From Christensenellaceae bacterium (GTDB taxonomy: Bacteria > Bacillota > Clostridia > Christensenellales > UBA1750), in contig JAITGM010000022.1 of NCBI GenBank assembly GCA_031280685.1, positions 1 through 64,000 on the forward strand: a stretch of DNA of 64,000 nt, given 5' to 3'. The notes beneath the pieces are model-generated. The model was not told where the DNA came from, ran no database searches, and worked only from the letters and a program-made list of their open reading frames with translations. Position 1 is the stretch's first letter; every line of letters starts with the position of its first letter. Below, in pieces: positions 1 through 64,000 of the stretch. A program made the position numbers and the translations under genes.

Positions 1-85
1 CGCTGCGTTGGGCGGGGGCGGCGCCCGGGCCGGGCCAAAGCCCGGGGCGGAACGCCGGGTAATGGGCCAGGCCCGGGCAAAAGGT

Positions 86-118
86 AGGCCCCCGCCGCGC
101 TTTGCGCGGCGGGGGCCT
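86..118 (-). terminator. Hairpin/terminator downstream of the minus-strand aminotransferase
   Basis: Perfect inverted repeat AGGCCCCCGCCGCGC-TTT-GCGCGGCGGGGGCCT; short T-run on minus strand after it. Confidence 0.7.
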
Positions 119-169
119 CCCTTTTGCCAACTAAAACCCGTTTTCATGCGGGTTCTTTCTTGAAATGGG

Positions 170-1360
170 TTAGCTTTTGAGGAACTCCTTCATGCACTCG
201 CCAAGGATTTTCAGGCCCCTTTCCATCTGCTCGTCGCTCGGGGTTGAGAAGTTCAGGCGGAAGGAGGGGCTGGGGGCATCCGGATTCACGGCGAAGGCAC
301 TGCCCGGCACGATGGCCACATTGCGCTTTGCGGCCAGCACGCAAAACGGGAAGGCGTCTTCACGAGGCGAGCGCACCCAAACGAAGAGGCCGCCCTCGGG
401 CTCGACAAAGCTGCATTCGGGCAGGTTCGCCCGAACGCCCTCGAGCATGAGCGCGGCTTTTTGCCGATACAGGCCCTGAATGCCGCGCACGTGGGCATCC
501 AAATCGTGCTTTTGCATAAAGGCGTGCAGCAGCACCTGGGCGTAGCTGTTGGTGTGCACATCCGCGACCTGCTTACCAAGGGCGATGCGCCGCGAGATCT
601 CGGGCGACGCAAAGCTGAAGCCAATGCGGATGCCGGCCGAAAAAATCTTCGAAAAAGAGCCGCAATAGACCACCAGGCCTTCGTCGTCAAAGGATTTGAT
701 GGGCGGAATCGCCTCGCCCTTGAAGCGCAGCTCCCCATAGGGGTTATCCTCGATGAGGACTATGCCGTACTTTTTGCAAAGGGCATAGATCGCCTTGCGC
801 TTTTCGAGCGAGGTGGTCACGCCCGAGGGGTTTTGGAAGTTTGGAATGACGTAGAGGAGTTTTACCCGCTTCTCCGTTTTCAAAAGCTCTTCCAGGTGCT
901 CCGGGTCGAGTCCGTCCGAGGAACCCCGGACGCCGACCAGCCTTGCGTTATAGGACCTGAAGATGTTCAGGGCGCCCATGTAGCTCGGATCCTCGCAGAG
1001 CACGACGTCATTTTCGTCGAGAAAGGCACGGCAGGTCAAATCCACCGCCTGCTGTGAGCCCGAGGTGATAACGAGCTCGTTCCCGGCCCCTTGGGGAAGG
1101 CTAAACTGCCCCGAAAGCCTGGCCAAAACGGCCTCGCGCAGCGGAACGTAGCCTTCACTGACGCCGTATTGGAATATCTCGTTGGCCTTATCCGTGAGGA
1201 TTTCGGCCGAAAGCTCGCGAATCTCCTTCAGCGGGAAGGATTCGGCCGCCGGGTTGCCGCCCGCGAGCATGATCCGATCCGGGGAGTTGAAGTTCTTCAT
1301 GATCTCTCGGATGGCAGAGGGCCTCAGCGCGCGCATTCTGGCCGAAAAAGCGTAGTCCAT
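170..1360 (-). CDS. PLP-dependent aminotransferase, MocR/2-aminoadipate aminotransferase-like (class I/II)
   Basis: ORF; motifs NPAAESFP, QQAVDL, NPYGELRF, GSFSKIFSAGIRIGF; start MDYAFSARM preceded by AAGGAGG. Confidence 0.88.
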   Translation of the reverse strand: MDYAFSARMRALRPSAIREIMKNFNSPDRIMLAGGNPAAESFPLKEIRELSAEILTDKANEIFQYGVSEGYVPLREAVLARLSGQFSLPQGAGNELVITSGSQQAVDLTCRAFLDENDVVLCEDPSYMGALNIFRSYNARLVGVRGSSDGLDPEHLEELLKTEKRVKLLYVIPNFQNPSGVTTSLEKRKAIYALCKKYGIVLIEDNPYGELRFKGEAIPPIKSFDDEGLVVYCGSFSKIFSAGIRIGFSFASPEISRRIALGKQVADVHTNSYAQVLLHAFMQKHDLDAHVRGIQGLYRQKAALMLEGVRANLPECSFVEPEGGLFVWVRSPREDAFPFCVLAAKRNVAIVPGSAFAVNPDAPSPSFRLNFSTPSDEQMERGLKILGECMKEFLKS

Positions 1361-1387
1361 CGTGGGAACCTCCTTAATTTGTGCGGT

Positions 1388-1423
1388 AAGAAAAAGCAAG
1401 GGACGCCCTCAGGCTCCCTTGCC
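1388..1423 (-). promoter_or_regulatory. Leader attenuator: hexaloop hairpin GGC[AAGGGA]GCC overlapping intrinsic terminator
   Basis: Minus strand GGCAAGGGAGCC; terminator GCAAGGGA-GCC-TGAG-GGC-G-TCCCTTGC-TTTTTCTT uses loop and 3' arm. Confidence 0.55.
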
Positions 1424-1433
1424 GCTTGCCCAA

Positions 1434-1462
1434 AGCATACGGAAGGAATCGCCGCTTGTCAA
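1434..1462 (-). promoter_or_regulatory. Sigma-A promoter of aminotransferase
   Basis: TTGACA-17-TATGCT on minus strand. Confidence 0.7.
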
Positions 1463-1542
1463 GCCCCTCCTTATTTGCCGGCCGAGCGCTTTACCTTGGG
1501 CGAGCTCTATGTAAACAATCGCAAAAGCCCGGCATTTGGTGC

Positions 1543-1571
1543 TTGACAAGTCACCGGCGGGTGCATATTAT
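1543..1571 (+). promoter_or_regulatory. Sigma-A promoter of dehydrogenase/MATE operon
   Basis: TTGACA-17-TATTAT. Confidence 0.75.
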
Positions 1572-1606
1572 GCTAGTAATCGCTTCGGCCGGCCGGGAGA
1601 CCCCGG

Positions 1607-1682
1607 CGCCAGGGCGGGTGGGCAAAGGTTATCAACGGGGATAAGAAACCGCGGCTTTACGCGGCTCTTATCCCCGTTTTTT
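1607..1682 (+). promoter_or_regulatory. Leader attenuator with two hexaloop hairpins and an intrinsic terminator
   Basis: CGCC[AGGGCG]GGTG, 8-nt linker, TTATC[AACGGG]GATAA; terminator AACGGGGATAAGA...TCTTATCCCCGTT-TTTT overlaps second hairpin. Confidence 0.6.
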
Positions 1683-1717
1683 AGCAAAAATCAGGGGCAT
1701 TGAGAGGATGTAAGGGT

Positions 1718-2725
1718 ATGAAGGTGGTCGTCTTTCAGCAGGAGGCAATCGGCGGGGAGCCAAGGCGCGAGGAATTAATCGCGGAATGGAAGCGGCGGTT
1801 CGCCGCCGTTCCCGGCGTGGATGAACTCGTCTTCCACAACCCGCCCGGCATGGAGGGCATAGACGAACTGATTGGCGACGCGGACGCGCTGCTGGGCATG
1901 TGGATTCGCGATCACGCCATCAGCGAAGAATTCCTCGGCAGGCACCCGAAGCTCAAATACATCGCGACCCTCGGGCATGGCTTTGGCGCAATCGACAACG
2001 ATCTGACCCGCGCGCGCGGCCTGACCGTCACCAACACCATCTATGGGGATTGGACCATCGCGCAGTACGCCATCGCCCTGCTCTTAGATCTTTGCCACAA
2101 CATCGCCGGGCAGGATGATTTCTATCGCAACAAGGTCTGGTCCCTGCCGCCGCAAGAGGCCGGCCGCCCGCCGATGCGGGTGGTGAGCCGGCAAATCGAG
2201 CTGTATGAAAAGACCTTCGGCGTCTGGGGTTTGGGCAGCATCGGCCTTCGAGCCGCGCAGATGGCGGTGGGCCTGGGCATGAAGGTCATCGGCTGCTCGA
2301 GGACGAAAAAACAGGGCCCGCAGTGGGATTTCATCGAGCAGGTTCCCCTGAACGAACTGCTCTTACGCAGCGACGTGATCTCGCTGCACGTGCCGCTCAG
2401 CAAAGAGAGCGCGGGAATCGTGAATAAAGAGAGCATCGCCAGGATGAAGGACGGCGTCATCCTCATCAACACCGCGCGCGGCGCCCTCATCGACGAAAAC
2501 GATCTGATCGAAGCCCTAAAGAGCGGCAAGGTCTATGCCGCGGGGCTTGACGTGCTGGCAGGCGAGCCGCTGAAGGCGCCCGCGCCCATCATGGCCCTGC
2601 CCAACACCCGCATAACCCAGCATATCGCCTGGGCGCCGGCGGAGGCCAGGCTGCGCACCATCCGGGTGGCGGTAGAGAACTTCAAAAACTGGCTTGAGGG
2701 CCACCCGACGAGCGTCGTCAACTAG
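1718..2725 (+). CDS. D-2-hydroxyacid dehydrogenase (phosphoglycerate dehydrogenase-like)
   Basis: ORF; GVWGLGSIGLRAAQMA nucleotide-binding motif, INTARGALIDENDLIEAL, HIAWAP. Confidence 0.9.
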   Translation: MKVVVFQQEAIGGEPRREELIAEWKRRFAAVPGVDELVFHNPPGMEGIDELIGDADALLGMWIRDHAISEEFLGRHPKLKYIATLGHGFGAIDNDLTRARGLTVTNTIYGDWTIAQYAIALLLDLCHNIAGQDDFYRNKVWSLPPQEAGRPPMRVVSRQIELYEKTFGVWGLGSIGLRAAQMAVGLGMKVIGCSRTKKQGPQWDFIEQVPLNELLLRSDVISLHVPLSKESAGIVNKESIARMKDGVILINTARGALIDENDLIEALKSGKVYAAGLDVLAGEPLKAPAPIMALPNTRITQHIAWAPAEARLRTIRVAVENFKNWLEGHPTSVVN

Positions 2726-2763
2726 GAAACCGAATAGGGCACAAGGATAAGGGGGCGAAAGGA

Positions 2764-4272
2764 ATGGCCAAGGCAAAAATCACGGACGGCGCCGCAAGAA
2801 TGGGCAGCCAGGCCTTGCTGCCCCTCCTGCTTTCGATGGCGGGGCCGGGCATCCTCAGCTCCTTGACCGCCTTCCTTTACATGAACATCAACCGCAAGTT
2901 CGTCGGGGATTTCGTGGGCCCCAGCGCGCTTGGCGTCTTTGGGGTGATGAACCCCATCACCAACATCGTCACGGCGCTGAGCCTCTTCATCACCGTGGGC
3001 GGCGCCTCGATGCTCTCTTTAAGCCTTGGGCGCGGCGACCGCGAGCGGGCAGACAGGCTCTTTACCAACATCGTGCTGCAGTCCGTCGGGATGGCGGGCA
3101 TCTTAAGCGCGGTCTTCCTCCTCTTCAAGCATCAGCTGGTCGCCGCCTGCGGCGCCGCGCCGGGCAGCGAAATTTACGGCTATGCGGTGGAGTATTTAGA
3201 GATCACGGCCTGGGGCCAGGTGCCCAATCTCATCAACGTGGGGCTGGCCTCGGTCATCCGGGCGCAGGGCAATACACGGTATTCGATGATGGCGACCCTC
3301 ATCGGCGCCTTCGTCAACGTGGGGCTGAATTTCGTCGTCGTCGCCGGCATGCCCCTTTCGCTGGGCGTGCGCGGCGCGGCCATGGCTACGGTGGCCAGCC
3401 AAACGGTGGGCGCGCTGGTTTCAATCGCCTACTTCGCTTTTGGCAAAAGCCCGCTCCGCTTCCTGGGGCTGAAGGCCGCAAGCCTTTGGCAAATGCTCTC
3501 GATCGCCAAGATGGGGATCGCCCCTTCGATCTTCCAGATGCTGAGCTTCGTTTATAACCTCATCATCAACCGAGCCCTGCAAAATTTCGGTGCCCTCGAT
3601 GCCCGGCTCAACGCCCTGAGCGGCGGCCGCGGCGGCGACTTGGCCCTTTCTATCTTCACGGTCGTCGCCACGCTCGATGGCTTCGTCGTTACCTTGGGCA
3701 TGGGCGTAAACCAGGCGGCCTCGCCCATCATCAGCTATAACTACGGCGCGCGGCGTTTCGCCAGGGTGCGAAAGGCCTCGCTGCTCTCACAGGGCCTGGG
3801 CTTCATCTTCGCCATCGGCATTTGGCTGCTCGCCATGCTGGCTCCGGAGCCGATCTTCCGCTTCTTTGGCATTGCAGACCCCGAGCTTCTGCGCTTTGGC
3901 GCGAGCGCCATGCGCCTTTCGAAGCCCTTTCTGCTCTTTGGCATTTTCCAGATGCTCGTGTCGATGTACTTTTCGGGCATCGGCAAGCCCGAGGTAGCCA
4001 CGCTGGTTTCGCTCTCGCGCAGCGGTGTCTTCCTCATCCCAGGCCTGCTGATTTTCCCCCGCTTTTTCGGTCTGGACGGCGTTTTTTACGCAAACCCGGT
4101 TTCGGATTGCCTCTCGCTGCTGGTGGTCGGCTTCTTATATTACCGCGAGATGCGGCGTCTCTCGTCCCTGGAAGAGGGGGAGGCCATCCACGACAAAGGC
4201 CTGATCAGGGAACTGGTTTTTGGGAAAAAGCGCAAAAATGGACGCCCCCAGATCGAACGGGGGCAGGATTAG
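2764..4272 (+). CDS. MATE family efflux transporter
   Basis: ORF with about 12 hydrophobic segments; MATE-like GVFGVMNPITNIVTALSLFITVGGASMLSL and GMGVNQAASPIISYNYGA. Confidence 0.88.
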   Translation: MAKAKITDGAARMGSQALLPLLLSMAGPGILSSLTAFLYMNINRKFVGDFVGPSALGVFGVMNPITNIVTALSLFITVGGASMLSLSLGRGDRERADRLFTNIVLQSVGMAGILSAVFLLFKHQLVAACGAAPGSEIYGYAVEYLEITAWGQVPNLINVGLASVIRAQGNTRYSMMATLIGAFVNVGLNFVVVAGMPLSLGVRGAAMATVASQTVGALVSIAYFAFGKSPLRFLGLKAASLWQMLSIAKMGIAPSIFQMLSFVYNLIINRALQNFGALDARLNALSGGRGGDLALSIFTVVATLDGFVVTLGMGVNQAASPIISYNYGARRFARVRKASLLSQGLGFIFAIGIWLLAMLAPEPIFRFFGIADPELLRFGASAMRLSKPFLLFGIFQMLVSMYFSGIGKPEVATLVSLSRSGVFLIPGLLIFPRFFGLDGVFYANPVSDCLSLLVVGFLYYREMRRLSSLEEGEAIHDKGLIRELVFGKKRKNGRPQIERGQD

Positions 4273-4297
4273 GGTTTCATTCTTCATCATCTCTCGT

Positions 4298-4346
4298 CAA
4301 CAATGGCGTTGCACGGGGCCGCAAGGCCCCTGGCAGCGCCTTTTTG
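4298..4346 (+). promoter_or_regulatory. Intergenic attenuator: CAAC[AATGGC]GTTG overlapping terminator, upstream of dpp operon 1
   Basis: Hexaloop hairpin; terminator GGCGTTGC-ac-GGGGCC-gcaa-GGCCCC-tg-GCAGCGCC-TTTTTG. Confidence 0.55.
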
Positions 4347-4376
4347 TTTCCAAACCAAGCATAGGGGGGAGCCAAG

Positions 4377-5291
4377 ATGCTCAAAACCATCCTCAAGCGG
4401 GTTCTCGTCGGCGTGGCGACCATGTTCGTGCTCATCACGGTGACCTTCTTCCTGGTTCGGCTGATGCCGGGCAGCCCCTTCGAGGCCGAAAACGTTTCAG
4501 CCCAGATGATCGCTTCGCTCGAGAAGGAGTACGGCCTTGACCAGCCGCTGCTCAACCAATACCTGCTCTATTTAGAAAAGGTTCTGCACGGCGACCTGGG
4601 GATCTCTTACAAGAAGAACATCTCCGTGGTCACGCTAATCGGCAGGGGCATGCCGGCCACGATGCAAATCGGGCTTTTGGCCTTTTTGCTGGCCGCCGTC
4701 GTGGGCATCGGCCTTGGCATCTGGCAGGCCAGCACCAAGAGCGGCTTCATCCGCGGGCTTCTGGTTTCCTACGCGACGCTGGGCGTCAGCCTGCCGGGCT
4801 TCGTGACCGCTCTTTTGCTCATCGTGGTGTTCGGGGCCTGGCTGCAGGCGCTGCCGGTGGTCGGGCTGACCAGCCCCAAGCATTACATCCTGCCGGTGAT
4901 CGCGCAGGCCTTCGGGCCGATTGCCACGATCTCCAGGCTCGTCAAGAGCAGCTACTCAGAGGCCATGCAGATGGACTACGTAACCATGGCCCGGGCCAAG
5001 GGCCTGCGGCCCTGGCAGATCTCGCTCAAACACATCCTCAAAAACGCGATTCTGCCCGTCATCACCTACTTCGGCCCGGCGATCGCCTTCCTGCTCACGG
5101 GCTCCTTCGTGGTCGAAAGCCTCTTTTCCATCCCCGGCATCGGCAAGGAATTCGTCAGCGCCATCTCAAACCGCGATTACACCTTGGTTTTAGGCCTTTC
5201 CATCTTCATCGGCGGGGTGATCATCGTCGCGAACCTCGTGGTGGATCTGCTCTGCGCGGTCGTGGATCCGCGCATCAAGCTCAACGATTAA
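4377..5291 (+). CDS. Peptide ABC transporter permease (DppB/OppB family)
   Basis: ORF; PGSPF, EYGLDQPL, DYVTMARAKGL EAA loop, VVDLLCAVVDPRIK. Confidence 0.92.
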   Translation: MLKTILKRVLVGVATMFVLITVTFFLVRLMPGSPFEAENVSAQMIASLEKEYGLDQPLLNQYLLYLEKVLHGDLGISYKKNISVVTLIGRGMPATMQIGLLAFLLAAVVGIGLGIWQASTKSGFIRGLLVSYATLGVSLPGFVTALLLIVVFGAWLQALPVVGLTSPKHYILPVIAQAFGPIATISRLVKSSYSEAMQMDYVTMARAKGLRPWQISLKHILKNAILPVITYFGPAIAFLLTGSFVVESLFSIPGIGKEFVSAISNRDYTLVLGLSIFIGGVIIVANLVVDLLCAVVDPRIKLND

Positions 5292-5308
5292 ACAAGGAGG
5301 TGCCCCCA

Positions 5309-6226
5309 ATGGAAACCCCCAAAAAGGGCTTTTGGTTTGAACCCATCGAGCCTGAGCTGCAAAACAGCGAGTTTATCGCCGTTGAGTCCAAGGGCTTTCT
5401 AGCCGAGGCCTCGGCGCGCTTCCTTCGCAACAAGCGCGCGGTGTTTGGCCTGGCCATCCTCGTCTTCTTCGCCGCGTTGGCGCTGTTTGGGCCCTTCCTC
5501 GTGCCCTACAGCTACGATGGGCAGTCCCCCGCCTTCGTCAACGCGCCGCCTTCCGCCGCGCACTGGCTCGGGGCGGATAAGTTCGGCAGGGATCTCTTCG
5601 TCAGGCTCTGCTACGGCGCGAGAATCAGCCTGTTCATCGGCTTTGCCAGCGCGCTGATCAACCTGGTCATCGGCTGCGTGCTGGGCGGCATTTCGGGCTA
5701 CGCGGGCGGCAAGGTCGATCTGATCATCATGCGCGCGGTCGATATCATCTATGCGGTGCCCTCGATGCTCTATGTCATCCTCATCATGATGGCGCTCGGG
5801 GCCAACACCAAGTCCATCCTCATCGGCATCTGCATCCCCGGCTGGATCGGCATGGCCAGGCAGGTGCGTGGGCAGATCATCTCATTGAAGCAGCAGGAAT
5901 TTTCGATGGCCGCGCTGGTGCTCGGCGCGGGCGACGGCCGCATCCTCTTTAAGCATCTGATGATCAACGCGATCGGCCCGATCATCGTGCAGCTAACCTT
6001 CCTGGTGCCGCAGGCGATCTTTACCGAGGCCTTTTTGAGCTTCGTGGGCGTGGGCATCTCGGCGCCGCTGGCCTCCTGGGGCTCGATGTGCCAAAGCGCG
6101 CGGGAGTTCATCACCCTTTACCCCTTGCAGATGCTCTGGCCCACGCTCTCGATCTCGCTGACCATCTTCTCGCTGAACTTCCTGGGCGAGGGCATCGGCG
6201 ACGCGCTGAACCCCCGCAGCAAATAA
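5309..6226 (+). CDS. Peptide ABC transporter permease (DppC/OppC family)
   Basis: ORF; HWLGADKFGRDLFVRLCYGARISL, FLGEGIGDALNPRSK; RBS AAGGAGG before ATG 5309. Confidence 0.92.
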   Translation: METPKKGFWFEPIEPELQNSEFIAVESKGFLAEASARFLRNKRAVFGLAILVFFAALALFGPFLVPYSYDGQSPAFVNAPPSAAHWLGADKFGRDLFVRLCYGARISLFIGFASALINLVIGCVLGGISGYAGGKVDLIIMRAVDIIYAVPSMLYVILIMMALGANTKSILIGICIPGWIGMARQVRGQIISLKQQEFSMAALVLGAGDGRILFKHLMINAIGPIIVQLTFLVPQAIFTEAFLSFVGVGISAPLASWGSMCQSAREFITLYPLQMLWPTLSISLTIFSLNFLGEGIGDALNPRSK

Positions 6227-6245
6227 CGAAAGGAGCGTTCCCTGC

Positions 6246-7340
6246 ATGAGCCTTTTAGAGATCAGGCACCTTAGCACCCACTTCCAGACCGCCCAGGGCA
6301 CGGTGAAGGCCCTTCGCGATGTTTCTTTCAGGGTTTCGCCCGGCGAGGTTTTCGGGCTGGTCGGGGAATCCGGCTCGGGCAAGAGCGTGTCGATGCTCAG
6401 CCTGATGGGCCTGCTGGGGGAAAACAGCGTAATCCCCGAGGGGGAGATCCTCTTTGGCGGCCGCGATATTTCCCCCTCGGAGCTTAACACGAAGAAAAAA
6501 CGCCGCGAGTACGAAAAAAAGATGCGCAAGCTGCGCGGCGGCGAGATCTCGATGATCTTTCAGGACCCGATGACCTTCCTAAACCCCGTTTTGAAGATCG
6601 GCACCCAGATCTGCGAGGGCATTTTAGCCCATATCCACTGCTCGCGGGAGGAAGCGCGGATCCGCGCCATCGAGCTGATGCGCCAGGTGGGCATTCCCAG
6701 CCCCGAAAAGCGGCTGGAGCAGTACCCCTTCGAGTTCTCGGGCGGGATGCGGCAGCGCATCATCATCGCGGCCGCGCTGGCCTGCAAGCCCAAGCTGATC
6801 ATCGCGGATGAACCCACCACCGCCCTTGACGTAACCGTGCAGGCGCAGATCCTGGAGCTGATCCAGACCCTCACCGATGAAAGCGGCGCCGCGGTCATCA
6901 TGATTACCCACGATTTGGGGGTCGTGGCCACGCTTTGCGACCGGATCGCCATCCTCTATGCCGGGCGGGTGATGGAAGAGGGCCTGACGGAAGAGATCTT
7001 CTACAACCCCAAGCACCCCTACACCAGGGGCCTGCTGGGCAGCATCAACAATTCCGAAAAGGATGGCAACGAGCCCTTGCGGCCCATCCCCGGCACGCCG
7101 CCGGACCTGCTGAAGCTGCCCGCGGGCTGCGCCTTCATGCCCAGGTGCCAAGAAGCCCTGCGCATCTGCGCCGCGCAGGAGCCGCCCGAAAGCTCCTTTT
7201 CGGGCACGCATCGCTGCTTCTGCTGGCAAAACTCCATGGATGCTTCGCTCATCACGGTTCCCACGCCGGCCGCGGCGAAAAGGGCCCCAAGCGAAGCCGA
7301 AGCCCAAAATTTGGCGCTGAGCGCCGCTCGGGAGGGATAA
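6246..7340 (+). CDS. Peptide ABC transporter ATP-binding protein (DppD/OppD family)
   Basis: Walker A GESGSGKS, signature FSGGMRQR, Walker B LIIADEPTTALD, oligopeptide C-terminal Cys motif. Confidence 0.94.
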   Translation: MSLLEIRHLSTHFQTAQGTVKALRDVSFRVSPGEVFGLVGESGSGKSVSMLSLMGLLGENSVIPEGEILFGGRDISPSELNTKKKRREYEKKMRKLRGGEISMIFQDPMTFLNPVLKIGTQICEGILAHIHCSREEARIRAIELMRQVGIPSPEKRLEQYPFEFSGGMRQRIIIAAALACKPKLIIADEPTTALDVTVQAQILELIQTLTDESGAAVIMITHDLGVVATLCDRIAILYAGRVMEEGLTEEIFYNPKHPYTRGLLGSINNSEKDGNEPLRPIPGTPPDLLKLPAGCAFMPRCQEALRICAAQEPPESSFSGTHRCFCWQNSMDASLITVPTPAAAKRAPSEAEAQNLALSAAREG

Positions 7341-7344
7341 GTCA

Positions 7345-8391
7345 GTGGCTGAAAAGCTCTTGGAGGTCACCGACCTGTGCAAGTATTTTGAGCTCAAGCG
7401 CGGCCTGAAAGGCACGCAGGTAGTCAAGGCCGTAGACCACGTTTCCTTCGAGATCGCAAAGGGCGAAACCCTGGGCCTTGTGGGCGAGAGCGGCTGCGGC
7501 AAGTCCAGTCTCGGGCGCACGCTGCTGCGCATCTACGAGCCCACGGCGGGCGAGATCCTCTACTGCGGCAAGGATCTGGCCAGGCTCTCGCGCAGGGGGT
7601 TTTTGCCCTACCGCCGCAAAATCCAGATGATCTTTCAGGATCCCTACGCTTCGCTCAACCCGCGCCTGACCGTGGGCGAGATCATCGGCGAAGGCATGCA
7701 GATCCACAAGCTCTGCACGAAGGCCCAGGCCACGCGCCGCGTGCAGGAACTGCTCGAGCTGGTGGGCCTAAAGCCAGACCATATCCGCCGCTACCCGCAT
7801 GAGTTCTCGGGCGGGCAGAGGCAGCGCATCTGCATCGCGCGGACGCTGAGCCTCGACCCTGAGTTCATCGTCTGCGACGAACCGATCTCGGCGCTTGATG
7901 TTTCCATCCAGGCCCAGGTCATCAACCTTTTGGAACTCATCCAGAAGGAGCGCGGCATCAGCTACCTCTTCATCGCGCACGATTTGGGCATGGTCAAGCA
8001 CATTTCACACCGCATCGGGGTGATGTATCTGGGCCACATGGTGGAAACCGGCCCCTCGAACGACGTTTACCACGACCCGCTCCACCCCTACACCCGCGCG
8101 CTGCTCTCGGCGGAGCCGATTCCGGACCCTAGGGCGGCCCACTTAAAGAAGCGCATCCTCTTGGAGGGCGAGATCCCAAGCCCGATCCATCCGCCAAAGG
8201 GCTGCCCCTTCGTCACCCGCTGCCCCTATGCCATGGAGGTCTGCGCGGCCATTCAGCCGCCGAGCTTCGAGCTGGAAAACCGCAAGGTTTCCTGCTTCCT
8301 CTACGAGCAGTGGCGCATCCGCGAGCGCGGGGGCAAAGGCCTGGCCTCCCTTCCCCAAAAAGCCCCCGCCCAACCGCCCGCAAACGCCTAA
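7345..8391 (+). CDS. Peptide ABC transporter ATP-binding protein (DppF/OppF family)
   Basis: GESGCGKSS, FSGGQRQRICIAR, FIVCDEPISALDVS. Confidence 0.94.
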   Translation: MAEKLLEVTDLCKYFELKRGLKGTQVVKAVDHVSFEIAKGETLGLVGESGCGKSSLGRTLLRIYEPTAGEILYCGKDLARLSRRGFLPYRRKIQMIFQDPYASLNPRLTVGEIIGEGMQIHKLCTKAQATRRVQELLELVGLKPDHIRRYPHEFSGGQRQRICIARTLSLDPEFIVCDEPISALDVSIQAQVINLLELIQKERGISYLFIAHDLGMVKHISHRIGVMYLGHMVETGPSNDVYHDPLHPYTRALLSAEPIPDPRAAHLKKRILLEGEIPSPIHPPKGCPFVTRCPYAMEVCAAIQPPSFELENRKVSCFLYEQWRIRERGGKGLASLPQKAPAQPPANA

Positions 8392-8433
8392 AATAGGCGC
8401 GGAGAATAAACACTTACGAGGAGGTTTTCGAAA

Positions 8434-10095
8434 ATGACCCGTTTTGCAAAGCTTTTGAGCGTTTTTTTGATCCTTTCCCTGCTCGCGCTGAGCTTGGCCG
8501 CCTGCGGCGGCGCACAGGCCCCCGAAACAAGCCCGGCAGGCGCTGCCGCCTCCCCCTCGGGCGGAGGCGAAAGGGAGATCACCATACGCATGGAGCCTGA
8601 AACCGGCACCCTGGACCCCGCGGGCAATTCCTCGATCACATACTGGGGCTACGCGGCCTACGCGCTGGCTCCGCTGGTCGAGCTGGCGCCGGACGGCTCC
8701 TACGACTATATCATCGCCGAAAGCTGCGACATCAATGAAGACAATACGGTCTTCACCTTCCACTTCCGCGAGGGCGCGGCCTGGTCCGACGGCAGCCCCT
8801 GCACCCCCGCGGACTACATCAACACCATGAAAAGGGCTCTTGATCCCGCCTGCGGCTCGGGCTATTCCGACTTCCTTTTTAAGGTCAAGAACGGCAAGGC
8901 CATCTATGAGGGCAGCGCCGACCCCGATACCTTAGGCGTTTCCGCGCCGGATGACAAGACCCTGGTCATCACGCTGGAGGAACCCTGCCAGTACTTCCTC
9001 GACCTGCTCTTTCTGCCCGTTTTCTACCCTTCTCATGCCGAAAAGGCCACCGAAACCAACGGCGACTGGTGCTTTGACCCGGCGCGCAGCCTGGCCAACG
9101 GCCCCTTCTACCTGGCCGAGTATGTGCCCGAGCAGTATATCCTGCTAAAGAAGAACCCCTACTACGTGCAGAAGGAGCGCATCAGCCTGGATTCCATCAA
9201 GCTGCTCGCCATCGCGGATACCCAGTCGGCCATCAGCGCGTATAAGACCGGCGAGGTGGACGTGACCAGCGCGGACTACACGGTTCTGGCAGAGTATGAG
9301 GGCGAGGACGATCTGGTCATCCTGCCGAGCATGACGAGCTACTACACCCTGCTCAACTGGGACCGCGAGCCCCTCAGCAACCCGCTGGTGCGCGAGGCGC
9401 TCTCTATCTCAATTGATCGCGACGCGATCGCGGCCTCGGCGGGCAAGGGCAGCTACGAGCCCACGAGTTTCTTCGTCGCCAGGTACATGACCAGCAAGCT
9501 CGGCGGCGGCGAAGGCAAAAAGTGGGGCGAAGAGGTTGACCCCTTGCTGGCGCTGAATATCGAGCGGGCGCAGCAGCTCCTGGCTGAGGCCGGCTACCCG
9601 GGCGGCGAGGGCTTCCCGGAGCTGAGCTTCAAATACCCTGCCATGGAGGTCGAGGCTGCCATCGCGCAGTCGATGCAGGCGCAATGGAAGCAGAACCTGG
9701 GCATCACGGTCAACCTCGAAGCGCAGGAGTACCAGGTCAACATCTCGGACCGCAGGGCCGGCGATTTCGATATTTGCCGCATGCGCTGGACTGCGGACTA
9801 TGCGGATCCGACGACCTTCCTGAGCATGTACACGGCCAGCGCCAGCTATAACGACAGCGGCGTCGCCAGCGCGAAGTACGAGGAGCTTCTGGCCCTTTCC
9901 GAGCGCGAAGGCGAGCCCTCGAAGCGCTTCCAGCTCCTGCACGATACGGAAAAGGTTCTCGTCGCGGAGGAGTTCGCCTTCATCCCGACGCTGGCCGGCA
10001 TTGGCGTGACGCTGCGCAGCCCAAAACTTGGAAATATCGTCATCAACCCCAGCCGCAACACCCCGTTCTATAAATACGCCACCCTCGCGGACTAA
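8434..10095 (+). CDS. Peptide ABC transporter substrate-binding lipoprotein (SBP family 5)
   Basis: Lipobox LSLAACGG; SBP_bac_5-like AWSDGSPCTPADYINTMKRALDP. Confidence 0.92.
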   Translation: MTRFAKLLSVFLILSLLALSLAACGGAQAPETSPAGAAASPSGGGEREITIRMEPETGTLDPAGNSSITYWGYAAYALAPLVELAPDGSYDYIIAESCDINEDNTVFTFHFREGAAWSDGSPCTPADYINTMKRALDPACGSGYSDFLFKVKNGKAIYEGSADPDTLGVSAPDDKTLVITLEEPCQYFLDLLFLPVFYPSHAEKATETNGDWCFDPARSLANGPFYLAEYVPEQYILLKKNPYYVQKERISLDSIKLLAIADTQSAISAYKTGEVDVTSADYTVLAEYEGEDDLVILPSMTSYYTLLNWDREPLSNPLVREALSISIDRDAIAASAGKGSYEPTSFFVARYMTSKLGGGEGKKWGEEVDPLLALNIERAQQLLAEAGYPGGEGFPELSFKYPAMEVEAAIAQSMQAQWKQNLGITVNLEAQEYQVNISDRRAGDFDICRMRWTADYADPTTFLSMYTASASYNDSGVASAKYEELLALSEREGEPSKRFQLLHDTEKVLVAEEFAFIPTLAGIGVTLRSPKLGNIVINPSRNTPFYKYATLAD

Positions 10096-10104
10096 ACTTT
10101 TTGC

Positions 10105-10133
10105 TTGACTTCGCGCAGGCGCTCGCGTACAAT
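10105..10133 (+). promoter_or_regulatory. Sigma-A promoter of aminotransferase pair
   Basis: TTGACT-17-TACAAT. Confidence 0.65.
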
Positions 10134-10227
10134 CAAACAAAGCGTGGTAAGCCTATCTGTTTACTTTGTTTCCGAGGGGCGAAGGGATTCGCCCCTCGGG
10201 GCCTTCCACCCGCAAGGAGGAAAAACC

Positions 10228-11346
10228 ATGCCTGACTTCGAATCGCTCATCAAACCCGCGCTTTTGGCCATGCCGCTCTTTCGGCCCTCAGCGGCCGCCG
10301 CGGATGTGATGAAGAAATATAACCTAAGCTCCGTAACCAAGCTGAGCATGAACGAAAACCAGTACGGCCCTTCGCCAAGGGCCATCGAAGCCATGATCGG
10401 CGAGGCGAAATCCCACGCCTTCCAATATCCGGATCGCCAGGGCGAACTGCTCCGGGCAATCGCTCAAAAGCACGGCGTCACGCCGCAAGGCCTCGCCATT
10501 TCGGCGGGCGCTTCGGGCATCCTCAACGCAATTGGCGATACCTTCATCCTTCCGGGCGACGAGGTCATCCTCTCGTCGATGCCCTACCAGCAATATCCCA
10601 TGGTCGTGGCCCGCAACGATGGAAAGATCGTGACCATCCCCGTGCGGGAGGATTTAAGGCAGGATTTGGACGCCACGCTTGCCGCCATCGGCGGCAAGAC
10701 CAAGCTCATCATGCTCTGCAACCCGGGCAATCCAAGCTCCGTAGCCGAAAATACGGCGGAATTGGAGGCCTTCATCCAAAAAGTGCCCGAAAGGGTCATC
10801 CTGATGGTGGATGAAGCCTACCTCGACTTCGCCACCGACCCGGAGCGCAAAAAGTCCATGATCCCAAACATAGAACGGCACCCCAACCTCATCGTCGTGC
10901 GCACCTTTTCCAAGCTCTACGGCCTGGCCGGGCTGCGCATCGGCTACGGCGTTTCAAGCCCCGAGCTCATCGCCTGCTTATCGCGCGGCGGGGCGCTCAG
11001 TTCGGTCAACCGCCTGGCCATGGCGGCCGCCATCGCGGCGCTCGAAGACGAAAGCTATCAGCGCTTCATCTACGATTCCATCACTGAGGATCGCGAAATG
11101 CTCGCCGAGCGCTTCAGGGGCTATGGCTGGGCGGTTTACCCCTCTTCGACGAACTTCCTCTACTTCAAAACCGGCCTTGACGCGGGCGCCCTGCTGGAAG
11201 CGCTGCAAGCGCGCGGCATCCTCATCCGCAATTTCGAGTTCAACCGCATTTCCGTCGGCACCAGGGAGCAAAACCGCGCGCTGCTCGGCGCGCTTGACGA
11301 GATTCTCCACTCGGGCGCGCTAAACAGGGCGGCGCGCAGCGCGTAA
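10228..11346 (+). CDS. Histidinol-phosphate aminotransferase-like PLP aminotransferase
   Basis: ORF; KLSMNENQYGPSP, RTFSKLYGLAGLRIGYG; RBS AAGGAGG before ATG 10228. Confidence 0.88.
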   Translation: MPDFESLIKPALLAMPLFRPSAAAADVMKKYNLSSVTKLSMNENQYGPSPRAIEAMIGEAKSHAFQYPDRQGELLRAIAQKHGVTPQGLAISAGASGILNAIGDTFILPGDEVILSSMPYQQYPMVVARNDGKIVTIPVREDLRQDLDATLAAIGGKTKLIMLCNPGNPSSVAENTAELEAFIQKVPERVILMVDEAYLDFATDPERKKSMIPNIERHPNLIVVRTFSKLYGLAGLRIGYGVSSPELIACLSRGGALSSVNRLAMAAAIAALEDESYQRFIYDSITEDREMLAERFRGYGWAVYPSSTNFLYFKTGLDAGALLEALQARGILIRNFEFNRISVGTREQNRALLGALDEILHSGALNRAARSA

Positions 11347-11390
11347 CGTTTCTTATGCGCGGGCCGATCCGCGCGGATATAAGGGGGAAT

Positions 11391-12551
11391 ATGACCATGG
11401 CGTTTGATTTCGACAAGCCAATCGACCGGAGCGCGACGCGCAGCGGCAAGTGGGCCGACCCGGAGCTGCTGCCCCTTTGGGTGGCGGATATGGACTTTGA
11501 AAGCCCGCCCGTGGTGCAGGAGGCGATCGCGGCGCGCGCCGCGCACAACCTCTATGGCTACGACCGCCTGCCCGAGAACTACTTCCCCGCGCTGCAGGGC
11601 TGGTTCAAGGCCCGCCAGGGCTACGAACTAAAGGAGGATTGGCTGATCGCCACCTCGGGGGTGGTGAACGCGCTGCACCTGGCCGTGCAGGCGCTTTCGC
11701 TGCCCGGCGACGAGGTCGTCATCCAGCCGCCGGTCTACCATCCCTTCCCCCGCGCGATTCTAAACAGCGGCCGCCAGCTCGTCACCAGCCCGCTTCGGCG
11801 CGTTGAGAGCCGCTACGAGATCGACTTTGACGACCTCGAAGCCAAGTTCGCGCGCCGCAGGGTGAAGCTCTTCATTCTTTGCAACCCGCACAACCCAATC
11901 GGCAAGGTCTATAGCCGCCAAGAGCTTAAGACCATCGGCGAATTGGCCCTCAAGCACGGCGTCGTCGTTGTTTCCGACGAGATCCACGGCGATCTCATCC
12001 TGCCCGGCCACGAGTTCACGCCCTTCGCCTCACTCGGCGGCGAGCATCTCAACAATTCCGTGATCGCCACCGCCCCGAGCAAGACCTTTAACCTCGCGGG
12101 CCTTGGCACCTCGAATATCTTCATCGCAAACCCGGGTCTGCGGGACCAATTCGCTCGCTTTGGCGAAGGGCTGGGCCTGCACGGCGGTTCGCTCTATGGC
12201 TTCATCGCCTGCGAGGCAGCCTACCGTGCCGGCGGGCCCTGGCTAGATGAGCTGCTGGCCTATTTGCAGGGCAACGCCCAGCTCGTGCAGGGCTTTTTCA
12301 AGGCTGAGCTTCCCGAAATCAAGGCGGACGAATTGCAGGGCAGCTACCTGCAGTGGGTCGATTTCAGCGCCCTTGGGCTGGATGACGAGGCCCTGGAAGC
12401 CTTGATGCGCGAGCGGGCGAAACTCTGGGTTTCGCCTGGCATCCAGTTCGGCGAAGGCGGCTCGGGCTTTCTCCGCCTGAACCTGGCCACCCAAAGGTCG
12501 AGGCTCCAAACCGCTCTTGAGCGCATCAAGGCCGCGGTGCGCGGGCAATGA
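11391..12551 (+). CDS. MalY/PatB-family PLP enzyme (aminotransferase / C-S lyase)
   Basis: ORF; LLPLWVADMDF, NPHNPIGKVYS, SDEIHGDLI, APSKTFNLAGL. Confidence 0.9.
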   Translation: MTMAFDFDKPIDRSATRSGKWADPELLPLWVADMDFESPPVVQEAIAARAAHNLYGYDRLPENYFPALQGWFKARQGYELKEDWLIATSGVVNALHLAVQALSLPGDEVVIQPPVYHPFPRAILNSGRQLVTSPLRRVESRYEIDFDDLEAKFARRRVKLFILCNPHNPIGKVYSRQELKTIGELALKHGVVVVSDEIHGDLILPGHEFTPFASLGGEHLNNSVIATAPSKTFNLAGLGTSNIFIANPGLRDQFARFGEGLGLHGGSLYGFIACEAAYRAGGPWLDELLAYLQGNAQLVQGFFKAELPEIKADELQGSYLQWVDFSALGLDDEALEALMRERAKLWVSPGIQFGEGGSGFLRLNLATQRSRLQTALERIKAAVRGQ

Positions 12552-12965
12552 TTGGCTTGGCGCGCTGCGAAGCTGCCGATTGCGGCAGGCTCGCGCTGAT
12601 GAACCGCCAGCTCATCCAGGATGAGGGCAGCCCAAATCCCATGAGCGCCGAGGAATTGGCCCAGCGCATGCAGGGCTTTCTTCAAGGCGAATAGCGCGTT
12701 TTTCTTCGAAGACGAGGGGAAAATCATAGGCTACGCCCTGCTGCGCCTCAATGAAGCGCCTCCCTACCTGCGGCAGTTCTTCATCTGCCGCGAGCGGCGC
12801 CGCGAGGGGCTAAGGCGCGCAGCCTTCGGCGCGTTGCTTCGGGAGCTTTCGCTCACTTCGCTGCAGCTCGAGGTGCTCGAAGGCAACGCGCGCGGCCTAG
12901 CCTTTTGGCAAGCCATGGGCTTTGAGGGCTATAGCCGCAGCCTGCGCCTTTCCGGGCGGAGATAG
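12548..12965 (+). pseudogene. GNAT acetyltransferase, frameshifted
   Basis: ATGA overlap with upstream gene; frame 1 MIGLARCEAADCGRLALMNRQLIQDEGSPNPMSAEELAQRMQGFLQGE*, continued in another frame AFFFEDEGKIIGYALLRLNEAPPYLRQFFICRERRREGLRRAAFGALLRELSLTSLQLEVLEGNARGLAFWQAMGFEGYSRSLRLSGRR*. Confidence 0.8.
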
Positions 12966-13110
12966 CGCCGGCGCTCGGCGAATCGCCGCCTAAAACGGGC
13001 TGCCTGCCCCTGAGGGAGTGCGAGGGAGTTGCTCCCTCGCCCTTGGCGCGAAGGCAAAGCCCTGAGCGCCTTCATTCAAGGGCATTCCGCTTGCGAAATG
13101 CCTTCCACGG

Positions 13111-13157
13111 ACTTAAAAGAGCCCGGCCGAGCTTCGCTCGGCCGGGCTCTTTTAAGT
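13111..13157. terminator. Bidirectional terminator-like hairpin
   Basis: 22-bp perfect arms ACTTAAAAGAGCCCGGCCGAGC-TTC-GCTCGGCCGGGCTCTTTTAAGT. Confidence 0.85.
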
Positions 13158-13174
13158 GATTTCTCAGGGTTCGG

Positions 13175-14170
13175 TTAGCCCAAGGCGATGGCCTTGTTGC
13201 GCACGATGTCGAAGCGCTCGCGGCCAAGATCCGGGGGTACGGTGCAGTCCGCTCCCAAGATGACGCCGATTTTGCCCGCGTCAGAAAGGATTTTTTCCAC
13301 TTCGGCTTCGATTTCGGCTCGGCCCCCCTTGTGAAGGAGCTTGCCCGCGCGGTTGTCGAACCCGCCAATGACCGCCTTGCCGCCAAAGAGCGCCTTCCCT
13401 TCGGCCAGGGAAACCCCTTCGATGGCCGTAGCCCAGTTGACCGCCTTGGCGTCGTAGTCCTTCCAAATGCTCAGGTCGTTCTTGTTGTCGCCATAGCCGC
13501 AGCAATGCAGGATGTTATTGGGCGTGAGCGCGTTCGCGGCGGCCAGAACCGCCTTGTCGCTCGGGGCGATAAACTCGGAGTAATCGGCCGGAGAAATGTG
13601 GTTTTCGGGGTTTTGCACGCTCAAATAGATGCCGTCGGCTCCGCCCTCTTCGATGGCGAGCCTAGCCAGCAGCGAAAGATCCTCCGCGATGACGCCCGCG
13701 GCGAAGGCCACGGCAGCCTTATCCTCATTCCAGATGCGGAAAAAAGGCTCGTAGCCGATGTTGATGCGCAGGATATTCGCGGGGGCGAAAAGATTATAAA
13801 AGCAGCAAGCGCCGTCAAGCTTTTCGACCACGCTCTTGACGATTTTGACCTGATCGCGGATCCAAGGGTGATCGGCGCCGACCGGCTTGAAGCGATAGAG
13901 GTCGGCCGCGGTTTGGGGGGCGATCTCGCTCACCCTCGGGTAAAGAAAGTAGCCGTCAGACATGATCTTGACGAAATCAGGCTCAAAGTCCCCGATATAT
14001 TTTTGGTGCGCGCTGATGTTTTGCTCCAAAAGGCGGAGCTGCGGGTGCGTCAGCGCCTGGCTTAATTCTTCTTCGCCAAGAAAATGGAACCAAAAACCAA
14101 CGGGAACCCGATCTACGGCCTGGTTGTTGAAGGCTTTGAGCACGCGCTCGCGCTTCGTCATCGCGTTCAT
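13175..14170 (-). CDS. Uroporphyrinogen decarboxylase (URO-D) family protein
   Basis: ORF; MTKRERVLKAFNNQAVDRVPVGFWFH, late HCCGYGDN and GADCTVPPD motifs. Confidence 0.85.
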   Translation of the reverse strand: MNAMTKRERVLKAFNNQAVDRVPVGFWFHFLGEEELSQALTHPQLRLLEQNISAHQKYIGDFEPDFVKIMSDGYFLYPRVSEIAPQTAADLYRFKPVGADHPWIRDQVKIVKSVVEKLDGACCFYNLFAPANILRINIGYEPFFRIWNEDKAAVAFAAGVIAEDLSLLARLAIEEGGADGIYLSVQNPENHISPADYSEFIAPSDKAVLAAANALTPNNILHCCGYGDNKNDLSIWKDYDAKAVNWATAIEGVSLAEGKALFGGKAVIGGFDNRAGKLLHKGGRAEIEAEVEKILSDAGKIGVILGADCTVPPDLGRERFDIVRNKAIALG

Positions 14171-14236
14171 ATTGAGCCACTCCTTGTCCAATCCATATTG
14201 TTATTGAAGAGATTCGTCAAGGAGGCGGCGTTTCCT

Positions 14237-14458
14237 TCATTTTTTCGCCGAAAAGCCAAGAAAATAATCCGTAGAAACCTTATAGCATCTACAGAGCGTG
14301 ACCAAATGGCGGAGCGGCAGCTCGTTTACGCCGCGCTCGTAGCGAGCGTACATCGTCTGGGAGGTGCCCAGCAAGCGCGCGACCTGGGCCTGGGTCATGT
14401 CGTGGTCCTCACGAAGGTCGCGCATTCGCTTGAGGTAGTCGAGAGCGTCAAGGCGCAT
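14237..14458 (-). CDS. XRE-family HTH transcriptional regulator (73 aa)
   Basis: RDLREDHDMTQAQVARLLGTSQTMYARYERGVNELPLRHLVTLCRCYKVSTDYFLG. Confidence 0.9.
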   Translation of the reverse strand: MRLDALDYLKRMRDLREDHDMTQAQVARLLGTSQTMYARYERGVNELPLRHLVTLCRCYKVSTDYFLGFSAKK

Positions 14459-14680
14459 GCTTTTCCCACCTTAAAAAAGATTGTCTAACTCTATTTTAGG
14501 GAGGAAACGCCGTTTTTATGAGAAAAGGGAAAGATATTTACTGCAATGAAGAATTCCTCGTCCTTTCAGAGAGGATTTCGACGATAAGAGCCACAAAAAA
14601 AGCATAAAGGCGAAGGGAATAAAAAGGCGCCGCTTCCCGGCAACGGGGAGCGGCGCCCTTTCCAAAAGTGACCCGGGCAA

Positions 14681-15610
14681 TTAAATGACGACGTAATCGC
14701 CATTGTTCTTGGCAGCGGAATTTTCCGCCCACCACTTCTCGATGCGCTCGCGGTCCTCTTCGAAAGTGAGGTATTGGAAATTCTTCGTGCTCGGCGCGGT
14801 CTTGAACCAGTTGAGGAAGTCCTCGAAAATGTCTTTGCGCCAGACGGAGTGCACCTCGTGGATGCGGTAGGTGCCCTCATCGAGGCGCTGGAAGCAGAAC
14901 TCATCCTTGAAGTGGGTCTTTTCGCCCTCGGCGACGACTTCTTCTGCGATGTGCGGCGGGATGAACAGCACGCCCTGCGCGGTGGCATAGACCACATCGC
15001 CGGGCAGGCAGGTCGCGTCGCCCACGCGCACGGGGCCGTTCACGGTGGAAAGCGTCACGTCGCGGATGCCGGAAGCGTCGTCATCGACATAATAGATCTG
15101 CAGCTCGTCCAGCTCGCGGATCTGGCCCACGTCGCGGATGCCGCCCCAGACGACCAGCCCGCCGCCTTTGGTGTTGTAGGCCACCGCCTTGGCGAGGTTG
15201 CCGCCCACGAAGGTGCCCTCTTTAATCTTGCCAAAAAGGTCGATCACGCCCACGTCGCCTGGCTGCAGGGCATCGACCACCCACTGGTTCTGGCCCGCCT
15301 TAAAGCCCATCTTCGTGCCGTAATCCATGATGACCTGATTATAATCCTGGCGCGTCGGCAGCATGGCGCAGGTATAGGCGCGGCCAACGAGGATCTCTTT
15401 TTCGGGCTGCATATGGGTGCGCTTGAGGCCCATCTGGTAGGTCTTGGGGTAGCCATACTTCATGTTCATCGGGTCCCAGGCTTCTTCCAGGATGATGTGG
15501 CGGAAGCGCTCGAGAATCGCGTCGGATACCTTGGGGCGGCCGTCGTCGAAACGCTCCCCCTTCCAAAGCGGGGTCAGGGCGATGACTTGTTCCTTCGTGT
15601 AGAAATTCAT
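14681..15610 (-). CDS. RraA family protein (dimethylmenaquinone methyltransferase / HMG aldolase-like)
   Basis: ORF; QPGDVGVIDLFGKIKEGTFVGGNLA, GGLVVWGGIRDVGQIRE, CLPGDVVYATAQGVLFIPP; start MNFYTKEQ. Confidence 0.85.
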   Translation of the reverse strand: MNFYTKEQVIALTPLWKGERFDDGRPKVSDAILERFRHIILEEAWDPMNMKYGYPKTYQMGLKRTHMQPEKEILVGRAYTCAMLPTRQDYNQVIMDYGTKMGFKAGQNQWVVDALQPGDVGVIDLFGKIKEGTFVGGNLAKAVAYNTKGGGLVVWGGIRDVGQIRELDELQIYYVDDDASGIRDVTLSTVNGPVRVGDATCLPGDVVYATAQGVLFIPPHIAEEVVAEGEKTHFKDEFCFQRLDEGTYRIHEVHSVWRKDIFEDFLNWFKTAPSTKNFQYLTFEEDRERIEKWWAENSAAKNNGDYVVI

Positions 15611-15661
15611 GGTCTTTGCCTCCCTGTTTTCGGCGGGCACAGGCCCGCTTCTATTGCCTCC

Positions 15662-15690
15662 ATCATAGACCATTCTTTCCGAAAAAGCAA
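15662..15690 (-). promoter_or_regulatory. Sigma-A promoter of rraA-like gene
   Basis: TTGCTT-17-TATGAT on minus strand. Confidence 0.55.
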
Positions 15691-16085
15691 TCTTCGTAAA
15701 AAGGATTGTTTCATCGATTTCATCAGGCGAAATTCGGGGATTTTTTACACGCAGGGGCTGCCTTGCCAAGGCCGCGATCACAGCGCGGCCAGCTTTGCCC
15801 GCAAAGCCCTCAAGGGCGTTCGCGTCCTGGGTGTTGTGCCGGGCGCAAAGCGCCGCAATCCCTTCGTTGCCGCGCGGCAAGGGCCTTGCCCTCGTCTTTA
15901 CCCCCTCCCCCTTTTTTTCGCCCATAATACAATTCAGCATGCCCTTTTGCCGGGCGTTTTTTGGGGTAAGGAAGTTAAAAAATGTGGCGCGCGGGCTTTC
16001 CTCGCCCGCCATCGCTTCCCTTTTTGGGGGCGAAAGCTTATAATAGGCTTGGCATGGGCCGCAACCATGGGCTGGAGGGCAAAAA

Positions 16086-16808
16086 ATGGAGTTTCAGGGC
16101 TTCCCCACAGCGATGTTCGAGTTCTTCATGGCGATTTCGTTCAACAACAACGTCGAATTCTTCGAGGCGAACCGCGAGCGCTACGAAAGCGACGTCAAGC
16201 GCCCGCTCTATGCCTTCGCCGAGGGCTTGGCGCCCGCCGCGCGGGCAGTGGACGCGGACATGGAGCTGAGGCCTTCGAAGGCCGTTTCAAGGCTGCGGCG
16301 CGATACGAGGTTTACCCGCGACAAGCTCCCCTACCGCGACCACATGTGGATTGGCTTCCGCAGGCAGGGCAACCCGAAGGGCGAGTGCTTCTCGCTCTAT
16401 TTCGAGATCGGCTGCGGAGCGCTGCGCTATGGCGCCGGCTGGTATGACGATGACGCGCGCCGGGCCAAGGCCCTGCGGGCCGCCATCACGCGCAGGCAAA
16501 GGGACTTTCAGGCGATCGCCGAAGACCCCGCGCTGACCGGCGAATTTACGCTGAAAACCAGCCCCTATAAGCGCATCGAGCTGCCAAACGGGCTGCCGCA
16601 AAGCCTCATCCCTTATTACACGGCCAAGGGCTTCTATTTTGAGCACGAGGAAAAGACCGGCGCGCAGGCGCTGCGCCCCGCGCTCCTTGACCAGGTTTCG
16701 AAGGGCTTCCTCGCGCTGAAGCCCGTCTATCAATTCATGTTGGAAGAAACATGGAAGCTCGGCGAGGAGCCGGAGCGCGAAAAGAGCAGGTGGGAGGGCT
16801 TCTTTTGA
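16086..16808 (+). CDS. DUF2461 domain-containing protein
   Basis: ORF; NNVEFFEANRERYE, SRLRRDTRFTRDKLPYRDHMWIGFRR. Confidence 0.85.
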   Translation: MEFQGFPTAMFEFFMAISFNNNVEFFEANRERYESDVKRPLYAFAEGLAPAARAVDADMELRPSKAVSRLRRDTRFTRDKLPYRDHMWIGFRRQGNPKGECFSLYFEIGCGALRYGAGWYDDDARRAKALRAAITRRQRDFQAIAEDPALTGEFTLKTSPYKRIELPNGLPQSLIPYYTAKGFYFEHEEKTGAQALRPALLDQVSKGFLALKPVYQFMLEETWKLGEEPEREKSRWEGFF

Positions 16809-18262
16809 GCGAATATTTGGGCCTTTTAAGCGGGAGCGACATCCGCGGAACGGCGATTGACCTGGGTGCCGGCGTCGATTTGACGCCCGAAATCGCGGCG
16901 ATGGCTGCTGCGGCCTTTGCGCGCAGGCTCAAGGCCGGCGGCTGCGCAAACCCCGCCGTTGCGCTGGGGCGCGACCCGCGGCTTTCGGGCCCGGCGCTGC
17001 TCGAGGGCGCTGCGCGGGGCCTTTTGAGCGAGGGCGCGGCCGTGCTGGATCTCGGCCTTTCGACCACGCCGGCCCTGTTCATGGCCACGCAAGATCTCTC
17101 TGCGGACGGCTCCATCATGGTGACGGCCAGCCATCTGCCCTATGAGCGCAACGGCTTAAAATTCATCACGAAGGGCGGCGGGCTGCCCTCCTCGGCGGTT
17201 AAAGCGCTGCTTTGCGATCTGCGGCCGCTTCAACAAGGAAAAATCGATGAAAATCAGCGTAAAACCGTCGCTTTTCTGCCGCTTTATGCCCAGGGCCTGC
17301 TCGACTATATCCGCGCCGAAACCGGCGAGGCCCAGCCGCTGCGCGGCAGACGCATCGTGCTCGATGCGGGCAACGGCTCCGGCGGGTTTTTCGCCGAATC
17401 CGTTCTAAAGCCCCTCGGCGCCGACATCACGGGCAGCGTAAACCTGCGGCCCGACGGCAGCTTCCCGGCCCACAGCCCCAACCCGGAGGATGGCGCCGCC
17501 ATGGCGGCAGCCGGGCGGGCAGTGCTCGAAGCCAGGGCTGACCTTGGCGTGATTTTCGACGCGGACTGTGACCGCGCGGCCCTCATCGGCCCCGACGGCG
17601 CGCCCGTGAACCGCAACCGGCTCGTGGCGCTGGTCGCCGCCGCCGAGCTGCAAAGAAACCCCGGCGCCGCCATCGTGACCGACTCCGTGACCAGCCTTGG
17701 CCTGACCGCCTTCATCGAAAGCCTGGGCGGCGTGCACCGCCGCTTCAAGCGGGGCTACAACAACGTCATCGGCGAAGCCCGGCGGCTGAACGAGAGCGGC
17801 GTCAACTGCCCGATGGCGATGGAAACCTCGGGGCACTGCGCCTTCCGCGACCATTTCTTCCTCGACGATGGCGCCTTCATGGTCTGCCGGGCGCTGGCGG
17901 CGCTGAACGGCAGAAGGCCCATGGACCTCATTTCCGGCCTGCAAGAGCCCCTGGAAGAGGGCGAGTTCCGCCTAAGGCTCAAAAACGCGGACTTCCGCGC
18001 GGACGGGCAGGCGGCCATCGGCCTTCTTCGCGCCGCCATCGGCCGGGGCGAGTTTTTGCCCGATGAGGACTTTGAGGGCGTGCGCGCGCTCGACGGGCAG
18101 GGCGGCTACATCCTCCTGCGGCTCTCGCTGCACGACCCCGTTCTGCCCGTGAATCTCGAATCCGCGCAAAAGGGCGGCCTAAATCGCCTAAAAGCGCGCC
18201 TTTTCGATCTGCTAAGGCCCCTGGAGGGTGCGATCGGTCTTGAGCCTCTAAGCAAAGAGTAA
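16805..18262 (+). CDS. Phosphoglucomutase/phosphomannomutase family protein
   Basis: [46 protein letters not shown]; probable TTG start overlapping previous stop. Confidence 0.88.
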
Positions 18263-18288
18263 CGAATCAAGATATGGAGGGATCCACC

Positions 18289-20265
18289 ATGAAGCAAAAC
18301 GAGCAAGCATTCATCAACGCCATCCGCAGCCTGTCGGCAGACGCGATCGAAAAGGCCAAATCCGGCCACCCCGGCACGCCGCTGGGCGCCGCGCCCCTGG
18401 CCTACGTCCTGTATGGCCGGGCGATGCGCCATAACCCCTTTGACGCGAACTGGCCCAATCGCGACCGCTTCGTGCTCTCGGCCGGGCACGCCTCGATGCT
18501 GCTCTACAGCCTCAACCATCTTTTGGGCTATGGCCTTTCGATGGATGACATCAAGGCCTTCCGCCAATGGGGTTCACTGACCCCCGGCCACCCGGAATAC
18601 GGCCACACGCCCTTCGTGGAGATCACCACCGGGCCGCTCGGGCAGGGCATCGCCAACGCGGCGGGCATGGCGATGGCCGAAAAGCTGCTGGCCAAGAAGT
18701 TCAACCGCGAAGGCTTTGCCATCGTAGATCATTACAGCTTCGTGCTCATGGGCGACGGCTGCATTATGGAGGGCATCTCGGGCGAAGCTTCGTCTTTGGC
18801 CGCGACCTTGGGCCTTTCCAAGCTCATCGCGATCTATGACCAAAACGCGGTTTCCATCGAGGGCGGGATCGACATCGCCATGGCGGAAAGCGTCGCCAAG
18901 CGCTACGAGGCCTACGGCTGGCAGGTGCAGGAATTGCCCGACGGCAACGATGTGGACACCCTCGCCGCGGCCCTTGAAAGTGCCAAGGCAGACCCGCGGC
19001 CCTCGCTGATCATCGCGCACACCAAAATCGGCGCGTTTTCGCCTAAAGAAGGCTCAGAAAGCTCCCACGGCGCGCCGCTGGGCGAGGAAAACGTGCGCAA
19101 GATGAAGGAAGCGCTGGGCCTGAACCCAGACGAGCACTTTTCCGTGCCCGAGGAGGCCTACGCCCTGGGCCGCGAGATCGCCCAAAAGGGCGCGGCCGCG
19201 CAAAAAGAATGGGAAACCCTTCTGGGCGCCTACGCAAAACAATACCCGGAGCTTTACGCAGAATACCAGGCCTGGATGAAGGGTTTTTCGCCGGATCTCC
19301 TCCATGACGAAACCTTCTTCGACTTCGACAAGCCCGATTCTACCCGCAGCGCCTCAAACAAGCTGCTGGGCAGGCTCGCCGAGCGCGTGCCCAACCTCAT
19401 CGGCGGCTCAGCCGACCTGGCACCCTCGAATATGTCTTACCTCGAGGGGCGCGGGGACTTTTCGGCCCAAAATCCGCTGGGCATGAACCTGCACTTCGGC
19501 GTGCGCGAGCAGGCCATGGCCGCAATCGTTAACGGAATGCAGGCGCATGGCGGCCTGCAGACCTATTGCGCCACCTTCCTGGTCTTTTCTGACTATTTAA
19601 AGGCCGGCATCCGGCTTTCCGCCCTGATGAAGCTGCCCGTGCTCTATGTGCTCACCCACGATTCCATCGGCGTGGGCGAGGATGGGCCGACCCACCAGCC
19701 CATCGAGCACCTGGCGGCATTGCGCTCAATGCCCGGGGTCACGCTCTTCCGCCCGGCGGACTGCCGCGAAACCGCGGCCGCCTACGCGCTTTCGCTGACG
19801 CGCAAGGGTCCGACCTGCCTTGCGCTCTCTCGCCAAACCCTGCCCCTCTATGAGGGCAGCGGGAAGGGGGCGCTCAAGGGCGGCTATGTGCTTATTGAGA
19901 GCGGCAAGCAAGTGCCCGATCTCATCCTGCTGGCCTCGGGTTCCGAGGTGGAGCTGATCGTCAAGGCCCGCGAGTTGCTGCTCAAGGAAGGCATCGACGC
20001 GCGCGTGGTTTCGATGCCCTCCTTCGAGCTCTTTGAGGAGCAGAGCGAGAGCTACAAAGAGAGCGTTCTGCCCAAGGGCCTGCGCGCCCGCGTGGCCGTG
20101 GAGGCGGCGACCGGCTTTGGCTGGCACAAATACGCAGGGCTTGACGGCGCCCTGGTCACCATCGACCATTTTGGCGCTTCCGCCCCGGCAGGCAGGCTGT
20201 TTGAGGAGTTCGGCATGACCGCGGACGCGGTCGTGAAGGCCGCCAAGGGCGTTTTGAAGGGCTAA
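18289..20265 (+). CDS. tkt: Transketolase
   Basis: [66 protein letters not shown]. Confidence 0.95.
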
Positions 20266-20468
20266 ACGAAAAAGCGCACGCCGTCTTCGCGAAAAACGCA
20301 GGAGGCGCGCTCGCTCCGCTCGCGCGCCGGGGGGCCAGCTCCGCGCTGCGCGCGGCCTGCCGCTGCGCGGCAGCGGCAGCTTCGCTGCCGGCTGGCCCCA
20401 CGAGCTGCAGGCCGTGCTGACTGCGCTGGCGCCTCCCCGTTGCCGCCCGCCGGAAGAGGGACGGCACG

Positions 20469-20500
20469 CTGGATTGCTTCGGGTTCCCCTCGCAGTAGCG
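20469..20500 (-). repeat. Dispersed intergenic repeat (GCGAGGGGAACCCGAAGCAATCC family)
   Basis: Minus strand CTGCGAGGGGAACCCGAAGCAATCC; related to copies near 34876, 60311 and 60396. Confidence 0.6.
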
Positions 20501-20565
20501 GGCAGGATGGAACAAGCTCCGTCGCACACAAGGAGGGCGCCTGCGGGTTTTAGGAGGAATCTACA

Positions 20566-20934
20566 TTGAACATGCTGATTTTGGGCTTCGCGCTGGACTG
20601 CGCCGACGCGGACGCCCTCGCGGACTTTTACGCGAGACTCTTAGGCACTGAAAAAACGCTTTCGGGCGGCGGCTGGGCGGGGATTCATTGCCCGCAGGGC
20701 TTCATCTTGGCTTTTCAGACGGTTGAAGGCTATATTCCCCCGGTCTGGCCCTGGGCCGAAGGGGAACAGCAGCAGATGGCGCACATCGACTTCTTCGTCG
20801 AGGATCTGCAAGCTGCGGTGGAGCACGCCGTCGCTTGCGGCGCAAAAAAGGCGGGAGCGCAGTATTTCGAAGAGTCCACCGTGATGCTCGACCCGGCCGG
20901 CCACCCCTTCTGCCTCTCTACCACGAAGCAATAG
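20566..20934 (+). CDS. VOC family (glyoxalase/bleomycin-resistance-like) protein
   Basis: ORF; ADFYARLLGTEK, HIDFFVEDLQAAVEHAVACGAKKA, MLDPAGHPFCL; TTG start after AGGAGG. Confidence 0.85.
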   Translation: MNMLILGFALDCADADALADFYARLLGTEKTLSGGGWAGIHCPQGFILAFQTVEGYIPPVWPWAEGEQQQMAHIDFFVEDLQAAVEHAVACGAKKAGAQYFEESTVMLDPAGHPFCLSTTKQ

Positions 20935-20976
20935 CGGCCTTGGAATCCCCAGCAGGCGGGTTAAGGGCTAAACAGC

Positions 20977-21021
20977 AAAACGCCCCCGGCGCCGATCGGC
21001 GCCGGGGGCGTTTTTTTCGCG
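20977..21021 (+). terminator. Intrinsic terminator
   Basis: AAAACGCCCCCGGCGCCG-AT-CGGCGCCGGGGGCGTTTTTTT. Confidence 0.9.
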
Positions 21022-21139
21022 GCCGTCGGCCTGGCCGCGCCCGCTTTGGCAAAAGGGATTGCCGCGCCGTGCCAGGGCCGCTGTTACAAAAAAAGGCCGC
21101 CCACTTAGGCCCGGGGGGCAAGCCGCGCAAAGTGCTGGG

Positions 21140-22081
21140 GATGCGGCCCTATCTCTATTCCATTTGCGACCGTTCTGCATGCCGCCCTGTTGCAGTTTGG
21201 GCTTGGCTGCGGCGGCCTGTTCGTCTGTTATGTGCGCGAGGGGCCGCGCAGGATGCTTTACGGCGCCCTGCTGGTGCCGGCGCTTTATTTCAGCGTAACC
21301 CAACGGACTGGCGTTGTTCCTGCCCAACCAGCCCCCCTGTCCGGGGGGGGGGATAAAGCTTCGGCGCGCCGCTCACGCGCAGGGAAAGACTCTCGGTGGC
21401 GTATATTTTGCCCCTGGCCTTCGGGCTGGCCGGCATCGCATGGCCGCTTTCGTATCTCTTCCTCCTTTTTTATGCTCCTGAATTCGTCGGAGCCGCCGCT
21501 GACCCTGATGCGAATCCAGCCCACGCTTTCTGAAGTTTCACCCTATGTGCCGGGAATGCTGGCCGCCGTGCTGTTCCAGTCGCTGGTGTATGCCGCGCTG
21601 CCAAAGCCTAAGGCCTGCGGTTTCATCCTGGTGCCGGGCGCGGGGTTCAGGGCGGCGAAGCCGTGACGCCCCTGCTCGCGAACCGGCTCGACCGGGCAAT
21701 CCGCCGGCAAAAAAGCGGCTTCGTTCGTGGTTTCGGGCGGGCAAGGCCCGGATGAACGGGTTTCGGAGACCTTCACCATGAGGCAGTACCTGCCGAAGAG
21801 GGGCATCCCCGGCGAGCAAATCATCTTGGAGGATCGCTCGAGGAACACCAACGAAAATACCCGCTTTTCAAAGGCGATCATGAGCCAAAAAAGAAGGAAG
21901 GCTTTTGCTGCGCGATCGCCACCTGCAGCTACCGCGTGCCGCGCGCTGTAATCCTGGCCAAAAATCGCGTGCCGGACGCGCAGGGCATCGGCGGCAGAAC
22001 CGCGCCGTATTCCCTGCCCGCAGCCTTCATTCGCGAATACGCCGCGATCCTCCTGGCTTCGCTCCCCAGGCTGCTGCTATA
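21140..22081 (+). pseudogene. YdcF/DUF218-family membrane protein remnant with multiple frameshifts
   Basis: Fragments in different frames: FILVPGAGFRA; EAVTPLLANRLDRAI; VVSGGQGPDERVSETFTMRQYLPKRGIPGEQIILEDRSRNTNENTRFSKAIM; YRVPRAVILAKNRVPDAQGIGGRTAPYSLPAAFIREYAAIL. Confidence 0.8.
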
Positions 22082-22982
22082 GGGGCGGCGGCGCGCCGGC
22101 TTCGTCGAGGCCTTCGTTTAAAAGGCCGCGGAGTTCGTCTGCCGTCAGCCTATATTTCTTGTTGCAAAAGTGGCAGGAAAGCTCGGCGCCGCCCTGCTTT
22201 TTGATCATGTCCTCCAGCTCGGCCGCGCCCATCGAAAGAAGAGCGCGCTGGATGCGCTCCATCGAGCAGTCACAGCGCCAGACTGGTTTGACGGATTCGA
22301 GGATCTCGTATTCGAGCCCGGGCAGGCAGAGCGCCGTCAGCTCGGCCGCGGAGCCGCCGGCTTCCTTGCTGAGGTTTGAGATGTTCGCAAGGCGCTCGGC
22401 CAGCCCCTCGAGCCTTTGCAAAAGCTCTTCGCCGCAGCCGGGCAGGGGCTGGATGAGCACGCCGCCGGAGCTTACGACCTTGCCCTCCTCAAGGCGAACG
22501 CCCAGGGCCAGGAGCGAGGGCGTTTGCTCTGAAGCGCTCAGATATAGGGCGATATCCTCGGCAATTTCGCCCGAAACCAGCCGGGTTTGCCCCACGTAAG
22601 GCTCGCGCAGGCCAAGATCGCGCACCACGATGAGCCTGCCTTCGCGGCCCACGCCGCCGCCCACGTCCAGCTTGCCATTGGGCTTTAAGGGCAATTCGAG
22701 CGAGCCGTTTTCGAGGTAGCCCTTGACCTCCCCCTTGCCGTTGCCCAGCACCACCACCGGGGAAAGCGGGCCGTCGCCGCGAAAGGTCATGGTCAAGCGG
22801 TCTTTTTCGTTCTTTTGCAGGGCGCCCAGCATGGCGGCGCCCGTCAAGGCGCGGCCAAGCGCCGCCGACGCCAGGTGCGAAAGGCCGTGGATGCGCTGGG
22901 CCTCGGCCGCCAGCGCGCTCGAAACGCAGACCAGCGCGCGGGCCTGTCCAAGCTCGATTTCAACATGCAGAATCTCATCCAT
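22077..22982 (-). CDS. hslO: Redox-regulated chaperone Hsp33
   Basis: ORF; C-terminal CDCSMERI and CHFCNKKY zinc motif, N-terminal GRALTGAAMLGALQK. Confidence 0.95.
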   Translation of the reverse strand: MDEILHVEIELGQARALVCVSSALAAEAQRIHGLSHLASAALGRALTGAAMLGALQKNEKDRLTMTFRGDGPLSPVVVLGNGKGEVKGYLENGSLELPLKPNGKLDVGGGVGREGRLIVVRDLGLREPYVGQTRLVSGEIAEDIALYLSASEQTPSLLALGVRLEEGKVVSSGGVLIQPLPGCGEELLQRLEGLAERLANISNLSKEAGGSAAELTALCLPGLEYEILESVKPVWRCDCSMERIQRALLSMGAAELEDMIKKQGGAELSCHFCNKKYRLTADELRGLLNEGLDEAGAPPPL

Positions 22983-23017
22983 ATCGCTTTAAAGCTTCCT
23001 TTCAGAGGAGGTTTTCG

Positions 23018-23761
23018 CTAACGAAGGGGCTTGCGGCAGAGGAAGTGCACGCGCTCGTCGCCCTTTTTGGGCTCCTCGCGGGTCATGCGCGAAAAGACCT
23101 GCACATCCGCAAAGCCACTTTCGGTCAAAATCTGGCTAAGCTCGGCGATCTCATGCGCGCGCTGCAGCTGCGATTCGTAGAATTTTCGATAAAGCCCGCC
23201 CTCCTGACGGACGAAGACGCTCAAATCCATCTGCAGAAGGTTCGTTTCGCGCTCGAAGCGGTTAAACCAGAGGTAGCTGATCTCGACGCGATCCTCGCCA
23301 TACATCTGCGAATCCATCAACAGAAGCTTGCCGAAGGTCGAAACATCGAAGCAGAAGCGGCCGCCCGGCTCGAGATTCTGAAAGACCGAGGCGAAGCAGC
23401 CGCGCACGGCCTTTAAGCTGGTTAGGTAGTTGACCACGTCGCAGGGCGCGATGATGACCGGCACCTGCCTTGGAAGATCTAGATTTTCGATGTTTTGGCG
23501 TGCAAATTGCGGCTTCAGCCCCGCCGCCCTGGCCTTTTCCTGCGCGACGCCGAGCATGCGGTAGGAAAGATCGAGCCCGAGCACCTCAAAGTCCATCTTC
23601 GCCAGGCGCAACGAGAAGTTGCCGGTGCCGCAGCCCAGCTCCACGATGCGTGAACGGGGCGTGGGCTGGGTGAGCTCCAGGTAGTATTTAAGCCAGCGGT
23701 CGTAATTGATGTCGTCCATCAGCAAATCGTAAACATGGGCAAAATCCGTGTAGGAAGGCAT
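23018..23761 (-). CDS. Class I SAM-dependent methyltransferase
   Basis: ORF; ELGCGTGNFSLRLA, GLDLSYRML. Confidence 0.88.
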   Translation of the reverse strand: MPSYTDFAHVYDLLMDDINYDRWLKYYLELTQPTPRSRIVELGCGTGNFSLRLAKMDFEVLGLDLSYRMLGVAQEKARAAGLKPQFARQNIENLDLPRQVPVIIAPCDVVNYLTSLKAVRGCFASVFQNLEPGGRFCFDVSTFGKLLLMDSQMYGEDRVEISYLWFNRFERETNLLQMDLSVFVRQEGGLYRKFYESQLQRAHEIAELSQILTESGFADVQVFSRMTREEPKKGDERVHFLCRKPLR

Positions 23762-23794
23762 GGTCCTCGCCCCTTTCGCGCCATTTTTTTGCCC

Positions 23795-24724
23795 TTACTT
23801 CTTGGGCTCATCCTCGTATTCGTCATCGTCAATATCGACGTATTCGTATTCGTCCTCAGGCGGCTTGTACATACCCCTGCCGATCTCCGCACCCTCGACG
23901 CGGGGGTTGATGTAAAGATCGAAGGCGCTGTTGGTGTAAGAAACGTTAACGAAGGCGTGGAAGGCATAGCCAATAAGGAAATAATAGACCAGGGCGATGG
24001 GGAAAAAAAGGCAGATCACGGCCGGAACCAGCCCGATGATAAAATAGAGCAGGGTGAAGGGCAGCCTGCCAATGGCCATGATCAGCGAGTTCTGCAGGAT
24101 GGCGCGCAGCCCCATCTCGTAGCCCACCAGCATGGGCCAGGCATAGAGGTTGACGAAGTAGGCGATCAGGGCGATGAGCCCCACCAAAACCTCAAGAACG
24201 AAATAGAGCAGCCCCTGGGCGGCCATGCCGCTGTAGAACAGGAAGGCGAAGGGCAGGAGCAGGAAGAGCAGGCCGTTGAGCAGCCCCAGCAGCAGCCCTT
24301 GCTTGAGGTTGGCGCGGAAGGCATACCAAAAGTCGCTCCAGGCGGAGGCGTGGTCGTCCATGGCCCACTTGCGCACGAGGTATTTCAGCGCCGCCTTCGC
24401 GGGGCCCTGCAGCAACAGGCAGGGCACCATGGCGATGAGGAAGACCGCCATGTACCCCTCACTGAAGAAGGGGCGGATGCCTTCGAGCGTCATCCCGTCG
24501 GCCGAAGCCTGGGCCATGTCGATCAGGATGCGCGCATGCGCCCAAATGTTGATCCACATCGGGATGGTGAAGAGGAAATAGATAGAATTTGCCTTCACGA
24601 GGTTCCAAAGGTTGAGCTTGAGCATCTCAAAAAAGAGCTCTCGGCGGTTCTTTGGCAGCATCTCCTTGGTGAATTCCGCCTTGTTAGGGTTGCCGGTGAA
24701 GAAGTTTTGAAAAAAGCCGGCCAT
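23795..24724 (-). CDS. DUF624/YesL-like integral membrane protein
   Basis: ORF; about 6 TM segments, acidic C-terminus EDEYEYVDIDDDEYEDEPKK. Confidence 0.6.
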   Translation of the reverse strand: MAGFFQNFFTGNPNKAEFTKEMLPKNRRELFFEMLKLNLWNLVKANSIYFLFTIPMWINIWAHARILIDMAQASADGMTLEGIRPFFSEGYMAVFLIAMVPCLLLQGPAKAALKYLVRKWAMDDHASAWSDFWYAFRANLKQGLLLGLLNGLLFLLLPFAFLFYSGMAAQGLLYFVLEVLVGLIALIAYFVNLYAWPMLVGYEMGLRAILQNSLIMAIGRLPFTLLYFIIGLVPAVICLFFPIALVYYFLIGYAFHAFVNVSYTNSAFDLYINPRVEGAEIGRGMYKPPEDEYEYVDIDDDEYEDEPKK

Positions 24725-24754
24725 GGGCAGTCCTCCTTCGAAGTCCTTTTGGCC

Positions 24755-25894
24755 CTAGGGGTTTTGGGCCAGGCGAAGATAGAAATCCAGCGCGGGGAGC
24801 AGCGCTTCCTCGTCAAAGCAGAATCGGTCGGAGTGCAGGGGCGCATCGTCTTCGCCCCGGCCGACGCCCGCGAAGGCGAAAAAGCCCGGGCGCTCGTTTA
24901 AGTAGCACGAAAAATCCTCGGCAATCATCTGGCGGGGCTGGGGAAGGAGCAGCCCTTCAGGCAGCAGAGGCAGCGCCCTGCCCACCGCCGCCTGGTCGTT
25001 GACCACGGGAGGGTACTGCCTTTCGTCAAAGAGGACTTCGGCGCGGGCGCCAAAGCTGGCGGCCGCGGCAGCCGAGCACTCCTTGATGACCGCGTGCAGT
25101 TCGTCGCGGCGTTTCAGGCTGAAATAGCGCAGCGTGCCGCGGAGCGTCGTCTCGCCCGCGAGCTGGTTGCGCACGGCGCCGCCCTGAATCTGCCCGAAGG
25201 TCAGAAGCGAGGGTTCCTCGGCCGAAAGGCGGGTGAGCCGCGCCTCTAAGCTCAGGGCGACCTGCGCGGCCGCCAAAATCGAATCCACGCCAAGATGCGG
25301 AGCGGCGCCGTGGGCGCTTCTGCCCAGCACGCGGATGTCCAGGCTTGTGTTGCCCGCCATGACCGGCCCTGCCGAAAGACCGATGGTGCCCGCCCTGTAG
25401 CTTGGCATCACGTGCAGGCCGTAGATTTCATCTATGCGGGGATCTTCCAAAATGCCGGCGCGCACCATATCCCGCGCGCCGAGGAGGTTTTCTTCGCCCG
25501 GCTGGAAGATGGCCGCGATATTGTGGGGAAGTTCCCGCCGCCGGGCGGAAATCAGGCCTAAAAAGGTCAATAGAAGCGCCATGTGCCCATCGTGCCCGCA
25601 GGCGTGCATAAAGCCCGGGTTTTGCGAGCAAAAGGGCAGGCCGGTTTGCTCCAAAATGGGCAGCGCGTCCATATCCGCGCGGAAGCCCAGGGTTTTTGCC
25701 CCCTCTTTGCCGCAAAAGAACACGGCTTTGATCCCGGTGCCGCCATAGCAGCGCAAAAGATCCGGCTTCAGCGCGTGCAGCGCCTTTAAAAGAAACTTCT
25801 TGGTTTCAAATTCGCCATTGGCGATTTCTGGAATGCGGTGCAGGGCGCGCCGATGCGCGCGAAGGGTTTCCAGGGCGTTTTCTCGGCCTTGCAC
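24755..25894 (-). CDS. M20 family amidohydrolase/peptidase
   Basis: ORF; GFRADMDALPILEQTGLPF, HACGHDGHMALLL, FQPGEE, HGAAPH. Confidence 0.92.
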   Translation of the reverse strand: MQGRENALETLRAHRRALHRIPEIANGEFETKKFLLKALHALKPDLLRCYGGTGIKAVFFCGKEGAKTLGFRADMDALPILEQTGLPFCSQNPGFMHACGHDGHMALLLTFLGLISARRRELPHNIAAIFQPGEENLLGARDMVRAGILEDPRIDEIYGLHVMPSYRAGTIGLSAGPVMAGNTSLDIRVLGRSAHGAAPHLGVDSILAAAQVALSLEARLTRLSAEEPSLLTFGQIQGGAVRNQLAGETTLRGTLRYFSLKRRDELHAVIKECSAAAAASFGARAEVLFDERQYPPVVNDQAAVGRALPLLPEGLLLPQPRQMIAEDFSCYLNERPGFFAFAGVGRGEDDAPLHSDRFCFDEEALLPALDFYLRLAQNP

Positions 25895-25960
25895 GGCGGC
25901 GTCCCCCTTCTTTCGTTTTGCCTATGGTACCATGTTTTTGGCCAAAATGAAAGAGTGCCG

Positions 25961-25989
25961 TTGACGGAGGGCGGGGTTTGTGCTAATCT
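25961..25989 (+). promoter_or_regulatory. Sigma-A promoter upstream of dpp operon 2
   Basis: TTGACG-17-TAATCT. Confidence 0.6.
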
Positions 25990-25995
25990 GCCCCT

Positions 25996-26040
25996 GTGAC
26001 GATGGGGTCGCGCCGAAAAAGGCGCGACCCCTTTTGTTTT
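25996..26040 (+). promoter_or_regulatory. Leader attenuator: GTGAC[GATGGG]GTCGC overlapping terminator
   Basis: Hexaloop hairpin; terminator GGGGTCGCGCC-GAAAAA-GGCGCGACCCC-TTTTGTTTT. Confidence 0.5.
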
Positions 26041-26095
26041 ACCTTGCCCCATCCCAAGAACACGAAAACTTTACAGGGCGCGAAACAAAAAGAGA

Positions 26096-26123
26096 TTGAC
26101 ATAGCCGCGGGCGTGCATATACT
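26096..26123 (+). promoter_or_regulatory. Second sigma-A promoter of dpp operon 2
   Basis: TTGACA-16-TATACT. Confidence 0.7.
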
Positions 26124-26181
26124 GGTGATAAACTAACCAAACAAGTATGAATGATATGTTTTATGAGAAGGAGGAAGTTCG

Positions 26182-26292
26182 ATGGGCAGGCCATGGCGCC
26201 CCAGCCTAAAGGAGCGATGTCGCGGCTTCAGGCAAAAAGGCTATTCTTGCAATCCCAGCACATCCAAAGCAATAGGAGGAACCACACGATGA
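26182..26292 (+). CDS. Putative 36-aa leader peptide (MGRPWRPSLKERCRGFRQKGYSCNPSTSKAIGGTTR)
   Basis: GGAGGAAGTTCG-ATG; stop TGA overlaps SBP start ATG (ATGA). Confidence 0.4.
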   Translation: MGRPWRPSLKERCRGFRQKGYSCNPSTSKAIGGTTR

Positions 26293-27995
26293 TCAATACG
26301 ACCAAAAAAGCACTTTCCCTGCTGCTGGCGCTGGCGCTCCTGGCCATACTGGCCGGCTGCGCCACGCCCAGCGCCACGCCCGCATCCTCGGCCCCGGCCG
26401 CAAGCGCGGGCGAAACCGCCACGGCCGAACCCGAATCCTCCGCGCCGTCCGAAGGCGGCCAGACGCGCCCGAACATCGTGCACCTTGCCCTCGAGGGCGA
26501 GGCCGCCACGCTCGACACCCTGAAGGCGGAAGACACCATCGCCCTGACCGTGAGCGGCGCGCTGAACGTGGGCCTGTATATCCGCGACGCGGATGGCGTA
26601 GCCCGCCTTGCGCTGGCCGAGAGCGTGGATAAGAGCGAAGATAACCTCGTTTTCACCTACCACCTAAAGGACGCGGTTTGGTCAAACGGCGAGGCCATCA
26701 CCGCCCACGACTTCGTCTTTTCCTGGCGCGAGCTGGCGGATCCGGCAAACGCCCTGCAATACTCCATCCTGCTGCGCACGGCGGCCGTGCTCAACGCCAA
26801 CCAGGTCATCGACGGCGAGCTGCCCAAGGAAGAGCTCGGCATCAGCGCCCTGGACGATAAAACCCTGGAAGTGCGCTTTGAAAGGCCGATTCCTTACGTA
26901 GAAACCGTGCTTTCGATGGGCAGCTTCTTCCCCGTGAACGAAGCCTTTTACAAGGCGCAGGGCGACAGCTACGGCACCTCGCCCGAAACCACGCTTTCAA
27001 ACGGCGCCTTCCTGCTCAAGAGCTACCAGCCCTCTGCCACCTTCATCGAAATGACCAAAAACCCGGATTACGTCTTCGCAGAGCGCATCAGCGTGGACGG
27101 GCTGACCTACCAGGTCGTCAAAGATAGCCAGCAGGCCGTTTTGGCCTATGAAAACGGCGATATCGATGTGGTGGTTCTGGGCGGCGAGCAGGCCGAGCTT
27201 TATAGCGACGCCCCTGAGTTCACCCCGGTTTTGACCGGCGCGCTCTGGTTTCTGAGCCCGAACGTCGCGGTTCCCGGGCTCGATAATCTCAACCTGCGCA
27301 AGGCGCTCGCCCTCTCGTTCGATAAGGAGGCGCTGGTCAAGACCGTCCTGAAGGACGGCTCCATCCCGGCCGACTATGTCGTGACCAGGCTCACCCACGT
27401 CACCGCGGACGGAGCGGACTTCCGCGACCTAACGCAGCCCATTTTGCAGGCCGACAAGGCGCTGGCCAAGGAATTTTGGCAAAAGGCCCAGGAGGAGCTT
27501 GGCCTGAGCGAGGTTAGCTTCACCCTGCTGGTGGAAGATAACGAAGCCACCATAAACGCCTCGCAATACCTGCAGGCGCAGATTCAAGAGAACCTGCCCG
27601 GCGTGACCATCACCATCGAGCAGATGCCCAAAAAGAACCGCGTCGAGCGGATGGCGGCGCAGGACTATGAGCTGGCGCTGACCCGCTGGGGCCCCGACTA
27701 TTCCGACGCCACGACCTTCCTGGACCTCTTCCTGACCGGCAGCACCTATAACTACGGCGGCTGGTCAAACGCGGAATACGACGGCCTGGTCAAGGCAGCC
27801 TCGGCAGAGCTGGTGAACGACATCCCGGCGCGCCTGAAAGCCTTGCAGGATGCCGAGCAGATCATCGGCGCGGAGGCAGCAATCTTCCCCGTTTACCAGA
27901 AGGCCAATGCCTACCTCATCAAGCCCTACGTGAAGGGCATCGAGTTCACGACCACCGGCGCGCTGATCTCGCGCTATGCCGTGATCGAGCAATAA
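26289..27995 (+). CDS. Peptide ABC transporter substrate-binding lipoprotein (SBP family 5)
   Basis: Lipobox LAILAGCA; AVWSNGEAITAHDFVFSWRELADP; RBS AGGAGG. Confidence 0.92.
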   Translation: MINTTKKALSLLLALALLAILAGCATPSATPASSAPAASAGETATAEPESSAPSEGGQTRPNIVHLALEGEAATLDTLKAEDTIALTVSGALNVGLYIRDADGVARLALAESVDKSEDNLVFTYHLKDAVWSNGEAITAHDFVFSWRELADPANALQYSILLRTAAVLNANQVIDGELPKEELGISALDDKTLEVRFERPIPYVETVLSMGSFFPVNEAFYKAQGDSYGTSPETTLSNGAFLLKSYQPSATFIEMTKNPDYVFAERISVDGLTYQVVKDSQQAVLAYENGDIDVVVLGGEQAELYSDAPEFTPVLTGALWFLSPNVAVPGLDNLNLRKALALSFDKEALVKTVLKDGSIPADYVVTRLTHVTADGADFRDLTQPILQADKALAKEFWQKAQEELGLSEVSFTLLVEDNEATINASQYLQAQIQENLPGVTITIEQMPKKNRVERMAAQDYELALTRWGPDYSDATTFLDLFLTGSTYNYGGWSNAEYDGLVKAASAELVNDIPARLKALQDAEQIIGAEAAIFPVYQKANAYLIKPYVKGIEFTTTGALISRYAVIEQ

Positions 27996-28016
27996 CCCAA
28001 ACGCAAAGCGCTTCGC

Positions 28017-28051
28017 CGGGGAGAAAGGGGCCAAAGGCCTTTTTCTCCCCG
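28017..28051 (+). promoter_or_regulatory. Intercistronic hairpin between SBP and permease genes
   Basis: CGGGGAGAAAGGGGCC-AAA-GGCCTTTTTCTCCCCG, no T-run. Confidence 0.7.
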
Positions 28052-28087
28052 CGGCATAAAAAAGACTGAAAAAGGAGGGCTGAAGGC

Positions 28088-29029
28088 ATGGCGGCCTACA
28101 TCTTTAAGCGGGCCTTGATCGCGGTGCTGACGCTCTTGCTCATCGTGTTGATCCTCTTCGTGCTGATGGCCTTTCTGCCAGGCTCCCCATTCAACGACGA
28201 GCGGCTCACCGTTGAGCAAATCGCCACGCTTCGGGCAAAATACGGGCTGGATCAACCCCTTTTGGCGCAGTTTTGGAGCTTCGTCAAAAACACCTTCAGC
28301 GGTGATTTCGGCGTTTCCTACGCGATTCAAAAAAACGTGCCCATCTCGAGCCTTTTAAGCGGCAGGCTGCCGGTTTCCATGCGCATCGGCGGCCAGGCCA
28401 TCCTGCTGGGCAGCCTTTTGGGGCTGGTTCTGGGCGTTATCGCGGCGCTGAAGCACAACACCGTTTGGGATACTTTCTGCACGGTGCTCTCGGTTGTGGG
28501 GGTGAGCATTCCCTCGTATGTGTTCGCGCTTGGGCTTTCGTATCTCTTCGGCTTCAAGCTCAAGTGGTTCCCCATCCTCTATCAGTCCGCCCTGCCCTTT
28601 CACTCCTCGGTGCTGGCGACGGTGGCCCTGAGCCTCTTTACCATGGCCTCCATCGCGCGCTTTACCCGCACCGAGCTTTTAGAGGTCCTAAGCTCGGACT
28701 ATATCCTCTTCGCGCAGAGCCGCGGCATCGACGGCTTCCGCCTCATCGCCCGCCATGCGCTGCGCAACGCGCTCATCCCCGTCATCACGGTGCTCGCTCC
28801 CCTCGTCGTGGGGCTGATGACCGGCAGCCTGGTGGTCGAGCGCATCTTCTCGGTGCCCGGGGTCGGCCAGCTCTTGGTCGAGGGCATTCAGGCCAACGAT
28901 TATTCGGTGGTCACGGCGCTTTCCTTCGTCTATAGCCTGATCTACATCGCCATCATGCTGGGCGTAGACATCCTCTATGGCGTCATCGATCCAAGGATCC
29001 GCCTGGCGAAGGGGGAGGTGCAGCCATGA
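28088..29029 (+). CDS. Peptide ABC transporter permease (DppB/OppB family)
   Basis: ORF; PGSPFNDERLT, KYGLDQPLLAQ, DYILFAQSRGI. Confidence 0.92.
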   Translation: MAAYIFKRALIAVLTLLLIVLILFVLMAFLPGSPFNDERLTVEQIATLRAKYGLDQPLLAQFWSFVKNTFSGDFGVSYAIQKNVPISSLLSGRLPVSMRIGGQAILLGSLLGLVLGVIAALKHNTVWDTFCTVLSVVGVSIPSYVFALGLSYLFGFKLKWFPILYQSALPFHSSVLATVALSLFTMASIARFTRTELLEVLSSDYILFAQSRGIDGFRLIARHALRNALIPVITVLAPLVVGLMTGSLVVERIFSVPGVGQLLVEGIQANDYSVVTALSFVYSLIYIAIMLGVDILYGVIDPRIRLAKGEVQP

Positions 29030-30117
29030 CGATGCAAGCCGAAAAAAAGGCCGAAAATTCGGCCGCCGAAGCGCTCGCGGCTGAGGAATTCGCGTTTGAC
29101 GAGCACGATTTCGAGTTCGCCGCGCAGGGCGTGGCCGCGGTTCGCGCGGCGGAGCCGGTTCTGCCCGTTTCCTTCACCAAGGAGGCGCTCCTGCGCCTGG
29201 CGAAGAACCGGGGCGCGCTCTGCTCGCTCTTCTTCATCCTCCTCATCGTGCTGCTGGCCCTCGTCGGCCCGCTCGTCAGCGGCTACGGCTACAGCCAGCA
29301 GCTCACCGGGCACGACAACATGGCCCCGCGCATCCAGGGGCTTGAGAAGCTGGGTATTTTTAATGGCAGCGAGGCCGTGCCGATGGCGACCGGCGTGAAG
29401 ATCGTCAACAAATACGAAAAGCTCCAAGGCGGCGAGAAGGTCTACCACTGGTTCGGCACCGACGTGCTCGGCCGCGACCTCTTCACCAGAACCTGGGAGG
29501 GCACCAGGATCTCGCTGTTCATCGCGCTGGTCGCCGTGCTGATCGATATGCTCTTTGGCATGAGCTACGGGCTGATCTCGGGCTATTTCGGCGGCAAGGT
29601 CGATCTGGTCATGCAGCGCATCGTAGAGGTTCTGCACGGCATCCCCAACCTCATCATCATCACCCTGCTCATCATCGTCCTAAAGCCCGGCCTGCCCACC
29701 ATCATCCTGGCGCTGATGCTCACTGGCTGGATCGGCATGAGCCGCGTCGCAAGGGCGCAGATGCTCAAGCTCAAGGAGCAGGAATTCGTGCTGGCGGCGC
29801 GCACCCTGGGCGCCAGGCCCTTCTTCCTCATTTCCAAGGAGGTACTGCCCAACATCATCGGCCAGCTGCTGGTCATGTCGATGTTCTCGATCCCCAGCGC
29901 GATCTTTTCAGAGGCCTTTCTGGCCTTCATCGGCATCGGCATCCCCGTGCCGATGGCTTCGCTCGGCACCATCATTTCAGACTCGTTCAAGTCCCTCACC
30001 GCCCACCCCTACATGATGGCCTTTCCCGTGGTGGTGCTGGGGCTTTTGATGCTGAGCTTCAATCTTCTGGCGGACGGGCTTCGCGACGCGCTCGACCCCA
30101 GGATGAAGGATAGGTGA
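29026..30117 (+). CDS. Peptide ABC transporter permease (DppC/OppC family)
   Basis: ORF; HWFGTDVLGRDLFTRTWEGTRISL, LLADGLRDALDPRMK. Confidence 0.92.
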   Translation: MTMQAEKKAENSAAEALAAEEFAFDEHDFEFAAQGVAAVRAAEPVLPVSFTKEALLRLAKNRGALCSLFFILLIVLLALVGPLVSGYGYSQQLTGHDNMAPRIQGLEKLGIFNGSEAVPMATGVKIVNKYEKLQGGEKVYHWFGTDVLGRDLFTRTWEGTRISLFIALVAVLIDMLFGMSYGLISGYFGGKVDLVMQRIVEVLHGIPNLIIITLLIIVLKPGLPTIILALMLTGWIGMSRVARAQMLKLKEQEFVLAARTLGARPFFLISKEVLPNIIGQLLVMSMFSIPSAIFSEAFLAFIGIGIPVPMASLGTIISDSFKSLTAHPYMMAFPVVVLGLLMLSFNLLADGLRDALDPRMKDR

Positions 30118-31214
30118 GCGGAATGAGCGATCAAAAACGAGCGGATTCTGCGCAAAACGAGCTGTTTTTGGCCGAAAATGCGCTGCTTTCGGTGCGGAAC
30201 CTCACGGTGCGGTTCAAGACTGGCTACGGCGTGGTGGGCGCCGTGCGCGGCGTGGATTTTGACCTGAAAAAGGGTAAAACCCTGGCCATCGTGGGCGAGA
30301 GCGGCAGCGGCAAGTCGGTGACGGTGAAGGCGCTGGCCGGCCTGCTGGGCGAGAACGCCGCAATCGAATCCGGCAGCGCGGTTCTGCGCGGCCCAAATGG
30401 CGAAAAAACCGATCTTTTTTCGCTAAAACGCCGCGAAATGCGCCGCCAGATCAACGGCAGGCGCATCGCCATGGTGTTTCAGGATCCGATGACCTCACTC
30501 GACCCCACGATGCCCATCGGCAAGCAATTGATGGAAGGCCTGCGCGACCATCTTCACTTGGGGCGCGAAAAGGCGACGGAAGAAGCCGTCCGCCTGCTCA
30601 AGCTGGTCGAGATTCCGGAGGCGGAAAGCCGCATGCGCAGCTACCCGCACCAGCTCTCGGGCGGGATGCGGCAAAGGGTGGTCATCGCGATGGCGCTTTC
30701 GTGCAACCCGGAAATCCTCATCTGCGACGAGCCGACCACGGCGCTTGACGTGACGATTCAGTCGCGCATTCTTGAATTGATTCAGGATCTGCAGCGAAAG
30801 CTCGGCCTTTCGGTGATCTACATCACCCACGACCTGGGCGTCGTAGCCAAGGTGGCCGACGAAATCGCCGTAATGTATGCCGGGCGCATCGTGGAAAGGG
30901 GCCTTGCGGACGAGATCTTTTACGATCCGCGCCACCCCTATACCTGGGGCCTGCTCCTGGCCATGCCGGATGTGGAGATGGACTCGGGCGAGCTGTACAC
31001 CATCCCCGGCAACCCGCCCAATATGGTGGGGCAAACCGTGGGCGAACCCTTCGCCCCGCGCAACGAATACGCCCTGAACATCGACTTTAGGCGCGAAGCG
31101 CCGATGTTTAAGCTGAGCGAAACGCATTACGCCGCGACCTGGCTCCTGCACGAAAAAGCGCCCGAAGTCGCGCGGCCGGCGCGCTTTGGCAGGCCGCCAA
31201 AACGCCTTAATTAA
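30114..31214 (+). CDS. Peptide ABC transporter ATP-binding protein (OppD family)
   Basis: GESGSGKSVT, LSGGMRQRVVIA, LICDEPTTALDVT; GTGA overlap start. Confidence 0.93.
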   Translation: MSGMSDQKRADSAQNELFLAENALLSVRNLTVRFKTGYGVVGAVRGVDFDLKKGKTLAIVGESGSGKSVTVKALAGLLGENAAIESGSAVLRGPNGEKTDLFSLKRREMRRQINGRRIAMVFQDPMTSLDPTMPIGKQLMEGLRDHLHLGREKATEEAVRLLKLVEIPEAESRMRSYPHQLSGGMRQRVVIAMALSCNPEILICDEPTTALDVTIQSRILELIQDLQRKLGLSVIYITHDLGVVAKVADEIAVMYAGRIVERGLADEIFYDPRHPYTWGLLLAMPDVEMDSGELYTIPGNPPNMVGQTVGEPFAPRNEYALNIDFRREAPMFKLSETHYAATWLLHEKAPEVARPARFGRPPKRLN

Positions 31215-31227
31215 GGAGGGAAAGCGG

Positions 31228-32181
31228 ATGGAGCCCTTACTGGAAGTAAAGGACTTGAAGCAGCATTTTAGGCCGAGCAAGAAGCTGACCGTCAAGGCGG
31301 TGGATGGGGTGAGCTTTTCGATTGAACGCGGGCAGACCTACGGGCTGGTGGGCGAAAGCGGCAGCGGCAAATCCACCATCGGGCGCTCGCTGATCCGCCT
31401 TTATACGCCCACGGCGGGGCGGATTCGCTTCAACGGCAAGGAAATCGCGGGCAGGCTCGACGGCGAAACCAGCAAGATGCTCCGCCTGAAAATGCAGATG
31501 ATCTTTCAGGACCCTTCGGCCTCGCTGAACCCACGCCGCAAGGTGCTCGACCTCATCGCCGAGGGCCTGGACATCAATCGGCTTTGCAGCAGCGCGGCCG
31601 AGCGCAAAGAAAGGGTCTTTTCGCTGCTTGAGCGGGTCGGCCTGAGCCCCGAGCACGCCCTGCGCTTCCCGCACCAATTTTCGGGTGGGCAAAAGCAGCG
31701 CGTGGGCATCGCGCGGGCGCTGATCATGAACCCCGACCTCATCATCGCGGACGAGGCGATCTCCGCGCTCGACGTTTCGGTGCAGGCGCAGGTGGTGAAC
31801 CTCATGAAGGCCATCCAGCGCGAAACCGGGATCGCGCTCCTGTTCATCTCGCACGACCTTTCCATGGTCAAATACATCTCGGATCAAATCGGCGTGCTGC
31901 ACCGGGGCAAGCTCGTGGAATACGGCCCGACCGAGGCGATTTTTCAAAACCCCGTGCATCCCTATACCCGGTCGCTGCTCAGCGCCATCCCCAGGCCCGA
32001 CCCAAGGCTGGAGCGCATCCGCAAAACCCTGCGCTACGACCCCCGCGCGGAAGGGATTGACTACGGTGAGGGCGAATACCATGGGGCCGGGGAAGGGCAC
32101 TTCGTTCTGGCCACGGACGATGCGTTCAGGCGCTGGGGCGAGAACCCCTGGAATCAAGGCTTGGAGGCGAACTTCATATGA
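31228..32181 (+). CDS. Peptide ABC transporter ATP-binding protein (OppF family)
   Basis: GESGSGKSTIG, FSGGQKQRVGIAR, LIIADEAISALDVS. Confidence 0.93.
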   Translation: MEPLLEVKDLKQHFRPSKKLTVKAVDGVSFSIERGQTYGLVGESGSGKSTIGRSLIRLYTPTAGRIRFNGKEIAGRLDGETSKMLRLKMQMIFQDPSASLNPRRKVLDLIAEGLDINRLCSSAAERKERVFSLLERVGLSPEHALRFPHQFSGGQKQRVGIARALIMNPDLIIADEAISALDVSVQAQVVNLMKAIQRETGIALLFISHDLSMVKYISDQIGVLHRGKLVEYGPTEAIFQNPVHPYTRSLLSAIPRPDPRLERIRKTLRYDPRAEGIDYGEGEYHGAGEGHFVLATDDAFRRWGENPWNQGLEANFI

Positions 32182-33284
32182 GCTGGGCCATTTTTGAAAG
32201 CCGCATCCGTCGCACGCAGGCGGAAATGCAGGGGCTTGGAATCGACCTCTTCGTGGCGGGCGCGTCCTCGAACCTCTTCTATTTGACGGGCTACCCCCCG
32301 CGCGGGGACGAGCGGCTGCTCGCCCTCGTGCTGCCAAGGGAGGGGGAGCCCTTTTTCATCGCCAACCTGCTCTATCGCCTGCAGGTCGAGCGCCTGCCCG
32401 TGAAGGAGCAGCTCTATTGGGCGGATGGCCAAGACCCTTATGGCCTGCTCAAATCCGCGGTCGAAGCGCGCGGATTCAAGACTGGCAAGGTCGCACTGGA
32501 AGCTTCGCTGCCCGCGCGCTTCGCGCTGGCGATTCAACAAGCCCTGAAGGGTTCGAGCTTCCTCCTGGGCGACGCCTTGACCGAAAACCAGCGCCTGATC
32601 AAGGATGAAAGCGAGCTTTCGGCCATCCGCAGGGCGAGCGCCGGGGCGGACGAAGCCCTCCGCGCCGTCTTAAAACGCGGACGGGCATGGATCGGCGAGA
32701 CCGAGAGGGCGTTTTCAGACGCGCTGACCGCCGAAATGCGCGCGCTGGGCCTTGAAGCCTACGGCGCGCTGATCGCCGTGGGCGCGGGCGCGGCGGAACC
32801 GCACCACCGCACGGGCGAAACCAAAATCGAGGATGGAAGCTGCCTTCTGGCCGACTTTGGCGGCCGGGTGGAAGGCTATTGCAGCGACATCACGCGCACG
32901 GTGCACTTTGGCAAGCCCTGCCCCGAATTTGAAAGGGTCTACGGCATCGTTTTGGAGGCGCATCTGCGCGCCGAGGCGGCCGCCAGGCCCGGCGGCATCC
33001 TGGGCGAGGTGGACGACGCCGCGCGGGAGTACATCGCAGGCCAGGGCTATGGCGAAGCCTTCACGCACCGGCTAGGCCACGGCATCGGCCTGGACGTGCA
33101 CGAGGGCCCCTCGGCGGTGCGCGGCGAAAAAACCGTCATTCGCCCTGGCATGGTGTTTTCGAACGAGCCCGGCATCTATTTGCCCGGGCGTTTTGGCGTG
33201 CGGATAGAGAACCTGCTGGCGATCGGCCAAAGCGGTGCCGAGGCGCTGAACCGCTTCCCCCGGGAGCTGGTCGTGATCGGCTAA
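32178..33284 (+). CDS. M24 family metallopeptidase (Xaa-Pro peptidase-like)
   Basis: ORF; LLADFGGRVEGYCSDITRTVHFG, HRLGHGIGLDVHEGPS, NEPGIYLPGRFGVRIEN. Confidence 0.92.
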   Translation: MSWAIFESRIRRTQAEMQGLGIDLFVAGASSNLFYLTGYPPRGDERLLALVLPREGEPFFIANLLYRLQVERLPVKEQLYWADGQDPYGLLKSAVEARGFKTGKVALEASLPARFALAIQQALKGSSFLLGDALTENQRLIKDESELSAIRRASAGADEALRAVLKRGRAWIGETERAFSDALTAEMRALGLEAYGALIAVGAGAAEPHHRTGETKIEDGSCLLADFGGRVEGYCSDITRTVHFGKPCPEFERVYGIVLEAHLRAEAAARPGGILGEVDDAAREYIAGQGYGEAFTHRLGHGIGLDVHEGPSAVRGEKTVIRPGMVFSNEPGIYLPGRFGVRIENLLAIGQSGAEALNRFPRELVVIG

Positions 33285-33317
33285 AGGCCGGTCTTAAAAT
33301 AACAAGGAGGGCGCAAC

Positions 33318-34757
33318 ATGGGCGAAGAAACGCGGAAAAAGGTGCGCGGCTGGCTGGAAGAAAAAAGGCCGCAGATCGTTCAAAACATCCTCAGGCTGGC
33401 GCGAATCCCAAGCGTCAGCGTTTCGGGCGCACAGCCCGGCCCCTACGGCCAGGCCTGCCGCGACGCGCTGGATGAAGCTCTGAAGCTGGGCGCGGAGCTC
33501 GGTTTCTTCACGCAAAACTACGATTACAGGGTCGGCGCGCTCTGGCTGGGCGAAGGCGAAACCGCGGGCGGCAGCGTCGGCATCTGGGGGCATCTCGACG
33601 TGGTTCCCCCAGGCGGGAACTGGCTGCATACGGAGCCTTTTTCGCCAATTGAAAAGCAGGGTTATCTCATCGGCCGCGGCGTGGGCGACAATAAGGGCCC
33701 CGCAGTCGCCGCGCTCTATGCCGCGCTGGCCATGAAGGAGCTTGGCCTTCGGCCCGCAAAGCCCCTGCGCATCTTCCTTGGCTGCAGCGAAGAAACCGGC
33801 ATGGACGACGTGACGCATTACGTCGCCCATTACGAAGCCCCGGCGCTTTCGCTGGTGGCGGACGGCGCCTTCCCCGTGGGCTTTGCCGAAAAGGGCATCA
33901 TCGAGGTCAATCTGCTGGGCGATGCGCCCCTAAGCGAAAGCGTTTTGGCGCTGAGTGGCGGGCAGGCCAGCAACATCGTGCCGGATCTGGCACAAATCGA
34001 GTTGAAAGCGAACGAGGCGCTCGCCGAAAGGCTCAAAAATGGTCTTCCCGAAGGCCTTGAAGCACAAGTGGGCGAAAACGCCGTCACCATTCGCGCGCAC
34101 GGCGTGGCCAGCCACTCGGCCAGGCCCGAGGCCGGCGTGAACGCCATCCAAAAGCTGCTGCGGGGGCTGTTCTTCGCGGGGATCTTAAGCGATGAGGACG
34201 AAAGCGCGCTGGCCTTTTTGCTCAAGGCGGGCATCGGCACCGGCGGCCATGGCCTTGGCATCGCCTGCGCGGACGAGATCAGCGGCGCGCTGACCGCCGT
34301 GGGCAGCCTTTTGCGCCTTGACGCGCGGCGGCAGCCCATCCTGCACCTCAATATCCGCTACCCGGTCACGGCGAGGCTGGAAGGGCTTTTGGCGGGCATC
34401 GCTAAGGCTTGCGAGCAGGGCGGCTACAAGGCGCAGCTTACGCAGGCGAACAAGCCCAACCACTTCCCCAAGGAAAGCCCTGCGGTGGCTGCGCTGACGA
34501 AGGCCTTTAACGAGGTCGCGGGCGCGCAGGCCGAGCCTTACGCCATGAGCGGCGGCACCTACGCGCGCAAGCTGCCCAACGGGTTGGTCTTTGGCATGGG
34601 CCTGCCCAAGGGCCTGGGGCATGAAAACGACCCCTCTCTCTTCCCGCCCGGGCACGGCGGCGCCCACGCGCCGGACGAAGCCCTTTTCATCGACGACTTG
34701 CTCAAGGGCATGGAAATCTATATTTTGGCGCTCACGGAGTGGTCGGGCGAGATCTAA
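33318..34757 (+). CDS. M20 family dipeptidase (PepV-like)
   Basis: ORF; GHLDVVPPGGNW, GRGVGDNKGPAVAALYA, SEETGMDD. Confidence 0.88.
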   Translation: MGEETRKKVRGWLEEKRPQIVQNILRLARIPSVSVSGAQPGPYGQACRDALDEALKLGAELGFFTQNYDYRVGALWLGEGETAGGSVGIWGHLDVVPPGGNWLHTEPFSPIEKQGYLIGRGVGDNKGPAVAALYAALAMKELGLRPAKPLRIFLGCSEETGMDDVTHYVAHYEAPALSLVADGAFPVGFAEKGIIEVNLLGDAPLSESVLALSGGQASNIVPDLAQIELKANEALAERLKNGLPEGLEAQVGENAVTIRAHGVASHSARPEAGVNAIQKLLRGLFFAGILSDEDESALAFLLKAGIGTGGHGLGIACADEISGALTAVGSLLRLDARRQPILHLNIRYPVTARLEGLLAGIAKACEQGGYKAQLTQANKPNHFPKESPAVAALTKAFNEVAGAQAEPYAMSGGTYARKLPNGLVFGMGLPKGLGHENDPSLFPPGHGGAHAPDEALFIDDLLKGMEIYILALTEWSGEI

Positions 34758-34875
34758 GCCTGGCCGCGCCCCTCCAGGGCTTTGAATGGGGACGCTGCGC
34801 CGTGCGCGCGGACCGGGCGCGCGCACGCGTAGCGTTGCGTAAACGAGGCGGGGAGCGCGCAAAACGGCCTCTTCC

Positions 34876-34904
34876 CGTCATTGCGAGGGGAACCGAAGCA
34901 AGCC
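34876..34904 (+). repeat. Dispersed intergenic repeat copy
   Basis: CGTCATTGCGAGGGGAACCGAAGCAAGCC. Confidence 0.6.
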
Positions 34905-35157
34905 AGCGCGCTTCCTTCCTGAGGAAGCGCGCTTTTCCAGGCAAAGCCCGCTACTTCGGCGCGTCGCCCCCGCGCCTGGCAATGGCGGCGGGAAGCAGTC
35001 CGCGCGAGCGGAGCGAGCGCGCCGCCCGCTATAACCCCTCCTCAAAATGACAGCGGGAAGTCGTCGGTGCGCGAAGGGGATCTCCGCTCCCCACGCGAAA
35101 GTCCGGAGAGCCGCGCAGTGTCGAAGGTTAAAATCCTATAAAACGAATCGGAATAGC

Positions 35158-35186
35158 TTGACGGCTCGGACGGGCCGTGCTATCCT
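35158..35186 (+). promoter_or_regulatory. Sigma-A promoter of rrf2-nifS-nifU operon
   Basis: TTGACG-17-TATCCT. Confidence 0.6.
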
Positions 35187-35233
35187 AAGGCCGTAAAAAT
35201 CCGATGGTTTCACTCGGCATTGGAGGGGATGAA

Positions 35234-35683
35234 ATGAAGCTTTCCACGAAGGGCCGCTATGGCGTGCGGGCAATGTATGAGCTGGCGCTGGGCTTTGGCA
35301 GCGGGCCGCTCTCGGTCAAGGAGATTGCCGGGCGGCAGGGCGTGCCGGAAGCGTATCTGGAACAGCTCGTTGCCCCTCTGCGGCGCGCGGGGCTGGTGAA
35401 GTCGATTCGAGGAGCGCAGGGCGGCTACGAGCTGGCCAAGCCCCCTGATGAGATCTCGGCTTACGCGATAATCACGGCGCTGGAAGGCCCGACGGCCCCG
35501 GCCAACTGCGTGCTCGACGAAGAGCAGTGCGAAAACAGCATGAATTGCGCAATGCACAGCCTTTGGCAGCGCATTCACGACGGGGTAAACGACGTTTTGC
35601 TCTCAATCACCCTGCAGGATCTGCTTAAAGACGCTTCCCCGGCAGCGCTCTGCGCCGAGGAATCCCAAAAGCTCGGCGTTTAA
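35234..35683 (+). CDS. Rrf2 family transcriptional regulator (IscR/CymR-like)
   Basis: MKLSTKGRYGVRAMYELA, VPEAYLEQLVAPLRRAGLVKSIRGAQGGYELA. Confidence 0.93.
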   Translation: MKLSTKGRYGVRAMYELALGFGSGPLSVKEIAGRQGVPEAYLEQLVAPLRRAGLVKSIRGAQGGYELAKPPDEISAYAIITALEGPTAPANCVLDEEQCENSMNCAMHSLWQRIHDGVNDVLLSITLQDLLKDASPAALCAEESQKLGV

Positions 35684-35725
35684 GCGGCGCCGCCGCGAGC
35701 CCATCAACAGAGGAGGCAGCAAGCC

Positions 35726-36904
35726 ATGAATAGGATTTATCTCGACAACGCGGCCACCACGAGAGTGCGCCCCGAGGTTCTGGAAGCCATTCTGCCCACG
35801 CTGCAGAACGACTTTGGCAACCCCTCGAGCGTGTACTCGACCGGCCGCGAGGCCAAGCGAAGGCTTGAGGAGGCCCGTGAAAAGGTCGCCAAGGCCCTGG
35901 GCGCGGCCAAGGAAGAGATTTACTTCACTTCGGGCGGCAGCGAAGCCGATAACTGGGCCATCAAGGGCGTGGCGCACAGGGCGGGTAAGGGCCACATCAT
36001 CACCAGCGCGATCGAGCACCACGCGGTGCTCCACACCTGCGAGACGCTGGCGAAGGAAGGCTTTGAGGTTAGCTACCTTCCGGTGGACGAGTTCGGCCTG
36101 ATCAGCCTGGAGGGGCTAGAAAAAGCCCTGCGGCCCGATACGATCCTGGTTTCGATCATGACCGCCAACAACGAGATCGGCACCATTGAGCCCATCGCCG
36201 AAATCGGCGCCCTCTGCAAGAGCAGGGGTATCCCCTTCCACACCGATGCCGTGCAGGCCATCGGCCACATGGCCATCGACGTCAAAGCCCAAAACATCGA
36301 CCTGCTCTCGCTCTCGGGCCACAAGATCGGCGCGCCAAAGGGCATCGGGGCGCTCTACGTCCGCAAGGGGCTGCGCCTGGCCAACCTCATCGACGGCGGC
36401 GGGCAGGAACGCTCCCGCAGGGCCGGAACCGAGAACATGCCCGGCATCGTGGCCCTTGGCACGGCCATCGAGTTGGCCGCCAAAGAGATGGGCGAGAGCG
36501 TCGGCAAAGAGAGCGAGCTGCGCGACTACCTCATCCAAAGCCTTTTAGAAAAGATCCCGGATGTCAGGCTCAACGGCCACCCGACGCTGCGGCTGCCGGG
36601 CAACGTCAACGTCTGCATTCGCTTCATCGAAGGCGAATCGCTCCTCCTGCTGCTCGATTTGGCGGGCATCGCGGCCTCGTCCGGCTCCGCCTGCACCTCG
36701 GGCTCGCTCGATCCATCGCACGTGCTGCTGGCCATCGGCCTGCCGCACGAGATAGCGCACGGCTCGTTGCGATTGACCCTCTCGAAGGAGAACACCAGGG
36801 AAGAAATCGACGCCACCGTGGAGGAACTCATCAAAATCGTCGAGCGGCTCCGGCAAATGTCGCCGCTCTTTAGCCAAGAAAAGGGAGGCGCTCAGCTTGT
36901 ATAG
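35726..36904 (+). CDS. nifS: Cysteine desulfurase NifS
   Basis: [46 protein letters not shown]. Confidence 0.95.
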
Positions 36905-37322
36905 CGAAAAGGTCATGGATCACTTCATGCACCCGAGAAACGTGGGCGAAATCGAAAACGCTTCGGGTCAGGGCACTGTGGGCAACGCCAAGTGCGGCGA
37001 CATCATGCAAATGTTTTTGAAGATTGACGATAATGTGATTACCGACGTCAAGTTCAAGACCTTCGGCTGCGGCGCCGCGATCGCGACCAGCTCGATGGCC
37101 ACGGAATTGGTCATAGGCAAAACGATCAGCGAAGCGCTAAAGCTCACCAACGCAGCCGTGGCCGAAGCTTTGGATGGCCTGCCGCCCGTAAAGATGCACT
37201 GCTCGCTGCTGGCCGAGCAGGCCCTGAAAACCGCGCTGGAAGACTACTTCAACAAGAATAATATCCCCCTTCCCGAGGGCTTTTCCAAGCCCAATGTGGA
37301 CGAAGACGAGGATGAGGAGTAG
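36897..37322 (+). CDS. nifU: Fe-S cluster assembly scaffold NifU/IscU
   Basis: [56 protein letters not shown]. Confidence 0.95.
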
Positions 37323-37325
37323 GCC

Positions 37326-38153
37326 ATGAACCTGCAGAGCGGCATCCCCCTTTCGAGCGGCTATGAGATGCCGATTTTGGGGCTCGGCGTGTTCAAGGCC
37401 CAGGGCGAAGAGGCCTACACCGCCGTACGCTGGGCGCTCGAAAATGGCTACCGCCACATCGACACGGCGGCCTATTACGGCAACGAAGAAGATGTGGGAA
37501 GGGCCGTTCGCGAGAGCGGCCTTCCCCGCGAGGAAATCTTCGTGACGACGAAGCTCTGGAACCAGCGCATTCGCGACCACGAGGAGGAAGCGGCCTTTGA
37601 AGAAAGCCTCCAAAAGCTCGATATCGGCTATATCGACCTTTTCTTGATCCATTGGCCCGTGCGCGAAGAAAATGGCTACCTGCGGGCCTGGCCACTGCTC
37701 GAAAAACTGCAAAGAGGCGGAAAATTGCGCTCCATTGGCGTTTCGAACTACAATATCCGCCATCTGGAGGAGCTTTTCCGCATCTGCGAGGTCAAACCCG
37801 CTGTAAACCAGGTCGAATGCCACCCCGAGCTTAGCCAGACCGAGCTTGCTCGGTTCTGCCAGCAAAACGGCGTCGTCTTTGAGCCCTGGAGCCCGCTTGG
37901 GCGGGGTAAGGTGCTGAGCGACCCCGTTTTGGCCGCCATCGCGGCCGCGCACGGCAAAAGCTCCGCACAAGTCGTGCTGCGCTGGGGGCTGCAGAGGGGC
38001 TTTGTGAACATCCCCAAGTCCATCCACAAGGAAAGGATTTTAGAAAATGCCGACCTGTTCGACTTTGAACTGAGCGCGGCCGAGATGGAGCGCATCTTTG
38101 CGCTGAACAAAAACGAGCGCATCGGTGCCGATCCAGAAACCTTCCCCTTTTAA
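37326..38153 (+). CDS. Aldo/keto reductase
   Basis: GYRHIDTAAYYGNEEDVGRAVRESG, SIGVSNYNIRHLEEL, NQVECHPELSQ. Confidence 0.94.
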   Translation: MNLQSGIPLSSGYEMPILGLGVFKAQGEEAYTAVRWALENGYRHIDTAAYYGNEEDVGRAVRESGLPREEIFVTTKLWNQRIRDHEEEAAFEESLQKLDIGYIDLFLIHWPVREENGYLRAWPLLEKLQRGGKLRSIGVSNYNIRHLEELFRICEVKPAVNQVECHPELSQTELARFCQQNGVVFEPWSPLGRGKVLSDPVLAAIAAAHGKSSAQVVLRWGLQRGFVNIPKSIHKERILENADLFDFELSAAEMERIFALNKNERIGADPETFPF

Positions 38154-38174
38154 GCCAAAAACGCAAGGCGAAGC

Positions 38175-38214
38175 CCCAAAAGGCCGGCCCGGAATTCCGG
38201 GCCGGCCTTTTGGG
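38175..38214. terminator. 40-bp perfect palindrome at operon end
   Basis: CCCAAAAGGCCGGCCCGGAATTCCGGGCCGGCCTTTTGGG. Confidence 0.75.
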
Positions 38215-38467
38215 ATCACAGAAAATCGCCCTGCCCGCAATGTTAAAAAACATCGGCCAATTTATAAAAGAACAAGTAAAAATGTTGAAATATTAATATT
38301 AATGCTCTTTCAAAAATAGATAATCCTCTCTTATAAGCGCTTCGAACCCACGGGCCTTTAGATGATTTAACGCGCAATATAAAGGGTTTTTTATCAAATT
38401 CCATCGGAAGCTTGAGGATTTCGCCCCTCAAAGGTGAAATCGGGAGAATTATTCTTAGCTTTCCTCC

Positions 38468-38496
38468 TTGACAGTTCGGTAACCTAAGAATAACAT
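38468..38496 (+). promoter_or_regulatory. Sigma-A promoter of carbohydrate ABC operon
   Basis: TTGACA-17-TAACAT within AT-rich intergenic region. Confidence 0.7.
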
Positions 38497-38555
38497 AGAT
38501 TACACTTCCATAGATGATTGGGATGGATTTGAGAGCTTGAGGAGGAGGAAAAGGG

Positions 38556-39509
38556 ATGACCGCACAGTCTTTGGCCGGCTTGCGCAGGGCGCGCAGGAAT
38601 ATTTGGCGGGAGATCTACAACTACCGCTGGATCTACCTGATGATCATTCCCACACTGGTCTTCATCTTTTTGTTTAAATACGTGCCGATGTACGGCATCC
38701 AGCTCGCCTTTAAGAATTATAAGCTCGCTGGCATCGCCGCGAGCCCCTGGAACGACCTTGCCCACTTCAAATACATGATGAACGAGCCTGAGTTCCTGCC
38801 CGCGTTGCGCAACACGGTCGTGATTTCCTTCATGCGCATCCTGGTGGGCTTCCCCTTCCCGATCTTTTTGGCGCTGCTCATCAACGAGTGCTATACGCCG
38901 CGCTACCGCCGCGTTCTGCAAACGGTTTACACCTTCCCCCACTTCCTTTCGTGGGTGCTGCTGGCCGGCATCATGCTCAACCTGCTGGGCTCGACGGGCA
39001 TGGTGCGCAAAGTGGTCATGATCATCAACCCCGAGATGGGCCAGAATTGGAACTTCCTCTACGACGGGAACATCTACCGCTGGGTGCTGGTTCTTTCCGA
39101 CGTGTGGAAGGAGGCCGGCTGGGGCACGATCATCTACCTGGCCGCGATTTCCGGCATCGACCAATCCCTTTACGAGGCCGCTGTGATCGACGGCTGCAAC
39201 CGCTGGCACAAGATCCTCTACATTACCCTGCCGGGCATCGTGAGCATGATCTCAATCCAGTTCGTGCTGCGCGTGGGCTACATCATGGAGGGTGGCTTCG
39301 ACCAGGTTTTTAACACCTACACCCCGCCCGTGTATGAAAAGGGCGACATTATCGACACCTACATATACAGAATCTCGTTTGTGCGCACCTCGGGCGTGGA
39401 CTTGGGCTTTTCCACCGCCGTTGGCCTGTTTAAGAACGTCATCAACTTCATCATGATGCTCTCGGGCAACCTCTTCGTGCGCTCGCTTGGCCAGGAAGCC
39501 GTTCTGTAA
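38556..39509 (+). CDS. Carbohydrate ABC transporter permease (LplB family)
   Basis: ORF; YRWIYLMIIPTLVFIFLFKYVPMYGIQLAFKNYK, YEAAVIDGCNRWHKILYITLPGI. Confidence 0.9.
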   Translation: MTAQSLAGLRRARRNIWREIYNYRWIYLMIIPTLVFIFLFKYVPMYGIQLAFKNYKLAGIAASPWNDLAHFKYMMNEPEFLPALRNTVVISFMRILVGFPFPIFLALLINECYTPRYRRVLQTVYTFPHFLSWVLLAGIMLNLLGSTGMVRKVVMIINPEMGQNWNFLYDGNIYRWVLVLSDVWKEAGWGTIIYLAAISGIDQSLYEAAVIDGCNRWHKILYITLPGIVSMISIQFVLRVGYIMEGGFDQVFNTYTPPVYEKGDIIDTYIYRISFVRTSGVDLGFSTAVGLFKNVINFIMMLSGNLFVRSLGQEAVL

Positions 39510-39522
39510 GGAGGGAAGAAAG

Positions 39523-40446
39523 ATGGCACAAACCGCAATCACCAAGTCTGTGACCGACAGGGTTCTAAAAGAGAATCGCATCCGACGCTTTGGCGCCATT
39601 GATTTCGTCATCCTGTTGTTTTTGAGCCTTTGGGGGCTGCTCATCCTTTATCCCTTCTATAACGCCGTGCTGGTTTCCATCGTGCCAAACACGGTCTACC
39701 AGCGCTATCAGGGCTTCATGCTCCTGCCGCCCGCGGTCACCTGGGATTCCTACGCCTTCACCTTCAAAAACTCCCTCATCTGGACGGGTTACCGCACCAC
39801 CCTCGCCGTAACCGTGCTGGGCACCGCCTACAACATGGCCATGACCATCCTCTGCGGCTACGCGCTAACCAAAACCGCCATGCCGGGCATCAAGGTCATG
39901 CGCTTTTTGCTGGTTTTCACCATGTGGTTCTCGGGCGGGCTGATCCCCTACTACCTGCAGATTAAGAACCTGCACCTGACCGATAATCTCCTCGTCATGG
40001 TGTTGCCCATGGGCGTCAATTTGATGTATCTGCTCATCATTTCAGATAATTTCCGCTCCATCCCGGCTTCGCTCGAGGAATCGGCCAAGATCGACGGCGC
40101 AAACGACTGGACGGTCCTCATCCGCATCATCCTGCCCCTTTGCCTGCCGCTGCTGGCCACCTTTACGCTCTATTACGCCGTCGAGCGCTGGAATGAATGG
40201 TACCACGCCATGCTCTTCATCAAGACCTCGAGCAAGTGGCCGCTGCAAAACGTGCTGCGCACCATCATCAACGATGTCAACATGCTCGCCACAATGAACA
40301 TCCCCGGCCAGGTCAGGCCGGACGTGCAGGGCGATTCCATCAAGATGAGCTCCATCGTCGTTTCGATGCTGCCCATGATGTGCCTCTACCCCTTCCTGCA
40401 GCGCTACTTCCTTTCGGGCCTCACCCTCGGCGCCGTGAAGGAATAG
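39523..40446 (+). CDS. Carbohydrate ABC transporter permease (YtcP family)
   Basis: ORF; LEESAKIDGANDWTVLIRIILPLCLPLLATFTLYYAVERWNEWY; RBS AAGGAGGG. Confidence 0.9.
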   Translation: MAQTAITKSVTDRVLKENRIRRFGAIDFVILLFLSLWGLLILYPFYNAVLVSIVPNTVYQRYQGFMLLPPAVTWDSYAFTFKNSLIWTGYRTTLAVTVLGTAYNMAMTILCGYALTKTAMPGIKVMRFLLVFTMWFSGGLIPYYLQIKNLHLTDNLLVMVLPMGVNLMYLLIISDNFRSIPASLEESAKIDGANDWTVLIRIILPLCLPLLATFTLYYAVERWNEWYHAMLFIKTSSKWPLQNVLRTIINDVNMLATMNIPGQVRPDVQGDSIKMSSIVVSMLPMMCLYPFLQRYFLSGLTLGAVKE

Positions 40447-40512
40447 CCTTCCCCCCTTTTTTCGCCCCTTATGAAGGGAACCCCTTTTTTAGATACCGAG
40501 AGGAGGAGAATC

Positions 40513-42192
40513 ATGAAAAGATTGTTGACCTTGGGCCTGGCGCTCTTGCTCGTGCTGAGCATGGCGGCCTGCCAATCCCCGTCGCCCGGTGGCGAGCCCA
40601 CGGCGGCCCCGGCGACCGATAAGCCGGCGACCAGCGCCCCGGCCACCGGCGACGCGACCGAAGCCCCGGCAGCCGGCCCGGACTACAGCACCCCGCTGAC
40701 GGTTTCAATGAACGTGCTCAACGCCGAAAAGAATGGCATCGACGTGCGGCATGAGATCGTCAAAGAGATCTTCAACCTGAGCTTTGACTATGTTCCCATC
40801 GACTGGAGCGACTGGAACACGAAGATTTCGACCTGGGTCGCCACTGACGATGCCCCCGACCTGATTTGGTGGGATCTTAAGGGCGCGCAGGCCCAGCAGT
40901 TCGCCGATTGGGCCCGCCAGGGCGCCTTCGCCCCGCTGGACGCGCAATACTTCAGCGAAAGCCGCCCTAACCTCAAGCAGACCTACGATACCTCCAAGTC
41001 AATCGATGCGCTGAGCGTTGATGGCACCCTGTATGCCTGGCCTGCGATGCGCGCTAACTCCCCCGAGGCGCAGAACTGCTATACCTCGCACTGGTCCTAT
41101 CGCAGGGACTGGGCGAGGGCGGTCGGCCTGTATAAGGAGGGCGATATCTACACCTGGGATGAGTGGATAGCCCTGCTCACCGCCATCCGCGATCAGGATC
41201 CCGGCGGAAACAAGGACGCCAACGCGGTTTTGGTCATGCCTACCTGGGGCTTCCCGCACGCTGCTGCCTTGTTCATCGGCCCGCCCGCAGCGGAAGGCAA
41301 CGAAACCAGCTCCTACATCAAGGACGCCAGCGGCAAGTATATTTGGCCCTGCGCAACCGAGGATTTCAAAAAGGGCGTCAAGATCACCTACGACATGTAC
41401 CAGCAAGGCCTGATCTACAAGGATAATATCCTGTTCAACGCCTCAGAAGCCGAGAACATGATCAAGTCGGGCTTGGCCTTTGCCAACTACAACGTCACCG
41501 GCTCCCTCAATGCCTGGACCGACACCATGATCACGGATGGCGTCATCAAAGAGCGCTCTGATTTTGGTATCGCAATCGTTCAGGCTTGGGATGGCAACTG
41601 GTACATGACCCAGACCGAGGATTACTGGACCGTCACCGCCATGAGCCACAAAATCAGCGAAGAGAAAATCAATCGCGTTTTGGACTTCTGGGAGTATCTG
41701 CACACCACAGACGGCATGCGGATGCGTACCTGGGGCCGCGAGGGCGTGGACTTTGAAGTCACCGGGCCGGATCCCGTGGATGTGAAGATCCTCTGGCCCT
41801 TCGATGAAAGCCTGCAGGCCTATATCAACCCCTTCACCAATATTTCTGAGTTTGGCGAATCGAACGCGGCCTGCGGCAGCAAGATCAACTCCCTCCTCAT
41901 CGGGCCGGATGCCATTCCCTACATGTTCGAGGAACGCAACAGGCTCTGGAGCACCATGGGCGCGGGCGAAATTCCCGTGGTCATCAAGGAATTCGACTAT
42001 GACGTTTCCTTCGGCTCCGCCCCGAACAAAGACAAGAATGGTTCCTTCGGCTCCACCTCGAAAGAAAAGCTGGTCGCCCTGCTGGCACAGCCCGGTATCG
42101 ACATCGAGGCCGAGTGGGATAAGGTCGTTGCCTCCATGATGCCCGAAGTGCAAAAGGTTCTGGACGAACTCAACAACGGCGAGCTTAAGTAA
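40513..42192 (+). CDS. Extracellular solute-binding lipoprotein (LplA-like)
   Basis: Lipobox LSMAACQS; follows LplB/YtcP permeases; RBS GAGGAGG. Confidence 0.88.
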   Translation: MKRLLTLGLALLLVLSMAACQSPSPGGEPTAAPATDKPATSAPATGDATEAPAAGPDYSTPLTVSMNVLNAEKNGIDVRHEIVKEIFNLSFDYVPIDWSDWNTKISTWVATDDAPDLIWWDLKGAQAQQFADWARQGAFAPLDAQYFSESRPNLKQTYDTSKSIDALSVDGTLYAWPAMRANSPEAQNCYTSHWSYRRDWARAVGLYKEGDIYTWDEWIALLTAIRDQDPGGNKDANAVLVMPTWGFPHAAALFIGPPAAEGNETSSYIKDASGKYIWPCATEDFKKGVKITYDMYQQGLIYKDNILFNASEAENMIKSGLAFANYNVTGSLNAWTDTMITDGVIKERSDFGIAIVQAWDGNWYMTQTEDYWTVTAMSHKISEEKINRVLDFWEYLHTTDGMRMRTWGREGVDFEVTGPDPVDVKILWPFDESLQAYINPFTNISEFGESNAACGSKINSLLIGPDAIPYMFEERNRLWSTMGAGEIPVVIKEFDYDVSFGSAPNKDKNGSFGSTSKEKLVALLAQPGIDIEAEWDKVVASMMPEVQKVLDELNNGELK

Positions 42193-42224
42193 GCTTCCGA
42201 ATTCGGTGAAAACGATCCCCTCCT

Positions 42225-42249
42225 GGCCCCAAAGCTATGCTTTGGGGCC
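42225..42249 (+). terminator. Terminator-like hairpin after carbohydrate ABC operon
   Basis: GGCCCCAAAGC-TAT-GCTTTGGGGCC then CGTTTT. Confidence 0.75.
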
Positions 42250-42615
42250 CGTTTTATGCAGCTCCGTCGCTTCGCGGGGCACGTTGCCCTCCGCGCAACC
42301 CCAACTGGATGCCTCTCACACTTTATTCCACCCCAAGCGGGGAAGCAACTTCCCCGCACCCCTTCAGGGATGGGCCTAGGGCAATTCTCGCTTCGCGAAA
42401 CGCTGTTTTAGGCCTAACAAACTCTTCGAGCCCGCCGCCTGCGGGCGGGATTTAACCACACGAAGCGTCTAGCGAACGAAAGCGAGATTAAATCGGCCTG
42501 AATCCACAAAAAAACGCCGCCCTTGCCAGTTGCGCAGCCATGGCATGCGGCGGCAAGCTCAGCGATGGTGCACGAGTTACGCCCTCGGGGGGCGGGCCCG
42601 GAAGTTCCTACCGGG

Positions 42616-42679
42616 GGCGGCTGCATAAAGGCTCAGGCCGACCCCACAGGTTCGAAGCCTGAGCCTTTATGCAGCCGCC
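42616..42679. repeat. Long perfect inverted repeat between convergent operons
   Basis: 23-bp arms GGCGGCTGCATAAAGGCTCAGGC / GCCTGAGCCTTTATGCAGCCGCC, 18-nt loop. Confidence 0.85.
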
Positions 42680-42811
42680 AGCCGCGCGACGCGCGGCGCC
42701 CGCCCATTGGCGCGCTCGCGGAAGCGAGCCCGCCTTCGTTCCCTTGCCCCCCTCAGCGACGAAACGGATCGCGCCGGGAAGCTTTATTCCCAGAAGCGAG
42801 CCAAAATCGGC

Positions 42812-43990
42812 CTAGAATGGAGCCTTTTGAATGCGTTCCATGGCTTCGAGCACGGCCTCGCGCTCGCCGAAGGCGGTCAGCCGCAAGTAGCCTTCGCCCA
42901 TCTTGCCAAAGCCCGCGCCCGGCGTGCCCACGATCTGCAGATCATTGAGCAGGTAATCGAAATAGGCCCAGGATTTCAGGCCATTCGGGCACTTCAGCCA
43001 GATATAGGGCGACTGGGAACCACCAAAGTACTTCGTGAAGGAGCCGATGGCCTTGCCCATGATGGCCGCGTTCTCTTTATAAAAGGCGATGGCCTCCATG
43101 CACTGGGCATAGCCCTCCTTGCCAAAGGCAGCCTCGGCGCCGCGCTGCACCGGGTAGGAAACACCGTTGAACTTGGTGGCCTGGCGGCGCAGCCAAAGCG
43201 CGCCGATGCTCTGCCCGCCGCGGGAAAGCTCCTTGGGGATGATGGTATAGCCGCAGCGCACGCCGGTGAACCCAGCGGTCTTTGACATGGAGCACATCTC
43301 GACCGCGCAAGTGCGCGCACCTTCGATCGAGAAGATGCTGCGCGGCAGGGCGGGATCTGAAATAAAGGCCTCGTAGGCAGCGTCATAGAGGATGACAGCG
43401 CCCTGATCATTCGCGTAATCGACCCAAGCCTTCAAGCCTTCCCTGGTGTAGACCGCGCCGGTCGGGTTGTTGGGCGAGCAAAGGTAGATAATGTCTGCCC
43501 GCACGCTCGGATCCGGCAAGGGCAGGAAGCCGTTTTCTTCGCTTCCGTTCATGTAGAGGATGCGGCGGCCGCTCATGAGATTGGAGTCGAGATAGACCGG
43601 GTAGACCGGATCCGGCATCAAAACCGCGTTGTCCACATCGAAAATATCGCCAAAATTACCCGCGTCGGACTTCGCTCCGTCGTTGACGTAGACCTCTGAA
43701 GGGTCAGTCCGAACCCCCAGGGTGGCGTAGTAGGCGGCGATGGCCTCGCGGAGGAAGTCATAACCCTCATAGGGCGGGTAGCCCCTGAAGCCCTGCTTTT
43801 GGCCAAGCTCGGCAGCGGCCTTTTGCATGGCTTCGACCACGACGGGCGCGAGCGGGCCCGACACATCGCCGATGCCCATGCGCAGCACCTTCTTGCCGGG
43901 GTTTGCCTTAACGTAGTCGCTCGTGCGCTTGCCGACCTCGGCAAAGAGGTAGTTTTGGGGCATCTTCTCGAAGTTTGTGTTGATCTTCAT
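42812..43990 (-). CDS. dapL: LL-diaminopimelate aminotransferase
   Basis: MGIGDVSGPLAPVVVEAM, FRGYPPYEGYDFLREAIA, YVNDGAKSDAGNFGDIF, SMSKTAGFTGVRCGY. Confidence 0.94.
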   Translation of the reverse strand: MKINTNFEKMPQNYLFAEVGKRTSDYVKANPGKKVLRMGIGDVSGPLAPVVVEAMQKAAAELGQKQGFRGYPPYEGYDFLREAIAAYYATLGVRTDPSEVYVNDGAKSDAGNFGDIFDVDNAVLMPDPVYPVYLDSNLMSGRRILYMNGSEENGFLPLPDPSVRADIIYLCSPNNPTGAVYTREGLKAWVDYANDQGAVILYDAAYEAFISDPALPRSIFSIEGARTCAVEMCSMSKTAGFTGVRCGYTIIPKELSRGGQSIGALWLRRQATKFNGVSYPVQRGAEAAFGKEGYAQCMEAIAFYKENAAIMGKAIGSFTKYFGGSQSPYIWLKCPNGLKSWAYFDYLLNDLQIVGTPGAGFGKMGEGYLRLTAFGEREAVLEAMERIQKAPF

Positions 43991-44016
43991 GCGCGGAATC
44001 CTCCTAATTTGGGGTT

Positions 44017-45612
44017 TTACTCCTCAAGCGTGGCCTGAATGAAGGCCCTAAAGAGCGGATGCGCCCGGTTGGGGCGGGATTTGAACTCGGGGTGGTATTG
44101 CACCCCTACGAAGAAGCGCTGCCCGGGCAGCTCAATGGCTTCGACCAGGCGGCCATCGGGCGAAAGGCCGCTCAAGAGCATGCCGTGCTTGGTCATTTCC
44201 TCGCGGTAGTCGTTGTTGAACTCGTAGCGGTGGCGGTGGCGCTCGGCGATGAGGGGCAGGCCGTAGGCTTCCGCCATCCTGGAGCCAGGCGCGATGGCGC
44301 AGGGGTAGGCGCCCAGGCGCATGGTGCCGCCCTTGGGCAGGTTGCCCTGTTGGTCGGGCATCAGGTCGATCACGCTGCGCAGGCCGTTTTCGGCGAACTC
44401 GCTCGAGTTTGCGTCAGGCATGTTCAGCACGTGGCGGGCAAACTCGATCACCGCGATTTGCAGCCCCAGGCAGATGCCCAGGTAGGGGGTTTTGTTTTCC
44501 CTCGCGTAGCGCGCCGCCAGGATCATCCCCTCGATGCCGCGCTCGCCAAAGCCGCCGGGCACCAGGATGCCATCGCAAGAGGCCAAAATCTCGCCCACGT
44601 TCGCCGGGCTGATCTCCTCCGCGTCGATCCAGTCGATCTCGACCGTGGCCGCGTTTTCGTAGCCCGCGTGCTGCAGCGCCTCCGCGACCGAAAGGTAGGC
44701 GTCGTGCAACTTGATGTACTTGCCCACCAAGGCGATTTTTACGCTCTTGCTGCGCGCGCGGATGCGGCCGAGCATGTCGTACCAATCGCTCAAATCGGGG
44801 CCCTTGTTGGTCAGGCCAAGCTCGCGCAGCACGTTGCGCGCAAGGCCGGCGTCTTCGAGCATGATGGGGCACTCATAGAGCACCGGCAGGGTGATGTTGG
44901 GAATGACGCAATCTGGCTTGACGTTGCAAAACAGCGAGATCTTGCGCACAATATCGTCCTGCAGGGGCTCATCGCAGCGGGCCACGATGATATCGGGGAA
45001 GATGCCCATGGCCTGCAGCTCCCTGACCGAATGCTGCGTGGGCTTGGATTTATATTCGCCGCTCGATTTGATGTAGGGCACCAGGGTGACGTGGATGAAA
45101 AGGCAGTTATCGCGGCCATGCTCGATCGCCACCTGGCGGATTGCCTCTAAAAAGGGCTGGCTCTCGATATCGCCAATGGTGCCGCCCAGCTCGGTTAGAA
45201 CGATCTCCGCACCCGATCGCTCGGCCACGGAATGGATAAAGCCCTTGATCTCGTTGGTGATGTGCGGAATGACCTGCACGGTTTCGCCCAGAAACTCTCC
45301 GCTTCTTTCCTTCGTGAGGACGTTCCAATAGACCTTGCCCATGGTCAGGTTCGAGAACGTGTTGAGGTCTTCATCGATGAAGCGCTCATAGTGGCCAAGG
45401 TCGAGGTCGGTTTCCGCGCCATCCTCGGTGACGAAGACTTCCCCGTGCTGATAAGGGCTCATGGTGCCCGGATCGACGTTGATGTAGGGGTCGAGCTTCT
45501 GCGCGCTGACCTTGAAGCCGCGGGCCTTGAGCAGCCTGCCCAGCGAAGCTGCCGTGATTCCCTTGCCCAGGCCCGAAACGACGCCGCCAGTTATGAAGAT
45601 GTACTTCACCAT
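44017..45612 (-). CDS. pyrG: CTP synthase
   Basis: [82 protein letters not shown]. Confidence 0.97.
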
Positions 45613-45668
45613 TACCCCGAGTCCTCCTTCGAAATTCCCTTGTTTAAAGATAAAGATCAGGCAGAGCC

Positions 45669-46238
45669 CTAAATATACAAATCCAAAATGTCTTGCGCAG
45701 CCTGCCGCTTGGGGATGCGCTGATCCATGGCCTGTTTTTCGATGAAATGGTGGGCCTGCGGCTCGGTCAGGCCGCGCTGCTCGATCAGCAGCCATTTCGC
45801 GCGGTTTACCAGGCGCTGTTCGTCTAAGCGCTCGTACAACCTGCGGTTTTCTTCCCGCAGGGCGGCGATCTTGACGTGCGCGGCCAGCGCAAGGCGCACC
45901 GCCTGCAAAAAGTTTTGCCCGTTGATCGGCTTGCCCAGGGTCAGCACCCCGGAATCGCCCATCGAGGCGGCCGCGCCGTCAAGCTCTTCCTGACGAACGA
46001 GCAAGAGCGAGGCAAGACCCAGAGTAGAAGCCGCAAAAAGGGCGAGCTCCGGGCCGTTTTCTCCGTTTAAAGGAGCGTTGACCACCACGATGGAAAAGGG
46101 CCTGTTCGTGAGCAGCCGCCTGGCCTCGCTGCCGGAGGCCGCGGTTTCGATGGAGGGAAGGCGAATCTCTTCCAGCAGCGAGCGAAGGGCTAGGCGCCCC
46201 TTTTCGCTGGAGGAAATCAGCAAAGCGCCGCCGGTCAA
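45669..46238 (-). CDS. ANTAR domain protein with receiver-like N-terminus
   Basis: C-terminal ANTAR-like [44 protein letters not shown]-terminal receiver-like fold with [12 protein letters not shown]. Confidence 0.88.
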
Positions 46239-46271
46239 AGTTGCACCCCCTTTCCGGTTCAGCGGGGAGGA

Positions 46272-47546
46272 TCAAATCACGGGGAAGTCGTTTTCGATCT
46301 CGAAGCTCTCGGCGTCGCCCGAGCGGAACATCCTCTCGTACTCGCTGAGCTTGTGCGAAAGGAAGGGCCCCGCAAAGCGCTGGGGCAGGGCTTTTTTAAC
46401 CAGATCCGAGCGCCGCGCCAGGCTCACCGCCTCTTCCAGACTGGCCGGCAGGCTGCCCAGCACCTCGCCCTCAGGCTCAAGCGCAAGCCGCCTTTCGATG
46501 CCCTCGGCCCCAGCCTCGAGCAGCAGCGCAAAGCCGATGTAGGGGTTCATGGCAGGGTCTGGCGAGCGAAGCTCGATGTGGGCGCTCCCGCCGCCCGCCT
46601 GCGGCACGCGCAAGAGCTGCGCCAGGTTCTGGTTCGACCAGGCGATCTCGCCCGGGGCATCAAATCGCCCGAGGCGCGAATACGAACCCGGCAGTGGGTT
46701 TAAGAAGGCGCTGATCTCGGCCACGCGCGAGAGAATGCCCTGCATGAAGGCCTGGGCGACCTCGGTCAGGCCATTTTCGCCCTTGATGACGTTCTCGCCG
46801 TCCTTTTCCAGGGCGATGGAAACGTGCAGGCCGCTGCCACTCTGCTCCTTGAGCGGCTTGGGGAGGAGCGACGCGTAAAGCCCAAAGCTTGAAGCCACGG
46901 TTTTGGCCACGTTCGTGAAGGCGACGTAAGCGTCCGCCATCTTGATCGGGCTTCTGCGGTGCAGGTCGATCTCGTTTTGCCCGGGGCCGGACTCGTGCAG
47001 CGAGGAGGAAGGCCTAATGCCCATCTGCTCAAGATTCAGGCAGATCTCACGGCGGACGTTTTCGCCCTTATCGAGCGGAGCGAAGTCCAGATAGCCGGCC
47101 TGGTCGTGCGGCGCGAGGATGGGCTGGCCCTGATCGCCCAAATTGAAGAGGTAAAACTCGCACTCCAGGGCGATCTTTGCCGTGTAGCCAAGCGCGAAAA
47201 GGCGCTTTACGCTGCTCTTGAGGATGCGCCTGCCGTCGAGTTCGAAGGGCTCGCCGCTGGAATAGAGGATGTCGCAATACACCCTGGCGACCCTGCCGCC
47301 CTGCTGCGGGCGCCAGGGAAGCAGCGCCATGGTTGAAAGATCCGGCATCAAGATGAGGTCGGATCCCTTGGTATCGACAAAGCCAAAGATGCCCGAGGCA
47401 TCGAAGCTCTTGCCGAAGGCCGCCACGTTCTCGAACTCGTCTGCCATGATGGAGATGCTCTTGAGCCTGCCGAACAGATCACAGAAAGCCAGTCGGATGA
47501 ACTTCACGTCGTTTTCGCCCAAAAATGCGCCGGTGTCTTCGGTCAT
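46272..47546 (-). CDS. Glutamine synthetase (glnA-type)
   Basis: FIRLAFCDLFGRLKSISI, DLSTMALLPWRPQQGGRVARVYCDI, LECEFYLF, HESGPGQNEIDLH. Confidence 0.92.
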   Translation of the reverse strand: MTEDTGAFLGENDVKFIRLAFCDLFGRLKSISIMADEFENVAAFGKSFDASGIFGFVDTKGSDLILMPDLSTMALLPWRPQQGGRVARVYCDILYSSGEPFELDGRRILKSSVKRLFALGYTAKIALECEFYLFNLGDQGQPILAPHDQAGYLDFAPLDKGENVRREICLNLEQMGIRPSSSLHESGPGQNEIDLHRRSPIKMADAYVAFTNVAKTVASSFGLYASLLPKPLKEQSGSGLHVSIALEKDGENVIKGENGLTEVAQAFMQGILSRVAEISAFLNPLPGSYSRLGRFDAPGEIAWSNQNLAQLLRVPQAGGGSAHIELRSPDPAMNPYIGFALLLEAGAEGIERRLALEPEGEVLGSLPASLEEAVSLARRSDLVKKALPQRFAGPFLSHKLSEYERMFRSGDAESFEIENDFPVI

Positions 47547-47581
47547 GGCCTATTCCTCCTTCATGGCTCGTAAAATAGAAG

Positions 47582-47613
47582 GCCCCGCGGCGCCTTTGGC
47601 GGAGGAGCGGGGC
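47582..47613 (-). promoter_or_regulatory. Leader hairpin, candidate attenuator of minus-strand glutamine synthetase
   Basis: Minus GCCCCGC-tcctc-CGCC-AAA-GGCG-c-GCGGGGC followed by CTTCTATTTT. Confidence 0.4.
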
Positions 47614-47647
47614 GATGAGCGCTGTGCTTTGGGCCAAGGCCCAGTCT

Positions 47648-47676
47648 ATTTTAAAAGATGCGGCGAAAAGTTGCAA
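47648..47676 (-). promoter_or_regulatory. Sigma-A promoter of minus-strand glutamine synthetase
   Basis: TTGCAA-17-TAAAAT on minus strand. Confidence 0.55.
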
Positions 47677-47719
47677 GCGGCTTTTGCGGCCGGGCCGTAA
47701 AAAGCTGCTTTTTGAAGGC

Positions 47720-48436
47720 CTAATAAACGGTATAGAGCCGCTTATAGGGGTTTTTGGAGTTCGGGCTGAGCAGGGTGAACTCCCCTTGCAAAATCGCGCC
47801 CGCATCGCCGCCGAAGGCAGCGCAAAAGGCCTCGACATCGCCGCGAATCAGCTCCAGGTCGGCCCTTTCGGCGGATCTAGCCTCGACCTGGCTGGGCAGC
47901 ACCGCGCTGCCCAGGCCGCCGCGCACATAGATGCGGCCGCCGTGCATCCCCGTGGCGCAAAAATCGCCCACCGGGGTTGCACCGGCGAGGTTCAGCACCA
48001 CGATGCGCCCGCCCGCCTGGTACTCGCCCAGGAAGGAGCCTGCCCTGCCGCCCATGACGATGACGGGCACCTTCTCTCTATATTCCTTCATGTGGATGCC
48101 GCAGCGGTAACCCACGTTGCCCTTGATCAGAATGCGCCCGCCGCGCATCGCGTAGCCCACGGCATCGCCGCAAGAGCCGTTGACCACGATCTCGCCATCG
48201 TTCATCGTGTCGCCCACGGCATCCTGCGCGTTGCCGCCCACGAGGATGCGCGCGCCGTTCATGTAGGCGCCCAGCGCGTTGCCGGGCACGCCCTGCAGCC
48301 TGAGCGTCTTGCCCGAAAGCCCGGCGCCGATGTAGCGCTGCCCCGTGACCCCGGTCACGGTCAGCTCCGCCGCGGAAGCCGCCTTAATCTCTTCGTTTAA
48401 GGCCCTGAAGACCTTGCCGCTTGCCTGAATCGTCAT
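47720..48436 (-). CDS. Glutamate synthase alpha-subunit C-terminal (GXGXG) domain protein
   Basis: Repeated GXXXG: GNALGAYMNGARILVGGNAQDAVGDTMNDGEIVVNGSCGDAVGYAMRGGRILIKGNVGYRCGIHMKEY. Confidence 0.9.
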   Translation of the reverse strand: MTIQASGKVFRALNEEIKAASAAELTVTGVTGQRYIGAGLSGKTLRLQGVPGNALGAYMNGARILVGGNAQDAVGDTMNDGEIVVNGSCGDAVGYAMRGGRILIKGNVGYRCGIHMKEYREKVPVIVMGGRAGSFLGEYQAGGRIVVLNLAGATPVGDFCATGMHGGRIYVRGGLGSAVLPSQVEARSAERADLELIRGDVEAFCAAFGGDAGAILQGEFTLLSPNSKNPYKRLYTVY

Positions 48437-49671
48437 GCTTTGTTCCCTCCAGCCAGCATTTTCGCCCTCTCGGCCTTGGAAAAGGCCATGAGCTGGGGCT
48501 TTTGCGCGATGAGCCCAAAGTCGATGGTGCTCAAGGGCGTCTGGTCGCGAATCAAGGACGTGTAGATGCCCGCGCGGCGCACATCGCCCAGCAAAAGGTA
48601 GCCCACGAGCCTGTCATCCTTGATAAAGAGCTTCTTAACGCCGCCCTCGTTGGGCAAAATAAGGCATTCGCCCTGGTAGCTGCCCGCCGTGATGAGATGC
48701 AGGCCGAAAAAGCCGCCGGCGTTCATGGGGAAGGCGTTTTCGAAGTTTGAAGCCAGGCCCGCCATGTTCTGCCCGGCGGTATAGCCCTGGGTGTAGGCAT
48801 TGGGCAGCACCGCCAGGACTTTTTCGCTGCCGCCGTCACTGACATCGTGGCTCAGGGTCAAATCGCCTGCCGCGTAGACGCCGGGCAGGCTGGTCTGCAT
48901 GTGGGAATCGACCTTCACGCCGCGCGCGATCTCGGCGCCCGCAGCCTGAAGCAACGCCGTGTTCGGCCGCACGCCGACCGCCAGCACCAGCACGTCGAAT
49001 TCGACGGTCTCGCCGCTCTTGAGTTTTGCACTGTTGCCCGTGAAGCGCTCGACCGAATCGCCTAAGTAAAAACGGCAGTTGTTTTCTTCCATTTTGGCCT
49101 GCACGATGGCCGCGCAGTCCTCATCGAGCACGGCGGGCAACACCCGCGGCATCATCTCGACGATGGAAACCGAGGCCACGCGCTCGGCGATGCCCTCGGC
49201 GCACTTGGTGCCGATGAGCCCCGCGCCGATGATGAGCACGCGGCTTTTTTCGTTGATCAGGCTCTCGAGCCGCAGGGCATCGTCAAGGTTTAGAAAGCCG
49301 GCCTTTTTTTCGACGCTCTCTAGCCCCTCCATCGGCGGCACGAAGGGCACCGAACCCGTCGCCACAAGAAGCTTATCGTAGGGGATTTCCTCGCCGGCCG
49401 CAGTGCGAACCGTCTTTTGGGCCGCGTCGATAGATAAAACCTCGGTGTTCAGGCGCAGTTCCGCCCCATGGTCGGCAAAGAAGCTCTCGGGCCTGTAGGA
49501 GATGTGCTCTAGGTCCGTCTTGCCTTCTAAATAGTACGAGATCAGCGGCCTGCCGTAGGGCCTGTGCCCTTCTTTTGAAAGCAGGGTGATCTGCCCTTCC
49601 GCATCCTGGGAGCGGATGCCCTCCACGCAGGCAATGCCCGCGTGCGAGGCCCCGATGATGAGATACTTCAC
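48433..49671 (-). CDS. NAD(P)/FAD-dependent oxidoreductase
   Basis: YLIIGASHAGIACVEGIR, VLIIGAGLIGTKCAEGIA, GVYAAGDLT. Confidence 0.92.
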   Translation of the reverse strand: MKYLIIGASHAGIACVEGIRSQDAEGQITLLSKEGHRPYGRPLISYYLEGKTDLEHISYRPESFFADHGAELRLNTEVLSIDAAQKTVRTAAGEEIPYDKLLVATGSVPFVPPMEGLESVEKKAGFLNLDDALRLESLINEKSRVLIIGAGLIGTKCAEGIAERVASVSIVEMMPRVLPAVLDEDCAAIVQAKMEENNCRFYLGDSVERFTGNSAKLKSGETVEFDVLVLAVGVRPNTALLQAAGAEIARGVKVDSHMQTSLPGVYAAGDLTLSHDVSDGGSEKVLAVLPNAYTQGYTAGQNMAGLASNFENAFPMNAGGFFGLHLITAGSYQGECLILPNEGGVKKLFIKDDRLVGYLLLGDVRRAGIYTSLIRDQTPLSTIDFGLIAQKPQLMAFSKAERAKMLAGGNKA

Positions 49672-50114
49672 GCAAACGCCTCCCTGTCTTCAAAGATGAT
49701 GGCGCGGTTTGGGCAGCCTTCCACGCAGGCCGGGATGCCCTGATGGTTTTGCATGCACAGGTCGCATTTTTGCACCGCAGTGCCATCCGAGGGCATCACG
49801 GCGCCGAAGGGGCAGGCCATGATGCAGGAATAGCAGCCCACGCACTTTTCCTGATCGATGGTCACCTGGCCGTTTTCGAACTTGAGCGCCCCCGAAATGC
49901 AGGCCTTTTGGCAGAAGGGATCGTCACAATGGCGGCAGGAAACCGCAAAGGAGATGCCGCCACCCTCCTCGATGCGGATGCGGGGATTGATCTCGCGATC
50001 CTTGAGCGCCTTGGCCATATCGTCCCTGCCGGACGTGGCGTTGGCAAAGGCGCAGTTGTACTCGCATAAACGGCAGCCCAGGCACCACTTTTCATCCACA
50101 TAGATGCGTTTCAT
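49668..50114 (-). CDS. 4Fe-4S dicluster ferredoxin-like protein
   Basis: CLGCRLCEYNC, CRHCDDPFCQKAC, CVGCYSCIMACPFGA. Confidence 0.93.
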   Translation of the reverse strand: MKRIYVDEKWCLGCRLCEYNCAFANATSGRDDMAKALKDREINPRIRIEEGGGISFAVSCRHCDDPFCQKACISGALKFENGQVTIDQEKCVGCYSCIMACPFGAVMPSDGTAVQKCDLCMQNHQGIPACVEGCPNRAIIFEDREAFA

Positions 50115-50118
50115 CGCT

Positions 50119-51393
50119 TTACCCCCTCTTGATGTAGGCAGACCGCTCGGGCCCGACGGAAACATACTCGATCGGCACGCCGATCTTCTCTTCCACGAAG
50201 GCGATATAGTCGCGCGCAGCCCGGGGAAGCTCCTCCTCGCTGCGGCAGGCGGAAATGTCTTCCTTCCAGCCGGGCAGGGTTCGCAAAATCGGCTTGGCGC
50301 GGGTCAATTTGGCGCCGTAGGGGAAATCCGTGACGCGTTCGCCGTCGATCTCATAGGCCACGCAGACCCGAATCTCGTCCATGAACGAGAGCACGTCGAG
50401 CAGGGTCAGCGCGATGGAATCCGCGCCCTGCACCCTGGCGCCATAGGCCGTGGCCACCGCGTCAAAGGCGCCCACGCGCCTTGGCCTGCCCGTGGCCGCG
50501 CCATATTCGTGCCCGGCCTCGCGCAGGGCATGCGCCTCTTCGCCGAAGAACTCGGCCACGAAGGGGCCTTCGCCCACGCAGCTTGAATAGGCCTTGGCCA
50601 CGCCCAGCGTTTTCTCTACGCGCAGGTTGGGCGCGCCCGCCCCGATTGGCGCGTAGGCGGCCAGGGTCTGCGAAGACGTGGTGTAGGGGTAGATGCCAAA
50701 ATCGATGTCGCGCAGGGTGCCTAGCTGGGCCTCAAAAAGGATCTCCTTGCCCTGGCTTGCTGCGTCGGTCAGGAAGCGGCCCGCGTCGATGACGTGCTTT
50801 TGAAGGGGCAGGGCGTAGGTTTTGAGCCAATCCAGGGTTTCGTCAAGGGAGATCCCCTCCGCGCCATACACGCCGGACACGCTGAGGTTCTTCCACTCGA
50901 TCAAGCCCTTCATGGTCTTTACAAGGGCATCCCAATCGCCCAAGTCGCCGAAGCGAATGGCCTTTTTCATGTATTTATCACCATAGACGTAGGCGATGCC
51001 ACGCCTGGTGGAGCCGAACTTGGCGTCGCCCAGACGGTCTTCCTCCAAGCCGTCCATCAGGACGTGATAGGGCAGGCAGATCACCGCGCGGTCGCTGATT
51101 TTTAGGTTGTTTTCGTCGATGGTCACGCCCTTTTCGCGCAGGGACGCGATTTCGCCGGCGAGGTGCCGGGCATCCACCACCATGCCGGTGCCAAGCAGGT
51201 TGACGCAGGCTGGGTTGAAGATGCCGCAAGGGATGAGGTTCAGGGCGAACTTGCCCAGGGGGTTGACCACGGTATGGCCCGCGTTGTTGCCGCCCTGGTA
51301 GCGCACCACGATATCCGCCTGCTGGGCGTGCAGATCGACCATCCTGCCCTTGCCTTCATCGCCCCAGTTCACCCCGACGATTGCCTTCAGCAT
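50119..51393 (-). CDS. purA: Adenylosuccinate synthetase
   Basis: GVNWGDEGKGRMVDLHAQQADIVVRYQGGNNAGHTVV, TGRPRRVGAFDAV. Confidence 0.95.
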   Translation of the reverse strand: MLKAIVGVNWGDEGKGRMVDLHAQQADIVVRYQGGNNAGHTVVNPLGKFALNLIPCGIFNPACVNLLGTGMVVDARHLAGEIASLREKGVTIDENNLKISDRAVICLPYHVLMDGLEEDRLGDAKFGSTRRGIAYVYGDKYMKKAIRFGDLGDWDALVKTMKGLIEWKNLSVSGVYGAEGISLDETLDWLKTYALPLQKHVIDAGRFLTDAASQGKEILFEAQLGTLRDIDFGIYPYTTSSQTLAAYAPIGAGAPNLRVEKTLGVAKAYSSCVGEGPFVAEFFGEEAHALREAGHEYGAATGRPRRVGAFDAVATAYGARVQGADSIALTLLDVLSFMDEIRVCVAYEIDGERVTDFPYGAKLTRAKPILRTLPGWKEDISACRSEEELPRAARDYIAFVEEKIGVPIEYVSVGPERSAYIKRG

Positions 51394-51420
51394 GAATTTC
51401 TCCCCCCTTCAATTGAGTTG

Positions 51421-52929
51421 TTATTCGCCCGCGTGCTTAATGCCCAGGATCTCAAGCTCCTTTTCGCTCAGGCCCACGCCGCGGAGCATCAAGCGGTTGC
51501 CGCGCAGGGATTCGATTGCGTTGATGCCCATGCCGCCCATCATTTCCATGATCTCGTGCTCCCAGGCGTGGACGAGGTTGACCAGGCGCTGGTAGCCGAT
51601 ATCGGGATTCAGGCGGCGAACCAGATCGGCCCGCTGGGTGGCGATGCCCCAGTTGCACTTGCCCACCTGGCAGGCACGGCAGAGGTGGCAGCCAAGGGCG
51701 ATGAGCGCGGCCGAAGCGATATACACAGCGTCGGCCCCCAGGGCGATGGCTTTGATCACATCGGCGCTTGATCTGACCGAGCCGCCGATGACCAGGGAGA
51801 TATTGTTGCGAATGCCCTCGTCGCGCAGGCGCTTATCGACGGCGGCCAGCGCAAGCTCGATGGGGATGCCCACGTTATCGCGGATGCGGGTAGGCGCCGC
51901 GCCGGTCCCGCCGCGGAAGCCGTCGATGGCGATAATGTCGGCCCCACTCCTTGCGATGCCGGAGGCGATGGCCGCCACGTTATGCACCGCCGCGATCTTG
52001 ACGATGACCGGCTTTTCGTAGTTCGTGGCCTCTTTTAAGGAGTGCACGAGCTGGTGCAGATCCTCGATGGAATAAATATCGTGGTGCGGCGCCGGGGAAA
52101 TCGCGTCGGTTCCTTCCGGAATCATTCTGGTGCGCGAAACTTCGGCGTTGATCTTTTCGCCGGGGAGATGCCCGCCAATGCCGGGCTTTGCGCCCTGGCC
52201 CATCTTGATTTCGATGGCGGCTGCGGCGTTTAAATACTCGGGGTGCACGCCGAAGCGACCGGAGGCCACCTGCACGATGGTGTTTTTATCGTAGCGGTAA
52301 AAGTCCTGATGCAGGCCGCCTTCGCCGGTGTTATAGAAGGTGCCCAGGGCCTCCGCCGCCCGCGCCAGGGACTCGTGCGCGTTGTAGGAAATGGAGCCGT
52401 AGCTCATGGCCGAAAAGAGGATGGGCACATTGAGCTTGAGCTGCGGGGCCGTCTTGGTGATGATCTTGCCATTGGGGCCGCGCTTGATCTCAACGCTCTT
52501 CTTGCCAAGGAAGGTGACGCCCTCCATCGGCTCGCGCAGCGGGTCGATGGAGGGGTTGGTGACCTGGGAGGCGTTGATGAGGATCTTATCCCAATAGACG
52601 GGGAAATCCTCGGGGTTGCCCATGGAAGAAAGCAGCACGCCGCCGGTCGCTGCCTGGCGGTAGATCTCCTCAATCTTGTTTTGCTGCCAGTTGTGGTTCT
52701 TTTTAAAGGCGTTGGTGGTCGGCTCGATCTTCAGCGCGCGGGTAGGGCAGAGCGAAACGCAACGCTGGCAATTGACGCAGTTATCGTCCTGGCTGACCAT
52801 CATTTTCAGCTCCTGGTCGTAGTGGTGCACCTCGTTGGCGCACTGCTGCTGGCAGGCGCGGCAGCTTATGCAGCGATTTTGGTTGCGGGCGACCTCGTAG
52901 GCAGGGTAGATATAGTGAATGCCTGGCAT
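51421..52929 (-). CDS. Glutamate synthase FMN/central domain protein with N-terminal 4Fe-4S motifs
   Basis: CISCRACQQQC, CVNCQRCVSLCPTRAL, FSAMSYGSISYNAHESLARAA, DGFRGGTGAAPTRIRDNVG. Confidence 0.94.
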   Translation of the reverse strand: MPGIHYIYPAYEVARNQNRCISCRACQQQCANEVHHYDQELKMMVSQDDNCVNCQRCVSLCPTRALKIEPTTNAFKKNHNWQQNKIEEIYRQAATGGVLLSSMGNPEDFPVYWDKILINASQVTNPSIDPLREPMEGVTFLGKKSVEIKRGPNGKIITKTAPQLKLNVPILFSAMSYGSISYNAHESLARAAEALGTFYNTGEGGLHQDFYRYDKNTIVQVASGRFGVHPEYLNAAAAIEIKMGQGAKPGIGGHLPGEKINAEVSRTRMIPEGTDAISPAPHHDIYSIEDLHQLVHSLKEATNYEKPVIVKIAAVHNVAAIASGIARSGADIIAIDGFRGGTGAAPTRIRDNVGIPIELALAAVDKRLRDEGIRNNISLVIGGSVRSSADVIKAIALGADAVYIASAALIALGCHLCRACQVGKCNWGIATQRADLVRRLNPDIGYQRLVNLVHAWEHEIMEMMGGMGINAIESLRGNRLMLRGVGLSEKELEILGIKHAGE

Positions 52930-52932
52930 GAT

Positions 52933-54021
52933 CTAGTTCCCCCTTTGGCCTGTGGTGATGATGACCGGCTCGCCGCCCACCGGCGACCAGATTTTTACGT
53001 CCTCCTCAAGCACGCGGATGGCGCACTCCTCGCTAGAGATGTAGGTGCGGCTCTTTCCCTCGCCCACGACCATGGAACGGAGCTTGAGCCTGTCGTTCAG
53101 GGCCATCAGGCCGCCGCTGAAGCCGTAAAGGATCGAAAACGGCCCGGTGATGAGCAGGCTTGGGAACATCGAGCGCAAATAGGTCAGTTCCTCGCGCTCT
53201 TCCTTCTCCATCAGCTCGATTTTTTCCCAAAAGGGCGCCGCGATGACCTTTGAAGCCTCGGTGAGCGTCAATCCCTGCCGCCTAGTTAAGAAATCGAGGA
53301 TGTAGGTGATGACCTCGGTGTCTGTCAGCAAGGTGCAGGCATAGCCGAACATTTCGATAAAGCGGCGGTTGGCGTCGTAGGACGAAATCTCGCCGTTGTG
53401 AACGATGGTAGAATCGAGCAGGGCAAAGGGGTGCGCGCCGCCCCACCAGCCCGGGGTGTTGGTCGGGTAGCGGCCGTGCGCCGTCCAGACCAGGCCCTCG
53501 TATTCGTCGAGCCTGTAGAATTCGCCCACGTCTTCCGGGTAGCCCACCGCCTTGAACACGCCCATGTTCTTGCCCGATGAAAAGACGTAGGCGCCCTCGA
53601 TCGTGCCGTTGATGGCAAAGGTCGCCCGCACGACGAACTCCTTTTCATCAAGCTGGGAAACGGCGAGCTTATCGGGCCTGGGCTTTGCGAAATAGCGCCA
53701 AATCAGCGGCTCCGAAGTGATGTTCTTGTGCTTTTTGGTAGGGATGACGCCGCTTTCCTGCACCTCGAAATGATCGAGCAGAAACCTTTCGCCGCGAAGC
53801 CTGGCCGCCTCATCGTCAAAGATGAGGTGCAGGGCGTATTCGTCCCTGTGCTTTGGGTAGATGCCGTAGCCCGCAAAGCCGCCGCCCAGGCCGTTCGATC
53901 TGTCGTGCATCGTGGCGATGGAGCGGATCATCTCGCCTCCGCTGATGGGCCTGCCGTCGTGCGAAACGACGCCCGAAATGGCACAGCCCGCAGGGATGCG
54001 CTCTTGCCCCTCTCTGATCAT
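52933..54021 (-). CDS. Glutamate synthase N-terminal class II glutamine amidotransferase domain protein
   Basis: MIREGQERIPAGCAISGVVSHDGRPISGG, HGRYPTNTPGWWGGAHPFALLDSTIVHNGEISSYDANRRF. Confidence 0.9.
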   Translation of the reverse strand: MIREGQERIPAGCAISGVVSHDGRPISGGEMIRSIATMHDRSNGLGGGFAGYGIYPKHRDEYALHLIFDDEAARLRGERFLLDHFEVQESGVIPTKKHKNITSEPLIWRYFAKPRPDKLAVSQLDEKEFVVRATFAINGTIEGAYVFSSGKNMGVFKAVGYPEDVGEFYRLDEYEGLVWTAHGRYPTNTPGWWGGAHPFALLDSTIVHNGEISSYDANRRFIEMFGYACTLLTDTEVITYILDFLTRRQGLTLTEASKVIAAPFWEKIELMEKEEREELTYLRSMFPSLLITGPFSILYGFSGGLMALNDRLKLRSMVVGEGKSRTYISSEECAIRVLEEDVKIWSPVGGEPVIITTGQRGN

Positions 54022-54184
54022 GGAACACCCTCCTTGAGTTGACTTGGGGGAAAGGGCCCGCGCCCTTGCCCGTACCGGGTTGTTTAAAGGAGACGCGGCC
54101 TCGTTTTTTCTTGATTCGGGAATCCGCCGCCGGCGAACTGCCCCGAGAAAGGGGCTTGCCTTGCATTTTGGGCTGTTTGGCCAT

Positions 54185-54230
54185 AAAAAGCGTTTCCGGG
54201 AAGGAAAGAAGGCCGAAAGCCGGAATTCGC
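54185..54230 (-). promoter_or_regulatory. Candidate leader terminator of split GOGAT operon
   Basis: Minus GCGAATTCCGG ... CCGGAAACGC-TTTTT. Confidence 0.4.
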
Positions 54231-54247
54231 GACTGAAACCCAAAAGT

Positions 54248-54276
54248 AGTTTAGGGGCAATCGCGGAACTTGTCAA
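54248..54276 (-). promoter_or_regulatory. Sigma-A promoter of split GOGAT operon
   Basis: TTGACA-17-TAAACT on minus strand. Confidence 0.75.
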
Positions 54277-54308
54277 TGTGTGAGGAAGCGGCTCTCTGTT
54301 ATCTTTCT

Positions 54309-54348
54309 GCAAATCTGCAGGATGGCACCGATCATCCTGCAGATTTGC
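54309..54348. promoter_or_regulatory. 16-bp perfect inverted repeat between divergent promoters
   Basis: GCAAATCTGCAGGATG-gcaccgat-CATCCTGCAGATTTGC. Confidence 0.8.
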
Positions 54349-54382
54349 GTTGTTATTTCCATATTAACCGCCAAACTGGGGG

Positions 54383-54411
54383 TTGACGTCCCCCTTTCGC
54401 CGGCGTATACT
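54383..54411 (+). promoter_or_regulatory. Sigma-A promoter of glnN
   Basis: TTGACG-17-TATACT. Confidence 0.75.
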
Positions 54412-54420
54412 GCTTTTAAC

Positions 54421-54478
54421 CAGCAAAGACGCTGAAGCATGGCCTTGGTCTGTGCCTTTCAGGTCTTTTTTGTTTTTT
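54421..54478 (+). promoter_or_regulatory. glnN leader attenuator: CAGC[AAAGAC]GCTG overlapping intrinsic terminator
   Basis: Hexaloop A1/G4; terminator AAAGAC-g-CTGAA ... TTCAGGTCTTT-TTTGTTTTTT. Confidence 0.65.
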
Positions 54479-54520
54479 CTAAGGTCAACGATGAAAATTT
54501 CGAGTTTGGAGGAAGGTCAA

Positions 54521-56614
54521 ATGACGAAAGTCCCCGAGTTGTTCGGCAGCCTGGTCTTCGATGAATCGACGATGCGCGAGCTACTGCCCAAGGATGCCTA
54601 TAGGGCTCTGAAGGCCGCGATCGCCCAAAGCAAACCCCTCACCCCCGATGTAGCGAACGTAGTCGCCGCCGCGATGAAGAGCTGGGCCCTTGAAAAGGGC
54701 GCGACCCACTTCACCCACTGGTTCCAGCCGATGACCGGCATCACCGCCGAAAAGCACGATTCCTTCATCTCCCCCACGGGCGATGGCCGCGTCATCATGG
54801 AGTTTTCGGGCAAGGAACTCATCAAGGGCGAGCCCGACGCCTCCTCCTTCCCCTCGGGCGGCCTGCGCGCCACCTTCGAGGCCCGCGGCTACACCGCCTG
54901 GGATCCTTCCTCCTTTGCCTTCATCAAGGATAACACGCTCTGCATCCCCACAGCGTTCTGCTCCTATTCGGGCGAGGCGCTCGATAAGAAGACCCCCCTC
55001 CTGCGCTCGATGGAGGCGGTTTCCAGGCAGGCCGTGCGCGTCTTGCACCTACTGGGCAAGACCCAGGTTAAAAACGTCAAGTCCACCGTTGGCGCCGAGC
55101 AGGAATACTTCCTGATCGACAAGGAAGTCTACCTCAAGCGCAAGGATCTCATCTACACCGGCCGCACGCTCTTCGGCGCGGAGCCGCCCAAGGGCCAGCA
55201 GCTCGAAGACCACTACTTCGGCGCGATCAAACCCCGCGTGGCCGCCTTCATGCAGGAGCTGGACGAGGAGCTTTGGAAGCTCGGCGTGCCCTCGAAGACC
55301 CGCCATAACGAGGTCGCCCCGGCCCAGCACGAGATGGCCCCGGTCTTTAACACCACCAACGTCGCCACAGACCAAAATCAGCTCGCTATGGAGCTGATGA
55401 AAAAGGTCGCGGCACGCCACGGTATGGTCTGCCTCCTGCACGAAAAGCCCTTCGCGGGCGTCAACGGCTCGGGCAAGCACAACAACTGGTCCCTTTCGAC
55501 CGACAGCGGCGAAAACCTCCTCGATCCGGGCTCTACCCCCTATGAAAACGCTCAATTCCTGCTCTTTTTGGCAGCGGTGATCAAGGCCGTGGATGACCAC
55601 CAGGATCTTTTGCGCGTTTCCGTCGCCTCGGCCGGCAACGACCACCGCCTGGGCGCCAACGAAGCGCCGCCCGCCATCGTGTCGATGTTCCTGGGCGACG
55701 AGCTCACCGGCATTCTCGAAGCCATCGAGCAGGGCTCGGGCTACAACTCGAAGGCCTCCTCAGAAATCGCCATCGGCGCCGATGTGCTGCCCACCTTCCC
55801 GCGCGACAACACCGACCGCAACCGCACTTCGCCCTTTGCCTTCACCGGCAACAAGTTCGAGTTCCGCATGCTGGGCTCCTCGTTCTCGGTGGCGGACTCC
55901 AACACCGTGCTCAACACCATCGTGGCCGAGGCGCTTTCGCTCTTTGCGGCCGATCTTGAAAAGGCTTCCGACATCAACGCGGCCATCGCGGACATTGTGG
56001 CCCGCACGATGAAGGAGCATAAGCGCATCATTTTCAACGGCAATAACTACGCGGCCGAATGGGTTGTGGAGGCAGAAAAGCGCGGCCTGCTCAACCTGCG
56101 CTCCACGCCCGAAGCCCTCAAGCGCTTCGCGACCGAGCAAAACGCCAAGCTGTTCGAAAAGCATGGCGTGCTCAGCCGCACGGAGCTGCACTCCAGGCAG
56201 GAAATCTTCTTCGAAGGCTATTCGAAGATCATCGCCATCGAGGCTAGCTGCCTGGTTTCCATCACCCGCAAGCGCTTGCTGCCCGCAGTTCTTGAGTATT
56301 CCAAGGAGCTGGCGGCCACCGCCTTGGCCAAAAAGCAGCTCTCGCAAGCCATCGACACCGGCGTAGAGGAAAGGCAGGTCACCAAGCTTTCGGCCCTGGC
56401 CACCAAGCTGGACGAGAAGCTGAACCAGCTCATCACCGCCATTGCAGACAGCGAAAAGCTCAGCGACGGCGCCGAGCTTGCGGACTTTTCGCACGATAAG
56501 GTCTTTGCCTCGATGGAGGCTCTCCGCATCGTGATCGACGAGGTCGAGCTGATCGTGGCCAAGAAATATTGGCCGGTGCCCACCTACGGCGATCTGCTTT
56601 TCAGCGTGCAGTAA
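54521..56614 (+). CDS. glnN: Glutamine synthetase type III
   Basis: About 697 aa; [68 protein letters not shown]. Confidence 0.95.
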
Positions 56615-56632
56615 GCCAGCCACAAAAACGCC

Positions 56633-56657
56633 GTTGGCGGCGCTTCGCGCCGCCAAC
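56633..56657 (-). terminator. Terminator (minus-strand orientation)
   Basis: GTTGGCGGCGC-TTC-GCGCCGCCAAC; minus strand continues GGCGTTTTTG. Confidence 0.8.
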
Positions 56658-56686
56658 GAGGGGCCTACCGCCCGCTTACGCGGGCT

Positions 56687-56754
56687 AGCCGCAAAGCAAA
56701 GAGGAAGCCGCACGGGGCTATGCCACCGTGCGGCTTCCTCTTTGCTTTGCGGCT
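56687..56754. repeat. Very long perfect hairpin between convergent genes
   Basis: 29-bp perfect arms AGCCGCAAAGCAAAGAGGAAGCCGCACGG / CCGTGCGGCTTCCTCTTTGCTTTGCGGCT, 10-nt loop. Confidence 0.9.
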
Positions 56755-56839
56755 GGGCGGCTTCGCCGCCCGGTGGGCCCCCCTGGAGCCTCGTTCGAGC
56801 TTGCATCAAAAAACGCGGCGCCTCCGCCGGGCGGAGCGC

Positions 56840-58267
56840 TCAGGCGCCCATCAGGGCTTGAAGCGCTTCAAGCAGCGCATCTTCAGCGCCGACGTTGCCG
56901 GGGAAGATCACCAGCGGCAGGCCGGGGAAGCGGCTGCCCTCGCCCGTCTGCCAGACGGGCACGCCGGGCAGGATCTGCCCCAAAACCGTCGCCTTTTCAA
57001 CCCGTAGCGCCTTCACGCCGATTTCGCTGGAGGTGATGCCGCCCTTGGCGACCAAGAAGCCCGGTCGTACGGGGAGCTCCGCCACGATTGAGGTCAGCGC
57101 GTCCGCGATTTGGAGCGAAAGCCTGAGCTTTTCCTCGGCATTGAAGCCCTCTGGCGCGACGAGCTGCCGCGAGGTGTAGACCACGGCGCTCTCGCCCTTG
57201 GCGATGAGAGAGGCGCAGCCCTCGCGAATCCGCATGGCTTGCTCCATGAGGCCGCCACTCAGCGCCAGGGAGGCGTCGAGCTCGAAGAAATAGAGCGGCA
57301 GGGTGCTTTGGCGCAGGGCTTCGAGCTGCGCCGTGGTCTTTTGCACGTGGGAGCCGACGACAACAAGGCCGCCGCCGCGTTCGCCGGGCAAGCGCATTTC
57401 ACCACGGGTTAAAAGTGGCTTTTCGGCGATCATCCCCAACGCCTTGGGCACGGCGGCCGCCGTGCGCAGCAGGAATTCCTTACCGGCCGCGAAGGCGCGC
57501 AGGAGCGCCGCGCAAAAGGCCCAAACGTCGGCGTCCGCGCAGGCGTTGACGATGACCTTTTGAAACCCTTCCACTTTAAGAAGCTTATTTGCGATGCCCT
57601 CGATATCGAGCGCGCGCAGCTCACCCAACGAGACCGAAACGCAGCCCTCGGCCGCAAAGCGCCCGGCCGTCTTTTCCTCGACCCAAGCCTTGAGGTCTGA
57701 GGAGGCGTAGCCGAAGGTCTTATCCTTGGCGAACTCGGTTTCCCCGGCGGGCACGAGCATTTCGCCCTCGAGCACATAGTGGGTATCGCCATAGGTGAAG
57801 CGGCCACCCTCCTTAAAGTAGGGCAGCAAAACCTCGCCCGAAAAGAGCTTTTTCCCCTCGTTTTCGATGGTTTTGCGCAGGATTTCGGTTTCCATCGGAT
57901 AATGGCCGCGCAGGGTCGAGTCGCTGCGGCTGATGAGCAGAAAATCCTTGCCCGTTTGGGCCGAAACCCGCACCAGATTGCGCGCGATTTGCTCGTGCAG
58001 GGCCTGCGATTCGGCCGCCGGCAGCCCGCGCGAGTTCGTAAGCAAAAAGAAGAGCGGCGAAGCTTCGACAAAGGCCTCGAGCAGAGCCTTTTCGCCAAAC
58101 GAAGTGTAGACGCTCACGCCGTGCACGGTCTGCACGCCGGTGGGGTCGTCGTCGAGCACGACGATCTTGCGGCCGAAGACCTCGGCCTGGGCCTTGAGCA
58201 GGGCTAAGGCTTCGCTGGGCCTCTCGGCAGGCAGCTTCGCGAAGGCTTGGGCCTTCAAAAGGCTCAC
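56840..58267 (-). CDS. DUF1537/four-carbon acid sugar kinase family protein
   Basis: IVVLDDDPTGVQTVHGVSVYT, ISRSDSTLRGHYPMET, VAKGGITSSEIGVKALRV. Confidence 0.92.
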   Translation of the reverse strand: MSLLKAQAFAKLPAERPSEALALLKAQAEVFGRKIVVLDDDPTGVQTVHGVSVYTSFGEKALLEAFVEASPLFFLLTNSRGLPAAESQALHEQIARNLVRVSAQTGKDFLLISRSDSTLRGHYPMETEILRKTIENEGKKLFSGEVLLPYFKEGGRFTYGDTHYVLEGEMLVPAGETEFAKDKTFGYASSDLKAWVEEKTAGRFAAEGCVSVSLGELRALDIEGIANKLLKVEGFQKVIVNACADADVWAFCAALLRAFAAGKEFLLRTAAAVPKALGMIAEKPLLTRGEMRLPGERGGGLVVVGSHVQKTTAQLEALRQSTLPLYFFELDASLALSGGLMEQAMRIREGCASLIAKGESAVVYTSRQLVAPEGFNAEEKLRLSLQIADALTSIVAELPVRPGFLVAKGGITSSEIGVKALRVEKATVLGQILPGVPVWQTGEGSRFPGLPLVIFPGNVGAEDALLEALQALMGA

Positions 58268-58923
58268 GCGCCGATGACCTCCTTGAGATATTCCACGCCG
58301 AGCCGGGGGCTAGAAAGCACCGGCTTTTCGATGTGCTTCAGGTAGGGCAGCAGCACGACCATCGAGCCCTGCGCCAGTACGATCACGTCGTTTTCCTTTG
58401 CTGCGGCCTCGATCTCGCCCAAGACCATCTGGTTGTGCTTTTCGACGTTGCCCTCCTCGATGAGCACCATCATCGCGCCCTTAACCAGCCGAATATCGAG
58501 CTCAATTTCCTCGCCGGCTTCCTTCGCCGCGCTCTCAATCAGCCGCGAGCTGGGCCCCACGGTCGAGGCGACGGTGGCGATCATGGCGATCTTCTTGCCC
58601 AGGGAAACCGCCTTGCGGGCCATGGCTTCGTCGATCTTGACCACGGGCACGTCCACAAAGGGGCGCAAACTATCCGCCACCTCGCCCACGGAGGAGCACT
58701 GGTTGAAGATCGCGTCCACGCCGAGGGATTCGGCCTGCTGGTAGTAGGAATACATCCTGCGGCGCACGCCGTCGGTCGGCGCGCCGTTGGCGTTCACCTC
58801 GCGGATCAGGCTCTCGTCCACGATCTGGGTCACGGTCACATCCGGCATGATCTCGGCGCAAAGCGCCTTTAAAACCTCATAGGATACGAAGCTCGTTTCC
58901 ACGATGGCGACGGATTTTCCCAT
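58264..58923 (-). CDS. Asp/Glu/hydantoin racemase family protein
   Basis: FNQCSSVGEVADSL, VPVVKIDEAMA, IAMIATVASTVGPSSRLIE, VIVLAQGSM. Confidence 0.85.
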   Translation of the reverse strand: MGKSVAIVETSFVSYEVLKALCAEIMPDVTVTQIVDESLIREVNANGAPTDGVRRRMYSYYQQAESLGVDAIFNQCSSVGEVADSLRPFVDVPVVKIDEAMARKAVSLGKKIAMIATVASTVGPSSRLIESAAKEAGEEIELDIRLVKGAMMVLIEEGNVEKHNQMVLGEIEAAAKENDVIVLAQGSMVVLLPYLKHIEKPVLSSPRLGVEYLKEVIGA

Positions 58924-59099
58924 GTTGAGTTCCTCCCTTTGGCCTTGCGGCCTGTTTTGCTTCAAGTATACATCGCCCGGGGCCGGAAGGAAAGGGCGAA
59001 GTTCCCGCGCGGCTTTATTGGAAGGGTTTTGGCAATAAACGCAGAATTATTGAGGGCGAGAGAGGATTTTGCGGGGAGGAAATGCGGATGCCGGCATGA

Positions 59100-59282
59100 T
59101 TGCAGGCGGTTTTGGACTGGGCGGGGGACGACACGGCGAAGTGGACGCTGATTTGGACTGCATTCGCCGGAACGGTCGCGATGCTCGGCGGGGCGGTGGC
59201 GGGAATCGCCAAGGCCGCCGGGTTTTTCATCAAGCTGCGGCACGAGTGGAAGATAAAAGAGTGGGAAAAGGCCGAAAGATAG
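59100..59282 (+). CDS. Small one-TM protein, possibly N-terminus of the downstream TPR gene
   Basis: Hydrophobic WTLIWTAFAGTVAMLGGAVAGIAKAAGFFIK then charged tail; non-ATG start. Confidence 0.3.
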   Translation: MQAVLDWAGDDTAKWTLIWTAFAGTVAMLGGAVAGIAKAAGFFIKLRHEWKIKEWEKAER

Positions 59283-59353
59283 GCCCAAAGGCCGTAATTC
59301 CTCTCGATTGAGCCAAGCCTTTCGCCTGCGCGGAAGGCCTTAAGCTTGGCCAA

Positions 59354-60277
59354 GTGGAATATGACGCCGCGGAATACGAGAAGGCCAGGGCACACTTTGA
59401 AGAAGCGCTGGCGGAGCAAAAAAGGCTGACCAACGGGCACGACAACCTGGAGACCGCGGCGATTTATAACGCCCTGGGCATGGCGGCGGGCGCTTTGGCG
59501 GACTATGACGGGGCGATTGAAGGCTTTCGGAACGCGCTGGTGATTTACGACGAAAACGGGCCGGAAGAGAGCAACGCAGACCTGGCGATGATGAACAATA
59601 ACCTGGCGATCGTCCTCTTTCGGCAAGGGAAGTACGACGCGGCGCTTAGGGGTTACGAGAAGGCCTTGGCGGTGAAGGAAAAGGTCTTGGGGAAGGAGCA
59701 CCCCGACACGGCGGGCAGCTACTTGGGCATTGCCAATGTTTATTATGCCCAAAAGGAGTACGGCCAGGCGCTGGAGTGGCACAAGAAGGCCCTGGCGGCG
59801 AAGGAAAAGGCCTTGGGGAAGGAGCACCCCGACACGGCGAGCAGCTACAACAACATTGCGGTTGTTTATGCTGAGCAAAGGGAGTACGACCAGGCGCTGG
59901 AGTGGCACAAGAAGGCCCTGGCGGTGAAGGAAAAGGTCTTGGGTACGGAGCACCCCTCCACGGCGGCGAGTTACAACAACATCGCCAATGTTTATTATGC
60001 CCAAAAGGAGTACGGCCAGGCGCTGGAGTGGCACAAGAAGGCTTTGGCGGTGCGCGAAAAGGTCTTGGGTACGGAGCACCCCGACACGGCGGCGAGCTAC
60101 AACAACATCGGGGAAGTTTATTGCGCACAAGGCAGGCATGACGAAGCCAAGTGCTATTATGACAAGGCCTTGGCCATCTTCTCCAGAGCCTTTGACGAAA
60201 GCCATCCCTATGTGCAAGAAGTGCGCCGCAACCTCGCCCTGCTCGAAGCGGCGCGGGGCAGTTCCGCGCCCGGCTAG
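59354..60277 (+). CDS. TPR (kinesin-light-chain-type) repeat protein
   Basis: Tandem 42-aa repeats, e.g. ANVYYAQKEYGQALEWHKKALAAKEKALGKEHPDTASSYNNI. Confidence 0.85.
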   Translation: MEYDAAEYEKARAHFEEALAEQKRLTNGHDNLETAAIYNALGMAAGALADYDGAIEGFRNALVIYDENGPEESNADLAMMNNNLAIVLFRQGKYDAALRGYEKALAVKEKVLGKEHPDTAGSYLGIANVYYAQKEYGQALEWHKKALAAKEKALGKEHPDTASSYNNIAVVYAEQREYDQALEWHKKALAVKEKVLGTEHPSTAASYNNIANVYYAQKEYGQALEWHKKALAVREKVLGTEHPDTAASYNNIGEVYCAQGRHDEAKCYYDKALAIFSRAFDESHPYVQEVRRNLALLEAARGSSAPG

Positions 60278-60310
60278 GGGCTATGGCCTGCTCTTGCGGG
60301 CCCCGTTCCC

Positions 60311-60353
60311 CGTCATTGCGATTGCCGCGTCGCTTCGCTCCTCGCAACGACGG
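60311..60353. repeat. Dispersed intergenic palindromic repeat copy
   Basis: CGTCATTGCGATTGCCGCGTCGCTTCGCTCCTCGCAACGACGG. Confidence 0.65.
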
Positions 60354-60395
60354 CGAAGTGACCCAGGGTTCCTCCTTCTTGCAGGGGTCTTCTCT

Positions 60396-60431
60396 GGATT
60401 GCCGCGTCGCTAACGCTCCTCGCAATGACGG
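60396..60431 (-). repeat. Dispersed intergenic repeat copy
   Basis: GGATTGCCGCGTCGCTAACGCTCCTCGCAATGACGG. Confidence 0.65.
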
Positions 60432-60564
60432 CAAGGCCCATGCGTCAGTCATGGGCAGGTGACAAGCCCCTTCCCCCTGCCTTTTCGCGGATTTAAAGCA
60501 CAGGCTCTTGACTTGAGGGCGCCCCACGCCCTATGATGGAGGAAAAAAAGGGGGGCGAATCGCT

Positions 60565-62025
60565 TTGCACGAGGAATGCGGCGTCTTTGGCGCCTATGGG
60601 CTTGCCTCCGCCGCCGAGCGGACGGCCATCGCGCTTTATGCCCTGCAGCATCGCGGGCAGGAGGGCTGTGGCATCGCCACCTACGATGAAAAAAGCGCCG
60701 CCATTCACATGGTCAAAAACCTGGGCCAGGTCAAGGACGTGTTTGGCCCGAAGGATTTTCTTGCGCTGCCGGGCGATAAGGCGGTCGGGCACGTGCGCTA
60801 TTCCACTACGGGTGGCAATCTGCCGCGCAATACCCAGCCCATGCTGGCGGGCACCCGCGAGGGCACGCTGGCGCTGGTGCACAACGGCAACCTCTCGAAC
60901 GCCGCGGCGCTGCGCGAGGCGCTCGAAGCCAAAGGGCTGATCTTCCAGACGGATTCCGACACCGAAGTGATCGCTTACCTGCTGGCGGGCGAGCTCATCC
61001 GCACGAAGGACATTGTGGCCGCCCTGCAGGCCGCAATGGGGCAAATGGAAGGCAGCTACTCGCTGGTGATGCTCCTGGGCGGCACCATGCTCGCCGTGCG
61101 CGACCCCTTCGGCATGCGCCCGCTGTGCATGGGGGAGGTTGACGGCAACCCGGTCTTCGCCTCAGAAAGCTGCGCGATTTCCGCCGTGCGCGGCCGCTTC
61201 GTGCGCGATTTGCGGCCCGGTGAAATCGTCCGCGTTCAGGATGGCAAGCTCGACGCCTTCCTTGGCGGCAAGCGCAGCTCCGGCGCGCTCTGCATTTTTG
61301 AGCATATTTACTTCGCCCGGCCGGATTCCGTCATCGACGGCCAAAGCGTTTACGAAGCTCGTCTGCGCGCGGGGCGAATTGCCGCCGAAAGCCACCCAGT
61401 CGAGGCCGATTTGGTCGTTGGCGTGCCCAATTCGGGGCTGATCGCGGCCATCGGCTATGCCGAAGGCTCGGGCATTCCCTACGGCGAGGCTTTTGTGATG
61501 AACCGCTACGTCGGCCGCACCTTCATCGAGCCCACACAAGAGATGCGGGCCTTAAAGGTGGGGCTAAAATTAAGCGTTCTTCGCCAGGCGGTTGCGGGCA
61601 AGCGCTTGGTGATGGTGGAAGATTCTCTGGTGCGCGCCACCACCACGGATCAAGTCGTGGCGTTGCTCAAGCGCGCCGGCGCCACCGAGGTGCACGTGCG
61701 CATCTGCGCGCCGCCATTCCTCTACCCCTGCTATTTCGGCACTGACGTGCCCTCGCGCGAGCTGCTCGCCTCGGTGCGCTGGAGCAACGAAGAGCTCACC
61801 CGCCACATTGGGGCGGACTCATTGCGCTTCCTGCCGCTCGAACGGCTGGGCGAGATTGCGCCAAACTCCGCCCTTGGCTTTTGCGAAGGCTGCTTTTCGG
61901 GCCAGTACCCCTACGGCCCTCCGGGCCTTCGCGGGCAGGGTGCTGCGGTACCCCCGCATGCCCCCCGTAAGGAAGCGGCCAACCTAGCGCACGGAACGCA
62001 TCCCCCCTTTTCGTCCGCTCTCTGA
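60565..62025 (+). CDS. purF: Amidophosphoribosyltransferase
   Basis: MHEECGVFGAYG, LQHRGQEGCGIATYDE, GHVRYSTTGGN, VMVEDSLVRATTTDQVVALLKRAGA. Confidence 0.95.
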   Translation: MHEECGVFGAYGLASAAERTAIALYALQHRGQEGCGIATYDEKSAAIHMVKNLGQVKDVFGPKDFLALPGDKAVGHVRYSTTGGNLPRNTQPMLAGTREGTLALVHNGNLSNAAALREALEAKGLIFQTDSDTEVIAYLLAGELIRTKDIVAALQAAMGQMEGSYSLVMLLGGTMLAVRDPFGMRPLCMGEVDGNPVFASESCAISAVRGRFVRDLRPGEIVRVQDGKLDAFLGGKRSSGALCIFEHIYFARPDSVIDGQSVYEARLRAGRIAAESHPVEADLVVGVPNSGLIAAIGYAEGSGIPYGEAFVMNRYVGRTFIEPTQEMRALKVGLKLSVLRQAVAGKRLVMVEDSLVRATTTDQVVALLKRAGATEVHVRICAPPFLYPCYFGTDVPSRELLASVRWSNEELTRHIGADSLRFLPLERLGEIAPNSALGFCEGCFSGQYPYGPPGLRGQGAAVPPHAPRKEAANLAHGTHPPFSSAL

Positions 62026-62272
62026 ATTGGCGCGTCACATCGCTCCTTGCAGGGACGAACGGCGAAGCGATCTGCACGGCCTCCCTTTCGCTATTGCGGG
62101 GAGGGCGGCAGTGACGCAATCCGCTCTGTTGAAAAAGGGAGCGGCCGGGTTATTTCTTTGCCCCGCACAATGATGAAGGGTGCCCGCAAGGCAGAACGGC
62201 AGCGCTTGCCGGCGGCGGCGCGCCCTTCGCCGGCCCTTTTGCGCCCCGCGAAGACGGGCCCTCGCCGCGCGA

Positions 62273-62302
62273 TTGACAGCTCCGCGTTTTTGCCCGTATA
62301 AT
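62273..62302 (+). promoter_or_regulatory. Sigma-A promoter of proA
   Basis: TTGACA-18-TATAAT. Confidence 0.75.
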
Positions 62303-62342
62303 GAACGGTATTCCTTTGCGTTAAACGGGGAGGCGGCAATGA

Positions 62343-63593
62343 ATGATGAAAGAATTGACCCAAATCGGAAAAGAAGCGCGAGAAGCGGCGATTAAGCTGG
62401 CGATTTCCGGCATTGAGCGGCGAAATGCGGCGCTGCGCCTGATGGCAGGCGCCCTGCGGGCAGGCGAAAAGGCCATTCTTTCGGCCAACGCGGAGGATAT
62501 CCGCAACGCGAAAGAGGCGGGCAAGAACGCGGCTTTTATCGAGCGGCTGACCCTGAACCCCGCGCGCGTGGAGGCGATGGCCGTGGGGCTTGAAAAGGTC
62601 GCGGCGCTCGAAGATCCGCTCGGCAGGGTTTTGGGCGGCTGGAAGCGCCCCAATGGCCTGGAGATCCGCAAGCTGAGCGTGCCGCTGGGCGTGATCGGCA
62701 TCATCTATGAGTCGCGGCCCAATGTGACCGCGGACGCTGCCGCCCTGTGCCTCAAATCGGGCAATGCCTGCATTCTGCGCGGTGGGTCGGACTCGATTCG
62801 CTCGAATTTGGCCATCGCGGAGCTTCTTCGCGGCGCGATCGAGCAGGCAGGCCTGCCGGCAGGCAGCGTTTCGATTCTGCGCGACCCCTCCCGCGAGGCC
62901 GCGGTCGCCCTGATGCGCATGCATGAACACCTCGATCTGCTCATCCCAAGGGGCGGCGCGTCGCTGATTCAAAATGTGATCAAAAACGCCAGGGTGCCCG
63001 TGATCGAAACCGGCACCGGCAACTGCCATATCTATGTGGATCAGGGCTGTGCGGATTTGAAGATGGCCGAAGAGGTCGTCGTCAACGCCAAGGTTTCCAG
63101 GCCGTCGGTCTGCAACGCGGCGGAAACGCTGCTGGTGCACTCGGCGGTCGCCAAGGCGTTTTTGCCGGGCTGCGTCAAGCGCCTTCAGGCCCAGGGGGTA
63201 GAAATTCGCGGCTGCGCCAAAACCCAGCGGCTTTGCCCGGGGATAAAACGCGCCACGCAAGCCGATTATTACGCGGAATTTCTCGATTTGATCCTGGCCG
63301 TGCGCATCGTGCCGGATCTGGACTCCGCGATTGCCCACGTCAACAAATACGGCACGAAGCATTCCGAGGCGATTCTCACGCAGGATCTGGACTCCGCAGC
63401 GAAGTTCCAGGCGGCGGTGGATGCGGCCGTCGTCTACGTCAATGCCTCGACGCGCTTTACCGACGGGGGCGAGTTCGGCTTCGGCGCCGAAATCGGCATC
63501 AGCAACCAAAAGCTGCACGCGCGCGGCCCGATGGGCCTGGAGCAGCTAACCACGATCAAGTACCTGGTGCAGGGCGGCGGGCAGGTTCGTTAA
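62343..63593 (+). CDS. proA: Glutamate-5-semialdehyde dehydrogenase
   Basis: PLGVIGIIYESRPNVTADAAALCLKSGNACILRGGSDS, PVIETGTGNCHIYVDQGCADLKMA. Confidence 0.96.
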   Translation: MMKELTQIGKEAREAAIKLAISGIERRNAALRLMAGALRAGEKAILSANAEDIRNAKEAGKNAAFIERLTLNPARVEAMAVGLEKVAALEDPLGRVLGGWKRPNGLEIRKLSVPLGVIGIIYESRPNVTADAAALCLKSGNACILRGGSDSIRSNLAIAELLRGAIEQAGLPAGSVSILRDPSREAAVALMRMHEHLDLLIPRGGASLIQNVIKNARVPVIETGTGNCHIYVDQGCADLKMAEEVVVNAKVSRPSVCNAAETLLVHSAVAKAFLPGCVKRLQAQGVEIRGCAKTQRLCPGIKRATQADYYAEFLDLILAVRIVPDLDSAIAHVNKYGTKHSEAILTQDLDSAAKFQAAVDAAVVYVNASTRFTDGGEFGFGAEIGISNQKLHARGPMGLEQLTTIKYLVQGGGQVR

Positions 63594-63648
63594 AAGCCGC
63601 CCCCGGGCGGCTTGCAACGGCTTTGCCCGCGGAATCGTTAGAAAGGAC

Positions 63649-64000
63649 GTGAGGGCCCTGCAGGATATGGATCGCTTGGTGCGCGAATACGGCACGATGG
63701 TGCTCAAGCAGGCCTTCTTCTATTTGAAAGACAAGCAAAAGGCGGAGGATGTATGCCAGGAGGTCTTCCTGCGCATCTATAAAAAGCAGCCCAAGCTGCC
63801 CGATGAGCGCAGCGAGCGGGCCTACCTTTTGCGCGTGACCATCAACCTTTGCAAGGATGTGCTAAAGAGCGCATGGAGCCGCCGGGTTTTGCCCATGGCC
63901 GAGGGATTTGACGCCCCAAGCTCCGATCCCGGGCCGGAGACTGAGCTGATCGCAAGCGAGGAGCGCGTGCGGATCTATGACGCCGTGCTGGAGCTCCCGC
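63649..64000 (+). CDS. ECF-type RNA polymerase sigma factor, truncated by window end
   Basis: Translated by eye: MDRLVREYGTMVLKQAFFYLKDKQKAEDVCQEVFLRIYKKQPKLPDERSERAYLLRVTINLCKDVLKSA. Confidence 0.85.
   Translation, partial: MRALQDMDRLVREYGTMVLKQAFFYLKDKQKAEDVCQEVFLRIYKKQPKLPDERSERAYLLRVTINLCKDVLKSAWSRRVLPMAEGFDAPSSDPGPETELIASEERVRIYDAVLELP

Follow-up and report, generated by a model that had tools for sequence, protein, structure and literature searches.

A glnA-linked ANTAR protein with a pseudo-receiver and predicted single-hexaloop antiterminator leaders of nitrogen genes in Clostridia

ANTAR domains bind RNA hairpins whose six-base loop has A at position 1 and G at position 4 (A1/G4 hexaloops; PMC8934654). 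In the eut system, which uses two such hairpins, P1 and P2, the P1 hairpin is required (PMC8934654, PMC3369931). Both genome-wide searches for ANTAR RNAs demanded two stem-loops and a linker (PMC3369931, PMC8164766), so that leaders with a single hexaloop would be missed. The structure of EutV with RNA (NAR 2022, PMC8934654) reduced the minimal ANTAR motif to one hexaloop, a definition whose use needs bioinformatic work, still assigned P1 an essential recruiting role in antitermination, and left the function of single hexaloops open. In the account that PMC6316151 gives of Stutz 2007, NitR, an ANTAR protein of C. saccharobutylicum, induces glutamine synthetase/glutamate synthase (GS/GOGAT) genes by antitermination on nitrogen limitation. 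The leaders reported here from Clostridia provide a natural test of what a single hexaloop can do.

We analyzed a 64-kb window, the whole stretch of 64,000 nucleotides taken from contig JAITGM010000022.1 of a Christensenellaceae bacterium. Its 189-aa open reading frame with a TTG start at 45669-46238 is the sole ANTAR gene of the source genome (2.24 Mb). As the first-pass annotation had it, the gene lies on the minus strand between a glutamine synthetase gene and pyrG, with glnA 33 bp upstream and pyrG directly after. It closes an operon of split glutamate synthase, purA, glnA, and ANTAR genes, which makes it part of the GS/GOGAT cluster with glnA as its immediate upstream neighbor, and a type III glutamine synthetase gene (GSIII, 54521) is divergent from this operon. 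Of 76 relatives in Clostridia, 73 likewise have glnA immediately ahead of the ANTAR gene. The features of the locus are as follows.

45669-46238, minus strand: ANTAR protein with a pseudo-receiver (Asn for the acceptor Asp), a long coiled-coil helix, and an ANTAR domain (Pfam, AF2, Foldseek, conservation)
46272-47546, minus strand: type I glutamine synthetase gene glnA, which immediately precedes the ANTAR gene (Pfam Gln-synt_C, 6e-75)
51421-52929 (FMN domain) and 52933-54312 (GATase), same operon as glnA-ANTAR: split glutamate synthase pieces, together with FeS, GltD-like, and GXGXG pieces

The C-terminal ANTAR domain of this protein matches PF03861 with 60.6 bits (E 1.2e-16; Pfam cut-off, 27.3), and the receiver match is weak (Response_reg, 22.1 bits, below the cut-off of 30.2). 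The AF2 model has a mean pLDDT of 94.9, with the receiver fold above 90, and its nearest folds by Foldseek are EutV (TM 0.80, 6ww6), Rv1626, and AmiR (TM 0.72). At the acceptor position we found Asn where Asp is usual, Ser in the segment LISSSEKG at the site of the acidic pocket, and R in place of the receiver Thr/Ser; the switch Lys is retained (GKP). Across 79 relatives in Clostridia the acceptor residue is N in 69, D in 5, S in 4, and Q in 1, the pocket Ser is present in 71, and the switch Lys is present in 64. Because the acceptor and pocket changes are common to relatives, they are no sequencing slip. The protein lacks the acceptor Asp and acidic pocket of a two-component response regulator and has the receiver fold without a phosphorylation site that typifies AmiR. 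The first-pass annotation had described a receiver without phosphoacceptor and a protein of the phosphorylation-independent type, and had named an alignment with a conserved Asp as a refutation; the alignment bears the description out, as no conserved Asp emerged and the great majority of relatives have other residues at both the acceptor and the acidic pocket. Judged from the alignment, loss of the phosphoacceptor is an old, conserved trait of the glnA-linked ANTAR subfamily.

In the genus genomes G000 and G001, the leader of the gltB-glnA-ANTAR operon (54000-54276, minus strand) contains no hexaloop. A hexaloop element sits before the gltB operon in many relatives within the order, so autoregulation of the operon seems, on leader sequence, to have been lost in this genus. 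We also observed, at window positions 47545-47676 (minus strand), a separate promoter of glnA, TTGCAA-17-TAAAAT, and a hairpin in its leader, where a weak terminator-like stem carries CAAAGGCG in its loop. The hairpin does not have the geometry of a standard hexaloop and is perhaps a decayed hexaloop copy.

An alignment of 27 leaders contains two mutually exclusive helices, a hexaloop hairpin and a terminator. Hairpin pair 7-20 is C-G in 11, G-C in 10, and A-U in 6 of these leaders. The terminator takes in the loop and the 3' arm of the hairpin, and that arm covaries with the distant terminator arm. The seed leaders were chosen partly by pairing, which biases seed covariation on its own, and we therefore ran two less biased tests. 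In a loop-class test, all hexaloop hairpins overlapped by a strong terminator were sorted by the bases at loop positions 1 and 4; A1/G4 comprised 25 sites in the first loci from relatives, versus 0 to 4 for each of the 15 other classes. In 1.23 Mb of loci fetched by the ANTAR protein rather than by the motif, it comprised 74 sites, versus 0 to 6 per other class. A covariance model that included the terminator structure (R1) was unspecific, drawing in ordinary terminators, and was replaced by R2, from which the terminator helix was left out. Among R2 matches this helix is paired in 90% of cells, with strong covariation. The motif carries the A1/G4 hexaloop of an ANTAR antiterminator RNA in a hairpin that overlaps and excludes an intrinsic terminator, and, on the refuting conditions named at first pass, it is enriched and covaries.

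The architecture of these leaders is compact. Those of GSIII genes in relatives consist of a TTGACA-17-TATAAT promoter, ∼15 nt, a 4- to 8-bp hairpin with the loop AA[A/T/G]GRC, and an overlapping terminator. Among 182 distinct leaders, 140 have a promoter matching at least 10 of 12 positions (0 to 3 at control offsets). Placing +1 at the seventh base past the -10 box, we found that the hexaloop stem begins at +1 to +7 of the transcript, whose start is predicted from sequence, in 123 of the 140 promoter-bearing leaders. Since the stem stands directly behind the promoter, most leaders have no room for P1. A P1 hexaloop lies 50 nt or less upstream at 1 of 74 sites, and the classical dual arrangement, with P1 within 2 to 25 nt, is not the one found. 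The A1/G4 loop and the terminator envisaged by the first-pass annotation stood, but in place of the EutV/NasR dual hairpin the leaders have mostly one hexaloop at the 5' end of the transcript, an arrangement that the annotation had not noted. Two hexaloop-terminator units in tandem precede GSIII at two loci (G006/L268, 4327-4458; G063/L161, 2082-2223), which could be a natural two-site version of the switch.

The genes behind the motif include GSIII, GOGAT, glnA, pyrG, and oppB. Pfam matches add GMP synthase (guaA), PurF (two), adenylosuccinate lyase (purB), glutamate dehydrogenase (two), ammonium transporters (four, two of them fused to P-II), acetamidase/formamidase, an isochorismatase-fold protein, and DAP epimerase. 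In several genomes from a single family of the order (L115, L168, L173, L178, and L191), the motif closely follows the ANTAR gene, so that pyrG (CTP synthase) has a hexaloop leader to itself. Genome-wide figures come from model searches whose first pass scores a limited number of candidates. On that basis, the motif occurs in 56 of 297 genomes of the order, of which 54 encode ANTAR (127/297 overall), and in 110 of 395 genomes of the class, of which 107 do (220/395 overall; Fisher p 7e-30, with kinship of genomes not corrected for). The motif co-occurs with ANTAR in both sets. Two ANTAR-less motif genomes of the order are likely false positives, with no promoter and no nitrogen gene and, in G188, no G4; this inspection covered the two order genomes, G310 and G467 being two further cases in the class.

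In the source genome, R2 matched two sites, 54415, which was a seed, and a non-seed site at 4292, which lies upstream of oppB. They correspond to two of the five hexaloop/terminator leaders named at first pass, those at 54421 and 4298, which are well supported.

54383-54411, plus strand: sigma-70 promoter of the GSIII leader, TTGACG-17-TATACT, position conserved in relatives
54421-54434, plus strand: single hexaloop hairpin CAGC-AAAGAC-GCTG, A1 at 54425 and G4 at 54428 (R2, 39.1 bits, E 1.3e-7)
54425-54479, plus strand: intrinsic terminator and U tract overlapping the GSIII hexaloop (terminator scan, fold, covariation)
54521-56614, plus strand: type III glutamine synthetase, predicted target (Pfam GSIII_N, 1e-82)
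4298-4311, plus strand: single hexaloop hairpin CAAC-AATGGC-GTTG before oppB (R2, 30.6 bits)
4302-4346, plus strand: terminator and U tract overlapping the oppB hexaloop (sequence, fold)
4377-10095, plus strand: peptide ABC transporter operon (permeases, ATPases, binding protein), predicted target (Pfam BPD_transp_1, SBP_bac_5)

Leaders orthologous to 54421 are present in the family and order. The 4298 hairpin is kept as CAAC-AAAGGC-GTTG in a same-genus sister species (G001, L138); no promoter lies just upstream of it, which makes it a putative internal attenuator.

The remaining three leaders fared less well. With the dual-hexaloop scan as the main test, the window yielded one site, the likely leader at 1607, and we dropped the dual model as a general rule for that reason. 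It has P1 and P2 hexaloops and a strong overlapping terminator, and it scores just 4 bits with the single-hexaloop model R2. The sole comparable dual hexaloop with an overlapping terminator across both strands of 3.9 Mb of additional sequence is at L216 3323-3360, from which ∼0.03 would be expected by count in the window. That site precedes a glutamate synthase gene in a MAG labelled Spirochaetales. The leader at 1388 is only possible: A1 and G4 are present and its promoter has the family spacing, and the stem is 3 bp and the R2 score 5 bits. A search of the family for orthologs of the two downstream genes, an aminotransferase (1388) and a 2-hydroxyacid dehydrogenase (1607), returned none close enough.

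1543-1571, plus strand: promoter of the 1607 leader, TTGACA-17-TATTAT
1607-1644, plus strand: likely dual hexaloop, P1 CGCC-AGGGCG-GGTG (1607-1620) and P2 TTATC-AACGGG-GATAA (1629-1644)
1635-1686, plus strand: strong terminator overlapping P2, upstream of the 2-hydroxyacid dehydrogenase gene at 1718-2725 (fold)
1412-1423, minus strand: possible hexaloop GGC-AAGGGA-GCC of the 1388 leader, before the aminotransferase gene at 170-1399 (promoter, 1462-1434)

The leader at 25996 failed as an ANTAR target, since its 5-bp stem carries the loop GATGGG, which starts with G instead of A1, and R2 has no match on that hairpin. At 25964-26045 (plus strand), a strong hairpin and U tract stand immediately behind a promoter-like TTGACG-17-TAATCT, an arrangement that represents a short transcript or else an attenuator that has decayed; the binding-protein gene has another strong promoter ahead of it, at 26096. 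A T-box-like sequence (AAGTGGTACCGCG plus terminator) was observed upstream of aminotransferase homologs elsewhere (L285 ∼1388 and L288 ∼1380; G000 contig C17). The proposed five-leader antitermination regulon survives in principle, as a nitrogen/peptide regulon, with just two R2 sites genome-wide.

We consider it probable, at roughly 0.8, that the glnA-linked ANTAR protein antiterminates nitrogen genes without phosphorylation, acting through a 5' single hexaloop. RNA polymerase would leave a strong promoter, and the first 15 to 20 nt would fold into one A1/G4 hexaloop hairpin; ∼28 nt later, a much stronger terminator would recapture the 3' half of the loop and the 3' arm of the hairpin. An ANTAR dimer bound to the hexaloop would keep the terminator from forming, and the gene would be read. 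We infer that the protein binds the 5' hairpin, and likewise infer the readthrough and the dimer state. Glutamine synthetase is the leading candidate partner, based on the adjacency of glnA. We would guess, from this near-invariant gene order and by analogy with the control of AmiR by AmiC, that GlnA or glutamine acts on the pseudo-receiver. Running counter to the nitrogen-antiterminator reading are the lack of a strong R2 match in 113 of the 220 ANTAR-bearing class genomes, which may hold other ANTAR types or diverged motifs, the hexaloop-less leader of the ANTAR gene's own operon, and the need for P1 in eut, given which a P1-less antiterminator must differ in kinetics.

The requirement for P1 in eut (PMC8934654) is one ground for supposing that a dual hexaloop remains the functional RNA, either because transcription starts further upstream or because a second hexaloop acts in trans or in tandem; the tandem units at L268 and L161 and the dual site at 1607 point the same way. 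However, near-perfect promoters in 140 of 182 leaders, stems at +1 to +7 in 123, and a P1 candidate at 1 of 74 sites make this unlikely. Palindromic arms near the transcription start of nitrogen-gene promoters could also suggest that a DNA-binding nitrogen repressor uses the inverted repeat at about +1 to +16 as its operator, with an incidental terminator. Yet the arms vary and compensate, G-U included (44 of 124 at one pair), the loop keeps to AA[A/T/G]GRC, covariation extends from the 3' arm to the distant terminator arm, and the motif co-occurs with ANTAR; given the G-U pairs and the triple covariation, we rejected this interpretation as extremely improbable.

ANTAR binding of the leaders is itself a prediction, and an Rfam scan of the window matched no family, which would suit attenuators sensed by a non-ANTAR factor such as another RNA-binding protein or a riboswitch-like ligand. 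We give such a sensor very little credence, as the A1/G4 hexaloop is invariant and is what ANTAR domains recognize (PMC8934654), and ANTAR is encoded in 107 of 110 motif genomes. It is about as improbable that the ANTAR protein is still controlled by phosphorylation, at another residue or by a kinase that tolerates Asn: the switch Lys (64/79) and the occasional Asp (5/79) would permit it, but acceptor and acidic pocket are both replaced in the large majority of relatives.

If single-hexaloop antitermination by the glnA-linked protein is borne out, one RNA-binding protein may govern nitrogen control (GS, GOGAT, GDH, Amt, PurF, GuaA, and PyrG) in many Clostridia without phosphorylation. A broader proposal, which we hold only tentatively and would sooner doubt than accept, is that P1-less ANTAR antiterminators operate Clostridia-wide, a phosphorylation-independent, GS-coupled dimer beating the terminator, in a glutamine-wide regulon whose sensor would be GS itself. 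The current model could then do without its recruitment hairpin. More than 100 natural candidate single-hexaloop antiterminators with defined promoters, some in cultured Clostridia, make it directly testable whether single hexaloops work as ANTAR targets.

Leaders with a hexaloop at GSIII, gltB, and glnA in relatives predict GS/GOGAT antitermination there. The NitR gene itself is presumably also directly downstream of glnA in a GS/GOGAT cluster. NitR is, like the window system, an ANTAR protein tied to GS/GOGAT; what is documented here across Clostridia is the breadth of the regulon, the loss of Asp, and the 5'-end single hexaloop. EutV/EutW of Enterococcus faecalis shares the receiver-ANTAR architecture, the A1/G4 hexaloop, and the hairpin overlapping a terminator, but EutV has an active Asp54, needs phosphorylation, and targets P1 plus P2, whereas here Asp is lost and P1 absent. 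AmiR of Pseudomonas aeruginosa is likewise an ANTAR protein with a non-phosphorylated pseudo-receiver and is ruled by a partner protein (PMC3369936); the partner here would be GlnA, judging by gene adjacency, in place of the amide-binding AmiC. Dual stem-loop ANTAR RNAs (PLoS Genet 2012; actinobacteria 2021) have the A1/G4 hexaloop and nitrogen genes, as do the present leaders. Single sites had been expected in settings free of the time limit that transcription imposes (PMC8934654), whereas those found here look like transcription antiterminators. The published transcriptional ANTAR targets consulted carry P1 and P2, and by their predicted structure the Clostridia leaders are a new single-hexaloop variant.
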